A DNA stretch of 64,000 nt from positions 1 through 64,000 of the forward strand of contig NZ_JAJSEE010000001.1 of NCBI RefSeq assembly GCF_023555375.1, in the 5' to 3' direction. The notes beneath the pieces are model-generated. The model did not search any database, was not told the origin of the DNA, and saw nothing but the letters and a program-made list of their open reading frames with translations. The DNA comes from Guyparkeria hydrothermalis. GTDB lineage: Bacteria; Pseudomonadota; Gammaproteobacteria; Halothiobacillales; Halothiobacillaceae. Positions 1-64,000 of the stretch are shown here, piece after piece; position 1 is the first letter of the stretch, and every line of letters begins with the position of its first letter. The position numbers were made by a program, and so were the translations under genes.

Positions 1-56
1 GTTCGGTTGTTCCTCCAAACAGCGTAATAGGGTGGGAGCAGGCCATTCCATTAAGA

Positions 57-78
57 ATGCCCACCAATCGGTGGGCAT
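57..78 (-). repeat. Hairpin just downstream of ccoN
   Basis: Perfect inverted repeat with 9-bp arms (ATGCCCACC / GGTGGGCAT) and a 4-base loop, 36 bases past the ccoN stop. No T-run follows it on the minus strand, so it looks like an intercistronic RNA hairpin rather than a terminator. A strong Shine-Dalgarno complement (TCCTCC, 11-16) follows, implying that the next minus-strand gene starts just outside the window. By family knowledge that gene is probably ccoO. Confidence 0.6.
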
Positions 79-113
79 CGTTCCTCAGCGTCAACGAAAA
101 CCGAGACGCGGAA

Positions 114-1574
114 TCAGGCCGTCGCCACCTCGACACCCCGCTCCTTCTCGGTAAGGCGCTGGTCGGCAAAGATCGTCCGATAGAAGTTGTACGCCATCAG
201 CACGAACCCAACGAGGAAGATCGCCCCACCGAGCGCGCGCACCACGTACGGGATATGCAGGAAGGCGACGGTCTCGACGAAGGTATAGGCCAGGTTGCCG
301 TACTGGTCGAAGGCCCGCAGCATCAGCCCCTGCCCCACGCCGGCGACCCAGAGCGCGACGATGTAGAGCACGATCCCGATGGTCGCGAGCCAGAAGTGGA
401 CGAACACGAGCCGCGTGGAATGCAGCGGCTTGCCCCAGAGCCTCGGTACCAGGTGGTAGAACGAGCCGATGGTGATCATCGCCACCCAGCCGAGCGCGCC
501 GGAATGGACGTGGCCGATGGTCCAGTCGGTGTAGTGAGACAGCGCGTTGACCGATTTCAGCGACAGCATCGGCCCCTCGAAGGTGGACATGCCGTAGAAC
601 GCCAGCGCGGTGATCAGGAACAGGATGATCGGGTCGGTACGCAGCTTCTCCCAGGCCCCGGAGAGCGTCATGATGCCGTTGATCATCCCGCCCCAGGACG
701 GCAGCAGCAGGAGGATGGAGAACGCGGCGGCGAGCGTGGAGACCCAGTCGGGCAGCGCCGTCCAGTGCAGGTGGTGCGCACCGACCCACATGTACAGGAA
801 CGACAGCGCCCAGAAGTGCACGATGGACAGTCGATACGAGTAGACCGGCCGCCCGGCCTGCTTGGGCACGAAGTAGTACATCATGCCGAGAAAGCCGACC
901 GTCAGGATGAAGCCCACCACGTTGTGCCCGTACCACCACTGCGTCATCGCGTCCTGCGTGCCGGAGAACACCGAGTAGGACCCCCACAGCGAGTACGGCA
1001 CCTGCAGGTTGTTGAACAGGTGCAGGATCGCCGTGGCGAGGATGAAGGCGAGATAGAACCAGTTGGCGACGTAGATGTGCGGCTGGCTGCGCCGCAGGAT
1101 GGTGCCGAAATAGATCGCGAAGTACGCGGTCCAGGCGATCAGGATCAGCACGTCGATCGCCAGCGGGAACTCCGCGTATTCGCGCGACTGGCTGTGCCCG
1201 ACGACCAGGCTGGCCACGCCCACGACCAGGATCAGCTGCCACAGCCAGAACAGGGTGTGGTGGACGGAGGAACTGCCCCACAGGCGCGCCTGGCAGGTGC
1301 GTTGCACTACGTAGAACGAGGTGGCGATCAGGGCGTTGCCGCCGAAGCCGAAGATCACCAGGTTGGTGTGCACCGGGCGTAGGCGACCGAAGGTGATCTC
1401 GGGCACGCCGGCGTTAAGTGCCGGCCAGGCCAGTTCGCTGGCGATGTACACCCCCACCAGCATGCCGATCACGCCCCAGACGATCGAGGCGACGGTAAAC
1501 CACTTGATCAGGTCGTACTCGTAAACCTCCGCCCCGCCCCTGGCGGCCGGCGCGGCGTTCGTGACTGTCGCCAT
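114..1574 (-). CDS. ccoN: cbb3-type cytochrome c oxidase subunit I (CcoN)
   Basis: Catalytic subunit of the high-affinity cbb3 terminal oxidase. It is an inner-membrane protein that reduces O2 at a heme b/CuB site and pumps protons. The 486-residue product has about 12 hydrophobic segments. Histidines expected of heme-copper oxidases are visible in RPVHTNL (low-spin heme), WYGHNVVGF (CuB), VGAHHLHW (CuB pair) and TIGHVHSG (hemes). The Tyr in [12 protein letters not shown] matches the helix-VII tyrosine typical of the cbb3 class. The open frame extends 78 codons further upstream, but the ATG at 1574 is preceded by GGAGGGG, is followed by a normal N-terminus, and lies downstream of a good promoter. 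The expected partner ccoO would lie beyond the left edge. Confidence 0.95.
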
Positions 1575-1607
1575 GGTGACCCCTCCGTTCAAACAACGAC
1601 TTATTGA

Positions 1608-1636
1608 TTGATAGCAATACCATATAGGTATGTCAA
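1608..1636 (-). promoter_or_regulatory. Predicted sigma-70 promoter of ccoN
   Basis: On the minus strand there is a perfect -35 (TTGACA, complement of 1631-1636), a 17-base spacer and a -10 of TATCAA (complement of 1608-1613). Transcription would start near 1601, leaving a short leader with GGAGGGG before the ATG at 1574. An FNR/Anr-like dyad (TTGAT-N4-AGCAA, 1604-1617, one mismatch to TTGAT-N4-ATCAA) overlaps the -10. That is not the usual activating position, which is centred near -41. Confidence 0.6.
1617..1631. promoter_or_regulatory. Perfect palindrome in the ccoN promoter spacer (candidate operator)
   Basis: The 15-base dyad ATACC-ATATA-GGTAT has perfect 5-bp arms and falls almost entirely between the -35 and -10 of the ccoN promoter. 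A dimeric regulator bound here would block or reshape the promoter. The ATACC..GGTAT arms loosely resemble Rrf2-type half-sites, but the regulator cannot be named from sequence alone. Confidence 0.45.
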
Positions 1637-1720
1637 ATGCAGGTTTCGGGATGCAGGCGGAAAACCACCCGGTTGCCGCTGGCGCGCGTGGCGATCCCTC
1701 ACAGGGGATCAGGTGGGCGT

Positions 1721-1744
1721 GTGGGAGCGAGCCTTGCTCGCGAA
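1721..1744 (+). repeat. REP-like hairpin 1
   Basis: Begins GTGGGAGCGAGC and ends GCTCGCGAA, with a 6-bp stem (GCGAGC / GCTCGC) around a 3-base loop. It resembles the REP sequences of Pseudomonas and related gammaproteobacteria. A near-identical copy lies inverted at 2213-2236, so the two face each other across about 470 bases. It sits inside the gene-free stretch 1637-2450, which contains only structured repeats. Confidence 0.65.
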
Positions 1745-1839
1745 AGCCGCTGTGCGGCTGTCTCGCTCTGAGGAAAGCACGTCGGGCACGTCTTTGAGCA
1801 GGAATCAAGGGCTGGCAATCCCCGGGCCCCTGTGCCTTG

Positions 1840-1949
1840 CCTCGTCAGCGCTGGCTTGCCGGGTCGGCGCCACAGGGACGTGGCGCCGAGGTTCAGCACG
1901 ACAGGACGTCGTGTTGAACCGACCCGACAGCAAGGCAGCGCTGACGAGG
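1840..1949. repeat. Three-way cruciform repeat
   Basis: Outer arms of 14 bp match perfectly (1840-1853 with 1936-1949, CCTCGTCAGCGCTG). A second, bulged pairing of 1854-1867 with about 1919-1934 extends the stem. Inside are two further hairpins: CGGCGCCAC / GTGGCGCCG (1865-1888) and 1891-1902 with 1908-1919 (one G-U pair). The result is a compact clover-like fold of about 110 bases. Open frames crossing it have repeat-like composition and are not convincing genes. Confidence 0.6.
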
Positions 1950-1990
1950 GAAGCCCGAAGGGCCAAGGCGCCGGGGTGTCCTTGTCTTTG

Positions 1991-2024
1991 GGTACTTTCT
2001 ATTGGACAAGCAATAGAAAGTACC
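1991..2024. repeat. Long perfect hairpin
   Basis: Perfect 14-bp arms (GGTACTTTCTATTG, 1991-2004, and its complement, 2011-2024) flank a 6-base loop GACAAG. Very similar AT-rich-arm hairpins with this loop are, to my knowledge, scattered through intergenic regions of Pseudomonas and Xanthomonas relatives. It may be a mobile palindromic repeat. No protein function is assigned. Confidence 0.6.
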
Positions 2025-2163
2025 TCGGGCGTTAGCAACGCGGTGCGATCGAAACCGCCCAGCGAAACAAACGCCCGAAATCGTTCCACCTCCACCAGAA
2101 AGCGCGCAACCCCGACACCTCAATCGGGTAGACCCGTCCCAGCAAGTCGGCCATTCGGCCGAC

Positions 2164-2181
2164 GTTGGGCTGAAGCCCAAC
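2164..2181. repeat. Short palindromic repeat (GTTGGGCT-GA-AGCCCAAC)
   Basis: Two perfect 8-bp arms flank a 2-base centre, followed by CTAC. The unit resembles a common gammaproteobacterial intergenic palindrome. It lies between the long hairpin and the inverted REP-like copy. Confidence 0.5.
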
Positions 2182-2212
2182 CTACGGCGCGAGACACACG
2201 CCGTTGGCGCGT

Positions 2213-2236
2213 TTCGCGAGCGGGGCTCGCTCCCAC
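2213..2236 (-). repeat. REP-like hairpin 2 (inverted copy of hairpin 1)
   Basis: Reverse-complement counterpart of the unit at 1721-1744, with the same 6-bp GCGAGC/GCTCGC stem and the same GTGGGAG edge. With that unit it forms an inverted pair, the arrangement known as a REPIN or BIME in Pseudomonas-type genomes. No RAYT transposase is present in the window. Confidence 0.6.
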
Positions 2237-2306
2237 AGCGGGGTACGGGTGGCGCCGCTCGGATGAGAAGCAAGGGTGGATTGCGGGCAGGTGGTCGTCG
2301 GTGGGT

Positions 2307-2329
2307 TTCGCGCCTGACGGCGCTCCTAC
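2307..2329 (-). repeat. REP-like hairpin 3 (variant)
   Basis: Read on the minus strand it begins GTAGGAGCGCC and ends GGCGCGAA, with a 5-bp stem GCGCC/GGCGC around TGAC. It has the same outline as hairpins 1 and 2 but a diverged stem, so it is probably a second subfamily. The BCCT gene starts 120 bases later. I see no clear promoter in between. Confidence 0.5.
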
Positions 2330-2450
2330 GGTGGTGGGTGGCGTGGACGGCACGTCGCCGCTCCGGGGCCACCGCCCTGCCCCGGCGGCCCGAATCCGCT
2401 AAGGTAGGGTCCGATCCCGGCGAACCCACGATCCGTCACGGACAGACTCG

Positions 2451-4208
2451 ATGAACAAGTTCCAACTCCTGTACGGCCGGCTGCTGGGCGACGTCGGCAC
2501 GGTCTTCTATCTCTCGGTGCTGATCATCGCCGGCTTCGTCACGGTCGCCGCGCTCTTCCCCGACGACGTCGAGCGGGTCGCCAACCAGGTCCTGGACTAC
2601 ACCGCCAACAAGATGGGCTGGATGTACCTGCTGGCCACCAGCGGGTTCGTGATCTTCATCCTGTTCCTGGGCCTGTCGAAGTTCGGCAACATCCGGCTGG
2701 GGCCGGACGAGGAGCCGCCGGAATTCAGCTTCAAGAGCTGGCTGGCCATGATCTTCTCCGGCGGCATGGGCGTCGGCCTGGTGTTCTGGGGCGTGGCCGA
2801 GCCGATGATGCACTTCAACGAACCGCCACTGGGGCTCGACGAGCCGCGCACGGCCGAGGCGGCGCAGACGGGCATGCGCTACGCCTTCTTTCACTGGGGG
2901 CTGCACCAGTGGGCGAACTTCGCGCTGGTGGGGCTGGCGATCGCCTACATCCGCTTTCGTCACAACGCGCGCGGCCTGATCAGCGAGACCTTCCGGCCGA
3001 TGCTGGGCAACCGCGTCGACGGCGGCTGGGGCGTGGCGATCGACACCCTCGCGGTGGTCTCGACCATCTTCGGGGTCGCCACCACGCTGGGCCTGGGTGC
3101 CTTGCAGATCAACAGCGGGGTGGCGCGCTTCGAGGGCATCGAGTACGGCACCTCGACGCAGATGATGATCATCGCGGGCCTGGGCGTGCTGTTCACCATC
3201 TCGGCGATGACACCGCTCAAGGCCGGTATCCGCTACCTGTCGAACCTCAACATGATCATCGCGATCGGGCTGTTCCTGTACGTGATCCTGTTCGGGCCGA
3301 CGGCGTTCATCTTCCAGGAGTTCACCCAGACGATGGGCGAGTACCTGGGCAATATCGTGCAGATGAGCCTGGTGACCACGCCCTACTCCAGCGAGCACTG
3401 GGTCGAGCAGTGGACGATGTTCTACTGGGCCTGGGGGCTGTCGTGGGCGCCGTTCGTGGGCTCGTTCATCGCACGGATCTCGCGCGGGCGGACCATCCGC
3501 GAGTTCGTGCTGGGCGTGATGATCGTGCCGGTGGGCCTGAGCATGCTGTGGTTCGCCGCCTTCGGCGGCAGCGCGATCCATCTGGAGCTCTACGAGGCGG
3601 CGGGGATTGCCGACGCGGTGGCCCGCGAGGTGCCCGCCGGGCTCTACACCACCCTCGAGCAGATGCCCTGGGGCACCTACGCGGGCCTGGCGGCGATCGC
3701 GCTGGTCTGCGTGTTCGTGATCACCTCGGCGGATTCGGCCACCTTCGTGCTGGGCATGTTCACTTCCAAGGGCGTGCTCAACCCGACGCGCTTCGTGCGC
3801 GTGCTCTGGGGCCTGCTGCAGCTGTCGATGGCGATCGTGCTGCTGCTCTCCGGCGGACTCGAGGGGCTGCGCACGGTGTCGATCATCGCCGCCTTCCCCT
3901 TCATGCTCCTGATGGTGCTGATGGCCTTCGCCCTGCACCGGGATCTCACCCAGGAGTTCTGGCAGCGCGAGGAGAAGGAGCGCCTGATTCGCCAGCGGGT
4001 CGAGAATCTCTTGCTGCGCGAGTCCGAGCGGGAGGCCGAACGCGCCGCCGCCGAGGAGGTGCACCCCTCCGCCCCGGACACGGTCCTCGGCCCGGAGGAA
4101 CCCCCGCGCGTGGGGCTGGGCGACCACTCGGAGATGCCTGGAGACACACCCAAACCGAACACCGAGCCCACCCCCGGGGGTTCGAGGAATTCGGATTCGA
4201 CCCATTAG
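2451..4208 (+). CDS. BCCT-family betaine/choline/carnitine-type transporter
   Basis: Inner-membrane secondary carrier for quaternary-ammonium or related compatible solutes (betaine, choline, carnitine or ectoine type), normally Na+- or H+-driven and used in osmotic stress. The 585-residue product has about 12 hydrophobic segments. Family signatures include GMGVGLVFWGVAEPMMHF, FFHWGLHQWA and the tryptophan-rich WTMFYWAWGLSWAPFVG. Roughly the last 70 residues form a charged cytoplasmic tail (acidic, Arg-rich and Pro-rich), as in osmosensing members. No regulator or dehydrogenase genes for choline are adjacent, which favours osmolyte uptake over catabolism. The exact substrate cannot be read from the sequence. 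The Shine-Dalgarno is weak. Confidence 0.92.
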   Translation: MNKFQLLYGRLLGDVGTVFYLSVLIIAGFVTVAALFPDDVERVANQVLDYTANKMGWMYLLATSGFVIFILFLGLSKFGNIRLGPDEEPPEFSFKSWLAMIFSGGMGVGLVFWGVAEPMMHFNEPPLGLDEPRTAEAAQTGMRYAFFHWGLHQWANFALVGLAIAYIRFRHNARGLISETFRPMLGNRVDGGWGVAIDTLAVVSTIFGVATTLGLGALQINSGVARFEGIEYGTSTQMMIIAGLGVLFTISAMTPLKAGIRYLSNLNMIIAIGLFLYVILFGPTAFIFQEFTQTMGEYLGNIVQMSLVTTPYSSEHWVEQWTMFYWAWGLSWAPFVGSFIARISRGRTIREFVLGVMIVPVGLSMLWFAAFGGSAIHLELYEAAGIADAVAREVPAGLYTTLEQMPWGTYAGLAAIALVCVFVITSADSATFVLGMFTSKGVLNPTRFVRVLWGLLQLSMAIVLLLSGGLEGLRTVSIIAAFPFMLLMVLMAFALHRDLTQEFWQREEKERLIRQRVENLLLRESEREAERAAAEEVHPSAPDTVLGPEEPPRVGLGDHSEMPGDTPKPNTEPTPGGSRNSDSTH

Positions 4209-4253
4209 GCAGGCATGCTCTCCGACCAGCGAGTCGACGAGTAGGACGACGAC

Positions 4254-4574
4254 ATGACTCCCTACGCCTATTTGGCCATCGCCATCATTCTCGAGGTCGT
4301 GGCCACCAACGCGCTCAAGGCAACGGATGGCTTTACTCGGCTAGGACCGAGCGCACTGGCAATCGCGGGCTACGGTGGTGCGTTCTTTTGCCTCGCGCTC
4401 GCCCTGCGGAGCATTCCGGTCGGGGCGGCCTACGCCATCTGGGCCGGGGTGGGAATCGCTCTCGTCGCCCTGGTGGCGGCAGTTGTCTACCGGGAAGTAC
4501 CCGACCTACCCACCTTGCTGGGCATGGGGTTGATCGTGGCTGGCGTCGTATTAATCAGCCTTTCGGCAAACTAG
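4254..4574 (+). CDS. Small multidrug resistance (SMR) efflux protein, EmrE/QacE type
   Basis: Proton-coupled antiporter of four transmembrane helices that acts as a dimer in the inner membrane and exports cationic compounds. At 106 residues it has the family's normal length. The essential membrane glutamate is at residue 14 (IILEVVATNALK), as in EmrE, and AYAIWAGVGI and GMGLIVAGVVLISL match the family. It starts 45 bases after the BCCT stop, so co-transcription with the osmolyte carrier is possible. Some SMR proteins carry betaine-like osmolytes or guanidinium, so a role other than drug efflux is open. Its last 20 bases overlap the convergent cyclase gene. Confidence 0.9.
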   Translation: MTPYAYLAIAIILEVVATNALKATDGFTRLGPSALAIAGYGGAFFCLALALRSIPVGAAYAIWAGVGIALVALVAAVVYREVPDLPTLLGMGLIVAGVVLISLSAN

Positions 4575-7275
4575 CGTAGCGATAGGCCCGGTTGCGCCCG
4601 CCGGCCTTGGCCTGATACATGGCCTCGTCGGCCTGCTTGAGCAGGATCTCGTCGTCGAGAACGCCTTCCTGCGGGTAGAAGGTATAGCCGATGCTCGCCG
4701 TGACCTGCAGCGTCGCCCCCTCGATCCGACGCTCGCGGGCCGCCGTCTGGACCAGCCGGTTGATGATCGGCTCGGCATCCGCCTCCTGGTCGAGGCCGCT
4801 CAGGATGATGACGAACTCGTCGCCGCTGATGCGCGACAGGGTGTCGGTCTCGCGCAGCTGGGCACCGAGGTCCTTGGCCACGTCGATCAGGAGCTTGTCG
4901 CCCATGTCGTGGCCGTGCTCGTCGTTGACCGCCTTGAATCCGTCGAGATCGAGGAAGGCCAGCGCCAGGGTGCCGTGATTGCGGCGTGCCGCCGCCATGG
5001 CCTGCCGGAGGCGATCGGCCATCAGCACGCGGTTGGGCAGGCCGGTCAGGGCATCGTGGTTGGCCCGGTGCTCGAGCTCGCGCTGGTAGTTCTTGATGTC
5101 GGTGATGTCCGAGGCCAGCGCGATGTAGTTGCGCGGTCGGCCCTCGGCGTCGTGCACCAGGCTGATGGTCAGCCGCTCGGCGAACAGCTCGCCACTCTTG
5201 TGCCGGTTCCACAGCTCGCCGCTCCAGTAGCCGGCGGTGCGCAGGCGCTCGCGCATGTGGCGATAGAACTCGCGATCGTGGGTGCCGGACTGCAGGAACT
5301 TCGGCGTGTGGCCGATCACCTCGTCGCGGCGCCAGCCGGTCATCTCGGTGAACGCGGCGTTGACGTCGATGATGCGCGCGTCCAGATCGGTGATCAGGAT
5401 GGCCTCGCGGGCGTGCACGAACACCGAGGCGGCCAGTTGCAGGTCCTGCTCCATCTGCTTGCGGGCGGTGATGTCCTGGTGCGTGCCCCACATGCGCCGC
5501 GGCTCGTCCGCCTCGGTCCATTCCAGCACCCGGCCGCGCGTGAGCACCCAGACCCAGTCACCGTCCCGGTGCTGCATGCGGACCTCGGCCTCGAACTCGT
5601 CCCGCTCGCGCCGGAAACAGGCCTGCAGGGCCGCGTCGGCCCGCTCCAGGTCGTCCGGGTGGACCAGGCCCTTCCAGGTTTCGATGGTGGTGGGCTCGAG
5701 ATCCGGGAGTCGATACCCGAGCATCTCGGCCCAGCGCGCGTTGAATACCGTCTCGCCGGTCTGGATGTTCCATTCCCAGGTGCCGACGTTGGTGGCCTCG
5801 ATCACGTTGCCCAGGCGTTCGCGTTCGCGCTCGAGCGCCTGCTCGGCCCGTTCGCGCTCGGTGATGTCGTGGACGATCACGAACATCCGGCCGCGGTGGC
5901 GGTGATCGGTCAGCGGGGTGACGTGCACCTCGACGCGACGCTCCTCGCCCGAGCGCAGCCGGTGGGTATGCAGATGGCAGTGACCGCCGGTGATCCCGCC
6001 CCGGCAGACCTCCTCGAACTGCCGGCAGCGGTGCGCCCAGAGCCGGTCGATCGGATGACCGACCAGTTCCTCGCGCGGCCAGCCGTAGAATCCGGCCGCG
6101 GCCTGGTTGGCATCCAGGATCTCGCCGCTCTCGAAATCGATCAGCAAAAGTACCGAGGCGTTGTCCTCGAAAAAGCGCCGGAAACGCTCCTCGCTGCGAC
6201 GCAGGGCGATCTGGCGGAACACCAGCGCCACGGTCAGCAACCCGACCAGCACCATCGCCAGCGCCAGGATCAGCAGCTCGTTGCGGTGCTGTGCCCAGAT
6301 ATCGGCCCAGGTGATGTCGTTGGCGCGCTCGAACGGCGGCAGACCCAGCTCGCGCGTGACGCGCTCGACCGGCAGGTAGTCGGCCGGCGGGCCAAAGCCG
6401 GCAATGCCGGCCGTCTGGGCGGCCGGATCGTCGACGTTGAGGCTGAACAGCGCCGCGGCAATCTGGCGTTCCAGCGCCAGTCCGACGTGGGGCATCGTCA
6501 CCAGCGGCCACTCGGGGTAGAGCCGGGTCGAGACCAGGTACGGATAGTCGCCCAGGTGCTGACGGTTGATCACCTTGAGCACCCGCGGATCGATGTGGCC
6601 GCGATCGATCAGGTCCTGCAGCACGCCGGTACGGATGAAGCCCGCCTCGGCCTGGCCGTCGAGCACGGCACGCACCACCGCGTCGTGACTGCCGAGGAAA
6701 TCGAACATCGCCGATTCGCGCAAGTCGATTCCGGCCTCGAACGCCTCGAACAGCGGTGCCTGGTAGCCGCCGAGAAACCGCTCCCCGGGGGCGGCGATCA
6801 CGCGCCCGGCCAGGTCGGCCAGCTCGTCGATCTCGGCCGAATCGCGCCGCGCGATGATCACCCCGCCCAGGCTGCGGGTGCTGCGGCCCCGGTGCTGGGT
6901 GACCAGGGTGCCCAGGACGCCGGACAGCGCGTTCTCGCTGCGCACCAGCTCGTAGTGGGTGGGCGTGGTCAGCAGCAGGTCGATCTCGTTGCGCTGAATG
7001 GCCCGGTCCAGGTGGTCGAGATCGAGCACGCGCATCTCGAACTCGGCCGACTCGATCGAGGCATTGAGGTAGTCGACCAGCGGCCCGAAGCGCAGCTCCA
7101 TCAGGGGCACCGGGCGAACGGCGAAGATGCCCAGCACCAGTCGCTCGCCCGACGCGGCCAGCGTGACCATCGGCGTGCTCACCAGCACGCACAGGGTCAG
7201 CCCGCGCAGGAGTCTCGCCGCGAGGGAGGCGACCCCGCCGCGGTTGGCATGCCCGTTGGTCCGATCAGATTGCAC
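4555..7275 (-). CDS. Membrane diguanylate cyclase with periplasmic PhnD-like sensor and three PAS domains
   Basis: Probable c-di-GMP synthase. Order in the 906-residue protein: signal/anchor helix (about 15-40), periplasmic phosphonate-binding-like domain (about 42-315), TM helix (about 331-355, LLILALAMVLVGLLTVALVF), three PAS/PAC repeats (about 360-730) and GGDEF (about 735-900). The active loop reads SGDEF near residue 818, and an inhibitory-site RETD lies five residues before it, so the domain looks active and product-inhibited. There is no EAL domain. The GTG at 7275 was chosen because GGAGG lies seven bases upstream; it overlaps the preceding gene by 11 bases, so the two are translationally coupled. 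The sensor probably reads a small periplasmic ligand, which is unknown. Confidence 0.88.
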   Translation of the reverse strand: MQSDRTNGHANRGGVASLAARLLRGLTLCVLVSTPMVTLAASGERLVLGIFAVRPVPLMELRFGPLVDYLNASIESAEFEMRVLDLDHLDRAIQRNEIDLLLTTPTHYELVRSENALSGVLGTLVTQHRGRSTRSLGGVIIARRDSAEIDELADLAGRVIAAPGERFLGGYQAPLFEAFEAGIDLRESAMFDFLGSHDAVVRAVLDGQAEAGFIRTGVLQDLIDRGHIDPRVLKVINRQHLGDYPYLVSTRLYPEWPLVTMPHVGLALERQIAAALFSLNVDDPAAQTAGIAGFGPPADYLPVERVTRELGLPPFERANDITWADIWAQHRNELLILALAMVLVGLLTVALVFRQIALRRSEERFRRFFEDNASVLLLIDFESGEILDANQAAAGFYGWPREELVGHPIDRLWAHRCRQFEEVCRGGITGGHCHLHTHRLRSGEERRVEVHVTPLTDHRHRGRMFVIVHDITERERAEQALERERERLGNVIEATNVGTWEWNIQTGETVFNARWAEMLGYRLPDLEPTTIETWKGLVHPDDLERADAALQACFRRERDEFEAEVRMQHRDGDWVWVLTRGRVLEWTEADEPRRMWGTHQDITARKQMEQDLQLAASVFVHAREAILITDLDARIIDVNAAFTEMTGWRRDEVIGHTPKFLQSGTHDREFYRHMRERLRTAGYWSGELWNRHKSGELFAERLTISLVHDAEGRPRNYIALASDITDIKNYQRELEHRANHDALTGLPNRVLMADRLRQAMAAARRNHGTLALAFLDLDGFKAVNDEHGHDMGDKLLIDVAKDLGAQLRETDTLSRISGDEFVIILSGLDQEADAEPIINRLVQTAARERRIEGATLQVTASIGYTFYPQEGVLDDEILLKQADEAMYQAKAGGRNRAYRYASLPKG

Positions 7276-8227
7276 GCGCGTGCCTCCGCGGCAGGAAGGC
7301 ATCCGTGAACCAGTCGCCCTGCAAGCCGCCCGACGTGCCGATCCGGCGCTGGAGTTCGGCCGCCGCCACGGTCAGGCGCGAACCGGCACTCAGATAGCGC
7401 TGGTTGGCAAGTCGATCCGGCAGCAGCACACCCCCCAACGCCTGGCGGACGTCGCCGGGCGAGACGGACTCCACGTCGGCGATCCGGTAGAGCGCGTCCT
7501 GGCGGTTGAAGCGCAGGTGTTCGAGTGCCCGGAAATGCGCGTCGATCAGGCCGAGCAGGGTGTGCTCGACGTGGTGGATGCAATCGCGGCGCACGGCGAG
7601 CACGTCGAAGATGGTGTCGGGGAAGTCGCGGCTGTCGGCCATGCGCACGGCACCGAGGCGACGCAATCGGGCGACCGTGGGCTCGTAGCTGACCAGCGCC
7701 TCCACGTCGCCGACCTCCCAGGCGGCCACGTGGCGGTCGATCGGCAGGTCCACCACCGTAACCTGCTCGCGGCTCAGACCGGCCTTGTCCAGTACCCGGT
7801 CGAGCAGCATGGCGCCAACCGCCGACCCCTCGGCCCCGATGCGTTTGCCTTCCAGCTGCTCCAGGCGCTTGATCGATTCGTCGACCACCAGCGCATCCGC
7901 CCCGGCCGAGACGTTGAACACCATCACCACCACCAGGTCCATGCCCTGCACGCGCGCGCGGATCACCTCGTCAAGGGTCAGGGCGGCGGCATCGGCCTCG
8001 TGTTTCTGCAGGGCGGCAAGCGACTCGGAGGCCGACTGGCGGCGGGTGAGCGTGGCCGCCTCGGGCAACCAGCCGAAGCGTTCGGCCAAATACAGGGTCT
8101 CGTAGCCGATCCAGGGGTGGTAGGAGACGCGCAAGGGATCGTCCTGCCGACACCCGCCGAGAAACGGGAGCATTCCCGAGACGCCAAGGGCAAGCGGGGT
8201 CAGGGCGAGAAAACGTCGACGATCCAT
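7265..8227 (-). CDS. ABC-type substrate-binding lipoprotein, NMT1/SsuA-like, without ABC partners
   Basis: Predicted periplasmic solute-binding protein of 320 residues. The N-terminus MDRRRFLALT...FLGGC combines a twin-arginine-like start with a lipobox cysteine at about residue 26, so it is probably an anchored lipoprotein. The body (VSYHPWIGYETLYLAERFGW, DAAALTLDEVI) matches the NMT1/SsuA/TauA group that binds pyrimidine precursors, sulfonates or nitrate. No permease or ATPase gene is adjacent. Instead the next gene, overlapping by 11 bases, is a cyclase with its own periplasmic binding-like domain. A sensory rather than transport role is therefore inferred. The ligand is unknown. Confidence 0.82.
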   Translation of the reverse strand: MDRRRFLALTPLALGVSGMLPFLGGCRQDDPLRVSYHPWIGYETLYLAERFGWLPEAATLTRRQSASESLAALQKHEADAAALTLDEVIRARVQGMDLVVVMVFNVSAGADALVVDESIKRLEQLEGKRIGAEGSAVGAMLLDRVLDKAGLSREQVTVVDLPIDRHVAAWEVGDVEALVSYEPTVARLRRLGAVRMADSRDFPDTIFDVLAVRRDCIHHVEHTLLGLIDAHFRALEHLRFNRQDALYRIADVESVSPGDVRQALGGVLLPDRLANQRYLSAGSRLTVAAAELQRRIGTSGGLQGDWFTDAFLPRRHARAI

Positions 8228-8375
8228 GCGTGGCGTGGTCCTAAGCGGCCTCCGATTGGCCGGATAGTGAAGGGCATACGCCCGGGCGAATCCACTATAT
8301 CAACCGACGATTTCCGGGCAACCAGTAGTCGACTACGCATTCCCGCCCCGCCACAACGGGCTGTTGCGCCCACGC

Positions 8376-8404
8376 AAAAAGCCCACGCCAGTGACGTGGG
8401 CTTT
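8376..8404 (-). terminator. Rho-independent terminator of the rhodanese gene
   Basis: Strong hairpin with arms GCCCACG / CGTGGGC (A-T extended) followed on the minus strand by five T. It lies 23 bases past the stop of the rhodanese gene and separates it from the lipoprotein/cyclase pair. Confidence 0.85.
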
Positions 8405-8426
8405 GGACTCGCGTTGCCTGGTCCGG

Positions 8427-9077
8427 TCAGGGCTTGACGGTAGTCAACCCCAGGGTGTGCCAGAGCTGCATGCCGCCCCGGTACCAGTAGATCTTGTCGG
8501 CCGGGTAGCCCATGCCGACCAGGGCCCGGATATTGGTCGGCGACTGGCCGCACCAGGGACCGTTGCAGAACAGCACCAGCTTCTTGGCCTCCCGGAAGTC
8601 GAACAGGCCGCCGGTCTTCTTGACGTCGAACTCGTCGATCAGCAGCGTCTCGGCGACGAACGGATCGAAGGTCGATGATTCGGGATGCAGCTGCGTCCAC
8701 GGGATGTTCTGCGCACTCGGGATGGTGCCCTTGGTGAACCAGTCCGGGGTGCGCGAATCGATCAGCAGGAACTCGTCCTCGCCCATCGCGCGGTCGGCGA
8801 GCATCTCCAGGAGCTCGATCTCGCCAATGGTGTGCACGCCCGGCAGCAGCTGCATGGGCTGGACGCAGAACGGCGGGCATTCGCGACTGGTCTGGGTGTA
8901 GTCCTCGGCAATGCGACCGTCCGGGTCCTGGTCGCGCTTGATCACGACCTCTTCGCCCTCGTGCATCACGGTGACCGATTCGAGGTCAGGGGTGACCTTG
9001 ACCTTCATTTCCTCGGCGCCCACCACGCCGGCGGCGGCGAGCAGTGTCGCGCCGATCAACCAGGCTGGCTGTTTCAT
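8427..9077 (-). CDS. Exported rhodanese-like protein with CPPFC and CNGPWC motifs
   Basis: Secreted sulfurtransferase-like protein of 216 residues. A signal peptide (about 1-20, ending VVGAEE) predicts a periplasmic location. The rhodanese fold spans roughly residues 95-215, with LLIDSRTPDWFTKGTIPSAQ and the active-loop region LFCNGPWCGQS, whose first Cys is in the usual catalytic position. A separate ECPPFCVQP motif precedes the domain. These paired cysteines could be redox-active. Family knowledge supports a persulfide or thiol-disulfide role, but the substrate is unknown. The longer open frame upstream overlaps ugd and lacks a reason to be used; the ATG at 9077 has GGGAGG before it. It is a single-gene unit with its own terminator. 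Confidence 0.85.
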   Translation of the reverse strand: MKQPAWLIGATLLAAAGVVGAEEMKVKVTPDLESVTVMHEGEEVVIKRDQDPDGRIAEDYTQTSRECPPFCVQPMQLLPGVHTIGEIELLEMLADRAMGEDEFLLIDSRTPDWFTKGTIPSAQNIPWTQLHPESSTFDPFVAETLLIDEFDVKKTGGLFDFREAKKLVLFCNGPWCGQSPTNIRALVGMGYPADKIYWYRGGMQLWHTLGLTTVKP

Positions 9078-9175
9078 GGCTTGCCTCCCCTTTCTCGTGA
9101 GATCTACCAGGGAGTCTAGGCGGGAGAATCGCGACTTGCAGGCGGGTGAATGGGACGCCCGCGGATCAACGCGGC

Positions 9176-10525
9176 TCAAGCGAGGCGCTGGACCGTCTCG
9201 CCCCGACCGATGCCGTAGTAGTGCCAGCCCTCGGCCTTGAGGCGGTCGGGGTCGTAGAGATTGCGCCCGTCGACAATCACCGGCGCGGTGAGCGATTCGC
9301 GCATCAAGGCGAAGTCCGGCGCGCGGAAGGCCTTCCACTCGGTGCAGATCACCAGGGCATCCGCGCCCTTGAGCGCGGCATCGCGCGTGCCCACCAGGGC
9401 GAGGTCGTCCCGGTGGCCGTAGATGCGCTGGGTTTCCTCCATCGCCTCGGGGTCGAAGGCCTGCACCTTCGCCCCGGCCGCCCAGAGCGATTCCATCAAG
9501 GTGCGCGACGGGGCCTCGCGCATGTCGTCGGTGTTGGGCTTGAAGGCGAGCCCCCACAGGGCAAAGGTCTTGCCGGCCAGTGCCTCGACGCGGCCGTAGT
9601 GCGCGACCAGCATCTCGAACGGGCGGTGCTTCTGGCGACGGTTGACCGCCTCGACGGCATCCAGCAGCAACGGTTCGTGGTCGACCGAATGGGCGATGCG
9701 CGAGAGCGCCTGCACGTCCTTGGGAAAGCACGAGCCGCCGTAACCGCAACCCGGATAGATGAAGTGATAGCCGATGCGCGGGTCGGAGCCGATGCCGAGA
9801 CGCACCTGTTCGATGTCCGCCCCGAGGCGTTCGGCGAGGTTCGCCAGCTCGTTCATGAAGCTGATCTTGGTCGCCAGCATCGCGTTGGCCGCGTACTTGG
9901 TCAGCTCGGCCGAGCGCAGGTCCATCACGATCACGCGGTCGTGGTTGCGGTTGAACGGCGCGTAGAGCTCGCGCATCACCGCCTCGCTGTGGGGATCAGA
10001 GGTGCCGACGATGATGCGATCGGGCTTCATGAAGTCGTTGACCGCCGCCCCTTCCTTGAGGAATTCGGGGTTGGAGACGACGTCGAAGGCCAGATCCACG
10101 CCACGCCGGGCGAGCGTCTCGGCGACCACCTCGCGCACCTGGTCGCCCGTGCCCACCGGCACGGTCGACTTGTCGATGATGATCTTGGGCGCCTCCATGT
10201 GCTCGGCGATGGTCGCGGCCACGGCGCGCACGTACTGGAGATCCGCCGAGCCGTCCTCGTCCGGCGGCGTGCCCACCGCGATGAACTGCAGCTCGCCAAA
10301 GGCGACACCCGCGGCGGCATCGGTGGTGAAGTGCAGCCGGCCCTGCTCGTGGTTCTCGCGCACGATCGGCTCGAGACCCGGCTCGTAGATGGGGATGATG
10401 CCGTCGTTCAGGCGCGCGATCTTGCCCGGGTCGACGTCCACGCAGGTGACCTCGTGGCCCACCTCGGCGAGACAGGCCCCCGTGACCAGACCGACGTAGC
10501 CGGTGCCGAAAATCGTGACCTTCAT
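9176..10525 (-). CDS. ugd: UDP-glucose 6-dehydrogenase
   Basis: Oxidises UDP-glucose to UDP-glucuronate with two NAD+, feeding capsule/exopolysaccharide or lipid A aminoarabinose synthesis in the cytoplasm. The 449-residue length is normal. The N-terminal Rossmann motif [15 protein letters not shown], the central GEL-type helices and the catalytic cysteine loop [13 protein letters not shown] are present. [17 protein letters not shown] is typical of the C-terminal UDP-binding domain. Its ATG overlaps the darP stop by 4 bases (ATGA), so it is translationally coupled to it. The ArnT-like enzyme at 14657 may be a downstream user, but that is only inference. Confidence 0.95.
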
Positions 10526-11085
10526 GCTGGATTGGTTCCTTCGTCGTTCATGTCCCCGGCCGCCTCGATCACGTCGCGCACCTCGAGAAACAGGGCGCGG
10601 CTGGCCTTGCCGTATTCCTCGCGCGCGGCCTCGGTCCGGGCCGAGCGCTGCAGCTGACGCAGGTGCTGGACGTCGACGGCCGGGTAGCTGTCTATAAAGC
10701 GGGTAATCGCCTCGTGGTCCTCGATCAGCGCGTCACGCCAGGCCTCGGCCTGCATCTGCCGGCGCTGGTTTTCCGGCGAGTTGGGGTCGAGCCGACGCAG
10801 GGCCGTTTCGATGGCCTCGACGTCCTCCTCGCGCATCAGGCGGCCGATGTACTGGCGCTGGCGCTTGGCCGCGCCCCGCGAGCGAGTCGCCTTGAGCTGG
10901 TCGACCGCGTCGCGCAGGCGATCGGTGATCGGCAGGCGGTCGAGCGCCTCGCTGTCCAGCTCGGCCAGCCCCACGCCCAGCGCCTGGGCGGCGTGCGCCT
11001 CGCGCTTGACCTGGGACTTGCTCGGGCCGAGGTATTCCTCGTCGTGCTCGCCGATCGAATCGGGCGGCAGGTGGTGCTCGGACAT
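10522..11085 (-). CDS. darP: Ribosome biogenesis factor DarP (YjgA, DUF615)
   Basis: Small cytoplasmic helical protein that associates with late 50S assembly intermediates in E. coli. The 187 residues match the family in length and charge pattern: a [19 protein letters not shown]-terminal block, [13 protein letters not shown] in the middle and a conserved Leu/Arg-rich C-terminal helix ([12 protein letters not shown]). It is transcribed ahead of ugd with a 4-base overlap. This pairing is not one I recognise from E. coli. The gap to tspO upstream (about 100 bases) shows no clear motif. Confidence 0.92.
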
Positions 11086-11184
11086 GGGTCGCTCCCGGCG
11101 ATGGACGTCAAAGGCGGGATTCTACCCAATTCCGAGCCGGTGTCGGCGCCCGCCGGTCCGTTACTCCGACCCGCAGCCTGGCGG

Positions 11185-11673
11185 TCAGACGTTACGGGGC
11201 GATGACTCGAACGGGTTGAGCTTCCAGATGCGCGCGTTGAGCAACGCGGCGAAGGCGACCCAGAACCAGTAGGGCACCAGCAGCCAGGCGGCAAGCGCGC
11301 TGACCTGGGCGAACAGCCCGATGGTGAGGCTCAGCACCAACCACAGCACCAGGATGTCGACGAGCCCGGCCACGATGCGCCGGCGACCGAAGAACAGCCA
11401 GGACCAGGCGGCGTTGAACAGCAGTTGGACGAGGTAGAGGATCAGGCCGGCCCTGCGGGCGGTCGACTCGTCGGCCATGAATACCCGCCAGGCAGCCACC
11501 GCCATCAGGAGATAGAGCACCGCCCAGGCGATGGGAAAGACCTTGTCCGGCGGCGTCCACGACGGCTTGGCCAGTTCGCGGTACCAGCCATCGGGGCGGA
11601 AGATACCGCCGGTCAGGGCGGTGAGCGCGACCAGGACGATCGATCCCATCAGGACCGCGATGGATTCGAGCAT
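11185..11673 (-). CDS. tspO: TspO/MBR-family tryptophan-rich membrane protein
   Basis: Five-helix inner-membrane protein of the translocator/benzodiazepine-receptor family. Members bind porphyrins, cholesterol or related ligands and are linked to stress and tetrapyrrole control. The 162-residue product carries the family landmarks AKPSWTPPDKVFPIAW, WAVLYLLMAVAAW, NAAWSWLFFG and LLVPYWFWVAFAALLNA. No tetrapyrrole gene is adjacent, although hemA and hemL are elsewhere in the window. It appears to be monocistronic. Physiological role here is unknown. Confidence 0.92.
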   Translation of the reverse strand: MLESIAVLMGSIVLVALTALTGGIFRPDGWYRELAKPSWTPPDKVFPIAWAVLYLLMAVAAWRVFMADESTARRAGLILYLVQLLFNAAWSWLFFGRRRIVAGLVDILVLWLVLSLTIGLFAQVSALAAWLLVPYWFWVAFAALLNARIWKLNPFESSPRNV

Positions 11674-11758
11674 GGGAGTCTCCCCTCAGCGATTCGTTGG
11701 CATGAGCCTAGTCGTCACGACCGCCCCGTGCCGCGAAGCGACCGCGAACCACGTGGAC

Positions 11759-12898
11759 TCAATCGGACGACGTCACGGTGAAAAGCTCGGCGACCAGTTC
11801 GGTGGCGTAGCTGCCCGGCGGCAGGGAAAACGCGAGTTCGACCGCGCCGTCCTCGACCCCGTACTCGAGGTCGGTTACGCGTACGGCCAGTGGACGACGG
11901 TCGGCCTCCACCCGCCAATCGCTCAGCCATTGCCGCCAGGTCGCCTCGCCGAACCGGGCCAGCATCTCGGTGGCCAGGGCATTCTCGCGGGCCGCCACCC
12001 CATCACCCGCCGGGGAGGCACCCTCGCCCCACAACGGGCCGGTGGGCATGACGTCGCCCTGCGCCAGCCGCGCCTCGAGCACGTCGAGCTCGTCGGCCTC
12101 GGCGAGGAAACGGCTGCGCGAACCGGCCAGTTGCAGCAGGTCACCGGGCTCGACCCGGTCGATGCCACCGCTGGCAACCCGGTCGGCCAGCACGCGGTCG
12201 AAGATCGCCGAGCGCAGCGTGGACAGCAACCAGTTGCGCGCCTGGCGCTTGGGGCGCCCCGTCCGGATGCCCTGGCCCCACTCGACCAGGCCGCGCAGGT
12301 TGCCGAAATACCGCCCGTAGCGCTGTTCGCCGAAGTAGTTGGCCATGCCGCGCGAGGCGAGACCCGGGGCCCGTTCGGCCAGGTACCCCGCCAGGTCGGG
12401 CGCCTCGCTCTCGTGGACGGGCGCGACGTCGTGCAGGCGCAAGCGGAATCGATTGGCGCGGTGGGTGCCACGGCGCAGTTTTCGATCATGGCGATCGAGC
12501 GCCAGCAGGCCGACGCCCGCCTCCGCGCAGGCCCGTTCGAAGGCCGCCGGATCGAAGGATTCGTGCGGAACGCTCAGCCACTGGGTGGTGACCGCGTGGC
12601 GATCCTTGAGCCCCGAAAAGCCGATGTCGCGCGCCCGCGTGCCGGTCACCTTGGCGATCCAGTCGACCAGCGCGCCGGTGGCCATGTCGCGCTTTTCCAG
12701 GCGCATCAGCCAGTGGTTGCCCGCCCCGCTGGGGTCAAAGCCGAGTTCCTCGTCCACGCGGAAGGACTCCGGGCTCTGCTTGAGCCCGGCCTGCCAGGCG
12801 GGTGAACCCGCAAGCCGCGGTCGCGCAGAGCCCGGCGCCCCCGGCCAGTCCAGCGGCGGCTGCACATCCGGCTGGCCGGCGCCGTCGACCTCACTCAT
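11759..12898 (-). CDS. truD: tRNA pseudouridine(13) synthase
   Basis: Isomerises uridine 13 of tRNA-Glu to pseudouridine. The 379-residue protein shows the TruD catalytic block GFSGLKDRHAVTTQWLSV with the essential Asp, plus the NYFGEQRYGR and RNWLLSTLRSAIF motifs. The ATG at 12898 is preferred over a TTG two codons earlier. It overlaps the end of pyrC by 8 bases, so both genes form one transcription unit. In E. coli truD sits with ispF and surE; the pairing with pyrC here is different. Confidence 0.95.
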   Translation of the reverse strand: MSEVDGAGQPDVQPPLDWPGAPGSARPRLAGSPAWQAGLKQSPESFRVDEELGFDPSGAGNHWLMRLEKRDMATGALVDWIAKVTGTRARDIGFSGLKDRHAVTTQWLSVPHESFDPAAFERACAEAGVGLLALDRHDRKLRRGTHRANRFRLRLHDVAPVHESEAPDLAGYLAERAPGLASRGMANYFGEQRYGRYFGNLRGLVEWGQGIRTGRPKRQARNWLLSTLRSAIFDRVLADRVASGGIDRVEPGDLLQLAGSRSRFLAEADELDVLEARLAQGDVMPTGPLWGEGASPAGDGVAARENALATEMLARFGEATWRQWLSDWRVEADRRPLAVRVTDLEYGVEDGAVELAFSLPPGSYATELVAELFTVTSSD

Positions 12899-13934
12899 CG
12901 ACAAGCGTCGCGGTCCAGTCGATCGTCTCTCCGCTCAGGAACGGCACGACCACGTCGCCGCCGCAATCGATCGGTGCGGGGACCGTCTGGGCCTTGCGTT
13001 CCAGGCGCAGGCGACGCTCGTTGACCGGCAGGCCATAGAACCGTGGCCCGTTGAGGCTGGTGAACGCCTCGAGCCGATCGAGCGCGCCCAGCCGGTCGAA
13101 GACCTGGGCGTAGAGCTCGACGGCCACCGGCGCGGTGAAGGCCCCGGCACAGCCGCAGGCCGACTCCTTGGCGCCCTTGGGGTGCGGGGCGCTGTCGGTG
13201 CCCATGAAGAACTTGCCGGACGGATCGACCGCCGCCTCGAGCAGCGCCTCGCGATGCTTCTCGCGCTTGAGGATCGGCAGGCAGTAGTAATGCGGGCGGA
13301 TCCCGCCGGCGAGCATCGCGTTGCGGTTGAACATCAGGTGGTGCGCGGTGATGGTCGCGCCGAGGCGTTCGCCCTGGGAGCGCACGAAGGCCACGGCCTG
13401 GGCGGTGGTGATGTGCTCCATCACGACGCGCAGGCTGGGGTAGCGTTCGAGCATGGGCTTGAGGACGCGCTCGATGAACACCGCCTCGCGATCGAAGATG
13501 TCGACCGCCGGGTCGACCACCTCGCCGTGCACGCACAACGGGAGGCCGGTGCGTTCCAACGCCGCGAGCACCGATTCGATCGCCAGCGGATCGGTGACCC
13601 CGTTCTCGGAGTTGGTGGTGGCCCCGGCCGGGTAGAGCTTGACCGCGTGGACGTGCGGATCGGCCGCGGCCTGCTCGATGTCGGCGGCCGTGGTGCGATC
13701 GGTCAGGTACAGGGTCATCAACGGCTCGAACCCGCTGTCCGGGCCAAGCGCGGCGAGGATACGGTCGCGGTAGGCCCGCGCCTCGCTCACGCTGGTCACG
13801 GGCGGCACCAGGTTGGGCATGATGATCGCCCGGCCGCACTGGCGCGCGGAGTAGCCGGCGACGGCGTCGAGCATCGCCCCGTCGCGCAGGTGCAGGTGCC
13901 AGTCGTCCGGCTGGCGAATAATCAGTTCATCCAC
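12891..13934 (-). CDS. pyrC: Dihydroorotase (class II)
   Basis: Zinc enzyme of de novo pyrimidine synthesis that interconverts carbamoyl-aspartate and dihydroorotate. The 347 residues match the E. coli-type class. The metal-binding DDWHLHLRDG lies near the N-terminus, the carboxylated lysine in HAVKLYPAGATTNSENGV, and metal histidines in LCVHGEV and VMEHITT. The GTG at 13934 is preferred because AAGGA lies six bases upstream; a TTG two codons earlier would have no spacing. It is followed by truD with an 8-base overlap. pyrD is also in the window, on the opposite strand at 16389. Confidence 0.95.
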   Translation of the reverse strand: MDELIIRQPDDWHLHLRDGAMLDAVAGYSARQCGRAIIMPNLVPPVTSVSEARAYRDRILAALGPDSGFEPLMTLYLTDRTTAADIEQAAADPHVHAVKLYPAGATTNSENGVTDPLAIESVLAALERTGLPLCVHGEVVDPAVDIFDREAVFIERVLKPMLERYPSLRVVMEHITTAQAVAFVRSQGERLGATITAHHLMFNRNAMLAGGIRPHYYCLPILKREKHREALLEAAVDPSGKFFMGTDSAPHPKGAKESACGCAGAFTAPVAVELYAQVFDRLGALDRLEAFTSLNGPRFYGLPVNERRLRLERKAQTVPAPIDCGGDVVVPFLSGETIDWTATLVDE

Positions 13935-13994
13935 AGACAATCCTTAATGGGATCAATGGGTTTAAATGGGTTGTTCGCGTGGATTGATAAATCC

Positions 13995-14489
13995 TCACCA
14001 GGCGATGTACGCGTAGCCGTCTTCCTGGTATTCCATCAGGGCCGCGGCACCGACCTGCTCGATACGGGCGAACTCCCGGATGTCGTCCGCGCTGTAACCC
14101 ACGGTATCCATGGTGTTGCCGCAGGCGATCCACTCGACGTCGTAGTTCTTGGCGAACCCCTCGACGCGGGCATAGATCTCCTCGTCGACTTCGCGCATGG
14201 GCTCCTTGGCCAGGATGTGGATACCCTTGGCGAAGCAGGCCACGGCGATCTTCACGTTGCCGCCGTACTTGCCGATCATGGCGTTCATCGAGTTGAGCAC
14301 GTGGGTCTGGTACTCCACGTCGCCGTGGTTGAGCTGGTAGATCACCTTGTGCGCCGGCTCGTCACCCGGGAAGAACAACTCCTCCTCGCCACCGCCGTCC
14401 TGCGCCTGTGCGCGGCCCAGTCCAAACGCGGCGCCGGCGCCCGCCATCGCGGTCATGAAACGGCGTCGATTCTTGAGAAAATCCTGCAT
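13995..14489 (-). CDS. Tat-exported DsrE-family protein
   Basis: Predicted exported member of the DsrE/DsrF/TusD-like fold, 164 residues. The N-terminus KNRRRFMTAMAGAGAAFGL is a good twin-arginine signal. The mature part has the DsrE pattern KVIYQLNHGD near its start, KIAVACFAKGIHIL in the middle and CGNTMDTVG near the C-terminus, with two conserved-position cysteines. Cytoplasmic DsrE proteins relay sulfane sulfur; exported ones are poorly characterised. No dsr or tus genes are adjacent. It is bounded by gene-poor sequence on both sides and appears monocistronic. The ATG at 14489 is preferred over one 21 bases upstream because it gives the cleaner Tat signal and follows GAGAGG. Confidence 0.8.
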   Translation of the reverse strand: MQDFLKNRRRFMTAMAGAGAAFGLGRAQAQDGGGEEELFFPGDEPAHKVIYQLNHGDVEYQTHVLNSMNAMIGKYGGNVKIAVACFAKGIHILAKEPMREVDEEIYARVEGFAKNYDVEWIACGNTMDTVGYSADDIREFARIEQVGAAALMEYQEDGYAYIAW

Positions 14490-14568
14490 GCCTCTACCTC
14501 TCTCATCCACAGCCCCTCGATCTATCGGGGGTCTGCCATCGTGGGTCAGAACGATCCGTCGATTACGC

Positions 14569-14597
14569 TTCCATGGCCTAGCGTGGCGGCCATGGAA
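14569..14597. repeat. Inverted repeat upstream of the DsrE-like gene
   Basis: Perfect 10-bp arms TTCCATGGCC / GGCCATGGAA separated by 9 bases, lying between two minus-strand genes. It has no T-run on either side, so terminator function is doubtful. It could be an operator or an RNA hairpin. Confidence 0.4.
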
Positions 14598-14656
14598 TCA
14601 TGGTAGCTCATTAACGATTCAAGGACGGCCTTCCCGAGCCGGCCAGCCGCCGGGGC

Positions 14657-16237
14657 TCAGTCGCCGGAGCCAACCCGCATCAGCACGTAGCCGCCCTTCG
14701 CGTAGAGCACCTCGCCCGGCGTGCGCTCGGCCCGCTCGCTACGGGTTAGCAGGAGGTCGCCCTCCCGGACCTCGCGGCGCTCGACCACCTTCTGCGCGTA
14801 GACACCGAAGCTCGGCATGTTCATGTCGCGCATCACCAGCGGCCCCGGCAGATCACGCGCCATCAGGCCCGCATCGCGCACCGGCCCCTGCTGCATCTGG
14901 CCCACGGCGTTGAGCACCAACGCGTTGACCACCAGCGCGCAGGACAGTGCCACCGGGATCATCACCTTGGGCAGCGACCACGTGCGCGCCAGCCCGGCCG
15001 CAATGACCAGGGCCAGGGTGCCGCCGACGATGAGATACCACGACACGCCGAAGAACCGGTCCCGCTCGGCGAGCATGTCCTGCACGTAGGACGGCTTGAT
15101 CTGGTCGAAGTTGATTTCCACCAGCCAGGGCAACAGCAGGACGAACAACAGGAACAGCGCCGGGGGCACCAGGTGCAGCCACCGGTGCCGGATGTGCGGC
15201 AGGTGCGAGGCCATCACCAGCATCAGGCCGACCAGGCCGTAGTTGAGGTAATGCGGCAGCTTGGTGCCGGAAAACGAGAACAGCAGCAGCGTCAGGCCGA
15301 ACCAGATCCAGCCGAAGCGGCGCAGCGCCAGCGGCAACGAGGCCGGCTTGCCGTAGGCCGCCCGCCAGTCACTGGGCAGGTAGCGCAACGCGGTGAGCAC
15401 CGCCCCGGTGAATGGCAACAGGGCGACCAGGGTGACCACCGGGTAGTACCACAGACCACCGGAATGGCCTTCCATCGGCTCGTCGAACCGACTGACGTTG
15501 TTCTTGAGGAAGAACTCGTCGATGAAGTACTGGCCGTGTTCGATCCAGACGGCGATGTACCACGGCAGCGCCACGGCGAGAAAGATCAGTATGCCCTGCC
15601 AGTCGAGCACCGCCCGCCACCAGTCGCGCCCGCGCGCCGTGACCAGGTAGAACGCGAAGCTCGCCAGCGCCGGAATGACCACCGCCACCGGCCCCTTGGT
15701 GAGAAACCCCAGTCCCATCGCCAGGTAGGCCCAGCGCACCCAGCGCCGTTCGCCGCTCACCCAGTGATTGAAGGTGGCGAACACCGCGGCGGTGAGAAAG
15801 AACAGCAGCACGGCATCGGAAATCGCCGCCTTGCCGACCACGGTGGTCATCAGCGAGGTGGCCGCGATCAACCCGGCGAAGAAGGCCGAGCGGCCACCCA
15901 GATACCGGTCGGCAAAGGCATAGATCAGCCCTACCCACGCCGCCGAGGCGAGCACCGACGGCAGGCGGAAGGCCCACTCGGTGAACCCGAACACCCCGAC
16001 CGAGGCGGCCTGCAACCAGTAGATCAGCACCGGCTTGGCAAAGCGCGGCTCCTCGTTGAGGTACGGCGTGAGGAAGTCGCCACGCTCGAACATCGCCCAG
16101 GTCGCGCCGGTGAACGCCCCCTCGTCGAGGTCGAACAGGGGCAGGCTGGCAATGCCCCAGACGTAGCCGATCGCGACGGCCACGGCCAGGACGATCAGGT
16201 GAAAGCGGCGGGAATCGAGCATGGTGGTCGGTCTCAT
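14657..16237 (-). CDS. ArnT-like PMT-family membrane glycosyltransferase (GT83 type)
   Basis: Predicted polyprenyl-phosphate-sugar transferase acting on the periplasmic face of the inner membrane, the fold of ArnT and protein mannosyltransferases. About 526 residues with 11-12 hydrophobic segments. The catalytic Asp-Glu loop after the first helix reads [16 protein letters not shown], and a soluble C-terminal part of about 80 residues follows the last helix. Lipid A aminoarabinose addition is one possibility, given ugd in the region, but arnA/arnB are absent and the substrate is open. Start is uncertain: ATG at 16237 or 16222. An earlier ATG at 16273 would fall at the likely transcription start, because TATACT lies at the complement of 16283-16288. 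Confidence 0.82.
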
Positions 16238-16388
16238 CACGAGCGGGTGGCCGGCAGGTGACCCGGTGGGCACTGGCGCGGGAGTATATCAATCGCCGCG
16301 CGGGGTTCCGCCGCTGGCCGGCAAATCTCGTTACAATGGGCGCTTCCGGTCATCGACCCGCCGCATCCAGCCTGCAGAAACGAGTTCC

Positions 16389-17417
16389 ATGGACCTGTAT
16401 CCCCTCCTCCGCCCCCTGCTGTTCCGCCTCGATCCGGAAACGGCCCACCGCGTCACGCTGACCCTGCTCGATCTCGCGGCCCGCACGCCGTGGTGCGGCA
16501 TGCAGCGTCGCGGGGTCCCGGCGGACCCCACCACGGTCATGGGCCTGGACTTCCCCAACCGGGTCGGACTGGCCGCCGGCCTGGACAAGAACGCCGCGCA
16601 CATCGCCGGCCTATCCTGCCTGGGCTTCGGCTTTCTCGAGGTGGGCACGCTGACCCCGCGCGCCCAGCCGGGCAATCCCGCGCCGCGCCTGTTCCGACTC
16701 ACCGACGCCGAGGCCCTGATCAACCGGATGGGCTTCAACAACGACGGCATCGAGTCGGCGCTGGCGAACATCGCCGCCGCGCCGCGCAGCGTGCCGCTGG
16801 GCATCAACCTGGGCAAGAACTTCGACACCCCCATCGAGGGGGCACTCGACGATTACCGCACGGGGCTGGCCGCCGTGTATGACCAAGCCGATTACGTCAC
16901 CATCAACATCTCCTCGCCCAACACTGCCAACCTGCGCAACCTCCAGGGCGGCGAGGCCTTCACCGCGCTGCTGGCCGGACTGGCCGAGGAACGCGAGCGC
17001 CTGCGCGACGAGAGCGGGCGACACGTGCCGCTTGCGATCAAGATCGCCCCGGACATCGAGGACGAGGAGTTCCCGGCACTGGTCGACGCGCTGGTCGCCC
17101 ACGGCATCGATGCGGTGATCGCCACCAATACGACCATCGGGCGACCGCTGGTCTCGGGCCTGCCGCAGGCCGACGAAGCCGGCGGGCTCTCCGGCCGCCC
17201 GGTACGGGAGCGCTCGACCGAGGTGATCGCCGCCCTGCGCGAGCGCTTGCCGGACGATTTCCCGATCATCGGGGTGGGCGGTATCGATTCGGGAGACATG
17301 GCACTGGAGAAGATCCGCGCCGGCGCCGACCTGGTGCAGGTCTACACGGGACTCATCTACCGCGGCCCGCAGCTGGTGCGCGACGTGGCCCGCGCCCTGG
17401 CCGAGTCCGACGACTAA
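16389..17417 (+). CDS. pyrD: Dihydroorotate dehydrogenase (quinone), class 2
   Basis: Membrane-associated FMN enzyme that oxidises dihydroorotate to orotate using quinone, the fourth step of pyrimidine synthesis. The 342-residue length and N-terminal amphipathic helix ([17 protein letters not shown]) fit class 2. Visible features include [17 protein letters not shown] (FMN), the catalytic serine block [12 protein letters not shown] and [18 protein letters not shown] (phosphate site). A longer open frame upstream is rejected because the ATG at 16389 gives the standard class-2 N-terminus. A TACAAT -10 lies at 16332-16337 without a clear -35. It is the only plus-strand gene between 4574 and 24641. 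Confidence 0.96.
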
Positions 17418-17431
17418 GGACTACGCCTGGC

Positions 17432-18187
17432 TCAACCGCCGCGACGTACGGCACAGACCGGGCAGCCCGGGTCCTGGCGATACTTGACGGTGCGCCACTC
17501 GGCATCCTTGAGATCGAACAGCGCCAGTCGGCCGACCAGCGGCCGGCCGGCCCCGGCAAGCACCTTGATTGCCTCGGCGGCCTGCAGGCTGCCGATCATG
17601 CCCACCAGCGGCGAGAGCACGCCGGTCTCGGCGCAGCGCAACTCGTCCTCACCCTCCTCGCGGTACAGGCAGCGATAACAGGGGGCGTCCGGATCGCGGT
17701 GATCGAACACGGTCACCTGGCCGGCCCACTGGATCGCCGCCCCGGAAACGAGCGGCACGCGCCGCTCGGCACATGCCGCGTTGAGCGCGAAACGCAGATC
17801 GAAGTTGTCCGAGCAATCGACCACCAGGTCGACCCGCTCCACCGCCTCGGCCAGGCGGTCGCCCGCCAGCTTCTCCTCGACCGGGACCAGCCGCACCTCG
17901 GGGTTGATCTCGGCCAGACGGGCGGCGGCGGAGGCCACCTTGCTCTGTCCGACACGCGCCTGGTCATGCACGATCTGACGCTGGAGGTTGGAGAGATCGA
18001 CCCGGTCGAAGTCGGCCAGGTGAAGCTCGCCCACCCCGCTTGCAGCCAGGTACATCGAGACGGGCGAGCCGAGCCCGCCCAGCCCGACGATCAGCACGCG
18101 GGCATCGAGCAGGCGCTCCTGCCCCTCGTAATCCAGTCCATCGAGCATGATGTGGCGCCCGTAGCGCAGCAATTGGTCGTCTTTCAT
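17432..18187 (-). CDS. moeB: MoeB/ThiF-type sulfur-carrier adenylyltransferase
   Basis: E1-like enzyme that adenylates the C-terminal Gly-Gly of MoaD or ThiS to prime sulfur transfer for molybdopterin or thiazole. The 251-residue product has the ATP loop VLIVGLGGLGSPV, the substrate Arg/Asp region DRVDLSNLQRQIVHD, and two zinc pairs CYRC and CPVC. No rhodanese domain is fused, so it resembles E. coli MoeB/ThiF. Which carrier it serves is uncertain: neither moaD nor thiS is adjacent, although thiE is elsewhere in the window. It ends 14 bases from the convergent pyrD stop. Confidence 0.9.
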   Translation of the reverse strand: MKDDQLLRYGRHIMLDGLDYEGQERLLDARVLIVGLGGLGSPVSMYLAASGVGELHLADFDRVDLSNLQRQIVHDQARVGQSKVASAAARLAEINPEVRLVPVEEKLAGDRLAEAVERVDLVVDCSDNFDLRFALNAACAERRVPLVSGAAIQWAGQVTVFDHRDPDAPCYRCLYREEGEDELRCAETGVLSPLVGMIGSLQAAEAIKVLAGAGRPLVGRLALFDLKDAEWRTVKYRQDPGCPVCAVRRGG

Positions 18188-18235
18188 TGCCAGTCAATCG
18201 TCAGAATGAGCCATCGTTACGTGCCGGAACGCAAA

Positions 18236-18256
18236 TGCCCGGCCAGGGGCCGGGCA
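18236..18256 (-). terminator. Hairpin after the 138-residue unknown gene, weak terminator
   Basis: Perfect 9-bp arms TGCCCGGCC / GGCCGGGCA around AGG, followed on the minus strand by only TTT. A second perfect palindrome, GGGTGATC/GATCACCC, lies at 18263-18278. Together they occupy the 109-base gap ahead of moeB and may attenuate read-through. Confidence 0.4.
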
Positions 18257-18296
18257 CCGAAGGGGTGATCGATCACCCGCTATTCATGACGCGGGA

Positions 18297-18713
18297 TTAC
18301 AGGTAATGGCGCCAGGGGTCGTCGGATCGGTCGCCCTGATCCTCGACGTGTCGCTCACGGACCGCGCCTGCCTCCCCGGTCGGCCGGTATTTCTGCGGCG
18401 GCAGGTTGCAGCCGTCCAGCCCCAGGGCCTCGCGCTGGTTCTGCTCGGTGTAATCGACCAGGGCGCACTTGAGCTTTTCCAAAAGCGCGGCGTCGAGGTG
18501 AAAGCCCGAGGCCTGCAGTGCCTGGCGGATGGCCTTCAGGCAGATGCCGGACAGGTCGTACTCGACCTCGAGGCAGAGCGGCCCGCGCCGTCTGGCGGCG
18601 ATCACCCCCGGCAGCCACCGGGCGAACGCCTCCGCGGCTCGTGCCGGCTCACCTTCCTGGTGCGGGCCACGAAACCAGATTTCGTGCATCTTGATCAGTT
18701 GCTTGTCTTCCAT
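18297..18713 (-). CDS. Conserved-looking protein of unknown function
   Basis: I do not recognise this 138-residue protein. It starts MEDKQLIKMHEIWFRG and has an N-terminal segment (about 1-90) with alternating helix and strand propensity: ARWLPGVIAARRRGPLCLEV, DLSGICLKAIRQALQASGF. A hydrophilic tail (DQGDRSDDPWRHYL) follows. The FRG..EGEP and KAIRQALQASGFHLD patterns give it the look of a small ferredoxin-like or HMA-like fold, but the metal-binding CxxC is missing. It has no signal peptide or TM segment, so it is probably cytoplasmic. It lies upstream of moeB in the same direction; a miniature inverted-repeat element sits 46 bases before its start. Confidence 0.65.
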   Translation of the reverse strand: MEDKQLIKMHEIWFRGPHQEGEPARAAEAFARWLPGVIAARRRGPLCLEVEYDLSGICLKAIRQALQASGFHLDAALLEKLKCALVDYTEQNQREALGLDGCNLPPQKYRPTGEAGAVRERHVEDQGDRSDDPWRHYL

Positions 18714-18759
18714 GCCGGCGCCTTGCCTTCCGCCCTGTACGAGTCAAGACTAACGCAGT

Positions 18760-18858
18760 TAGGGAAGGTCTGCACGAATGCCATATCGCTCTGAGTGCCT
18801 TGATCACGAACGACTCACCAAGCCTTCAGTCGTATGGCATTCGTGCAGACCTTCCCTA
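18760..18858. mobile_element. Miniature inverted-repeat element, copy A (99 bp)
   Basis: Perfect 26-bp terminal inverted repeats (18760-18785 and 18833-18858) beginning TAGGGAAGGTCTGCACGAAT. The 47-bp interior includes CCTTGATCACGAACGACTC, matching the sub-terminal part of copy B. It has no coding capacity. It lies between prmC (ends at 18892) and the 138-residue unknown gene. TA at both edges suggests a TA target duplication. Confidence 0.8.
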
Positions 18859-18891
18859 GTCAGGCGAACCAAGATGGACGTATCGCGAGGA

Positions 18892-19779
18892 TCAGCCGGG
18901 ACGCCGCCCGCCGGTCACGCGCGGCTGCTTGCCGAGATCGCGCCGCGTCTCGATGGCCTCGAAACCGGCCTGGTCAAGCAGCGCCGCCACCGCGTCGGCC
19001 TGTTCGAACCCATGCTCGAACAAGAGCCAACCGCCCGGTCGCAAGACCGACGAGGCCTGCTCGACGATGCGCCGGTAGTCGGCCAGGCCGGCATCGGCGG
19101 CGACCAGGGCCTCGACCGGTTCGTGGCGCACGTCACCCAGACGCAGGTGCGGGTCGTCGGCGTCGATGTAGGGCGGATTGCTGACGATCAGATCGACCGA
19201 TTCGGGGGCCACCGCGGACAGCCAGTCGCCCTGCCATATCCCCATGCCCACCGAGGCGCCCTGCTCGGCAAGAAAGGCGCGGTTCCGGGCCGCCAGTCGG
19301 GTCGCCGTCTCGCTGCGATCGACCGCGTGCACACAGGCAGCCGGCCGTTCGGCGGCGATCGACAGGCCGATCGCGCCCGTGCCCGTGCCCAGATCCAGCA
19401 CGCAAGGAGCGGTCCGCTCGGGGAGCCGCTCGAGGGCCCACTCGACCAGGACCTCGGTGTCCGGCCGGGGAATCAGCACGCCCGGCGCGGTCTGGAAGCG
19501 ATAGCGCCAGAAACCCCGTTCCCCGACCAGGTAGGCGACCGGCTCACCTGCCGCGCGCCGATCGCAGAGACGGTCGACGGCCGCGCGCGTGTCGGCGTCC
19601 AGGGGGCGGTCGCCCCGCAGCATCAGCGCCGTGGTATCCAGGCCGGTCACGAACCCGGCCAGCAGGCGGGCCTCGAACAAGGCCTCGCCCCGGTCGCAGC
19701 CGCGACCGGCGGCAATCCGTTCCGCCCCCCGGCGCAGCACAGTATCTAGGCTCTCGCCGGCACCCTCGTCCCCGATCAC
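18892..19779 (-). CDS. prmC: Release-factor glutamine methyltransferase
   Basis: S-adenosylmethionine-dependent enzyme that N5-methylates the glutamine of the GGQ motif in RF1 and RF2. The 295-residue product has the N-terminal helical recognition domain, the SAM motif VLDLGTGTGAIGLSIA and the catalytic VSNPPYIDADD. GTG at 19779 is preceded by GAGGAAGG and sits 13 bases after the prfA stop, so its RF1 substrate is encoded just upstream in the same operon, as in E. coli. Confidence 0.96.
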   Translation of the reverse strand: MIGDEGAGESLDTVLRRGAERIAAGRGCDRGEALFEARLLAGFVTGLDTTALMLRGDRPLDADTRAAVDRLCDRRAAGEPVAYLVGERGFWRYRFQTAPGVLIPRPDTEVLVEWALERLPERTAPCVLDLGTGTGAIGLSIAAERPAACVHAVDRSETATRLAARNRAFLAEQGASVGMGIWQGDWLSAVAPESVDLIVSNPPYIDADDPHLRLGDVRHEPVEALVAADAGLADYRRIVEQASSVLRPGGWLLFEHGFEQADAVAALLDQAGFEAIETRRDLGKQPRVTGGRRPG

Positions 19780-19792
19780 GCGCCTTCCTCGA

Positions 19793-20884
19793 TCACATGC
19801 CGTCCTGGGCCAATGCCTCGAGCTGCTCGGCCTGGTCGGCCTGGCGCAGCGGCACCACCACCTGGGCGAGGTCGCCGTCGAGGATCTTGTCGAGCTGGTG
19901 GACCGTCAGGTTGATGCGGTGGTCGGTCACCCGCCCCTGCGGGAAGTTGTAGGTGCGGATACGGTCGGAACGATCGCCGCTTCCCACCAGGGCCTTGCGA
20001 CTCGCCGCCGTCGCCGCCGCCTGTTCCCGGCGCGCCTCGTCGGCGAGCTTTGCCGCCAGCAGGTCCATGGCCCGGGCGCGGTTCTTGTGCTGGGAACGCT
20101 CCTCCTGACACTCGACCACCGTACCGGTGGGCAGGTGCGTGATGCGGATGGCCGAGTCGGTCTTGTTGACGTGCTGACCGCCGGCACCCGAGGCGCGGAA
20201 CGTATCGACGCGCAGGTCGCCCGCGTTGATCTCCGGCGCCTCGGCGGCCGGGATCACCGGCATGACCGCCACGGTGGCCGCCGAGGTGTGGATGCGACCC
20301 TGGGTCTCGGTGACCGGCACGCGTTGCACGCGGTGCGCGCCGGACTCGAACTTCAGCCAGGCGTAGACGCCATCGCCGCTGACCCGACTGATCAATTCAC
20401 GGTAACCGCCGTGCTCGCCCTCGGAGGCGGACAGCACCTCGACCTTCCAGCCCTGGGATTCGGCGAAGCGCCCGTACATGCGAAACAGGTCGCCGGCGAA
20501 GATGGCGGCCTCGTCACCGCCGGCCCCGGCGCGGATCTCGAGGAACACGTCGCCCTCGTCGTTCGGGTCCTCGGGCAGGAGCTGGCGCTCGATCTCCGCG
20601 TCCAGTTCGGCGTGGCGCGACTCGAGCTCGGCCAGTTCCTCGCGCGCCATCTCGGCCATGTCGGGATCATCGCCCTCGACCAGCGCGCGTGCCTCGGTCA
20701 GGTCGCGTTCGATGGCTCGATAGGCTTCGACATTCCTCACCAGCGATTCGAGCTTGGCGTATTCGCGCGACAGGCGCTGGAAGCGTTCCTGGTCGCCGAT
20801 CACCTCGGGGTCGGCGAGCAGAGCGGTGACTTCCTCGAAACGTTCGACAAGGCTGTCGAGCCGGGCGGCCAGGGCGTGATGCAT
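19793..20884 (-). CDS. prfA: Peptide chain release factor 1
   Basis: Recognises UAA and UAG in the ribosomal A site and triggers peptidyl-tRNA hydrolysis. The 363 residues match the family. The catalytic GGQ occurs in [20 protein letters not shown], and the decoding-domain region [20 protein letters not shown] is intact. It lies between hemA and prmC (85-base and 13-base gaps), the conserved gammaproteobacterial order. Confidence 0.97.
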
Positions 20885-20968
20885 AGAGGGGATTCGGGTA
20901 CGAAAAAGTGAGGGGAACGAACAGTCACAGGAGCGGCGCCCGGCCGAGTGGCGGGCGCAGGGCCTTTG

Positions 20969-22297
20969 CTAGCGCTCGCGGTCGTCGTTCGGATTGCGAT
21001 TGCCCCACTGACCCACGGGCAAGGCGCGCTGGGCCAGCGACTCGGCGTCCTCGTCGAGGCCGACCACGTGGGAGACGCTCTGGACGGTGGCGAGATCGCC
21101 GCTGACACAGGCCTGGCGGAGCACCACCGTCGGCTGGTGGATCAGACGGTTGGTGAGCGTGCGGGCCAGGTAGTCGAGCGCCTCCTGCGGATCACGCCCC
21201 GACTGCATCATGGAGCGCGCCCGGGCGAGGGTTTCGTCGCGCATGGCCTCGGCACGACGCCGGTAGTTACGGATCAGCTCGGCGCCGGTCTGCAACTGCA
21301 CCCATTGCAGGAAATGCTCGACCTGCACGTCGATGATCTCCTCGGCCTGCTCGGCGGCCTCGCGGCGGCTGCGCTGGCCCTCGTCGATCACCGTCTTGAG
21401 GTCGTCGACCGTGTAGAGATACACGTCCTGCAGGTTGCCCACCTGCGGCTCGATGTCGCGCGGCACGGCGATGTCGACCATGAAGATGGGGCGACGCTTG
21501 CGCTCGCGGATCGCCTGCTCGACCGCGCCCTTGCCGAGCACCGGCAGGGAACTGCCGGTCGAGGAGATCACGATGTCGGCCCGGTGCAGGTGGGCGGGGA
21601 TGTCGCCCAGGCCGATGGCGCTGCCCTGGTACTGCTCGGCGAGCATGTGGGCACGCTCGATCGACCGGTTGGCGACGATCACCTTGGTCAGGCCGGCCGA
21701 CTGCAGGTGGCGCGCGCACAGCTCGATCGTCTCGCCGGCACCGATCAGCAGCGCGGTCTTTTCCTCGAGCGAACCGAAGATCTGGCGCGCCAGGCTCACG
21801 GCGGCGAAGGCCACCGACACGGGGGAGGCACCGATCTGCGTGTCGGTGCGCACCTGCTTGGCCACGGCGAAGGTGTTCTGGAACAGGCGACCCAGGATCG
21901 GGCCCAGGGCATTGGCGTCCTGCGCGAGCGTGAACGCGTCCTTGATCTGGCCGAGGATCTGCGGCTCGCCCAGCACCATCGAGTCGAGCCCGCAGGCCAC
22001 GCGCATCAGGTGGCGAATGGCCGATTCGTCGGTGTGGGCATAGACGTAAGGGGCCAGCGCCTCGGGCGACATCTGGTGGAACGTCGCCAGCCACTCGACC
22101 AGCTCGTCGGTGACGCACTCGGCGTGGGTGTAGATCTCGGTGCGGTTGCAGGTCGAGACGATCGCCGCCTCGCGCGCGCCGCCGTCGTCAAGCAATTCCT
22201 TGAGCGCGTTGTGCACGCGATCGGGGCCGAACGCGATCCGCTCGCGCACGTCCACCGGTGCGGTCTTGTGGTTAACCCCGAAGGCGATCAGTGACAT
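20969..22297 (-). CDS. hemA: Glutamyl-tRNA reductase
   Basis: First committed step of C5 tetrapyrrole synthesis: NADPH-dependent reduction of Glu-tRNA to glutamate-1-semialdehyde. The 442-residue protein starts MSLIAFGVNHKTAPVDVRER, with the catalytic cysteine in AIVSTCNRTEIY and the NADPH region LIGAGETIELCARHL. The ATG at 22297 is chosen over one seven codons upstream because it gives the standard N-terminus. The next enzyme, hemL, is in the window at 61304 but unlinked. It leads the hemA-prfA-prmC operon. Confidence 0.96.
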   Translation of the reverse strand: MSLIAFGVNHKTAPVDVRERIAFGPDRVHNALKELLDDGGAREAAIVSTCNRTEIYTHAECVTDELVEWLATFHQMSPEALAPYVYAHTDESAIRHLMRVACGLDSMVLGEPQILGQIKDAFTLAQDANALGPILGRLFQNTFAVAKQVRTDTQIGASPVSVAFAAVSLARQIFGSLEEKTALLIGAGETIELCARHLQSAGLTKVIVANRSIERAHMLAEQYQGSAIGLGDIPAHLHRADIVISSTGSSLPVLGKGAVEQAIRERKRRPIFMVDIAVPRDIEPQVGNLQDVYLYTVDDLKTVIDEGQRSRREAAEQAEEIIDVQVEHFLQWVQLQTGAELIRNYRRRAEAMRDETLARARSMMQSGRDPQEALDYLARTLTNRLIHQPTVVLRQACVSGDLATVQSVSHVVGLDEDAESLAQRALPVGQWGNRNPNDDRER

Positions 22298-22345
22298 GGC
22301 GGAATTATAGCCTCGCACACCCGAGTTTGACGATCCCCGCGGGCA

Positions 22346-23197
22346 TCACCAGTTACCCCGCCGGCCGATACCGCCCAGCCGCCGGTCGAGCGACCGGCCC
22401 AGACGGCCGGGCCAGTAGCGCAGGGTACCGACGAACAGCGCCGCCACCCCGATCAGTGCGACCAGCCAGTTGGCCCACACGCCCTGCGGGTAACCCACGT
22501 CCACCCAGGGGGCCCCGAGCGCGCACACCGCGCAGACGAACACCGCGACCGGCACGGGCCAGCGGGCGTGACGCGCCGCCGGCCACCGATCGACCAGCCA
22601 GACCGCCGCGACCACCGACACCAGGCCGACGATCGCCCCGGCGAGCACGTCGGTCGGCCAGTGCACGCCGGCAACCATGCGCGAGATGCCCATGATCGAG
22701 GCCACCGCCAGCAGCAGCGCCACCCAGGGCCAGCGCGGCCGCAGCCCGAGGATCAGGAGGCCGGCAAAGGTAAACGCCGTCACGGTGTGACCGGAGGGAA
22801 ACGCCTCGGAACGGATCGAATGCCCAATCAGGTGGAAGGCATCCGACCCGAGCACGCCGGGCGGGCGCAGGATGTCCAGGCCGGGTTTGAGCGTGTGGGT
22901 GATTGCCGTGGCGACGATCGCGGCGAACAGCATCAGGATCGCCAGGCGCGGGCGCCAGAGGACAAACGGCAACAACAGCCCGAGCGTGAGCCAGGTATCG
23001 GCCAGGGCGTTGATGCCGGCCCAGAACGGCTGGGTTGCCTCGACGCCCCCGAGCGCGTTGAAGACATGAAACAGCGACTCACGGGCACCCGGCCAGACGA
23101 ACACGCCCGCCAGCAGCACGGCGGCGGTCAGCACGAACGCCCAGACCAGCTGGGTGGCCGTGTCCGGGTCGCGGGCCAACTGAGGCTGGTGGCTCAT
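22346..23197 (-). CDS. PAP2-family membrane phosphatase
   Basis: Integral-membrane phosphatase of the PAP2 superfamily; relatives dephosphorylate undecaprenyl pyrophosphate, phosphatidate or lipid A. The 283-residue protein has the three catalytic motifs: KPGLDILRPP (C1), FPSGHT (C2) and SRMVAGVHWPTD (C3), among six or more hydrophobic segments. About 60 residues after C3 form an extra pair of hydrophobic segments and a basic tail. It overlaps the upstream glycosyltransferase by 4 bases (ATGA), so the two probably act on a shared lipid carrier. Substrate unknown. Confidence 0.9.
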   Translation of the reverse strand: MSHQPQLARDPDTATQLVWAFVLTAAVLLAGVFVWPGARESLFHVFNALGGVEATQPFWAGINALADTWLTLGLLLPFVLWRPRLAILMLFAAIVATAITHTLKPGLDILRPPGVLGSDAFHLIGHSIRSEAFPSGHTVTAFTFAGLLILGLRPRWPWVALLLAVASIMGISRMVAGVHWPTDVLAGAIVGLVSVVAAVWLVDRWPAARHARWPVPVAVFVCAVCALGAPWVDVGYPQGVWANWLVALIGVAALFVGTLRYWPGRLGRSLDRRLGGIGRRGNW

Positions 23198-24237
23198 GCG
23201 GATTCCTCCCCGGCGGTTCGTTCCCCGCCCCGCTCGACCGCGTTGGGCATCCTGAAGGCATCGTTCTCGCCGGCGGCATCGAAGCGCGCCGGCAGGTGGT
23301 AGGTGCGCACATCACGTGACTCGTAGTAGGTCCGCGACAGCATCTCGGAGAGCACGCCGGTGGTCAGCATCTGCACCCCGATCAGGATGAACAGGATCGA
23401 GACCAGCAGCAGCGGCCGGTCGCCGATGTCGTGGCCGAGGATCTTCTCGATCAACAGGTAGAACATCCCCAGGCCGCCCAGCAGGCCGAACCCCGTGCCC
23501 AGCAGGCCGAAAAAGTGCGCCGGTCGCGCCGAGAAGCGCATGAAGAAGTAGACGCTGATCAGGTCGATGATCACGCGGAAGGTGCGCGACAGGCCGTACT
23601 TGGAGGTGCCCGCGGTGCGCGGGTGGTGGGTAACCACCTCCTCGGCGATCCGGCTCGGTGCCGTCTGGGTGGCCAGCCAGGCCGGAATGAAGCGGTGCAT
23701 CTCGCCGTACAGGCGCACGCCCTTGATTACGTCGGCGCGGAACACCTTGAGGCTGCAGCCGTAGTCGTGGAGGTTGACGCCGGTCAGTCGACGGATCAGA
23801 CGGTTGGCCAGCCACGAGGGCACCTTGCGTACCCAGTTGTCCTTGCGATCGCGCCGCCAGCCGGCAACCAGGTCAAGGTCCTCGCGCAGCAGCCGGTCGA
23901 CCATGCGCGGGATGTCGATGGGGTCGTTCTGCAGATCGCCGTCCATCGTGACGATCACCTCGCCCCGGGCGAGATCGATCCCCGCCTGCATCGCCGCGGT
24001 CTGGCCGAAGTTGCGGGTGAGCGGGATCGGACGGACGTGCGAACCGAAGGCCTCCCGTGCCTCGCGAATGCGCGCGACCGTGGCGTCCGACGACCCGTCG
24101 TCGACCAACAACAACTCCCACGCTCCGGTATACTCGGCCAATGCCTCGTGCACCCGATCGACCAGTGGCGAGACGTTCTCCTGCTCGTTGAACATCGGCA
24201 CGACGATGGAAAGCGGCGCGGCAAGTTGGGTTGTCAT
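23194..24237 (-). CDS. GT2 polyprenyl-phosphate glycosyltransferase (ArnC/GtrB-like)
   Basis: Predicted to transfer a sugar from a nucleotide donor to undecaprenyl phosphate on the cytoplasmic face. The 347 residues comprise a GT-A domain (SIVVPMFNEQENV, VDDGSSDAT, VTMDGDLQNDP), then two C-terminal TM helices (about 235-310). The ATG at 24237 gives the usual family N-terminus; a start 28 codons upstream adds only low-complexity sequence. It is coupled to the PAP2 gene. A pathway with the ArnT-like enzyme at 14657 is possible but unproven. Confidence 0.9.
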   Translation of the reverse strand: MTTQLAAPLSIVVPMFNEQENVSPLVDRVHEALAEYTGAWELLLVDDGSSDATVARIREAREAFGSHVRPIPLTRNFGQTAAMQAGIDLARGEVIVTMDGDLQNDPIDIPRMVDRLLREDLDLVAGWRRDRKDNWVRKVPSWLANRLIRRLTGVNLHDYGCSLKVFRADVIKGVRLYGEMHRFIPAWLATQTAPSRIAEEVVTHHPRTAGTSKYGLSRTFRVIIDLISVYFFMRFSARPAHFFGLLGTGFGLLGGLGMFYLLIEKILGHDIGDRPLLLVSILFILIGVQMLTTGVLSEMLSRTYYESRDVRTYHLPARFDAAGENDAFRMPNAVERGGERTAGEESA

Positions 24238-24295
24238 GGCGTGGGGCACCCCGTGGGAATGACTCGATGTCGGGTGGTGTGGTTGACGCATGTCC

Positions 24296-24322
24296 AATGC
24301 CGGGGCTCGGCGTCCCGGCATT
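24296..24322. repeat. Hairpin in the divergent 400-base gap
   Basis: Perfect 9-bp arms AATGCCGGG / CCCGGCATT around a 9-base loop. It lies in the 24238-24640 gap between divergent genes, where I see no gene or convincing promoter pair. It may be an operator or a leader hairpin for the glycosyltransferase. Confidence 0.4.
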
Positions 24323-24640
24323 GACCGGCGTGGCAGTCATCGCGCAAGCGAGACGAGACGGCACCCACGTCAAACCGCGGGGGCAGTGTACGGCAGGAAC
24401 GCCAGCCACCGCCACCACCCGGGCGGGTGCCGAATCCCGATTGCCGTCGCTACCGACCCGTTTTTCCGCAACGATTCGCCCCGGGCACCGGGGGCGATCC
24501 GACTTGACCCAAATCCGTAACGGCTTGATCCTCCATCCACGCATGAGCCACGGCCTACCTTCTATTGAACTCGCCTTTTCCGACGCGTCGACCCCACTCG
24601 GGGAGGCGCCCTCACTGCTGTTCCGGCCCTACCCGGCCAC

Positions 24641-27600
24641 GTGTCCGCTGATGAGTCCGTCACCACGATGAGCATCCCGGACACCACCCGCCGCATCGAG
24701 GCCCTCGCCCGATCGCTCGGCGAACGCCTGGCGCGTGACGAGGCAATCGCCGCCCTGCTCGAGACCATCGCCGCCTGTTACCCCACCCTGTCTCGCAGCG
24801 CCGTCTTTCTCAGCGAGGACGGACGGCTGCTCGCGGCAAGCAACGATTTCGACCGCTCCCTGATCCCGGACGCCACCGCCGCCGGCAACTCGGGACCGGG
24901 GATCGAGGACATCGAGGACCGCCTGTTTCTCCAGGCGCTCGGCCCGGAGAGCGATACCCCCGGCTACTGGGCGATCGAGACCCAAGCCCCCCTGCCCGAG
25001 CCGGACACGCTCTCCGCCCTGACGCGGTGCGTCGATCACCTGTTCGCCAGCCACCGTCCGGACGCCGCCGAACAAAAGCAGCGCCAACGCCAGCGCATCG
25101 AGCGGCTCGAGCGCGACCAGGCACTGATGCAGTCGCTGCTTGCCCAGATCGACACCCTGATCCTGGCGGACGACGAGCAGCGCATGCTGGAGGTGGTCTG
25201 CACCCAACTGGTGGAAACCGGCCTGTTTCTCGGCGCCTGGGTCGCACCAGCCGATCACGGCACGGCACCGATCGCCACCGGCGGGGCCAGCGAGGTCATC
25301 GACCGGCCGGACCCGCAGGTGCAGCGCACCATCGATGACGGGATACGGCGCGCCCATGCCCTGGTGGACGCCGGACGCCGGTTGGTGATCGACGAGCGCA
25401 TCGCCGCGCCCTTTGCCGCGCTCAACTGGTTCGACACACCACCGCTTGCCGCGCTGGTCCCCCTGTCGCGAGGCGGACGGCTGTGGGCCTTCCTGGTGAT
25501 CGTCGCCGCGGCCGAATCGGACCTCGACCAGCAGGTAACCGAGGTCCTGGTGCACCTGGGCGAACTGGTCAACCGCAGCCTGGAACAGCTCGACCTGCGC
25601 GACCGGCTCGACGAGGAACAGCAACGCAACACCTATCTCGCCTACCACGACCCGCTCACCAACCTGGCCAACCGGCGTGCCGTCGACGCCGAGCTGCCCA
25701 AAGCGCTGGCACGGGCCGACCGCCACAACCAGATGCTGGCCGTCGCCCTGCTCGACCTCGACGACTTCAAGCCGATCAACGACCGCTTCGGGCACGCCGC
25801 CGGCGACGAGATGCTGATGACGCTCGCCGCGCGCCTCAAGGGGGCGATCCGCGACACCGACACGGCCGCCCGGCTGGGCGGCGACGAATTCCTGCTGATA
25901 CTCGAGGACATCGAGGACGATGCCGGCCTGACGCGGGTGCTCGACCGCGTCGCCACCACGATTCGTCGACCGATCTCGCTTGAGGACGGGCTCGAGGTGC
26001 ATGCCAACGGCTCGATCGGCGTGACCCGCTACCCCCTCGACGACAGCGCGCCCGAGCAGTTGATCCGCAACGCCGATGCCGCGCTGTACGCCGCCAAGAA
26101 CAGCAAGTCGATCCGCACGCAGGACTGGGTCATCTGGGAACGGGAAACCACGCAACGCCACTCGGACCTGCCCGAGATGTCGGAAACCATTCCCGCCTAT
26201 GGACCGGCGGCCCGGATGTTGCTCGAGCGCATCCAGCCGGAGGTGAGCCGTCTCAGCGAGGATTTCATCGATCGCTTCTACGCCGAGCTCTCCCGGCAGG
26301 AATCGATCCGTACCGTGCTCGGTCACCTGTCCGCCCGTGAATACGACGGGCTCAAGCACCAGCAGGCCGAGCACCTGGCCTTTCTGCTCGCCCCGGACCT
26401 CGGCGAGGAGCAACACGCCAATCGCGCGCGTCAGATCGGCCACGTGCATGCCCTGGCGGGCGTGTCGCCCAGCGATCTCGTCCGGGCGATCACGGTCTAC
26501 ATGCACGAGTTCAACGAGACCTTCAACCGCGCCCACCTCAACCAGCGCCACCAGAATCGGCTCGAGCGGGTGTTCACCGAGCGGTTGAGCATGGAGCTTT
26601 CCCACCAGCTCGCCGCCGGCCAGGCCGTCGACGACGAGTTCCACGCCGCCCTGGTGGAGATCGACCAGCGCCGCCGCAACGAACACAACTGGCCGGACTT
26701 CAACGAGCACCTGCTCGATACCCTGACGGGCCTGCCCGGCATCACGGGCGTGGCGATTCTCTCACCCAATGCCGACGGCCGTTTCGTTGCCAACTACGCC
26801 GAGGGGGACGACCTGTTCGCCCGATCGAACGACCGGGCCGACACCCATCCCACCCTGGATCTCAAGCGCCCCGAGTCGGCCCATCCAGTTTCGGCCGCCT
26901 ACCGCCAGGCGCGCGTGGTGCGCATGGACAACACCCTCGACGACCCAGCGGGCGCGCCCTGGGCCACGCGGGCCGACGCCGCGGGCATTCGCAGCACGGT
27001 CGCCGTGCCGATCCTCGACAACCGCGACCAGCCCATCGCCGTGATCTGCCTGCAGGGGCGCATCCCCGGCATGTTCGCCAGCGCCCGGCTGCAGGGGTTC
27101 GCCGGCCAGTTGATGGCCCTGGTCAGCCAGGCCTGGCGACAGATCCGCAGTCCGGCGGCCCTGCTCTATGCCAAGGGCGATTACGACCGCTGGCGTCAGG
27201 CCTTCTACGACGGCGGTTTGGAGATGATCTTCCAGCCGGTCATCGACGTGCAGACGGGTCGCCTGACCACGCTCGAGGCGCTGGCGCGCCTGTATCTGCC
27301 CAGTGGCGAGGTCATCCTGCCCAACATGTTCATCCCCTGGCTCAACGACGGCCAGGTGATGCGCCTGTTCGAGATCGGGCTGGACCAGTCACTCGCCTGC
27401 CTGCGCGACATCGAGGCCCGCCATGGCCCGTCGTTGTCGGTGGCGATCAACCTGCCGGTGGGGGTGTTGATGGACCCGGCCACGCCCGGGCACGTCCGGG
27501 CCGCGCTCGACCGCCACGGGGTCAGTCCCCAGCGAGTGACCCTCGAGTTGCTCGAGCAGGGCGACACCGGCTTCGAGCCGCGCGATCTCGCCCGCCCCAT

Positions 27601-28246
27601 GCAGCGCCTCGGGGAACTGGGCATCAACCTCGCGATGGACGACCTGGGTTCCGGGTACAACAACCTCTTGCGCCTGCGCAGCCTGCCCTTCAACACGGTC
27701 AAGGTCGACCAGGGAATGGTGCGCGCCGCCCAGCACGAGCCGGGCCGCGTGCTCACCTTCATCGCCTCGATGATCCAGATGGCCCAGGCCCTGGAACTGC
27801 GCACGGTGGTCGAGGGCCTGGAAACGCCCGACCTGATCGAGGCCACCGCCCTGCTCGGCGGTCAGCTCGGCCAGGGCTACGCCATCGCCCGCCCCATGCG
27901 ACGTACTGAGCTCGCCGGCTGGATGACGCGCTTCGACTTCGTCACCAACCCCGCTCGGCCGCGCACCGCACTGGGTGCCATGGCCGCGCTCTGGGGACTG
28001 CGCTCGCTGGGTCGAGCCCACCTGGAAAACTCCGACCGCCACCACCGCCTGCGCGCCGCGGCCGCCTGGTGGGCCACGGAGAACCTCGACCGGCACCGGC
28101 ATCTCGCCACCGGCATCCTGGCGTTGCTCCAGGAGTTTCACGATGGCGGGATACCGGGGGCGACCTTCGAGGCCCGGTTGCAGGGGTTCATGAACACCCT
28201 CGACCAGCTGATCCGCGACACGGCGGCCGAGGAATCCGCCGACTAG
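24641..28246 (+). CDS. c-di-GMP turnover protein: GAF-GGDEF-globin-GAF-EAL
   Basis: Cytoplasmic, no TM segment, 1201 residues. Domain order: N-terminal helical region, GAF-like (about 155-325), GGDEF (about 330-495; LGGDEF near 410 with inhibitory-site RDTD before it), globin-coupled-sensor globin (about 512-665; candidate heme ligand His603 in IGHVHALAGV), GAF (about 690-840), EAL (about 848-1105), and a helical C-terminal region. EAL landmarks are mostly intact (LEALARL, MDDLGSGYNN, VKVDQGMV, VVEGLET), so both synthesis and hydrolysis look possible. A heme globin would let O2 or NO switch the balance. The GTG at 24641 is listed; the ATG at 24668 is equally plausible. Neither has a strong Shine-Dalgarno. 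Monocistronic. Confidence 0.87.
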   Translation: MSADESVTTMSIPDTTRRIEALARSLGERLARDEAIAALLETIAACYPTLSRSAVFLSEDGRLLAASNDFDRSLIPDATAAGNSGPGIEDIEDRLFLQALGPESDTPGYWAIETQAPLPEPDTLSALTRCVDHLFASHRPDAAEQKQRQRQRIERLERDQALMQSLLAQIDTLILADDEQRMLEVVCTQLVETGLFLGAWVAPADHGTAPIATGGASEVIDRPDPQVQRTIDDGIRRAHALVDAGRRLVIDERIAAPFAALNWFDTPPLAALVPLSRGGRLWAFLVIVAAAESDLDQQVTEVLVHLGELVNRSLEQLDLRDRLDEEQQRNTYLAYHDPLTNLANRRAVDAELPKALARADRHNQMLAVALLDLDDFKPINDRFGHAAGDEMLMTLAARLKGAIRDTDTAARLGGDEFLLILEDIEDDAGLTRVLDRVATTIRRPISLEDGLEVHANGSIGVTRYPLDDSAPEQLIRNADAALYAAKNSKSIRTQDWVIWERETTQRHSDLPEMSETIPAYGPAARMLLERIQPEVSRLSEDFIDRFYAELSRQESIRTVLGHLSAREYDGLKHQQAEHLAFLLAPDLGEEQHANRARQIGHVHALAGVSPSDLVRAITVYMHEFNETFNRAHLNQRHQNRLERVFTERLSMELSHQLAAGQAVDDEFHAALVEIDQRRRNEHNWPDFNEHLLDTLTGLPGITGVAILSPNADGRFVANYAEGDDLFARSNDRADTHPTLDLKRPESAHPVSAAYRQARVVRMDNTLDDPAGAPWATRADAAGIRSTVAVPILDNRDQPIAVICLQGRIPGMFASARLQGFAGQLMALVSQAWRQIRSPAALLYAKGDYDRWRQAFYDGGLEMIFQPVIDVQTGRLTTLEALARLYLPSGEVILPNMFIPWLNDGQVMRLFEIGLDQSLACLRDIEARHGPSLSVAINLPVGVLMDPATPGHVRAALDRHGVSPQRVTLELLEQGDTGFEPRDLARPMQRLGELGINLAMDDLGSGYNNLLRLRSLPFNTVKVDQGMVRAAQHEPGRVLTFIASMIQMAQALELRTVVEGLETPDLIEATALLGGQLGQGYAIARPMRRTELAGWMTRFDFVTNPARPRTALGAMAALWGLRSLGRAHLENSDRHHRLRAAAAWWATENLDRHRHLATGILALLQEFHDGGIPGATFEARLQGFMNTLDQLIRDTAAEESAD

Positions 28247-29193
28247 TCGCCGCTCGGGGTCGCGGTACGCGTGGCGGTTGGGGCCGGACGAGAGATCAGC
28301 AGCGATAGCGTCGCGGCCAGTAGCGCCGTGCCCAGCACGAACAGATGCAGGTTGACCGCCGCGGCCAGCACGGTGCGGGGCTCGTCGACCAATGGCGCGA
28401 TCAGCAGCGCCACCCCGGCCTCGTAGGTACCGAACCCGCCCGGGGCATGCACCGGCAATACCGTAGTCAGATCCCCGCCGATCGCTCCGAGCACCCCCGC
28501 GGCAAACCCGACCGGGGCGAACGCGGCCAGCACCCAGCCGAGCGCGGCAAGCTTGACCAGCCAGTTCGCCCAGGTCCAGAACAGCGTGGCGACAAACCGC
28601 CCCGGACGATCGGGCAGGCTGGCGAGCATCTCCGCCCCTTTCGCCGCGAAGCGGCCCTCGCGCCGGACCAGGAGACCATGCAAGCCATGGCGCAAGGCAA
28701 AGGCCCCGACGGGCGCGGCCAGCAACAGCGCCACCAGCCCCGCGAGCACGCCCCCCGACAGGCCCAGCAGGTGACCGCCGGCGGCCAGACCGATCAGCAA
28801 CACCACCTGCAGATCGAGCAGGCGAAACCACAACAGCACCGGCACGCTCTCCAGCGGCGAGAGCCGGTAGTAGCGCTGCATGAGCACCGGGAAGGCCACC
28901 TCGCCGGCGCGCATCGGCAGCAGGTTGTTCATCAGGTTGTGCCAGTTGGCCAGGCGGAACGCCGACCAGAACCGGCCGGACAATCGGTCCGGGAAGTAGC
29001 GCGTGATGCGCAGCGTGCGGATCACGTAGCTCGCCAGCATCAAGACCAGCGCCACCGCCAGGGCCCAGGGGTCGATCGACAGCCAGGGCGCGACCAGCCG
29101 GGCCGGCCCCACCCAGATGACCGCCGCCCCGAGCAGCGCCAGCACCGCCAGCCAGCTGACCACGGACAACGCACGGCCGGTGGTCGTGTTCAC
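28243..29193 (-). CDS. YbhN/LPG-synthase-TM-like membrane protein
   Basis: Integral inner-membrane protein of about 316 residues with 8-9 hydrophobic segments, resembling the flippase/TM half of lysyl-phosphatidylglycerol synthases (UPF0104 group). Family landmarks are RLANWHNLMNNLLPMRAGE near the N-terminus and VHAPGGFGTYEAG in the C-terminal half. No catalytic aminoacyl-transfer domain is fused, so a lipid-transport or accessory role is more likely. The open frame extends 72 codons further upstream, but that part is Arg-rich and non-membrane; GTG at 29193 gives a normal first helix. Its stop overlaps the c-di-GMP gene's stop by 4 bases, tail to tail. Confidence 0.82.
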   Translation of the reverse strand: MNTTTGRALSVVSWLAVLALLGAAVIWVGPARLVAPWLSIDPWALAVALVLMLASYVIRTLRITRYFPDRLSGRFWSAFRLANWHNLMNNLLPMRAGEVAFPVLMQRYYRLSPLESVPVLLWFRLLDLQVVLLIGLAAGGHLLGLSGGVLAGLVALLLAAPVGAFALRHGLHGLLVRREGRFAAKGAEMLASLPDRPGRFVATLFWTWANWLVKLAALGWVLAAFAPVGFAAGVLGAIGGDLTTVLPVHAPGGFGTYEAGVALLIAPLVDEPRTVLAAAVNLHLFVLGTALLAATLSLLISRPAPTATRTATPSGD

Positions 29194-29414
29194 GATGCGC
29201 CCTCGGGGTTTCGATGGCACGTGCGGGCCACCGCCGTGCCGATTTCGACGGCATGCGCCTTGGGCGGCATGGGGTAATTGGGCATAATGTTCGTTTGCTC
29301 CGTGGCGTGGCCGGCGGCGGCCCGGGTATTCGAGCCTCAATGCGCAGGATACCGATCGGCGGCCGGCCTCGCAGCACCCACGGACCCGGACATCGAGCGC
29401 GCCCGACAACCGAG

Positions 29415-29858
29415 ATGAGCGAGATCGTATTTCACCTGATCGACGACCCGGCCGAGGATGCCTTCTGGTACTTCGCCGCCGAACTCTGCGCCGAACAGGC
29501 CGAGGCCGAGCATCCCACCTACGTGGTCTGCGCCAACCTCGCCCACGTCGAGGGCTTCGACGACTATCTCTGGTCCTATCGCGGTGATCGCTTCGTGCCG
29601 CACACGGCCGACCCCGAGGACGCCGACCACGCGCCGATCTTCATCGGCTGCGACCCCGAGGCCGGCGGCTTTGCCCGCGTGATCAACCTCACCGGCGCGA
29701 CGATCCCGCGCGCCGGCGAACGCGAGCGCATCGACGAGGTCATCCCGGCCGGCGACCAGCCCCGTGCCGATGCCCGCGACCGCTGGCGGCAGTACAAGGC
29801 CGCCGGCGTCGCCGTCGACCACAACCGCGTCGACTCGGTGCGCCCCGACGACGCCTGA
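29415..29858 (+). CDS. holC: DNA polymerase III chi subunit
   Basis: Clamp-loader accessory protein that contacts psi and single-strand binding protein. The 147 residues fit the family: [20 protein letters not shown] at the start, [10 protein letters not shown], and a conserved region [10 protein letters not shown]. The ATG at 29415 was chosen over an upstream frame extension of 67 low-complexity codons. It lies 74 bases upstream of valS in the same direction, the usual gammaproteobacterial pairing (pepA-holC-valS). Confidence 0.93.
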
Positions 29859-29932
29859 TCCCCCGACGAGACCCGGGCACGGCCGCCCCGACTCGAGCCC
29901 CCGACCCGACGACAAGCGAACCAGATAACCGC

Positions 29933-32785
29933 ATGGACAAGACCTACGACCCCCGACAGATCGAACAGGACTGCTACACGCGCTGGATGGACGGCGACCG
30001 GTTCCGTCCCGACATGCAGGCCGAGGGCGCCTACTGCATCATGCTGCCGCCGCCGAACGTCACCGGCCGACTGCACATGGGCCATGCCTTCCAGGACACC
30101 CTGATGGACACGCTGACCCGCTGGCACCGCATGCGCGGCGAGGCCACCCTGTGGCAGCCGGGCACCGACCACGCGGGCATCGCCACGCAGATGGTGGTCG
30201 AGCGCCAGCTCGAGGGTCAGGGCATCTCGCGTCACGACATCGGCCGCGAGAAATTCCTCGAGAAGGTCTGGGAGTGGAAGGAACAGTCGGGCGGCTTCAT
30301 CACCGAGCAGATGAAGCGCCTGGGCGCCTCCTGCGACTGGTCGCGCGAGCGCTTCACCATGGACGAGGGCCTGTCCGAGGCCGTGCGCGAGGTGTTCGTC
30401 CGCCTCTACGAGGACGGGTTGATCTACCGCGGCAAGCGCCTGGTCAACTGGGACCCGGTGCTGCGCACCGCCGTCTCCGATCTCGAGGTGGTCAGCGAGG
30501 AGGAAGCCGGCCACCTGTGGCACATGCGCTACCCGCTCTCCGACGGCAGCGGCTACCTGACCGTCGCCACCACCCGCCCGGAGACCATGCTCGGCGACAC
30601 CGCCGTGGCCGTCCACCCGGACGACGAGCGTTACAACGGCCTGATCGGCCAGACCATCACCCTGCCGCTGGTCGGACGCAAGATCCCGATCATCGGCGAC
30701 GACTACGTCGATCCGGAGTTCGGTTCCGGCTGCGTCAAGATCACCCCGGCGCACGATTTCAACGACTACGCCATCGGCCAGCGCCATGACCTGCCGATGC
30801 TCAACGTGCTCACCGAGACCGCCACCATCCGTGAGGCGGCCGAGTGCGTGGGCAAGGCGGCCGAGAACGCCGACACGCACCTGCCCGAGCGCTACCGCGG
30901 TCTCGACCGCTACGAGGCGCGCCGACAGATCGTGGCGGATCTCGAGGCCGAGGGGCTGCTGGTGCAGATCGACGACCACAAGCTGATGGTGCCGCGCGGG
31001 GATCGCAGCGGCACGGTGATCGAGCCACTGCTGACCGACCAGTGGTTCGTCGACCTGACCCGCGACGAGACGGCCAAGGGCACCCCGGGCGGGAAGAAGG
31101 CGATCACGGAGCCCGCGATCGACGCGGTGCGTTCGGGCGACATCCGCTTCGTGCCCGGCAACTGGGAGAACACCTACTTCCAGTGGCTGGAGAACATCCA
31201 GGACTGGTGCATCAGCCGCCAGCTGTGGTGGGGCCACCGCATCCCGGCCTGGTTCGACGCCGACGGCAACATCTTCGTCGGTCGCGACGAGGACGAGGTG
31301 CGCAAGAAGTACGACATCGCCGCGGACGTCGCATTGAACCAGGACGAGGACGTGCTCGACACCTGGTTCTCCTCGGCTCTGTGGCCGTTCTCCACGCTGG
31401 GCTGGCCCGAGCAGACCCCCGAGCTCGAGCGCTTCTACCCCACCAGCGTGCTGGTCACCGGCTTCGACATCATCTTCTTCTGGGTCGCCCGGATGGTGAT
31501 GATGGGCAAGTACTTTGGCGGCGACGTGCCCTTCCGCGAGGTCTACGTGCATGGCCTGGTGCGAGACGCCCACGGCCAGAAGATGTCGAAATCCAAGGGC
31601 AACGTGCTCGACCCGATCGACATCATCGACGGCATCGATCTCGAATCGCTGGTGGCAAAGCGCACCACCGGCCTGATGCAGCCGAAGAAGGCGAAACAGA
31701 TCGAGAAGCAGACCCGCGAGGAATTCCCCGACGGCATCGAGGAACACGGCACCGACGCGCTGCGCTTCACCTTCGCCGCCCAGGCGACCACCGGGCGGGA
31801 CATCAGCTTCGACCTCGAGCGGGTCAAGGGCTACCGCAACTTCTGCAACAAGCTCTGGAACGCCAGTCGCTTCGTGCTGATGCAGTGCGAGGGCGAGGAC
31901 ACCGGTCTCGGTGACGATCCGGTCACGTTGGGCACCGCGGATCGCTGGATCATCGGCGAACTGCAGACCTGCGAGGCGACGGTCACCAAGCACCTGGAGA
32001 CCTACCGCTTCGATCTGGCCGCGCAGACGCTCTACGACTTCACCTGGAGCACCTACTGCGACTGGTACCTCGAGCTGACCAAGCCGGCCATCAAGCACGG
32101 CGACGAGGCCGCCAAGCGCGGCACCCGCCGCACCCTGGTGCGCGTGCTCGAGACCCTGCTGCGCCTGCTCCACCCGTTCATCCCGTTCATCACCGAGACC
32201 ATCTGGCAACGGGTCGCCCCGCTGGCCGGCACCCGGCGCGCGGCCGACGACAGCATCATGACCGCCCCGTTCCCGGTCGCCGACGAGTCGAAAATCGACG
32301 CCGAGGCCGGCGAAGCGATCGAGTGGCTGCAGGGCTTTATCCTCGGCGTGCGCCGCATCCGCGCGGAGATGGACATCGCCCCGGGCAAGCCGCTGCCGGT
32401 ACTGGTGACCGAGGCCAACGACAGCGACCGGGCACGGATCCGCGAGCTCGAACCGCTGCTGACCACCGTCGCGCGGATCGAGTCGATCGAGGAGCTTGAC
32501 GGTGAATTGCCGGAATCGGCGATGGCCTTGGTGGGCAAGATGCAGGTGCACATCCCGCTGGCCGGCCTGATCGACGTGACCGCGGAACTCGAGCGACTGA
32601 ACAAGGCAGTCGAGGGCATCGAGAAGCAGATCGAGAAGGCGCGCGGCAAACTGTCGAACGCCAACTTCGTCGAGCGCGCCCCGGAGGTGGTGGTCAACCA
32701 GGAGCGCGAGCGACTGGCCGGCTTCGAGGCCGAGCTCGAGGAACTGGCGGCCCAGCGCGAGCGGATTCGCCGCCTGGCCGACTGA
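29933..32785 (+). CDS. valS: Valyl-tRNA synthetase
   Basis: Class I synthetase that charges tRNA-Val and edits mischarged threonine. The 950-residue length is normal. The HIGH-type motif lies in [17 protein letters not shown], the KMSKS in [14 protein letters not shown], and the CP1 editing domain in the segment beginning [18 protein letters not shown]-terminal coiled coil (about 880-950, [18 protein letters not shown]) binds tRNA. Downstream is a palindrome and the convergent mnmC. Confidence 0.97.
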
Positions 32786-32833
32786 CGCCCCGGCGCTCGG
32801 CGGCGTTCAGCGGCCCTGAACGATCGTCGTCGG

Positions 32834-32867
32834 CTAGCCCGGATATTTCATGAAATATCGGGGCTAG
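32834..32867. terminator. Long palindrome between convergent valS and mnmC
   Basis: Two 17-base arms with a single mismatch and no loop; the central 18 bases (GATATTTC and its complement) are a perfect palindrome. It lies in the 84-base gap between convergent genes, so it may end transcription from both sides, although there is no T-run. Similar CTAGCCC..GGGCTAG palindromes are, to my knowledge, repeated in related genomes. Confidence 0.5.
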
Positions 32868-32869
32868 GT

Positions 32870-34831
32870 TCAGCCGCTCCGCCCCCGGTTTGACCGCGCC
32901 GCCTTGCGGGCCGCCCGCTCATCGAAGCGCGCGGGCTTGAGGCCCTCGGCCAGATCCCGCGGCAATGGCGAGGGGGTGTCCTCGATGCAGGAGGCGAGGT
33001 ACTCGGCCAGCCAGGCCGACCAGGTCAGCCCGCGCGCCCCGTGACCGGTCGACACCCACAGCCCGTCGGCGAGCCGACCGACAATCGGTAGCCGATCCGG
33101 CGTGGTTGCTCGCAGGGAGGCACGTCCCTGCAGGGCGATCGTAGAGACCCCATCGGCCAGCGACGGGGCAATGGATGCCAGCCGTTGACGGTTTTCCTCG
33201 TGCTCGGCCTCCCGTTCCTCGAGGGCCCGATCACCGGGAAGAAAGCTCGCGCCGAACAGGCGTTCGCCACTCGGCAGGTCGAGCGAGTATCCCTCGCGCA
33301 TCAGGGGCCGGCCGCGCGTCGGCCCGCCGGCCCGGTCGGCATCGACCCGCCCCCAGCTGACCTGTCCGCGGCAGGGCTCGATCCAGCGTGACAACGACGC
33401 GATCAACCCGCCGGACGCCGGACCCGCCGCCACCACCACCTCGCCGAACGGGCCATGGGTTGCGCCGTCCGATGTCCGCAACCGCCAACCGCCCGCCTGG
33501 TCCACGATGCCGGTCACGGGGCGGTCGAGGCGCGTCTCGATGCCCGGTTCGGCCAGCCAACGGGCAATCACCCATCGTGGGCGCAACCAGCCGGCGGTCG
33601 GGAACCACCACCCCGGGGCATCGACGTCGGCCACGCCGCTCAGTGCGGCCAGGGAATCGGCCTCGCACCACTGGGCAAACCCCGGGTCGGGCTGCAGGGC
33701 CGCGGCGATCCCCGCCTGCTTGATGGCGTGTCGCTCGCCGCGGGCCAGCTTGATCACCCCGTTGAAGGCCGCCGTCTCGCCATCGACCAGCCCATCCAGC
33801 TCCGCGCGCATGAAGCCCATCCCGGTCGCGGTCAGTTGCGACAGTCGGTTCCAGTCGCGACTGATCACCGGGGCCACCAGACCCGCCGGGTTGCCGGAGC
33901 CGCCGCCCGCCGGTTCGTCGCCGGCCTCGAACACCACCACGTCCCGCCCCCGCCGTGCCAGGGCCCTGGCCACGGTGGTGCCGGCCATGCCGGCCCCCAG
34001 CACGGCAACGGGTCCCACGCCCGGACCGCTTTTCTTCCTGGGCGCGCCGAATGCAGCCGGATCGCGTCGGGCGCAGAGCATGTCGCGCTTGCGCCCGAAG
34101 CCGGGGCGCTTCTCCGTGACGAACCCGGCCGCGGCCAATGCCTCGCGCACCCGGCGGGCGGCGGAAAAGGTGGCAGCCGTCGCGCCCGGCGCGGCACGGC
34201 GCGCGAGCTCCGCGATCAACGCCTCCTGCCATAACTCGGGATTGCGGTCGGGGGCGAAACCGTCCAGGTAAAAGGCGTCGAACCGGCCGTCGATGCGTGG
34301 CAACTGGTCGGTGGCATCGCCCCAGATAACCGTCAGCCGGATTCGCCCACCGGCCAGAAACCGTCGGTGAAACCCGGGCACGGGGTCGGGCCATTGCGCG
34401 TGCAGCGCGGATTGCAGGTCGTGGAATCGGGCCTCGGCCCCGGCGGCGAATCCCGGGTGGCCGGCGAGCCAATCGCTTGCGAGGCGCCGTTGGGCATGGG
34501 CCAGGCGCGGCAGATCGTCGCGGGCCACGGGATGCTTTTCCAGGCTGACGAAGTCGAGCGAGGCGTCGGCCGGTGCGAGTTCGAGGAACAGCAACGCGGT
34601 GGCCAGAAAGTTTCGGCCGGTACCGAAACCGGTCTCGAGGATGCGCGTGCCCTCCCCCGCGGCGAACCGGGTAGGCAGCTCGTTGCCGGCCAGGAACACA
34701 TGCTCACTTTCGCCAAAGCCGCCGGCACGAGAGAAATAGACGTCGCCGAACGCCTCGCTGCGCGGCGTCTCGTCGTCGTTCCAGGTCAGCGCGGCCGGCT
34801 CGAGTGGCCAGCCGCTGGCAGGTGCGGTCAT
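32870..34831 (-). CDS. mnmC: Bifunctional tRNA wobble-uridine enzyme MnmC
   Basis: Final steps of mnm5s2U34 synthesis. The N-terminal methyltransferase (about 1-230) shows LETGFGTGRNFLATALLFLE and DAFYLDGFAPDRNPELW. The C-terminal FAD oxidase (about 250-640) shows AVLGAGMAGTTVARALARRG and STGHGARGLTWSAWLAEYL. At 653 residues it is a full-length fusion. The ATG at 34831 overlaps the yjbQ stop (ATGA), which decides the start over an ATG 21 codons upstream. The unit is yjbQ-mnmC. Confidence 0.95.
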   Translation of the reverse strand: MTAPASGWPLEPAALTWNDDETPRSEAFGDVYFSRAGGFGESEHVFLAGNELPTRFAAGEGTRILETGFGTGRNFLATALLFLELAPADASLDFVSLEKHPVARDDLPRLAHAQRRLASDWLAGHPGFAAGAEARFHDLQSALHAQWPDPVPGFHRRFLAGGRIRLTVIWGDATDQLPRIDGRFDAFYLDGFAPDRNPELWQEALIAELARRAAPGATAATFSAARRVREALAAAGFVTEKRPGFGRKRDMLCARRDPAAFGAPRKKSGPGVGPVAVLGAGMAGTTVARALARRGRDVVVFEAGDEPAGGGSGNPAGLVAPVISRDWNRLSQLTATGMGFMRAELDGLVDGETAAFNGVIKLARGERHAIKQAGIAAALQPDPGFAQWCEADSLAALSGVADVDAPGWWFPTAGWLRPRWVIARWLAEPGIETRLDRPVTGIVDQAGGWRLRTSDGATHGPFGEVVVAAGPASGGLIASLSRWIEPCRGQVSWGRVDADRAGGPTRGRPLMREGYSLDLPSGERLFGASFLPGDRALEEREAEHEENRQRLASIAPSLADGVSTIALQGRASLRATTPDRLPIVGRLADGLWVSTGHGARGLTWSAWLAEYLASCIEDTPSPLPRDLAEGLKPARFDERAARKAARSNRGRSG

Positions 34832-35241
34832 TGCCGCTCGGGAAGCTGGGTGATCACGAGGCGCCGTCGATGCGGATGGGTCCGGTGCTCCCACAAGAAC
34901 ACGCCTTGCCAGGTTCCCAGCATTAGGCGGCCGTCGGCCATGGGCAGCGACAGCTCGTGACCGGCCAGCAAGGTGCGAAAGTGGGCGGCCATGTCATCCG
35001 GGCCCTCGTCGTCATGGCGATAGGCCGGATCGCCGTCCGGCGCGGCCCGACTGATCAGGGTCTCGAGGTCGGTTCGCACCTCCGGCGACACGTTCTCCGT
35101 CAGGATCAGCGAAGCGCTGGTGTGCTGCAGGAACAAATGGCACAGGCCGCTGCCCTCCAGCTCGGCCTGGACCTGGCTGGTGATGTTGGTAAAGCCCCGC
35201 CCGGGGGTGCGAATTTCGATCACTGTCGGCATGCGCGGCAT
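34828..35241 (-). CDS. yjbQ: YjbQ-family (UPF0047) protein
   Basis: Small cytoplasmic protein of 137 residues, with possible thiamin-phosphate synthase-like activity reported for family members; function is not settled. The conserved core LFLQHTSASLILTENVSP, the acidic-His segment AYRHDDEGPDDMAAH and LGTWQGVFLWEHR match the family. The start could also be three codons later (35232). It overlaps mnmC by 4 bases; this pairing may reflect shared expression only. Confidence 0.9.
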   Translation of the reverse strand: MPRMPTVIEIRTPGRGFTNITSQVQAELEGSGLCHLFLQHTSASLILTENVSPEVRTDLETLISRAAPDGDPAYRHDDEGPDDMAAHFRTLLAGHELSLPMADGRLMLGTWQGVFLWEHRTHPHRRRLVITQLPERQ

Positions 35242-35367
35242 TCTAGCAGCTGATCCTGGCCATTCACGTCACGCCAGGGATTTGCGGTGGCGCCCTGGGC
35301 AGTAAGGCAGTATCCTCTAGCCAGTGCGGTTCACTGCGCCCAGTTCGTCCAGGAGTATTACAACGGA

Positions 35368-35739
35368 ATGATCACGCAACGCCGCTTTGCCCGTGTCGAA
35401 ATCCCGCTGCCGGTGCGCGTGCGCTGCCCGGCAAAGACCCTGCGCGGCACCATTCTGGACGTCTCGCTCAAGGGCATCCTGATCGAGCTCGAAACGGCCG
35501 GCAGCCTGACCGACGATTGCGTGGCCGAACCGCTGAACATCGAGATTCTCTCCGACCCGGACCAGACGGTCCTGGTCGAACTCACCGCGCGCATCATTCG
35601 CGAATCCAACCGCTGCGTTGCCCTCGCCTGGTCGAGCATCGAGCTGGATGCGCTGACCCATTTGCGCGAGTTGCTGCAGGCAAACGGCGTCGAGGAGCAT
35701 CAGCTCTCGCGCGAATTGTCCGAACTGCTGGACGATTGA
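35368..35739 (+). CDS. PilZ-domain c-di-GMP receptor
   Basis: Small cytoplasmic protein of 123 residues predicted to bind c-di-GMP. It carries the PilZ signature: an RxxxR block near the N-terminus (QRRFARVEI, residues 4-12) and DVSLKGILIE, the (D/N)xSxxG element, 20-30 residues later. It is a single domain with a short helical tail. The ATG at 35368 was chosen over a frame extension of 27 codons; AGGAG lies 12 bases before it. It precedes a diguanylate cyclase by 63 bases, an obvious effector/enzyme pair. Confidence 0.9.
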   Translation: MITQRRFARVEIPLPVRVRCPAKTLRGTILDVSLKGILIELETAGSLTDDCVAEPLNIEILSDPDQTVLVELTARIIRESNRCVALAWSSIELDALTHLRELLQANGVEEHQLSRELSELLDD

Positions 35740-35802
35740 AGCGTCGCACGGGCCGGGCGGTCCGGCGCGAGCCCGGCAAGACATAACCAACCGGAACGTC
35801 AC

Positions 35803-36888
35803 ATGTTCGACTACACCCACGACCGCGGCCAGGCCAGTGAAATCATGCGGATGGTGCTTTCCCAGCTCGCCGAGCTGGGACTGCCGCCGACCCCGGTCTA
35901 CATCACGCTGTTCTACGAGCGCGCCCTCAAGCGCGACGCCAGTCTCACCAAGGACATGGACGACGCGATCAACAGCAGCAAGGGCCTGACCCAGGAAATT
36001 GCGCAGGACCTGTTCGACACCCACGTGCTCAACGGCGCGCTCAAGCAGATGACGCGTGCCCAGGACATCATGCTGCGCGTGATGCGCAACATGATGTTGC
36101 AGATGCTCAATACCGGCAATGAATTCTCGAACTTCGCCTCGACGCTGGGCGATTTCGTCCGCCAGATCGATCGCAGCGAATCGGTCGAGGCCCTGCGGGC
36201 ACTGACCGAGGAAGTGATGGAAGATACCCGTCACGTCGAGAAGAGCGCGCTGGAATCCTCCGACCAGATGAACAGCGCCGGCGACCAGATCGCCAAGCTC
36301 CGCAAGGAGCTGGAAAACGCCCGTCGTGATGCCCGCACCGACCCGTTGACCGGCCTGCCCAACCGTCGCGGCCTCAACGACCTCCTGCAGAAGCAGATCA
36401 CGGCCGCGCTCTCGGCCGGTGAGCCCGGCGCGTTTCTGCTCGCCGACATCGATCACTTCAAGCAGATCAACGACAACTACGGCCATCTGGTCGGCGACAA
36501 GATCCTGCGTTTCATCGCGCGCACGCTCAAGGAGCACGTCAAGGGCCAGGATCAGGTGCTGCGTTACGGCGGCGAGGAGTTCGCCATCGTCCTGCCCGAC
36601 ACGCCCACCGACGGGGCCATGGCCGTGGCCAACAAGCTGCGCAACATCATTTCCCAATCGAAGTTGCGCCTGGCCGAGAGCGGCCGCGAACTCGGCGAGC
36701 TGACCATCTCGATCGGCCTGACCAACGTGATCCCGCAGGATTACGCCGACAGCATCATCCAACGCGCCGACGACGCGTTGCTGGCCGCCAAGCGCAAAGG
36801 ACGCGACCGGGTCATCCACAACCCCGCCGACCCCGACGCCACCGGCCCGGACACGCTGATCGACGAGCAGAACAACACCACGATCTAG
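35803..36888 (+). CDS. Soluble GGDEF diguanylate cyclase
   Basis: Predicted c-di-GMP synthase, 361 residues, without TM segments. Residues 1-165 are helical (VLSQLAELGLPPTPVYITLF), then a coiled coil (QIAKLRKELENARRDA) connects to GGDEF (about 175-340). The active loop is GGEEF, an accepted active variant. The product-inhibition site is degenerate: KGQD instead of RxxD. It may therefore be insensitive to feedback. Transcribed after the PilZ gene. The N-terminal sensor family is not recognised. Confidence 0.92.
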   Translation: MFDYTHDRGQASEIMRMVLSQLAELGLPPTPVYITLFYERALKRDASLTKDMDDAINSSKGLTQEIAQDLFDTHVLNGALKQMTRAQDIMLRVMRNMMLQMLNTGNEFSNFASTLGDFVRQIDRSESVEALRALTEEVMEDTRHVEKSALESSDQMNSAGDQIAKLRKELENARRDARTDPLTGLPNRRGLNDLLQKQITAALSAGEPGAFLLADIDHFKQINDNYGHLVGDKILRFIARTLKEHVKGQDQVLRYGGEEFAIVLPDTPTDGAMAVANKLRNIISQSKLRLAESGRELGELTISIGLTNVIPQDYADSIIQRADDALLAAKRKGRDRVIHNPADPDATGPDTLIDEQNNTTI

Positions 36889-36893
36889 CCCCG

Positions 36894-37394
36894 CTAGAAC
36901 GCGTTCCGCACGTCCTCTTCACTGCACAGGTCCTCGCGGCCAACCACCGTGCCCCGCTCGATGCGATAGAGGACCAGGCAGTCGGTCTCGGTCACCAGGG
37001 GCTCGGACACCCCCTCCTCGCGTATCAGCACCACCGGATAACGCCGGTCGCGCAGCGCCGGCAGCGCGAACAGGCGGCTGATCAGCCCCGGCATCCGGCT
37101 GATGTCCGAGAGGTAGACGACCGTCCCATCGATCAATCGCGCACCGACCACGTCGTCGAGTACCGGCGACAACGACTCGTCGGCCTGCTTGGAACGCGAA
37201 AACACGATCGCCTCGGTGGACTGACCGGGCAGCTGGTGGGTCTTGCCGTGCTGGTCATCGAGTTCCCAGCGTGGAAACGGGTCGCCGGCCTCGATGCCAA
37301 TTGGCGTGGCCATCTCGGTTGCGATGGCGTTTGTCGTGAAGAGCGGGACGCTGAACAGTAACGTCGCGACGAATGCCGCAAAGGGACGGGGCAT
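36894..37394 (-). CDS. Secreted thioredoxin-fold-like protein lacking CXXC, unknown function
   Basis: Predicted periplasmic protein of 166 residues with a signal peptide (about 1-27, ending NAIATEMA). The mature N-terminus GDPFPRWELDDQHGKTHQLP resembles the start of TlpA/peroxiredoxin-like folds, and EAIVFSRSKQADESL could be the following strand-loop. The redox CXXC is absent; two cysteines near the C-terminus (DCLVLY, DLCSEE) remain. No close family is recognised. It ends 5 bases from the convergent cyclase. Its Shine-Dalgarno lies within a hairpin (37399-37424). Confidence 0.65.
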   Translation of the reverse strand: MPRPFAAFVATLLFSVPLFTTNAIATEMATPIGIEAGDPFPRWELDDQHGKTHQLPGQSTEAIVFSRSKQADESLSPVLDDVVGARLIDGTVVYLSDISRMPGLISRLFALPALRDRRYPVVLIREEGVSEPLVTETDCLVLYRIERGTVVGREDLCSEEDVRNAF

Positions 37395-37398
37395 GGCC

Positions 37399-37424
37399 GT
37401 TTCTCCGAATGAACCAGGAGAAAC
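37399..37424 (-). promoter_or_regulatory. Leader hairpin that hides the ribosome-binding site
   Basis: On the minus strand GTTTCTCC (complement of 37417-37424) can pair with GGAGAAAC (complement of 37399-37406) across a 10-base loop. The second arm contains the GGAG that lies 8 bases before the ATG at 37394. An 8-bp stem over the Shine-Dalgarno could repress translation. A TATAAG (complement of 37424-37429) abuts the stem; if it is the -10, the full hairpin would not be transcribed. Confidence 0.45.
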
Positions 37425-37465
37425 TTATACTACATCCACATCTCTTATGACGTGAGGGGCTCGTC

Positions 37466-38077
37466 TCAGGACTCGGCCTCGCGACGGCCCTTGAGCGCCA
37501 AACTCAGCGTGCTTGCGTCGATGTACTCTAGCTCGCCACCCATGGGCACGCCCTGCGCGAGGCGCGTCACCCGAAGACCACGTGCGCGTGCAAGCTCGGT
37601 GACGTACCCGGCCGTCGCCTCGCCCTCGATCGTTGCGCTGGTCGCGAGGATCACCTCCTCGATCCCGGGTTGGTCGAGTCGATCGGCGAGCTGGTCGAGT
37701 TTCAGCTCGTCCGGGCCGATCCCGTCGAGCGGCGAGAGCCGCCCGAGCAGCAGGAAGTAGCGTCCCTGGTAGGCACCCGAGGACTCGATCGCGATCCAGT
37801 CGGCCGGCGACTCGACCACGCACAGCAGCCGGTCGTCGCGCTGGCTGTCGGCGCAGATCGGGCAGATCTCACCCTCGGTGAACACCCGGCAGGAACGGCA
37901 GTGACCCAGCTTCTCCAGCGCCTCACCGATGGCCTCGGCAAGATGGCCCGCGCCGGCGCGATCGCGTTCGAGCAGGTGCAATGCCATGCGTTGCGCGGTC
38001 TTCTGTCCCACCGTGGGCAGGCAACGCAGCGCGTCGATCAGTTGCTGGAAACTGGGCGAAAATTGCACGGGCGACAC
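37466..38077 (-). CDS. recR: Recombination mediator RecR
   Basis: Forms a ring that, with RecO and RecF, loads RecA on SSB-coated DNA. The 203 residues show the helix-hairpin-helix (ALRCLPTVGQKTAQRMALHL), the four-Cys zinc finger (CRSC..CPIC) and a Toprim domain starting LLCVVESPADW with GRYFLLLG. Downstream of ybaB and dnaX, the standard order. Confidence 0.96.
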   Translation of the reverse strand: MSPVQFSPSFQQLIDALRCLPTVGQKTAQRMALHLLERDRAGAGHLAEAIGEALEKLGHCRSCRVFTEGEICPICADSQRDDRLLCVVESPADWIAIESSGAYQGRYFLLLGRLSPLDGIGPDELKLDQLADRLDQPGIEEVILATSATIEGEATAGYVTELARARGLRVTRLAQGVPMGGELEYIDASTLSLALKGRREAES

Positions 38078-38088
38078 TCCGTAACGAG

Positions 38089-38116
38089 AAACGCCCGAAC
38101 CGCAATGGATCGGGCG
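38089..38116 (-). terminator. Weak hairpin terminator between ybaB and recR
   Basis: Stem CGCCCGA / TCGGGCG with an 11-base loop, followed on the minus strand by TTTCTCG. It lies in the 60-base gap after the ybaB stop. The short T-run suggests partial attenuation rather than full termination. Confidence 0.4.
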
Positions 38117-38137
38117 ATGAGATCAGGTCAGGCCGAT

Positions 38138-38461
38138 TCAGAACGGCATCTTGAAGCCCGGCGGCAGGTTCATGCCGGCCGTCATACCCGACATCTTCTC
38201 CTGCTGCTCCTGCTCGATGCGCCGGGAGGCGTCGTTGATCGCCGCGGCAATCAGGTCCTCTAGCATGTCCTTGTCGTCTTCCAGCAGGCTCGGATCGATC
38301 GAGACACGCCGCGCCTCGTGCTTGCCGGTCATGGTCACCTTGACCATGCCGCCACCGGACTGGCCTTCGACTTCCATCTTGGCCACTTCTTCCTGCATGC
38401 GCTGCATGTTTTCCTGCATCGCCTGCGCCTGCTTCATCAGGTTGCCGATTCCACCTTTCAT
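38138..38461 (-). CDS. ybaB: YbaB/EbfC nucleoid-associated protein
   Basis: Dimeric DNA-binding protein of the nucleoid. The 107 residues match the family: N-terminal helix [20 protein letters not shown], glycine-turn [18 protein letters not shown] and C-terminal [12 protein letters not shown]. Located between dnaX (20-base gap) and recR. Confidence 0.95.
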
Positions 38462-38481
38462 TTGCGGATGTCTCCTGCTCG

Positions 38482-40407
38482 CTAACGTTCGTTGACGGTG
38501 CCGTGTCCACCCAACGGGCGCACGGACTCCTGGATCAGTTGGGCCCCGGCACGCTCGGCCAGGACCTGGGCCGCCGGGTGCTCGCGCAGCGACGTCACGC
38601 GCGCCTGGGCCTCGGCACGCTCGTTGCGCTCACGCACCTCGGCCGGGGTTTCCATCGCGCCCGACGGCGCTGGGGCCGGCTGCCCGGCTTGGCCGCCGAG
38701 ATCGTCCCCGACATGGCCGTTGCGTTGCGGTTGCCCTGCGGGGTCGGGCTGGCCGTGGGCCGGTGATGAATCGGCCGGCTCGGTCGGTTCGGCGTTAGCC
38801 GAGGCATGCACGGTGGGTGGCACCGGGGCCGACACCGCCGAGGTCTCGCCCACCATGAACCGCACCGGCTGGGTCACGCCCAGCCGTTCGAGCTGCGCGA
38901 CCAGCCGTTCCTGTGTCGCCTTGGAGGCCATCGAGCGGAACCCCGGGTCGATCACCAGCACGACCGTGTCGTCCTCGTTGGTCGCGTGGCAGCGTTCGGC
39001 CAGGCTGCGGGCGGGCATGGAAAGCTGGCCGACGATCTCGAACCAGTTCTCCGGCGTGATCGAGCGCCCGCCGGCCGCTCGCGCCGGGGGCGGCGTCGGA
39101 GCGTCGGCCACGCCCTCCCCGGCCATCGACTTCACCGGCGCTTGAGTTGACTGAGCCGAAGCCGCTGCCGGGTCATTGACCGCACGCGCCGCCTCATAGG
39201 GCGCGGACGGACGGTCCGAGACCATGGTTGGAACCTCGCCGGGCGGCTGCATCGCGGTGGGCGACGACGTCGCGGGCGCCGGTGCCGAGGCGGACGACGG
39301 CCGCCTCGTGTCCGTGCCCTGGGTGGACGATGCGCCTTTCGTGCCGCTCCCCGGCTCCACGCCGGGCTCGAAGGCGAGCATGCGCAGCAGGGTCATCTCC
39401 AGCCCGATCCGCGGCGACGGCGCCCAGCCGATATCCCGGCGACCGGAAAGCGCGATCTGATACCAGAGTTGCAGGGTGACCGCATCGACGTTCACCGTCG
39501 GGACGTCGGTCGGCAGCCATTGCGCCAGGGCCGACTGGTGCACTGCCTCGGCGAGCTCGGCCAACAGGCGAGCCGGGTCCACCGAACGCTCCAGCGCCTG
39601 ATCGACCAGGCCGAACACGCCATCGGCATCGCCCGCGGCCAGGCGTTCGAGCAGGCCATGCAGCAGGCGACGGTCGGTGACGCCCAGCATGTCGGCGACT
39701 GCCTCGGTTTCGAGGCGCCCGTCGCAGAAGCCGATCGCTTGATCGACCAGGCTCAAGGCATCGCGCATGGAGCCGCCGGCGGCGTCACTGACCAGTCGCA
39801 GCGCTTCCGGGTCGGCCTCGAGGCCTTCCCGGTTGAGGATATCGGCGAGGTAGGTCTGGATATGCGCCTCGGGCAGCGCGCGCAGATTGAACTGCAGGCA
39901 GCGGGACAGCACCGTGACCGGCAGCTTCTGCGGATCGGTGGTCGCGAGCAGGAACTTGACGTGTTCGGGCGGCTCCTCGAGCGTCTTCAACAGGGCGTTG
40001 AAGCTCGCTTGCGAGAACATGTGCACTTCGTCGATCAGGTAGATCTTGAAGCGCCCCTTGACCGGCAGGTAGACGACGTTTTCCAGCAGTTCGCGGGTGT
40101 CGTCGACCTTGGTACGGGAGGCGGCATCGACCTCGATCAGGTCGACGAAGCGACCCGAGTCGATCTCGCGGCAGGCGGCACACTCGCCGCAGGGCTGGCT
40201 GGAGACGCCCTGCTCGCAGTTGAGTGCCTTGGCAAAGATGCGGGCGACCGTCGTCTTGCCCACCCCGCGGGTGCCGGTGAACAGGTAGGCGTGGTGGAGA
40301 CGATCGCGATCCAGCGCGTTGGTGAGGGCCTGGAGCACGTGACCCTGGCCGACCATGTCGTCGAAACGCCGGGGGCGCCACTTGCGTGCCAGTACCAGAT
40401 AACTCAT
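38482..40407 (-). CDS. dnaX: DNA polymerase III subunits gamma/tau
   Basis: Clamp-loader ATPase. Of 641 residues, about 1-365 form the conserved AAA+ and collar domains: Walker [15 protein letters not shown], zinc cysteines in [13 protein letters not shown]-type [13 protein letters not shown]. Residues 370-500 are a Pro/Ala/Ser-rich linker, and the C-terminal part corresponds to tau domain V. No A-rich slippery site is apparent in the GC-rich linker, so a separate gamma form is not evident. Directly downstream of the SRP RNA gene. Confidence 0.96.
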
Positions 40408-40427
40408 AGCGCGGGATCCAATTGGGT

Positions 40428-40539
<112 letters not shown>

Positions 40540-40621
40540 ATTGGGTGGCGCCGCGGCCAGATCGACTGGCCAAAACGCGGACGAAGAATAACACGCGTAC
40601 CAGTCCGAAAACAGGCCATCA

Positions 40622-40799
40622 GGGAAGCCCTACACGAATCAGATACCACTCTGCGCGTCTTGAAGCCGGCAAATGCACGGTATTCGTCCGCCGCGGAAGA
40701 GTCATCCTCGTTCCAAGGACGACAACGCCGCCGGTGCGGGCTCAAGGCACGCCCTTCGGAGCTCGGCAGAGCGGCATCCGATTCGTTCAGCGCTGCCCT
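40622..40799. mobile_element. Miniature inverted-repeat element, copy D (degenerate, about 178 bp)
   Basis: Ends GGGAAGCCCTACACGAATC and, inverted, GGGCAGCGCTGAACGAATC resemble the family terminal repeat with several changes. The interior block 40685-40731 (starting GTCCGCCGCGGAAGAGT) matches the core of copy B at roughly 40 of 47 positions. It lies between ffs and the 3' end of hisC, with its right end 8 bases from the hisC stop. Confidence 0.7.
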
Positions 40800-40806
40800 A
40801 AGCAAA

Positions 40807-41895
40807 TCATCCGCCGGCCAGCACCTCGTCGAGCGCCGTGAGCAATGCCGCGTTCTGCGACTCGTTGCCGATGGTGATGCGCAGGTGATCACCGATGCGC
40901 GGCCGGTCGAAATGGCGCACGATCACGCGTCGCTCGCGCAGCCCGGCGGCCAGCTCGGCGCCCGCTCGACTGGCATGGCGCGCCAGCACGAAATTCGCCG
41001 CCGAAGGCAGCACCTCGAAACCCCGTGCCTCGAGATCGGCCGTCAGCTGCTCGCGCATGCTCACCACCGCATCGCGCGTGTCGCGGAAATAGGCCTCGTC
41101 GGCAAACGCGGCGATAGCGCCGGCGCTGGCCAACCGGTCGACCGGATAAGAATTAAAGCTGTCCTTGACCCGGGTCAGACCTTCGATCAGACCGGAGTCG
41201 CCGATGGCGAAACCCACGCGCAAGCCCGCCAGCGAGCGCGACTTGGACAGGGTTTGGGTGACCAGCAGATTGGGATAGCTGTCCACCAGTCCCACGGCGG
41301 ACTCCCCACCGAAGTCGACGTAGGCCTCGTCGATGACCACCGCGCAATCGCAAAAATGCGCCGCGAGGCGCTCGACCTGGTCGATGGCGAGAAGCCGGCC
41401 GGTCGGGGCATTCGGATTGGGCAGGATCACGCCGCCGACGGATGCCGGGTCGACGGCGCACATCGCCTCGACGTCCACGGCCAGCTCGTCATCCAACGGA
41501 ACGATCTGCGGCTCGATGCCGAACAGCCGACAATAGACCGGGTAGAACGAGTAGGTGATGTCGGGGAAGACGATCGGTCGGCCACGCTGGAACAGCGCCC
41601 GGAACAGGAACCCAAGCACCTCGTCCGATCCGTTGCCGACGAACACCTGTGCGCCGGTCACGCCGTGGTACTCGGCGATGGCCTCACGCAGCGCCTGACT
41701 GCTCGGGTCCGGATACAGGCGCAACCCGGCATCGGCCGCCTCGCGGATCGCCTCGATCACGCACGGCGACGGGGGGAACGGGTTTTCGTTGGTGTTGAGC
41801 TTGACCAGGTCGTCGATCTTGGGCTGCTCGCCCGGCACGTACGGGCTCAGCGTTGCCAGATCGTCGGACCAGAATCGCCCTGCCGGCTCGCTCAT
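40807..41895 (-). CDS. hisC: Histidinol-phosphate aminotransferase
   Basis: PLP enzyme of histidine synthesis, 362 residues. The substrate-binding [11 protein letters not shown], the pyridoxal-binding Asp/Asn region ([12 protein letters not shown]) and the Schiff-base lysine in [17 protein letters not shown] are clear. It follows hisD by 3 bases in a hisG-hisD-hisC unit. The other his genes are not in the window. Confidence 0.95.
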
Positions 41896-41898
41896 GAC

Positions 41899-43200
41899 CT
41901 ACCCCTCGGACTCGCGACGATAGTCGGCCGATTGCGCGTGCGCCTCGAGGCCTTCGGCCCGGGCCAGGCAGGCGGCCGTCACGCCCAGTTCGGCGGCCCC
42001 GTCGGCCGAGCAGTGGATGATGCTCGACCGTTTCTGGAAGTCGTACACGCCCAGCGGCGACGAAAATCGCGCCGTGCCCGAGGTGGGCAGCACGTGGTTG
42101 GGGCCCGCGCAGTAGTCACCCAAAGCCTCGGCGGTGTAGCGCCCGACGAAGATCGCCCCGGCGTTGCGGATCTCGCCCAGGCGATCCTCGGCCCCCTCGA
42201 AGGACAACTCGAGGTGCTCGGGGGCGATGCGGTTGACCAGCTCGATGGCGTGATCGATGTCGGCCACCTCGATCAGCGCGCCGCGGGACTCCAGCGCCTT
42301 GGCGATGATTTCCGCGCGCGGCTGCTGGGGCAACAGACGCTCGATCGAGGCCGTGACCGTGTCGAGAAAGTCCGGATCGTGGGCGAGCAGAATCGACTGG
42401 GCCTGTTCGTCGTGCTCGGCCTGCGAGAAGAGGTCCATCGCGATCCAGTCGGGATCGGTGTGCCCGTCGCAGACGATCAGGATTTCCGACGGCCCGGCGA
42501 TCATGTCGATGCCGACCCGGCCGAAGACCTCGCGCTTGGCCGCGGCGACGAAGATGTTGCCCGGGCCGACGATCTTGTCGACCGCGGGGATCGTCTCCGT
42601 GCCATACGCCAGTGCGCCGACCGCCTGCGCCCCGCCGACGGTGAACACGCGATCCACGCCCGCGATGCGGGCGGCCGCCAGCACCGTGTCGTTGACCACG
42701 CCATGCGGCGTCGGCACGACCATGACGACCTGCGCCACCCCGGCGACCTTGGCGGGGATGGCGTTCATCAGTACAGACGAGGGATAGGCGGCCTTGCCGC
42801 CGGGCACGTACAGGCCCACCCGGTCGAGCGGCGTGACCTGCTGGCCCAGCACGTTGCCGTTCGCCTCGGTGTAGCTCCAGCTCTCGCCCTTCTGGCGCTG
42901 GGCGTAGGCGCGCAGCCGTTCGGCGGCCAGCTCGAGCGCCTCGCGCACCTCGGCGGGGATCGCCGCGAGCGCGGTATCGAGCCGTTCGGCCGAGAGTTCC
43001 AGCGCACCGGCCGAGTCCACCTCGAGGCGATCAAGGCGGCGGGTGTGTTCGACCACGGCGGCGTCACCGCGCTTGCGCACGTCCGCGAGGATGTCGCGCA
43101 CGATGGTCTCGACACGATCGTCGGCCACGCCGGACCAGTCGAGCAGCTCGTCGAGCTGGCGATCGAAACCCGCGGCGCGGGCGTTCATGCGACGGATCAT
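41899..43200 (-). CDS. hisD: Histidinol dehydrogenase
   Basis: Zn-dependent NAD+ enzyme for the last two steps of histidine synthesis, 433 residues. [36 protein letters not shown] and the zinc-ligand region [17 protein letters not shown] match the family. The ATG at 43200 overlaps the hisG stop by one base (TGATG), which settles the start against a 117-codon upstream frame extension that lies in hisG. Confidence 0.96.
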
Positions 43201-43841
43201 CACTTGCCCTCCAGGTACTGCTCCACCCGCTCGACGAAATCGCTCACCCGTGCATGCTTGAGCTTCTGCGCCGCGCGATTGACGATCAGTCGCGAGGAAA
43301 TCTCGGCGATGTGCTCGAGCGGTTCCAGGCCATTGGCGCGCAAGGTGTTGCCGGTGTCGACCACGTCGACGATGCAGTCGCCGAGATCGACCAGCGGCGC
43401 GAGCTCCATCGAGCCGTACAGCTTGATCAGCTCGATCTGGCGGCCACGGTCGGCGAAATAGGACTCGGCCGAGCGGGTGTACTTGGTCGCCACGCGAATG
43501 CGCCCGGCCCGATCGAGCGCGCCGGGCTTGCCGGCGACCATCAGCTTGCACTGGGCGATCTTGAGGTCGACCAGCTCGAACAGCCCCTCACCACCGTGCT
43601 CCATCAGCACGTCCTTGCCGGCGACACCGATATCGGCAGCGCCGTGCTGGACATAGGTGGGCACGTCCGAGGCGCGCAGGATCAACAGGCGCACGCTCGG
43701 ATCGCTGGTCTCGAGGATCAGCTTGCGGCTCTTGTCCGGGTCCTCGAGCGGCTCGATGCCCACGGACGCCAGCAGCGGCAGGGTTTCCTTGAAGATGCGC
43801 CCCTTGGAGAGCGCGACGACGATCTGGTCGGATTGGGACAT
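43200..43841 (-). CDS. hisG: ATP phosphoribosyltransferase, short form
   Basis: First step of histidine synthesis. At 213 residues it is the short class that lacks the C-terminal regulatory domain and needs the HisZ subunit. [20 protein letters not shown] and the PRPP loop region [16 protein letters not shown] are typical. No hisZ is in the window, so it must be elsewhere. It follows murA by 5 bases, so histidine genes are fused to the mla/mur transcript. Confidence 0.95.
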
Positions 43842-43846
43842 GGCGA

Positions 43847-45438
<1,592 letters not shown>

Positions 45439-45458
<20 letters not shown>

Positions 45459-46098
45459 TCTGCTCCCGCAGGGTGCTGATCAGCCCGTCGATGCCGTCAC
45501 GCTGGATCTTCTGCGCGAAGCTGCCACGGTAGTTGTTGACCAGGCTGATGCCGTCGACCACGACGTCGTAGGACTTCCACTCGCCGTCGACCGGCGCCAT
45601 GCGGTAGGCCACGGGCACGGTTCCCAGATCACCCCCGGAGACCTCGGACTCGACCACCAGCTCGTCGTCCGCCCCGCCCGGCTTGGTGCCGACGATCTCG
45701 ATCTCCTGGTTGCCGAGCGCCGAGAGGGGGCCCGCGTAGGTGCGCACCAGCAGACGCTGGAACTCCTTGTTGAACTGGGCGCGCTGGGAGGCGGTGGCCT
45801 GGCGGTAGTAGCGCCCCAGGACCAGACGGGTCATGCGCTCGGAATCGACGTGCGGCAACAGCAGCCGGTCGACGATCTCCAGCAACGCCTCGGGGTCGGC
45901 CTCGACCGCCGCCTGGTTGTCACGGATCTCGCTGATCACCGCCTCGGCCGTGGATTCCACCAGCTCGCGGGCATCCGCCTCGGTGGGTTCGGCGCGCGCC
46001 GTCACGCTCAGACCGGCCAGCAACAGGCCGATCAACCCAAGGCTGGGAAACGATACGCGCGAGTGTCGGGCAAACGGGGACAGGGCAATGCTCATCAT
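45439..46098 (-). CDS. mlaC: MlaC periplasmic phospholipid shuttle
   Basis: Soluble lipid-binding protein that ferries phospholipids between the outer-membrane MlaA complex and MlaFEDB. The 219 residues have a signal peptide (about 1-36, ending SVTARA), then the Tol_Tol_Ttg2 domain: VLGRYYRQATASQRAQFNKE, VDGEWKSYDVVVDGISLVNN and NYRGSFAQKI. Starts 45 bases after the TolC-family gene's stop. Confidence 0.93.
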
Positions 46099-46143
46099 GG
46101 ATTTTTGGTCTTCTTTGCGGATGGTGTCCAGGGGCGATCGCGC

Positions 46144-47553
46144 TTATTGCGGATAATCGCCGGTCGCGATCGCCAGCTGGGCGACGCTCATGTTGAAGTC
46201 GTTGATGGCGCGGAAGTAGTCCGCCTGTGCCTCGGTGTTGGCCTTGACCGCCTCGGCCAGTTCCTCGCCACCGACCAGGCCGGCCTGATAGTCCATGAAG
46301 GTCGAGACCATCCACTTGCGCGTGTTGCCCTTGGCGGCATCGAGCGCGCGGATCTGGCGCTCCAGCCCGTGGGCGGTGTGGTAGGCCTCGGCCACCTGGA
46401 AGGGAATGCCCTGGCGGGCGAGCTGGGCCTTGGCCACCACGCCCTGCAGCTGCGCCTCGGCATCGCTCACGTTGGCGCGCATCACGCCGGGGTTGAAATC
46501 CCACTGCAGGCCAACGACGGGCGCGGCGTAGGCCTGGTTGAGCGGCTGGTTAATGTAGGGGTTGTTCAAGCGATCCCGTCCCGGGGTGTACGTCGCCCCG
46601 GCGATCACGCCGGCATACAGGTTCGGATAGCGCTCGCTCTTGCGCGCCGCGACGTAGTTGCGCATCGCCGCCTGGCCGTTCTCGGCCATGGCCATTTCCG
46701 GGCGCTGGGCCAGGGCGCGGTCGGCCAGCTCGGCCAGTCCGCCCTCGGGCAAGGTCACCGGCTCGATGCGTGGGTCGGCCACCTCGATGCTCGAGGTGAT
46801 CGGCACGCCGATGATGGTCTTCAGGCCGTCGATCGCGATGGCCTCGACGCTGCCCGCCTCGGCGAGATACCGCTCGAGCTGGGCCGCGCCGCTCTCCAGC
46901 GCGTAGAGCTGGCTCATCGGCACCTCGCCGGCCTGGGCATCCTCGCGCATGTCCTCGCGCGTGCGGTCGACCTGTCGCTTGACGCCCTCGAGCATGCGCC
47001 GCGTATCGCGCGCGGCCAGATAACCCCAGTAGGCACGACGAACGGTCAGCCAGGTCTCGCCGCGGGCCAGGGCCACCTCGGATGCCTTCACGTCGCGGTT
47101 GAGCCGCGCGGCGTTGCCATAGTTCTCCAGCTTGCCGAAGGTGTAGAGCGGCTGGATGATCGAGGCGGTCAGGCCGCTGGTGACGGTCAAGCCCTCGTCG
47201 AGCTCGTTGCCGTCGTCACGCAGGGTGCAGGACTCGCCCGCCGGACAGGTATTCGTGCCATTGGTGAAGATGCCGTCCTCGGCCTTCGGCGCGAGCCCCA
47301 TGAACAGGTTGGCCGAAACGCGCACCCCGCCCTCGCCCTTGACGCGCTCGATCAGCGCCTGGGCGCGCGCAACGTTGGCCCGCTGCTCCTCGATGCGCGG
47401 ATCGGCGTGCAGGGCCATGTCGGTGGCCTGTTCGAGGGTAATCGGCTCGCCCGGTGGTGTCTCGGCCCGCACCGTGGTGGAGGCCAGCCCCGCCAGGGCC
47501 GCCGTCAGGAGCAGCGCACCGCCCCACTCAATGAATCCATCTCGCTTGTTCAT
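46144..47553 (-). CDS. TolC-family outer-membrane efflux protein inside the mla operon
   Basis: Predicted outer-membrane channel/tunnel of 469 residues. A signal peptide (about 1-30, TTVRAE) is followed by two OEP repeats of long coiled helices: ITLEQATDMALHADPRIEEQ at the start, AQALIERVKG, then LAELADRALAQRPEMAMAEN for the second repeat. A disulfide-capable loop (TCPAGESCTL) lies near residues 97-108. Its ATG overlaps the mlaD stop (ATGA), and mlaC follows 45 bases later, so it is an integral member of the operon. No RND or MFP partner genes are nearby. It may give the Mla system its own outer-membrane conduit; this is inference. Confidence 0.88.
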   Translation of the reverse strand: MNKRDGFIEWGGALLLTAALAGLASTTVRAETPPGEPITLEQATDMALHADPRIEEQRANVARAQALIERVKGEGGVRVSANLFMGLAPKAEDGIFTNGTNTCPAGESCTLRDDGNELDEGLTVTSGLTASIIQPLYTFGKLENYGNAARLNRDVKASEVALARGETWLTVRRAYWGYLAARDTRRMLEGVKRQVDRTREDMREDAQAGEVPMSQLYALESGAAQLERYLAEAGSVEAIAIDGLKTIIGVPITSSIEVADPRIEPVTLPEGGLAELADRALAQRPEMAMAENGQAAMRNYVAARKSERYPNLYAGVIAGATYTPGRDRLNNPYINQPLNQAYAAPVVGLQWDFNPGVMRANVSDAEAQLQGVVAKAQLARQGIPFQVAEAYHTAHGLERQIRALDAAKGNTRKWMVSTFMDYQAGLVGGEELAEAVKANTEAQADYFRAINDFNMSVAQLAIATGDYPQ

Positions 47554-48008
47554 TCTTTTGCCTTGTCGAACAGGAACTTGGAAACCACGCTCTCGAGGAT
47601 GATGGCCGACTGGGTCATCGTGATCCGGTCGCCGTCCTCCAGCGATTCGATTGCCCCGCCGGGGGAAATCTCGACGTATTGCGCCCCGAGCAACCCGGCA
47701 GTGTAGATGTTGGCGAAGGAATCGGTCGGCAGGTTGTCGTACTTGTCGTCGATCACCATGCGCACCTCCGCCTGGAACGTCTCCGGATGGATCTCGATCG
47801 AATCCACCCGGCCGATGGTCAGGCCGGCCAGCTTGACCGGCGACTGCACGGTCAGCCCGCCGACGTTGTCGAAACGGGCCGTGACCTCGTAACCGCTGAC
47901 GCGACTGGCGCCGAAATTACTCCACTGCAGGGCCATCACCATCAGTGCGGCGATCCCGGCGAGCACGAACAGCCCGACGACCAGCTCGACTCCACGTTGC
48001 ACATTCAT
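47550..48008 (-). CDS. mlaD: MlaD-type MCE-domain protein
   Basis: Inner-membrane-anchored MCE protein forming a hexameric ring that passes phospholipids to and from MlaC. The 152 residues have one N-terminal TM helix (VELVVGLFVLAGIAALMVMA) and one MCE domain (VTARFDNVGGLTVQSPVKLAG). The C-terminal helix is short. The ATG at 48008 was preferred over one five codons upstream that would overlap mlaE. It is coupled to the TolC-family gene. Confidence 0.94.
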   Translation of the reverse strand: MNVQRGVELVVGLFVLAGIAALMVMALQWSNFGASRVSGYEVTARFDNVGGLTVQSPVKLAGLTIGRVDSIEIHPETFQAEVRMVIDDKYDNLPTDSFANIYTAGLLGAQYVEISPGGAIESLEDGDRITMTQSAIILESVVSKFLFDKAKE

Positions 48009-48012
48009 TCCA

Positions 48013-48801
48013 TCACGCCCCAAACATGAAAGCCGTCATTACAAAATCCAGTCCCAGCACGGCGAGCGAGCTCAAGACCACGGTCTGCGTGGTCGCGCGC
48101 GCCATGCCGCTCGCCGTGGGCTCGGCCCGGTATCCCTCATAGACCGAGATCAGCGCAATCACCGCACCGAAGGCCAGCGACTTGATCGCCCCGCCGCCAA
48201 CGTCGTCCCAGGCCTCCATCTGCTCTCGAATCTGGCCCCAGTATGAGGCCTGGTCGACGCCCAGCACCACGACCCCGATCAAGTAGCCGCCGACGATACC
48301 CACCAGCGAGAACAGCGCGGCCAGCAACGGCACCGAGATCATCGCCCCCCAGAACCGCGGGCCGATCACGCGACGCAGCGGATCGACCGCCATCATCTCC
48401 AGCGCGGCGAGTTGCTCGGTGGTCTTCATCAGGGCGATCTCGGCGGTGATCGCCGAGCCGGCCCGCCCGGCGAACAGCAAGGCGGCGACCACGGGCCCCA
48501 GCTCGCGCACCAGCGACAGGGCCACCATCACACCCAGCGATTCGCTCGCGTTGAAGTTCGACAGGATGTTGTAGCCCTGCAACCCCAGCACCAGCCCGAC
48601 GAATCCGCCGGCGACCAGGATGATCACCAGCGAGAGCACGCCGGCGGCATAGACCTGCTGCAGGATGTCCCGCGGCCGGGTCCAGGTGGGAATGAGCACC
48701 CAGGCAAGCTCGACGGCGAACAGTGCCATCGACCCCGCGTGCTGCACCCCGTCCAGGAACAGCCGCCCGAGCCGGGCGATCGCGTCGACAACCGCTTTCA
48801 T
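48013..48801 (-). CDS. mlaE: MlaE ABC permease
   Basis: Permease of the Mla phospholipid ABC transporter. The 262 residues show 5-6 hydrophobic segments and the family core LVRELGPVVAALLFAGRAGS with EIALMKTTEQLAALEMM. The start overlaps mlaF by 4 bases (ATGA). Confidence 0.95.
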   Translation of the reverse strand: MKAVVDAIARLGRLFLDGVQHAGSMALFAVELAWVLIPTWTRPRDILQQVYAAGVLSLVIILVAGGFVGLVLGLQGYNILSNFNASESLGVMVALSLVRELGPVVAALLFAGRAGSAITAEIALMKTTEQLAALEMMAVDPLRRVIGPRFWGAMISVPLLAALFSLVGIVGGYLIGVVVLGVDQASYWGQIREQMEAWDDVGGGAIKSLAFGAVIALISVYEGYRAEPTASGMARATTQTVVLSSLAVLGLDFVMTAFMFGA

Positions 48802-49625
48802 CGATCGCCTCCCAGCCCGAGGTCCGCCGCCAACGGCGCCTCGTCCTCGGCGGCGTTGAGCGGCCCCTCGGCCGCCCCGTCCAAGAACTGCGCCAGGGCC
48901 GGTTCGTGCTCGCGCTGGGCGCGCACCTCCTCGGGCGTGCCCCGGCCGATCACCCGCCCGCCGGCAATCACGATCACCTGGTCGGCGATGCTCAGTGCCT
49001 CGCTGACATCGTGGGTGACGACAATGCTGGTCAACCCGAGCGCGTCGTTGAGACGACGGATCAGGCGCAGCAACACGCCCATGCTCACCGGGTCCTGCCC
49101 GGCGAACGGTTCGTCGTAGAGCATGATCTCGGGATCCAGCGCCATCGCTCGAGCCAGGGCCGCGCGGCGTGCCATGCCGCCGGAAAGCTCGGCCGGGTAC
49201 TTCTCACGCGCCGAACGCAGGCCGACCGCCTCGAGTTTGAACAGCACGATGCGTTCGATCAGTGCCTCGTCGAGTCGCGAATGGGCCCGCAGGGGAAAGG
49301 CGACGTTCTCTCCCACGGTGAGATCCGTGAACAGGGCGCCATTCTGGAACAGCACGCCCATGCGCCGACGCAGCGCATACAGCGCCTTGCGGCGGACACG
49401 CGAGACCTCGATGCCGTCGACCAGCACCCGGCCGTGGGCCGGACGGACCTGCCCGCCGATCAGGCGCAGCAACGTGGTCTTGCCGGTCCCCGACGGGCCC
49501 AGCACCGCCGTGACCTGCCCGCGCGGAAACCGCATGTCGACGTTATCGAAGATCACCTGCTCGCCGCGGGCAAATCGCACCCCGTCAAGCTCGATCATCG
49601 CGGCCGTGTCGCGCCGCTCGCTCAC
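48798..49625 (-). CDS. mlaF: MlaF ABC ATPase
   Basis: ATPase of the Mla phospholipid transporter, 275 residues. Walker A is LGPSGTGKTTLLRLIGG, the signature AELSGGMARRAALARAMA, and Walker B EIMLYDEPFAGQDPVS. The GTG at 49625 overlaps the upstream unknown gene's stop (GTGA); an ATG nine codons later is an alternative. A 35-residue acidic tail follows the ATPase fold. Confidence 0.95.
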   Translation of the reverse strand: MSERRDTAAMIELDGVRFARGEQVIFDNVDMRFPRGQVTAVLGPSGTGKTTLLRLIGGQVRPAHGRVLVDGIEVSRVRRKALYALRRRMGVLFQNGALFTDLTVGENVAFPLRAHSRLDEALIERIVLFKLEAVGLRSAREKYPAELSGGMARRAALARAMALDPEIMLYDEPFAGQDPVSMGVLLRLIRRLNDALGLTSIVVTHDVSEALSIADQVIVIAGGRVIGRGTPEEVRAQREHEPALAQFLDGAAEGPLNAAEDEAPLAADLGLGGDR

Positions 49626-50110
49626 CGTCCCATCAACTCCACCAGGGTCCGCAGGCGGTCGACCGTGGCGACCGAAGGCGGCTCGCCCTCGACGAACAGG
49701 GCCGCCTCGGCGGGCGCCTGGTCGAGGAAGGCCGAGAGCCAGGCATGCAGGTCCGCCGGCTGGTCGCTTGCCGGCACCAGGCCGACCACGGCCGGTTGAT
49801 CGCCCCCCTCGGGGCGCCAGACCGGGGTGTCGTCACCCAGGCGGACGATGGCATGGCGACCGGCGTCGGCCAGCGCCTGCCAGGCTGCCGACCAGGCGGC
49901 GTCTTCGACCACGACGAATACCGCGTTGGGCGAGTCGTCCAGCTCGGCGAGCACGGTCTCGACATCCGGGTCGTCACCGGCCACCCACAGGGCGTCCTGC
50001 TCGTTGAGCAGGTAGGCCACCCGCCATTCGGCCGGCATCTCGGGATCGAAGAAACTCGACTCGAGTGCCGGCGAACGCCGCTGGCGCAGACCCAGATGTA
50101 TCGCCTTCAT
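49622..50110 (-). CDS. Unknown protein heading the mla operon
   Basis: I do not recognise this 162-residue protein. It begins MKAIHLGLRQRRSPALESSF, contains several Trp residues and acidic stretches, and appears to have two alpha/beta halves (AVFVVVEDAAWSAAWQALAD and PAVVGLVPASDQPADLHAWL). No signal peptide or TM helix is visible, so it is probably cytoplasmic. Its stop overlaps the mlaF GTG start by 4 bases, so its synthesis is tied to the transporter. It could be a regulator or accessory factor of Mla, but nothing in the sequence proves it. Confidence 0.6.
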   Translation of the reverse strand: MKAIHLGLRQRRSPALESSFFDPEMPAEWRVAYLLNEQDALWVAGDDPDVETVLAELDDSPNAVFVVVEDAAWSAAWQALADAGRHAIVRLGDDTPVWRPEGGDQPAVVGLVPASDQPADLHAWLSAFLDQAPAEAALFVEGEPPSVATVDRLRTLVELMGR

Positions 50111-50231
50111 CGCCGTTGCCTACCTCGGGAATTCATTCGACGCACCCGCTCCGAGCGCCCTCGGCTGGGCCGTTCGGGATGCGGGACACGTCGTTCGGAT
50201 CACATGCGTGGCCGCGCATGATACACGGCGC

Positions 50232-51104
50232 TCAGGCCTCGATCTCGCGCACCAGGCGAAATCCGAGGTTGAGGTCGAATTCGTCCTGATGGCGACGCGC
50301 CCGCGAGCCGCTGCGACATGCCCCCGGCGGGTCGAACCACGAACCGCCGCGCACCGCGCGCAGGTAACGGTATTTGCGGTCGATGCTCCGGTACGGGCGG
50401 TCGCCGGGACGCGGCCCGCCGGGATAGGCGTCGTGCCAATGATCCTGGGTGAATTCCTGCACGTTGCCGTGGACCTCGTAGAGCCCCCAGGCATTGGGCG
50501 GCAGGCTACCCACCCGCACCGGCTTGCCGATACCGCAAAGAAACAGCCCGCGGGTGCAGTGCAGGCCGCCGGCGCAATTGACTTCCTGGCGACGGATCCG
50601 GTCACCAAAGCAGAACATGGTGTCGCTGCCGGCGCGCGCCGCGTATTCCCATTCCGCCTCCGTCGGCAGCCGATAGCGTTGCCCGGTCGCCTCGCTCAGC
50701 CAGCGCGCGTAGGCCTCGGCATCGCGGGCCGAGACGTTGTACATGGGAAACTCGGGATCGTTCCAGCTGTAGGGACGCGGCCGACGATGCCCGCTCGCCT
50801 GCAGGAAGGCTAGGTATTCGCGGCGACGGATGGCCCCGCGGGTAACCGCGAACGCGCGATCGAGGTAGACCTCGTGGCGTGGCTGCTCGAAGGCCCGCGC
50901 CCGGTGCTCGGTCACCCGGCTGCCCATCCAGAAGCCGCCGGACGGGATGACCGCCACCTCGGGGGCCGGCTCGCCACCGGCCTCGCCGTCCCGGAAGAAC
51001 ACCTCAAGACCAAGGCGATGGGCCGTCTCGCGCTGCCGCTCGATCACCTTGTCGACAGGATCCACCTCGATGGTCCGTTCGCTCGCCGTGGCTATCGGCT
51101 GCAT
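50232..51104 (-). CDS. SUMF/FGE-domain protein (formylglycine-generating-enzyme-like)
   Basis: Predicted 290-residue protein of the FGE-sulfatase superfamily. Residues about 65-285 show IPSGGFWMGSRVTEHRA, LPTEAEWEYAARAGSD, WGLYEVHGNVQEFTQDHW and the C-terminal RGGSWFDPPG...GFRLV. Of the two catalytic cysteines of true FGE only one candidate (GACRSGSR) is present, so formylglycine formation is doubtful. Some family members are structural or act as hydroxylases. No sulfatase is nearby. No signal peptide. The start at 51104 was chosen over an upstream ATG in unlike sequence. Divergent from kdsD. Confidence 0.82.
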   Translation of the reverse strand: MQPIATASERTIEVDPVDKVIERQRETAHRLGLEVFFRDGEAGGEPAPEVAVIPSGGFWMGSRVTEHRARAFEQPRHEVYLDRAFAVTRGAIRRREYLAFLQASGHRRPRPYSWNDPEFPMYNVSARDAEAYARWLSEATGQRYRLPTEAEWEYAARAGSDTMFCFGDRIRRQEVNCAGGLHCTRGLFLCGIGKPVRVGSLPPNAWGLYEVHGNVQEFTQDHWHDAYPGGPRPGDRPYRSIDRKYRYLRAVRGGSWFDPPGACRSGSRARRHQDEFDLNLGFRLVREIEA

Positions 51105-51250
51105 GCGCTCACCTCCAGGACGTTGGGATTGACCGGCGCGGGAACCGACGAGGCCCGGCCGGAGTCGACAGACAGCCGCCAACGGGTGGGCAACGCCGAG
51201 CAGGACGCCGGCAGCGATACGCTACGGGCCGCCCGTCCGCAGCGGACTGA

Positions 51251-51256
51251 TATACT
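51251..51256 (+). promoter_or_regulatory. Possible -10 element of kdsD
   Basis: TATACT lies 45 bases before the chosen kdsD ATG, in the 191-base gap between divergent genes. No acceptable -35 was found at the right distance, so the call is weak. Confidence 0.35.
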
Positions 51257-51295
51257 CCGAAACCCGAAAATCTTAGCATGCCAACCGGATACCCC

Positions 51296-52282
51296 ATGGA
51301 GCCCAACGCCCTGCATCCCGACAACCTGCTGCGCATGGCCCGCGAGGTGATCGACATCGAACGCCAGGCCATCGACGCGCTCCCCGCGCGGCTCGACCAG
51401 GCGTTCGTCGACGCCTGCCGCCTGATGATCGACTGCGAAGGCCGCGTGATCGTCACCGGCATGGGCAAGTCCGGGCATATCGGCGGCAAGATTGCCGCCA
51501 CCCTGGCGAGCACGGGCACCCCGGCCTTCTTCGTCCACCCGGGCGAGGCGAGCCACGGCGATCTTGGCATGATCACCGATCGCGACGTGGTCATCGCCCT
51601 GTCGAATTCCGGCGAGACCGGCGAGATGCTGGCCATCCTGCCCGTCATCAAGCGCCTCGGCGTCGGCCTGGTCGCCATGACCGGCCGGCCGGAATCGACC
51701 CTGGCCCAGGCCGCCGACGTGCACCTCGACGTCGGCGTCGACCGAGAGGCCTGCCCGCTCAACCTCGCCCCCACCGCCAGCACGACCGCGACCCTGGTGA
51801 TGGGCGATGCACTGGCCGTGGCGCTTCTCGACGCGCGCGGGTTCCAGCCCGAGGACTTCGCCCTCTCCCACCCCGGCGGTTCGCTGGGCCGCCGCCTGCT
51901 GCTGCACGTCCGTGATGTCATGCATACCGGCGAGCAGCTGCCTCGCGTCGGACCGCGCCAGAGCGTCAAGCAGGCCCTCCTGGTGATGTCCTCGGGCGGC
52001 CTTGGCATGGCGGCCGTGGTCGACGAGGGCGACCACCTGCTGGGGCTGTTCACCGACGGCGACCTGCGTCGCCTGCTCGATCGCCATGACGTCGACCTCG
52101 ACTGCCCGATCGAGAAGGTGATGACACCCGATCCGCGCACCTGCCCGGCCAACGTGCTCGCCGCCGAGGCCATGGCGATGATGGAGCGTGACAAGATCAA
52201 TGGCCTGCTAGTGGTCGGTGAGCAGAAGCGCCTCGTCGGCGCGTTGAACATGCACGACCTGTTGCGGGCGGGGGTGGCGTGA
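51296..52282 (+). CDS. kdsD: D-arabinose 5-phosphate isomerase
   Basis: Converts ribulose 5-phosphate to arabinose 5-phosphate, the first step of Kdo synthesis. The 328 residues equal the E. coli length. SIS domain (about 45-180): VTGMGKSGHIGGKIAATLAS, FFVHPGEASHGDLGM; then two CBS domains (about 205-325). Start taken at 51296, since an ATG six codons upstream lacks a Shine-Dalgarno. First gene of the kdsD-kdsC-lptC-lptA-lptB run. Confidence 0.96.
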   Translation: MEPNALHPDNLLRMAREVIDIERQAIDALPARLDQAFVDACRLMIDCEGRVIVTGMGKSGHIGGKIAATLASTGTPAFFVHPGEASHGDLGMITDRDVVIALSNSGETGEMLAILPVIKRLGVGLVAMTGRPESTLAQAADVHLDVGVDREACPLNLAPTASTTATLVMGDALAVALLDARGFQPEDFALSHPGGSLGRRLLLHVRDVMHTGEQLPRVGPRQSVKQALLVMSSGGLGMAAVVDEGDHLLGLFTDGDLRRLLDRHDVDLDCPIEKVMTPDPRTCPANVLAAEAMAMMERDKINGLLVVGEQKRLVGALNMHDLLRAGVA

Positions 52283-52815
52283 TGTCGGGCAAGAACGACA
52301 CCTGGATCGAACGGGCCCGCCGGGTCCGCCTGCTGGTACTCGACGTCGATGGCGTGATGACCGACGGGCGCCTGCACCTGACCGAGGACGGCGAGGAACA
52401 CAAGATCTTCCACAGCCGTGACGGTCACGGCATCAAGGTGATCCAGGAACTGGGCGTGGACGTGGCGATCATCACCGGGCGGTCCTCGCCGGCGGTCAGC
52501 CGACGGGCCAAGTCGCTGGGCATCCAGCACGTGGTGCTCGGCGCGACCGACAAGGGCCAGGCGATCGAGGAACTGGCCCAGTTGCTCGAGATCGAGCTCG
52601 ACGAGATTGCGGCCATGGGCGACGACGTCCTCGACCTGCCCATGCTCAACCGGGCCGGCCTGTCGGCGACGGTCAGCGATGCACCGATGGTGATCCGCAG
52701 CCGCGTCGACTGGATCAGCCCGGTGCCCGGTGGCTGTGGCGCGGTGCGGGCATTGATCGACACCTTGATCGACGCGCGCGACCAGTGGGCCGACGTGCTG
52801 GCACGGTACCGCTGA
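52282..52815 (+). CDS. kdsC: 3-deoxy-manno-octulosonate-8-phosphatase
   Basis: HAD phosphatase (tetrameric C0 type) that dephosphorylates Kdo-8-P. The 177-residue product has the nucleophile motif LLVLDVDGVMTDG, the lysine loop region DGHGIKVIQELG and the metal motif AAMGDDVLDLPML. Its ATG overlaps the kdsD stop by one base (TGATG). Confidence 0.96.
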   Translation: MSGKNDTWIERARRVRLLVLDVDGVMTDGRLHLTEDGEEHKIFHSRDGHGIKVIQELGVDVAIITGRSSPAVSRRAKSLGIQHVVLGATDKGQAIEELAQLLEIELDEIAAMGDDVLDLPMLNRAGLSATVSDAPMVIRSRVDWISPVPGGCGAVRALIDTLIDARDQWADVLARYR

Positions 52816-52817
52816 TC

Positions 52818-53438
52818 GTGCGCTGGTCGGTCTCGTCTCGCCTCAACCGTGTCTTCCTGGGCGTTGCCGGGCTTGGGGTGCTCGCCTGGCTGGCCTGGCA
52901 CAACCTGGCGGACGAGCTGGTCCCACCCAGCGACGATGGCGGTGGCTACGCCCAGCGTCTCGATCAGGCCAGCAGCTGGCAATACGACGAGCAGGGGCGC
53001 CTTGCCTACCGACTCGACACGCCGCAGGCCATCCAGCTGGATCTGGCCGATGGCGATCGATACGAAATGGACGCCCCCACGGCCACGCTGATCGACGAGG
53101 CACCCGGTGCGCCCCCATGGACACTGCGCGCCGATGCCGGCACGGTGAGCGAGCGTGGCGAGACGATCGAGATGACCGGTTCGGTCCACGCGCAGCGCGC
53201 GCCCTACCAGGAACGCGGGCGCCTCGAGCTGACCACCGAGCAGCTCTGGCTCCACCCCGCCAAGCGCCAGGCACGCACCGACATTCCGGGACGCTTGAGC
53301 GAAACCGCTCCCGACGGGACGCCGCGCTGGCACAGCGACGCCGACCGGCTTGCCCTCGACTGGGGCAACGAGGTTCTGACCCAGACCGGGCAGATCCGCG
53401 ACGAAATCCAGCCCGGCTCGACCGGGAACACCGACTAG
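52818..53438 (+). CDS. lptC: LPS export protein LptC
   Basis: Bitopic inner-membrane protein that links LptB2FG to LptA. The 206 residues comprise a TM helix (about 9-28, VFLGVAGLGVLAWLAWHNL) and a periplasmic LptA/C beta-jellyroll (WQYDEQGRLAYRL, YEMDAPTATL). GTG at 52818 is two bases past the kdsC stop and gives the normal N-terminus. Confidence 0.92.
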   Translation: MRWSVSSRLNRVFLGVAGLGVLAWLAWHNLADELVPPSDDGGGYAQRLDQASSWQYDEQGRLAYRLDTPQAIQLDLADGDRYEMDAPTATLIDEAPGAPPWTLRADAGTVSERGETIEMTGSVHAQRAPYQERGRLELTTEQLWLHPAKRQARTDIPGRLSETAPDGTPRWHSDADRLALDWGNEVLTQTGQIRDEIQPGSTGNTD

Positions 53439-53494
53439 GCCGGCCCGTCGGGCACGGTTGCCCCGACACGGCCGGGAGGCAGGAAGGACACACC

Positions 53495-54073
53495 ATGCAG
53501 ATCACAGCGACATCCCCCCACGCATCACGGGCGCGCTTCCCCCGGCTCGCGGGCCGAGTCGTCGGAGTAGCCATCGGGCTGGCCATCGGGCTTCCCATGG
53601 GGCTCGGCTCGGCGCCGGCACTGGCCGCCCAGGCCGACCGCAATCAGCCGGTCAAGGTCCAGGCGGACAAGAAGGTGACCAAGTACCAGGAAGGCACCAG
53701 CGTCTACACCGGTGACGTGGTAATCGATCAGGGCAGTCTGCACGCGACGGGCCAGCGCGCCACGCTCTACCTCGAGGACGGCGAGCTGGTACGCGCAGTG
53801 CTCGAGGGGCGCCCCGCCACCTTCCGCGAACGCGACGAGGAAGGAAACTGGGTCGAAGGCGAGGCGCTCCAGGCGGACTACCGCACCGCCGAAGGCACGG
53901 TGGTGCTGACCGACGAGGCCTGGCTCAAGCGCAGCGGCGACGAGATCCGTTCCGACCGCATCACCTACGATCTCGCCACCGAGGTGGTCGAGGCCGGCGA
54001 GGAAGGCGGCAAATCGCGGGTCGAAATGACCCTGCAACCGCGCAACAAGGAAGGCGGCAACGGTGGCGACTGA
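53495..54073 (+). CDS. lptA: LPS periplasmic bridge protein LptA
   Basis: Forms the periplasmic filament that carries LPS to the outer membrane. The 192 residues have a signal peptide (about 1-45, ending PALAAQA) and the OstA/LptA jellyroll ([35 protein letters not shown]). AGGAAGG precedes the ATG at 53495. It follows lptC by 56 bases. Confidence 0.94.
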
Positions 54074-54080
54074 GGCATCC

Positions 54081-54856
<776 letters not shown>

Positions 54857-54857
<1 letters not shown>

Positions 54858-55196
54858 GGAAACTCTGCACGATTCGATGACGTCTCTGCGGGACCTCCAA
54901 GCGTCCAGATGCAAGGCGCAGCCCTTGTAAAGGGCCGTCGCCCTTTACAAGGGCTGAACCGGATCGGCAGGACGCCGATCCGGCCGGCGCAAGCCAGCCC
55001 GAAGGGCGGGGTTCATGGACGAACCCCGCGACGCCGCAGATGGGCCCTTGAAGGCCCGCCCGGACGGGGCGCGCGGGATTTGCCCGCACTCGTCGTTGCC
55101 GTCCCTCGACGGGCAGCAAGCCCGTCTTCGGATCGGCGCCTCGATTGCGAACAAACCCGCGAGCCAGAGATGCCATCGAATCGTGCAGAGTTTCCC
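54857..55196. mobile_element. Miniature inverted-repeat element, copy C (340 bp)
   Basis: Terminal inverted repeats of 32 bp with two mismatches (54857-54888 and 55165-55196) begin GGGAAACTCTGCACGATTCG, a variant of the family end. Internal hairpins include a 17-bp perfect stem around 54919-54956 (CAGCCCTTGTAAAGGG arm) and CGGGGTTC/GAACCCCG near 55007-55028. Another partial end (GGGAAACCCTGCACC) follows at 55199-55213, suggesting nested or tandem insertion. No coding capacity. Together with the following 55197-55435 stretch this is a gene-free gap of about 580 bases. Confidence 0.72.
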
Positions 55197-55435
55197 CAGG
55201 GAAACCCTGCACCGGACCATTCGTTCGAAATGGCGATCCGCTCGACCGACGAGCGGCGCGGCGGATCGGGCAAAACCGTTGGCACAGTGCGGTATCGATC
55301 GGCTAAACTCGACGCCATGCAAATTGCGTGCGCACGTCACCCTTACCCCCCGGCTCAGACCTGGCTTCCCGCCCGGTTTGCCGCTTCCACGATTCGTCCC
55401 CACCCTATCCTCGTTTTGACCCCCGGAGGCGCGAC

Positions 55436-56920
55436 ATGGCCGGCATGAAGGCAGGTCTCGAGCTTCGCCTGGGCCAGTCGCTGGCCATGACGCCGCAGTT
55501 GCAGCAGTCCATCCGCCTGCTGCAGCTCTCCACGCTGGAGCTGAGCCTGGAGATCCAGCAGGCGCTGGACAGCAACCCGCTCCTGGAAGTGGCCGAGGAC
55601 GAGCGCGAGGAGGACGAGGCGACCGAGGCGACCACCGCCGAGGAACAGGACCCCGGCGCCCAGGCCGGCGAGGAACTGCTCGAGGATCGCAAGGACAAGT
55701 CGGCCGACGAGGACTTGGTGGTCGATTCCTCCTGGGACGACTACTACGAGTCCGACGGCAGCACCGCCCTGAGCGCCAGCGCCCCGGGCGAGGACTACGA
55801 CCCCTTCGCCACGCAATCGACGGGTGAGGACAACCTCCGCGACCATCTGCTCAGCCAGGTCCATCTCGCCTCCCTCTCGGACACCGACCGTCGCATCGCC
55901 ACCGCGCTGATCGAGTCGCTCGAGCCCTCCGGCTATCTCGAGGAACCGCTGGAGGAGATCGTGGCCATGCTCGCCGAGGACCTGCCGGGAATCGACACCG
56001 AGGAGGTGGAGGCCACGCTCCACTACATCCAGCAGCTCGACCCGGTCGGGGTGGCGGCGCGATCGCTGGCCGAATGCCTGACCATCCAGATTGACCAGCA
56101 TCACGCCGACGACCCGGCGGCCGACGATGCCCGCGCCCTGCTCGAGGGCGACTGGCTCGAGGCCATCGCCCGGCGCGAGCTGCCGCAGGTGATCAAGGGG
56201 CTGGGTATCAGCCGCGAGCGGCTCGAGGCCGCCCTCCGCCTGATCCAGGTGCTCGATCCCCGCCCGGGGCTGTCGATCGGCGACACCGCCGCCGACTACA
56301 TCAAGCCGGACGTGATCGTCACCCACCGCGAGGATGGCTGGCATGTCGACCTCAACCCCGAAATCGCCCCGCGCCTACGCGTGAACCAGACCTACGCCAG
56401 CCTCATCGACCGCTCCAGCCGCGGCAAGGACGCGACCTACATCCGCAACCACCTCCAGGAGGCCCGCTGGTTCATCAAGAGCCTGAGGAGCCGCAACGAG
56501 TCGTTGCTGAACGTGGCCCGGGAGATCGTGCGCCGCCAGATCGAGTTCTTCGAGCAGGGCGAGATCGCAATGAAACCGCTGGTGCTGCGCGAGATCGCCG
56601 AGACACTCGAACTGCACGAATCGACGGTCAGCCGGGTCACCACCAACAAGTACATGCTCACCCCGCGGGGCGTGTTCGAATTCAAGTATTTCTTCTCCAG
56701 CCACGTCGGCACCAGTGACGGGGGCGAATGTTCGGCCACCGCCATCCGCGCCCGCATCAAGAAGCTCGTCGAGGAAGAAAATCCCAAGAAGCCCTTGAGC
56801 GACGCCAAGATTGCGACCATGCTTGGAGACGAGGGGATCGACGTCGCGCGACGCACGATCGCCAAGTACCGCGAGGCGATGGGAATCGCCTCGTCAACAG
56901 ACCGCAAGCGACTGATATAA
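55436..56920 (+). CDS. rpoN: RNA polymerase sigma-54 factor
   Basis: Alternative sigma factor for -24/-12 promoters that needs enhancer-binding ATPases. The 494 residues have region I (LGQSLAMTPQLQQSIRLLQL), an acidic region II (about 50-135), the core-binding region, and the C-terminal RpoN box ARRTIAKYREAMGI. The ATG at 55436 with GGAGGC upstream is chosen over a 36-codon frame extension. It leads hpf-ptsN-hprK-rapZ, though element C separates it from lptB. Confidence 0.96.
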   Translation: MAGMKAGLELRLGQSLAMTPQLQQSIRLLQLSTLELSLEIQQALDSNPLLEVAEDEREEDEATEATTAEEQDPGAQAGEELLEDRKDKSADEDLVVDSSWDDYYESDGSTALSASAPGEDYDPFATQSTGEDNLRDHLLSQVHLASLSDTDRRIATALIESLEPSGYLEEPLEEIVAMLAEDLPGIDTEEVEATLHYIQQLDPVGVAARSLAECLTIQIDQHHADDPAADDARALLEGDWLEAIARRELPQVIKGLGISRERLEAALRLIQVLDPRPGLSIGDTAADYIKPDVIVTHREDGWHVDLNPEIAPRLRVNQTYASLIDRSSRGKDATYIRNHLQEARWFIKSLRSRNESLLNVAREIVRRQIEFFEQGEIAMKPLVLREIAETLELHESTVSRVTTNKYMLTPRGVFEFKYFFSSHVGTSDGGECSATAIRARIKKLVEEENPKKPLSDAKIATMLGDEGIDVARRTIAKYREAMGIASSTDRKRLI

Positions 56921-56942
56921 CGCACTTATTAAGGAGCGGCAC

Positions 56943-57236
56943 ATGCAGATAGACATCACCGGTCATCACGTCGACGTCACTGAGGCACTCAAGGCCCACG
57001 TCCACGACAAGTTCACGCGCCTTGAGCGTCACTTCGACAAGCTGGTGGATATCCACGTCATCCTGACTATCGAGCGCAAGGAAGCCCAGAAGGCCGAGGC
57101 CAACCTCCATGTCAGCGGGCAGGACATGCACGCCGAGGCCGTCACCGACGACATGTATGCCTCCATCGACGCCATGATCAACAAGCTCGACCGGCAGATC
57201 GTCAAGCACAAGGAAAAGCTGACCAGCCACCGCTGA
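56943..57236 (+). CDS. hpf: Ribosome hibernation promoting factor, short form
   Basis: Binds the 30S decoding region of idle ribosomes to form 100S dimers. At 97 residues it is the short HPF/YfiA class: MQIDITGHHVDVTEALKAHV and EAVTDDMYASIDAMINKLDR. AAGGAG precedes the ATG, which lies 22 bases past rpoN. A GC-rich perfect hairpin (57243-57266, CCCGCCGGC arms) follows the stop but has no T-run. Confidence 0.95.
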   Translation: MQIDITGHHVDVTEALKAHVHDKFTRLERHFDKLVDIHVILTIERKEAQKAEANLHVSGQDMHAEAVTDDMYASIDAMINKLDRQIVKHKEKLTSHR

Positions 57237-57317
57237 GCTGGCCCCGCCGGCCCGATCGCCGGCGGGCTGACGGAAGGAAGCCGACCGACAACGGCCTCCG
57301 TCTCGTCCGGATCGGTG

Positions 57318-57345
57318 TTGCACCGCAGGCGCAACACGCTATGAT
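57318..57345 (+). promoter_or_regulatory. Predicted sigma-70 promoter of ptsN
   Basis: TTGCAC (57318-57323), 16-base spacer and TATGAT (57340-57345), in the 181-base gap after hpf. The sequence TATGATGCGCGC has a close match (TATGATGCACGC, 60099-60110) ahead of the EIIA/HPr pair, suggesting a shared promoter type. Confidence 0.5.
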
Positions 57346-57417
57346 GCGCGCCGATTCAACCATTCCCGCCCCGACCCGCGAGCGATCCTCGCGGACCGTC
57401 GACCGACAGGGTGCTTA

Positions 57418-57900
57418 ATGAATACTGCCGAGCTGTTTCCGATCCACCACATCCGGATCGACGAGCTGTACCAGAGCCGCAAGCGGGTTCTGGAGGTGCT
57501 CTCCGGCCTGCTCGCCGACGACGAACTCGGTGGCCAACAGGCCACCCGCATCTTCGAGGCGTTGGTCGCCCGCGAACGGCTGGGCTGCACGGCAATCGGT
57601 CATGGCATCGCCGTCCCCCACGGCCGGGTCGACGACATCCTGACCCCGCGTGGCGCATTGATCCGGCTGCGCGAAGGCGTCGATTTCGGTGCCCCCGATG
57701 GCGCACCGGTCACCCTGGTCATCGGCCTGGTCATCCCCGAGGATTGCCCGGAGCAACACCTGGAGATTCTCGGCCGCCTGGCACGCCACCTCAACGATGC
57801 CGACGAGCGCGACACCCTCATGGAAGCGCAGAGCGCCGAGCGTGTCCAGGCACTGATGGTAGAGTGGCTCAAGGACAGCGCGGAAGCGACCGCGAGCTAA
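57418..57900 (+). CDS. ptsN: Nitrogen-PTS EIIA component (EIIA-Ntr)
   Basis: Regulatory phosphocarrier of the nitrogen PTS that controls potassium, phosphate and other functions according to its phosphorylation state. The 160 residues carry the fructose-type EIIA domain with the active His in GIAVPHGRVDDI. The TAA stop at 57898-57900 abuts the first base of inverted-repeat element B. Confidence 0.95.
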   Translation: MNTAELFPIHHIRIDELYQSRKRVLEVLSGLLADDELGGQQATRIFEALVARERLGCTAIGHGIAVPHGRVDDILTPRGALIRLREGVDFGAPDGAPVTLVIGLVIPEDCPEQHLEILGRLARHLNDADERDTLMEAQSAERVQALMVEWLKDSAEATAS

Positions 57901-58168
57901 GGGAAGGTCTGCACGAATCCGATACCGCTCTGCGCGCCTTGGGTCGGGCAGATACAAGGCGACCGTCCGCCGCGGAAGAGTTATTCTCTCTCCAAGGACG
58001 GCAACACCGCAGGTGCCCGACCCAAGGCGCGCAGAGCGGGGCTTGTCGAGCCGCCCGTGCTCCGCGTTACGATGTCTTGACGTGACCACCGGTACGCCGG
58101 CGACATCGCGCCTCGATCACGAACGGCTCGCCAAGCCAGAGTGGCATCGGATTCGCGCAGACCTTCCC
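57901..58168. mobile_element. Miniature inverted-repeat element, copy B (268 bp)
   Basis: Terminal repeats begin GGGAAGGTCTGCACGAATCC at 57901 and, inverted, end at 58168 with two changes over about 26 bp. TAA is present on both flanks. A second, internal inverted repeat of 23 bp is perfect (57928-57950 with 58014-58036) and encloses a core shared with copy D (57963-58010). The element separates ptsN from hprK, which are adjacent in many relatives. The interior has no plausible gene. Confidence 0.8.
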
Positions 58169-58213
58169 TAAGCCGGGCCCAGGCCCGACCATCGGCTCTC
58201 GAACGGGCAGGCC

Positions 58214-59179
58214 ATGATCCCGAGTTTCACCTACCAACACCTCCCCTCCAATGCGGGTGACGCCGACTGGCAGCAGGCACTGCCGGCCGACTGGGACGCC
58301 CCGGTCGCCGACGATCAGCGCCTGCTCGGCCCGGCCAACCCGTGGATCCCAACGCGCGTCGCGTTGATTTCACCTTCGCTACGCCACTACCTGCAATGTG
58401 GCGAGGAATGCCTCGAGCGCGCCAACGGTCCAGTCTCGGCGATCAGCGCCCCCCGGGTGATCATCCTCAGCCAGGCCCACGCCGACGTGCTGACCGACTG
58501 GCTCGACCGCCACGCCGCCGCGCCGAGCACGACGGCCGAAATCCACATCCTGAGCACGCACGAGGACGACGAGACGATTGCCCGTCGCCTGCGTCGCCTC
58601 TGCGGCCGCACCGACGAGGACTGGCGTCACGGAGTGTTCATGGAGATCAGCGGGCTGGGTGTATTGATCCGGGGGGCGGCCGGCATCGGCAAGAGCGAGG
58701 TGGCACTCGAGCTGCTCAGCCGCGGGCATCGGCTGGTGGCGGACGACGCCCCCTGTTTCATGGCCCACGGCGAGGAAGTGACCGGCTCCTGCCCCGATCG
58801 CCTGTTCGGCCTGCTGGAGGTGCGTGGCATCGGCATCGTGGATATCGGCGAGCTGTTCGGCAGCAACGCGCTTAAGGCACGCAAGTACCTGCGCCTGATC
58901 GTCGACCTATACCCCGCCGATGCCGGCCGGCGCATCGGCGCCGACGAACGGTTGTTCGGCGACCGGGGCAACGAGCGGGTCGCCGGACAGAGCATCCCGG
59001 TGTGGCGGCTGCCGGTGGCCCCGGGGCGCAACCTCGCCGTGCTGCTGGAGACGATCGTGCGGCAGCGCAACCTCGAACGCCAACGTGGCGGCCAGCCGAC
59101 CAGCCCGCGGATCGCCAAGCTGTTCGCCGGGGGCGTGATCCCCGCCCGGCCCGATGAAAAGCCGGAGCCCTGGTCATGA
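58214..59179 (+). CDS. hprK: HPr kinase/phosphorylase
   Basis: Phosphorylates and dephosphorylates HPr on its regulatory serine in response to energy state. The 321 residues show the P-loop RGAAGIGKSEVALELL and the family signature LLEVRGIGIVDI. The C-terminal K4 loop and helix are intact. Start codes MIPSFTYQHL after a moderate Shine-Dalgarno. Its HPr substrate is encoded 1.4 kb downstream. Overlaps rapZ by 4 bases (ATGA). Confidence 0.95.
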   Translation: MIPSFTYQHLPSNAGDADWQQALPADWDAPVADDQRLLGPANPWIPTRVALISPSLRHYLQCGEECLERANGPVSAISAPRVIILSQAHADVLTDWLDRHAAAPSTTAEIHILSTHEDDETIARRLRRLCGRTDEDWRHGVFMEISGLGVLIRGAAGIGKSEVALELLSRGHRLVADDAPCFMAHGEEVTGSCPDRLFGLLEVRGIGIVDIGELFGSNALKARKYLRLIVDLYPADAGRRIGADERLFGDRGNERVAGQSIPVWRLPVAPGRNLAVLLETIVRQRNLERQRGGQPTSPRIAKLFAGGVIPARPDEKPEPWS

Positions 59180-60057
59180 ACCGTGCCGTGCCCCGGCTGA
59201 TACTCGTGACGGGCCAGTCCGGTTCCGGCAAGTCCGTGGCACTGGCCGCGCTCGAGGACAGCGGCTTCTACTGCATCGACAACCTGCCGCCCGACCTGCT
59301 CGATCACCTGGCGGAGAGTTACCTCGAAGGCGGCATCGTCGCCCGCGGCATCGCGATCAGCATCGATGCCCGCGCCCCCGAAAAGTCGCTCGCGAACCTG
59401 CCGGACCGGATCGACCGCCTCAAGGAGCGTCTGCCGCAACTCGAGATCAGCAGCCTCTTCCTCGAGGCCGACCGGCAACGCCTGATCACCCGGTTTTCCG
59501 AGACCCGGCGGCGCCACCCGCTCTCCTACCAGATCGAGAACCTGGTCGAGGCGATCGCGCGCGAGGGACAGCTGTTGATGCCGATTCGCGCCTACGCGGA
59601 CCTGGTCATCGACACCAGCTTGACCACGGTCCACCAGCTGCGCGAGGACGTGCGCTCTCGTCTGATCGGCGAGAAGGAGGCCGGGCCCCGAATCCTGATC
59701 CAGTCGTTCGGCTTCAAGTTCGGCATCCCGCTGGATTCGGACTTTCTCTTCGACGTGCGCTTTTTGCCCAACCCGCACTGGGACACCTCGCTCAGACCGC
59801 ACAGCGGGCTCGACCAGGCCGTGGTGGAATACCTGGAGCAACACCCGGTCACCCACGAGACGCGCACCCGCATCGGTGAATTCCTCGCCCACATGCTCAC
59901 CCAGGCAAGTCGCAGCGATCGCAGCTATCTGACCTGCTCGATCGGCTGCACGGGCGGCAAGCATCGCTCGGTCTACCTGGTCGAGCAGATCGCTCGCGAC
60001 CTGCGACCGGCGTTCGCCAACCTGGTGGTTCGACACCGTGATCTCGGCAACCACTGA
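59176..60057 (+). CDS. rapZ: RNase adapter / nucleotide-binding protein RapZ
   Basis: In E. coli it binds GlmZ RNA and directs RNase E to it, linking amino-sugar supply to glmS. The 293 residues have Walker A VTGQSGSGKSVALAALEDSG and the C-terminal RNA-binding region with SIGCTGGKHRSVYLVEQIA. Located between hprK and the EIIA/HPr pair. Confidence 0.95.
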   Translation: MNRAVPRLILVTGQSGSGKSVALAALEDSGFYCIDNLPPDLLDHLAESYLEGGIVARGIAISIDARAPEKSLANLPDRIDRLKERLPQLEISSLFLEADRQRLITRFSETRRRHPLSYQIENLVEAIAREGQLLMPIRAYADLVIDTSLTTVHQLREDVRSRLIGEKEAGPRILIQSFGFKFGIPLDSDFLFDVRFLPNPHWDTSLRPHSGLDQAVVEYLEQHPVTHETRTRIGEFLAHMLTQASRSDRSYLTCSIGCTGGKHRSVYLVEQIARDLRPAFANLVVRHRDLGNH

Positions 60058-60143
60058 GGCCATGCGGTCAGCCGCCCTGCCCCGCGCCGGTTTTTCGGTA
60101 TGATGCACGCTTTGCCGAGCGCGATTGAGGAATCACTCCCGCA

Positions 60144-60545
60144 ATGACCGTCGGAATCCTGCTGATTTGTCACAACGATATCGGGGGCCAGTTGATCGAG
60201 ACGGCCACCGACATGCTCGAACGTCTGCCCACCCGGCTCGAGCACCTCGACGTGCGTCAGGACGACGACCCGATCGACCTGCTGAATGCCGCGCGTCGCC
60301 GCGTCACCGACCTCGACAGCGGCGAGGGGGTGCTGGTGATGACCGACATGTACGGCTCGACCCCGTCGAACATCGCCCACCGGCTGCTGGACCAGCACGA
60401 GGTGCAGGTGCTCTCGGGCGTGAACCTTCCCATGCTCGTCCGCGCCCTGAACTATCCGCGCCTGCCGCTCGACGAGATGACGGCGAAGGCCTGCAGCGGC
60501 GGGCGCGAGGGCATCATCCAGGAAGGAGCGACCGACCGGCCATGA
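60144..60545 (+). CDS. Mannose-type PTS EIIA component
   Basis: Single-domain EIIA of the mannose/sorbose class, 133 residues, without EIIB or EIIC partners. The active histidine is at residue 10 (GILLICHNDIGGQLIE); MTDMYGSTPSNIAHRLL is a typical second element. A phosphosignalling role rather than sugar transport is inferred. It overlaps the HPr gene by 4 bases. TATGATGC upstream (60099) may be its -10. Confidence 0.92.
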   Translation: MTVGILLICHNDIGGQLIETATDMLERLPTRLEHLDVRQDDDPIDLLNAARRRVTDLDSGEGVLVMTDMYGSTPSNIAHRLLDQHEVQVLSGVNLPMLVRALNYPRLPLDEMTAKACSGGREGIIQEGATDRP

Positions 60546-60832
60546 GCGAGAGCGATCCGACCGCAATCACGCGGGATCTGACCCTGCGCAACCGCCGGGG
60601 CCTGCACGCTCGGGCCGCGGCCCGATTTGCCGCCACGGCCGAGCAGTTCGAGAGCGACGTCGAGGTCGAATTCAACGACCGTCGCGTCAACGGCAAGTCC
60701 ATCATGGGCCTGATGATGCTGGCCGCCGCCTGTGGCAAGACGATCACCGTCACCGCCACCGGCGACGATGCCGCCCGGGCCATCGAGGGCATCGCCGACC
60801 TGGTCGATGCCCGTTTCCACGAATCCGAATGA
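60542..60832 (+). CDS. ptsH: HPr-type phosphocarrier protein
   Basis: HPr family, 96 residues. Catalytic His is in NRRGLHARAAARFA and the regulatory Ser in NGKSIMGLMML, matching the adjacent HprK. The ATG overlaps the EIIA stop (ATGA). Expected Enzyme I does not follow; a short unknown gene does. Confidence 0.95.
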   Translation: MSESDPTAITRDLTLRNRRGLHARAAARFAATAEQFESDVEVEFNDRRVNGKSIMGLMMLAAACGKTITVTATGDDAARAIEGIADLVDARFHESE

Positions 60833-60850
60833 CAGAGCACGGAGTAAAAC

Positions 60851-61180
60851 ATGCAGCGTAGAGGCAACTCAGCGAAAGACGGCTACGTCGGGATCGACAA
60901 CGATCGCGACGGGGGCATGACCTTCCACGGTCGCCTGGTGCTCGACGCACGCGTCTTCGGCCTGATCCCGGAAGACGAGACCTGCGAGGGCTGGGAACTT
61001 GGCCGCCTGCAGGGCCTGGCCGACCGCGTCAATGCCGAATGGGACAAGCACGGCGGCGGCATCCCGAGCCTGCTGCCCGACGACCTGCGAAAGCGCCACG
61101 CCGAAATCTACGAGCGTCAGATGCAAAAGGCCCACGAAGCGGGCTGGGATCCGGACGCCAATCTCGAAGACGAGCAGTAA
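60851..61180 (+). CDS. Unknown protein after HPr
   Basis: I do not recognise this 109-residue protein. It has a central block LDARVFGLIPEDETCEGWEL, then a helical tail (KRHAEIYERQMQKAHEAG). It lacks a signal peptide or TM segment. It starts 18 bases after ptsH and ends the operon, since a strong terminator follows. The single Cys in ETCEGW and the acidic pattern look conserved, but no function can be assigned. In many relatives ptsI occupies this position; this protein has no similarity to Enzyme I. Confidence 0.65.
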   Translation: MQRRGNSAKDGYVGIDNDRDGGMTFHGRLVLDARVFGLIPEDETCEGWELGRLQGLADRVNAEWDKHGGGIPSLLPDDLRKRHAEIYERQMQKAHEAGWDPDANLEDEQ

Positions 61181-61222
61181 AACGACCGGGTTCCCGTCGC
61201 CCGCGACGGCCCCATAAATATC

Positions 61223-61260
61223 AAAAGGCCGCCGGAATCCATGATTCCGGCGGCCTTTTT
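61223..61260. terminator. Strong bidirectional terminator
   Basis: 17-bp perfect stem (61223-61239 with 61243-61259; AAAAGGCCGCCGG arm) with a 3-base loop and T-runs on both strands. It separates the convergent PTS operon and hemL. Confidence 0.93.
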
Positions 61261-61303
61261 GCGTCTTGCGCGCCCACCCCGCGAGGGGGCGGGATCGGAG
61301 CGA

Positions 61304-62593
61304 TCAGCCCGCCATGCGGGCCAGAACGCGTTCGGCGGCGGCGATGGTGGCGTCGATCTCCGCCTCGCCGTGGGCCATCGAGACGAACCCGGCCTCGAAG
61401 GAGGACGGCGCGAAGTAGACCCCCTCGTCGAGCATGCCGTGGAAGAAGGTCTTGAAGGCCTCCTTGTCACAGGCGGTCGCGTCGTTGAAGTTGGCCACGC
61501 GGTCCTTGTCGGTGAAGAACAGGCCGAACATGCCGCCGACGTTCTGGGTGATCATCGGAATGCCGTGCTCCTTGGCCGCCGCGGACAGGCCATCGCAGAG
61601 CGCCTGGGTGCGACGCGCGAGCACGTCGAAGAAGCCCGGCACGCTGATCAGCTCGAGCGTCTTCACGCCCGCGGCCATCGCCATCGGGTTCCCCGAGAGC
61701 GTGCCGGCGTGATAGACCGGCCCCATCGGCGAGATCATCTCCATGATCTCGCGGCGACCACCGAAGGCGCCCACCGGCATGCCGCCGCCGATCACCTTGC
61801 CCATCGTGGTCAGGTCCGGCTTGATGCCGTAATGCGCTTGCGCCCCGCCCAACGCGACGCGGAACCCGGTCATCACCTCGTCGAAGATCAGCACGGCACC
61901 GTAGTCGTCGCAGACCTGGCGCAGGCCCTCGAGGAAGCCCGGCTCCGGCGGGATGCAGTTCATGTTGCCGACCACCGGCTCGACGATGATCGCGGCGACC
62001 TCGTCACCCACTTCCTCGAAGACCTTCTTCACCTGGTCGAGGTTGTTGTACTCGACCGTGGTGGTCAGGTCGGCGAACGCCTTCGGCACGCCCGGCGAGC
62101 TCGGCACGCCATGGGTGAGCGCCCCGGAGCCGGCCTCGACCAGCAGCGAGTCGGAATGGCCGTGGTAGTTGCCCTGGAACTTGACGATGCGGTCGCGGCC
62201 GGTAAAGCCGCGCGCGAGGCGAATGGCGCTCATGGTCGCCTCGGTGCCCGAGGACGTCAGGCGCACCATGTCCATCGACGGCACCAGCTCGCAGAGCAGA
62301 TCGGCCATGCGCGTCTCGCTGACCGTCGGCGCCCCGAACGACAGGCCGCTCTTGGCCGCCTCGCGGACCGCGTCGATCACCTCGGGATGCGCGTGACCCA
62401 GGATCATCGGCCCCCAGGAACCGACGTAGTCGATGTAGGCCTGGTCGTGCTCGTCGAAAAAGCGTGCGCCCTCGGCGCGCTTGACGAAGACGGGATCGCC
62501 GCCGACCGAACCGAAGGCACGCACCGGCGAATTCACCCCACCGGGGATGTGGGCCTGGGCGCGTTCGAACAGCTCGTGGTTGGATGCGGTCAT
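61304..62593 (-). CDS. hemL: Glutamate-1-semialdehyde 2,1-aminomutase
   Basis: PLP enzyme that forms 5-aminolevulinate, the step after HemA. The 429 residues show [17 protein letters not shown] at the start, FDEVMTGFR (PLP Asp) and the Schiff-base Lys in [17 protein letters not shown]. It is the last gene of a possible glk-thiE-hemL run (72-base gap to thiE). Confidence 0.96.
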
Positions 62594-62665
62594 CTGGGGA
62601 TTCTCCGGATCGTGATGAGTTCTTGAAACCTAGGAAATGGGGACACGGCGTTTGCGGGTGTCGGA

Positions 62666-63307
62666 TCAGGCCGCCACCATGGCCCGCGTCAGCGACTCGG
62701 CGGCGGCGCGGATATCGGAGGCGGCAAACACCTCGCTGATTACCGCGATCATGTCGGGGCGATGCACCATCAAGTCCGCCACGTTGCTCGCCGTGATGCC
62801 GCCGATGCCACACACGGGGCGGCCGAGGGTCTCCCGGGCCCAGCCGAGTACGTCGGCGGGCGCCCCGGGGGCATGCGGCTTGGTCGGCGACGGGAACATG
62901 GCCCCGAAGGCCAGGTAGTCGGCCCCTTCCGCCGCGGCACGCTCGGCCCGAAGCCGGTCAGCATAGCAAGACACGCCGATGATCGCATCGAGCCCGGCGG
63001 CCTCGAAACGCGCCCGCGTGTCCATCAGCGCGTCGTCGTCACGCCCGAGGTGCACGCCGTCGGCCCCAACCTCGATCGCCAGGGACACGTCGTCGTTGAC
63101 GATGAACACCCGGCCGTGACGACGACACAGCTCGGCAAGCGCCGCGGCCTCGTCTCGGCGTCGAGCGACCTCATCGCTCTTGTCGCGGTACTGGACGATG
63201 CGCGCCCCGCCCTCGATCGCCTCGGCCACCGCGCCGACGAGCGCCTCGCGCTGGAACCGGGTGGTGTCGGTGATCACGTACAGTCCGCTCAGGTCGTCAC
63301 GGCTCAT
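62666..63307 (-). CDS. thiE: Thiamine-phosphate synthase
   Basis: Joins HMP-PP and thiazole phosphate to give thiamine phosphate. The 213 residues show QYRDKSDEVARRRDE (pyrophosphate site), VNDDVSLAIEVGADGVHLG and GIGGITASNV. No TPP riboswitch is seen upstream, where the gene overlaps the glucokinase stop by 4 bases. Confidence 0.95.
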   Translation of the reverse strand: MSRDDLSGLYVITDTTRFQREALVGAVAEAIEGGARIVQYRDKSDEVARRRDEAAALAELCRRHGRVFIVNDDVSLAIEVGADGVHLGRDDDALMDTRARFEAAGLDAIIGVSCYADRLRAERAAAEGADYLAFGAMFPSPTKPHAPGAPADVLGWARETLGRPVCGIGGITASNVADLMVHRPDMIAVISEVFAASDIRAAAESLTRAMVAA

Positions 63308-64000
63308 CGTTCATCCCGTGTGTGGTTGATTTGCTGCTCCGCCAGCCGCCTGGCCCCGGTGATTCCCAGTTCCCCGTCGGCGACCACCCACAGCGGCAAA
63401 CGGCCCAGCATGGTCGCAAACCGGCCCTTGTCGAGAAAGCCCTCGAGCGTGTGCTCGCGCAGAAACGGCAGGACATGCCCCACCAACCCGCCGGCGATGA
63501 ACACCCCGCCCGTCGGCAAGGCCTTGAGGGCGATATTGCCGGCCTCCGCGCCGAGGATGCGCGCGAACAACCGACAGGCGATCACCGCGCACTCATCCGA
63601 CCCGTCGCGTGCCCAGGCCGTGATCCGGGCATTGGGATCGGCGGCGGCCGCGAGCTGCTCGTCGGCATCCGTGGCGCAGCGCCCCAACTGGGCGTGACGG
63701 GCGAAGGCGTACAGCGACGAAAACCCATCCCCGCTGAGGATGCGCTCGTAGCTGACGTGCCCACCGAAACGCCCGCGCAGATAGGCCAACAGCGCGGTCT
63801 CGCGCTCGTCATTGGGGGCAAAGTCACAGTGCCCGCCCTCGCTGGGCATGGGGTGATGACGACTGCCGTCATGGAAGAACAGGGCCTCGCCCAGGCCGGT
63901 GCCCGGTGCGATCACGGCGGCATGGCCCTGTGCATGGCTGTGGGCATCCCCGATCGCGGCTTCCGGGTTGAGGTTGACGCGCGTGTCGACCGGGCTGGCG
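63304..64000 (-). CDS. glk: Glucokinase, 5' end outside the window
   Basis: C-terminal 231 residues or so of a bacterial Glk-type glucokinase (ATP + glucose to glucose 6-phosphate), open to the right window edge, so the start is not visible. Visible family blocks: VIAPGTGLGEALFF, SEGGHCDFAPNDERE (with the conserved acidic and His residues) and GGVFIAGGLVGHVLPFL. The frame continues upstream of the listed first valine without a stop. Coupled to thiE by a 4-base overlap, an unusual partner. Confidence 0.9.
   Translation of the reverse strand, partial: ASPVDTRVNLNPEAAIGDAHSHAQGHAAVIAPGTGLGEALFFHDGSRHHPMPSEGGHCDFAPNDERETALLAYLRGRFGGHVSYERILSGDGFSSLYAFARHAQLGRCATDADEQLAAAADPNARITAWARDGSDECAVIACRLFARILGAEAGNIALKALPTGGVFIAGGLVGHVLPFLREHTLEGFLDKGRFATMLGRLPLWVVADGELGITGARRLAEQQINHTRDER

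Follow-up and report, generated by a model that had tools for sequence, protein, structure and literature searches.

An open reading frame of the analysed window, which is a stretch of 64,000 nucleotides from Guyparkeria hydrothermalis, encodes a protein carrying a sensor globin between a GGDEF and an EAL domain. With a probability of roughly 0.55, this protein is a bifunctional c-di-GMP enzyme that joins two sensor-output units in a single chain, gas exerting its effect mainly on the breakdown of c-di-GMP. The first unit (GAF1, connector helix and GGDEF) would synthesize c-di-GMP, and the second unit (sensor globin, long helix, GAF2 and EAL) would break it down. A heme held by His603 would bind a gas, most likely O2, which would be steadied by Tyr547. 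The ligand-induced change would then travel along the last helix of the globin into GAF2 and on to EAL, rather than to GGDEF, and GGDEF would receive a different signal through GAF1. The balance of both units would determine what happens to c-di-GMP overall. By analogy with DcpG and GCS-HD-GYP, the gas-bound form probably activates breakdown.

Domain organization

The globin-bearing open reading frame (24641..28246, plus strand) comprises 1201 aa when counted from its GTG, which is the numbering used here. As the similarity to relatives sets in around residue 9-14, the ATG at 24668 appears to be the likelier start, which would yield a protein of 1192 aa. Pfam searches and structure prediction resolve the order GAF-GGDEF-globin-GAF-EAL, followed by a C-terminal helical region:

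24704..25042, plus strand: N-terminal alpha/beta region, residues ~22-134 (without a match in Pfam; little conservation beyond the genus)
25133..25576, plus strand: first GAF domain (GAF1), residues ~165-312 (one of the two Pfam GAF_2 stretches of the protein; fold order in the model)
25529..25645, plus strand: long connector helix from GAF1 to GGDEF, residues ~297-335 (model helix; 288-326 in the 1192-residue numbering)
25640..26107, plus strand: GGDEF domain, residues 334-489 (Pfam, 1.2e-44)
26108..26194, plus strand: variable linker from GGDEF to the globin, residues 490-518 (identity within the genus, pLDDT)
26195..26620, plus strand: sensor globin (Protoglobin), residues ~519-660 (Pfam 526-646, model, Foldseek)
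26279..26281, plus strand: distal Tyr547 (aligns with HemAT Tyr70)
26447..26449, plus strand: candidate proximal heme ligand His603 (codon checked; aligns with HemAT His123 and DosC His98)
26543..26680, plus strand: 46-residue helix closing the globin and entering GAF2, residues 635-680 (predicted structure)
26696..27133, plus strand: second GAF domain (GAF2), residues 686-831 (Pfam GAF_2)
27188..27895, plus strand: EAL domain, residues 850-1085 (Pfam, 7e-45)
27932..28243, plus strand: C-terminal helical region, residues ~1098-1201 (predicted structure)

The profile search proposed by the first-pass annotation thus returned all four expected families (Protoglobin, GAF, GGDEF and EAL). The order given there, with the globin and a GAF domain between GGDEF and EAL, stands, but has to be extended by a further GAF domain ahead of GGDEF. 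Due to this GAF1 the globin is not the sole candidate sensor in the protein.

For the C-terminal region neither a Pfam match (12 C-termini searched) nor a significant PDB profile match was obtained. In Halothiobacillus and in other families this region exhibits a conserved His...Cys...His...His pattern resembling a metal site, of which the Cys is absent in Guyparkeria, including the protein described here. The Cys/His pattern and annotations from Acidithiobacillus had pointed to a CZB zinc domain, a reading that the Pfam and PDB searches did not support, as they gave no CZB match.

The globin segment and its predicted heme pocket

The Pfam Protoglobin model (PF11563) matches residues 526-646 with an E-value of 9.5e-7 and 29.4 bits against a cutoff of 25. 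In a search of the whole genome the match scored 33.6 bits and was the sole protoglobin found. Structure prediction, which had also been suggested as a check, gave a globin fold with an AlphaFold2 pLDDT of 89.8 and a Foldseek probability of 1.00 against HemAT, AfGcHK, BpeGReg and DosC (TM by target: 0.75 for HemAT, 0.78 for DosC); RsbR was also among the matches. Its helices span residues ~522-660, the last of them extending to ~680, so that the limits initially proposed for the globin (512-665) were approximately right.

A profile built from 26 related globin segments was compared with the solved sensor globins and recovered HemAT (2.6e-11), Tlr1989 (1.3e-10), a Geobacter globin (5.8e-9) and AfGcHK (6.3e-9), as well as, more weakly, BpeGReg and DosC. 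In these profile alignments the distal Tyr70 of HemAT falls on Tyr547 and its proximal His123 on His603, which is also the position of DosC His98. The proximal histidine put forward in the first-pass annotation is thereby supported, and its codon lies at 26447-26449. The alignment of the ligand residues, the pLDDT of 89.8 and the Foldseek matches to sensor globins make it likely that the globin segment binds heme.

Coupling of the globin to its neighbors

Within Guyparkeria the mean identity amounts to 0.87 for GGDEF, 0.73 for the globin, 0.74 for the connector between globin and GAF2 and 0.86 for EAL, whereas the linker 490-518 reaches only 0.43 and is the least conserved stretch between recognized domains. 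In the full-length model residues 502-514 exhibit a pLDDT below 50, and the longest stretch under this value falls in the same linker; a second short low-confidence stretch (residues 837-842) lies between GAF2 and EAL. On the other side of the globin a single 46-residue helix, 635-680, runs into GAF2, and GAF1 is also joined to GGDEF by a helix; the model, a monomer with a pTM of 0.41, does not predict the relative placement of the domains. The weak linker, the helix between globin and GAF2 and the existence of free-standing globin-GAF-EAL proteins (see below) are the reasons for which we prefer a reading with two units and a globin acting on EAL.

It had been suggested that a gas signal in the middle of the protein could act on both neighbors. 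Such a central globin would let its ligand turn the protein from c-di-GMP synthesis to degradation or back, with gas setting the direction; in DcpG different ligands act in this way. We regard this as unlikely, although it fares best among the alternatives. Both catalytic domains are intact and are kept so in relatives, the junction between GGDEF and globin is constant across the family, and in DcpG one globin indeed drives opposite activities (PMC10882959). Yet, the linker leading to GGDEF is low in both conservation and model confidence, one long helix ties the globin to the GAF-EAL part, GGDEF possesses a GAF domain and a helical connector of its own, and globin-GAF-EAL proteins exist without GGDEF in several genomes. 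Control over both neighbors is therefore not indicated and was over-stated; that gas sets the direction of c-di-GMP turnover is possible.

Free-standing and rearranged relatives

In a tree of EAL domains (48 rows) all enzymes with a middle globin are split, by a branch with a support of 100/99, from 21 globin-GGDEF-EAL proteins whose globin is N-terminal. The middle-globin side also holds the free-standing globin-GAF-EAL proteins and two unusual proteins of the N-terminal type. As the free-standing proteins interleave with the middle-globin enzymes, the GGDEF half has been gained or lost several times. The middle-globin enzymes cluster again in the GGDEF tree, there together with the proteins L108 and L160 (92/96).

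The second unit occurs as a separate gene in Halothiobacillus (L187; G017:C6, ~85200-86969), where it encodes globin, GAF, EAL and the C-terminus. Over 584 aligned positions this protein is 33% identical to the one described here, and it keeps both heme residues; its smaller size makes it a candidate for biochemical work on the second half. Further free-standing globin-GAF-EAL proteins are WP_244817502.1, encoded on a Caballeronia plasmid, and three proteins encoded by two additional genomes. The 1068 aa protein L108 (G304:C9) contains the same parts in another order, globin-GAF-GAF-GGDEF-EAL. Since its globin-GAF pair stands upstream of GAF-GGDEF-EAL, this pair may be a movable cassette that is not tied to EAL, and an origin of the middle-globin layout by fusion of two units or by insertion of a globin-GAF cassette are both possible.

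Two Halothiobacillus loci were rejected as evidence. The apparent split gene L189 results from an assembly gap, and L188 (G017:C7), seemingly a copy without EAL, is decayed: its reading frame ends after GAF2 and remnants of EAL follow downstream in other frames.

Catalytic domains and conservation of the heme ligand

The GGDEF motif is intact at residues 413-417, with the product-inhibition motif R404xxD407 five residues ahead. In the EAL domain the catalytic residues E879, N937, E969, E972, D1000, D1001, K1021, E1058 and Q1078 are all present, and an alignment with DosP confirms that the catalytic positions are conserved. Among 33 aligned proteins this catalytic set (E, N, E, E, D, D, K, E, Q) is invariant, apart from one residue that is unread in a truncated row. 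Among the complete copies a single one, carrying SGDEF, departs from an intact GGDEF motif, and the I-site is near-invariant. The first impression that both catalytic domains are intact thus holds for the protein itself as well as for its relatives. Because the catalytic residues are kept across the 33 proteins, both activities look to be under selection.

GGDEF-EAL proteins in which one domain is inactive and has become regulatory are common. One catalytic domain could accordingly be inactive in the cell and bind GTP or c-di-GMP to regulate the other, with the globin tuning a single output. The EAL domain, which ranks only 18th by score among the 22 Pfam EAL matches of the genome, would fit this idea; nevertheless, we consider it improbable, given that neither domain lacks any catalytic residue and that these residues hardly vary within the family.

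The equivalents of His603 and Tyr547 are kept in this protein and in most relatives. The proximal histidine has, on the other hand, been lost at four or more distinct positions of the EAL tree (L009/L011, L098, the L106 pair and L075); the free-standing Caballeronia protein is among those lacking it. In L009 and L011, which belong to the Guyparkeria clade and probably stem from the same genomes as the loci L066 and L067, His stands in place of Tyr547, Tyr in place of His601 and Gly or Ser in place of His603, and both enzymes are intact. Judged from these residues, the heme site has been lost or rearranged in an otherwise conserved protein. As relatives without the proximal histidine retain the EAL catalytic residues, the globin of some members must either function in the absence of its usual heme ligand or have a role other than gas sensing, and regulation by GAF2 alone is possible. 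That the globin described here is a structural or protein-protein module without gas sensing, comparable to the non-heme globins of the RsbR type, with the GAF domains as regulators, would agree with these losses and with RsbR being among the Foldseek matches, but it is the least probable explanation as His603 and Tyr547 are kept and gas sensors that bind heme rank as its best matches.

Distribution and genomic context

The middle-globin layout was found in 10 of 11 Guyparkeria genomes, the exception being a genome that is 64% complete, and, with long paralogs counted, in all 10 genomes of Halothiobacillus, the sister of the group containing Guyparkeria. At seven Guyparkeria-type loci the gene occupies the same site between a glycosyltransferase gene and a gene for an LPG-synthase-like protein. 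One side of this site carries hemA, and on contigs that extend far enough holC and valS lie on the opposite side.

Complete GGDEF-globin-EAL proteins are also encoded in at least three other gammaproteobacterial families (f149, f152 and f157) and a partial one in a further family (f128). Nearly all such proteins outside Guyparkeria and Halothiobacillus show a detectable second GAF domain. A class-wide sample of 274 gammaproteobacterial genomes, searched with the Pfam Protoglobin model, yielded 22 proteins combining globin, GGDEF and EAL with the globin first and five with a middle globin outside Guyparkeria; because this Pfam model performs weakly on the subfamily, the count of the middle type is probably too low. 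The GGDEF-globin-EAL layout is real and a minority type, and it is not unique.

The genome of 2.43 Mb contains 44 GGDEF and 22 EAL matches, which is very dense for its size. Two further GGDEF genes lie within the window (4588-5064, minus strand, and 36331-36810, plus strand). The genome belongs to a group of sulfur oxidizers, and the protein would probably feed an oxygen signal into its c-di-GMP network, which is unusually large.

Comparison with known globin-coupled proteins

The layout was from the beginning described as unlike that of characterized globin-coupled c-di-GMP enzymes, and the comparison agrees with this, as the globin of those enzymes is located at the front. A globin-coupled sensor in the strict sense has an N-terminal globin followed by its transmitter; here the globin occupies residues ~519-660 of 1201 and GGDEF lies ahead of it. 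The second half of the protein taken alone does exhibit the strict order, and it is probably through this half that the protein works like a globin-coupled sensor. A published GGDEF-globin-EAL order was not found in the open-access literature, which misses most subscription journals. To our knowledge, no globin sensor has been demonstrated to transmit its signal to a domain preceding it in the chain.

The protein resembles DcpG from Paenibacillus dendritiformis in that a single polypeptide unites one sensor globin with GGDEF and EAL, and from its motifs both activities appear plausible here as well. The globin of DcpG stands at the front, whereas here it follows GGDEF, is paired with a GAF domain of its own and is accompanied by a further GAF domain at the front of the protein. 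Breakdown of c-di-GMP activated by O2 is described for DcpG and for GCS-HD-GYP from Vibrio fluvialis (PMC10882959). In the latter a globin controls c-di-GMP breakdown, as proposed here for the second unit (PMC10882959); it differs by an HD-GYP instead of an EAL domain, the lack of GGDEF and an N-terminal globin. With the globin-coupled diguanylate cyclases DosC (YddV) and BpeGReg the protein shares the sensor globin fold and the proximal histidine; these enzymes consist of an N-terminal globin, an unclassified middle domain and GGDEF only (PMC5549716). Protoglobin sensors of c-di-GMP proteins are, according to a review, often N-terminal (PMC8846402).

For Acidithiobacillia 80 GGDEF-EAL proteins with a protoglobin partner, some of them with CZB, have been reported, and a 'GCS-EAL' is listed for Acidithiobacillus caldus (PMC6416229). 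The architectures Protoglobin-GGDEF-EAL-CZB and GCS-GAF-GGDEF-EAL from this class have, as written, the globin in front (PMC6416229), and a CZB was not confirmed in the protein described here. The closest counterparts of the second half are L187 and Caballeronia WP_244817502.1, which share its globin-GAF-EAL order and its EAL lineage but are without the GGDEF half, the former keeping and the latter having lost the heme histidine. In characterized globin-coupled enzymes gas is read at the front. The conserved family with a middle globin, its natural free-standing copies of the second half and its members without the heme ligand together form a test set for how a globin signals and for one-way versus two-way signaling.
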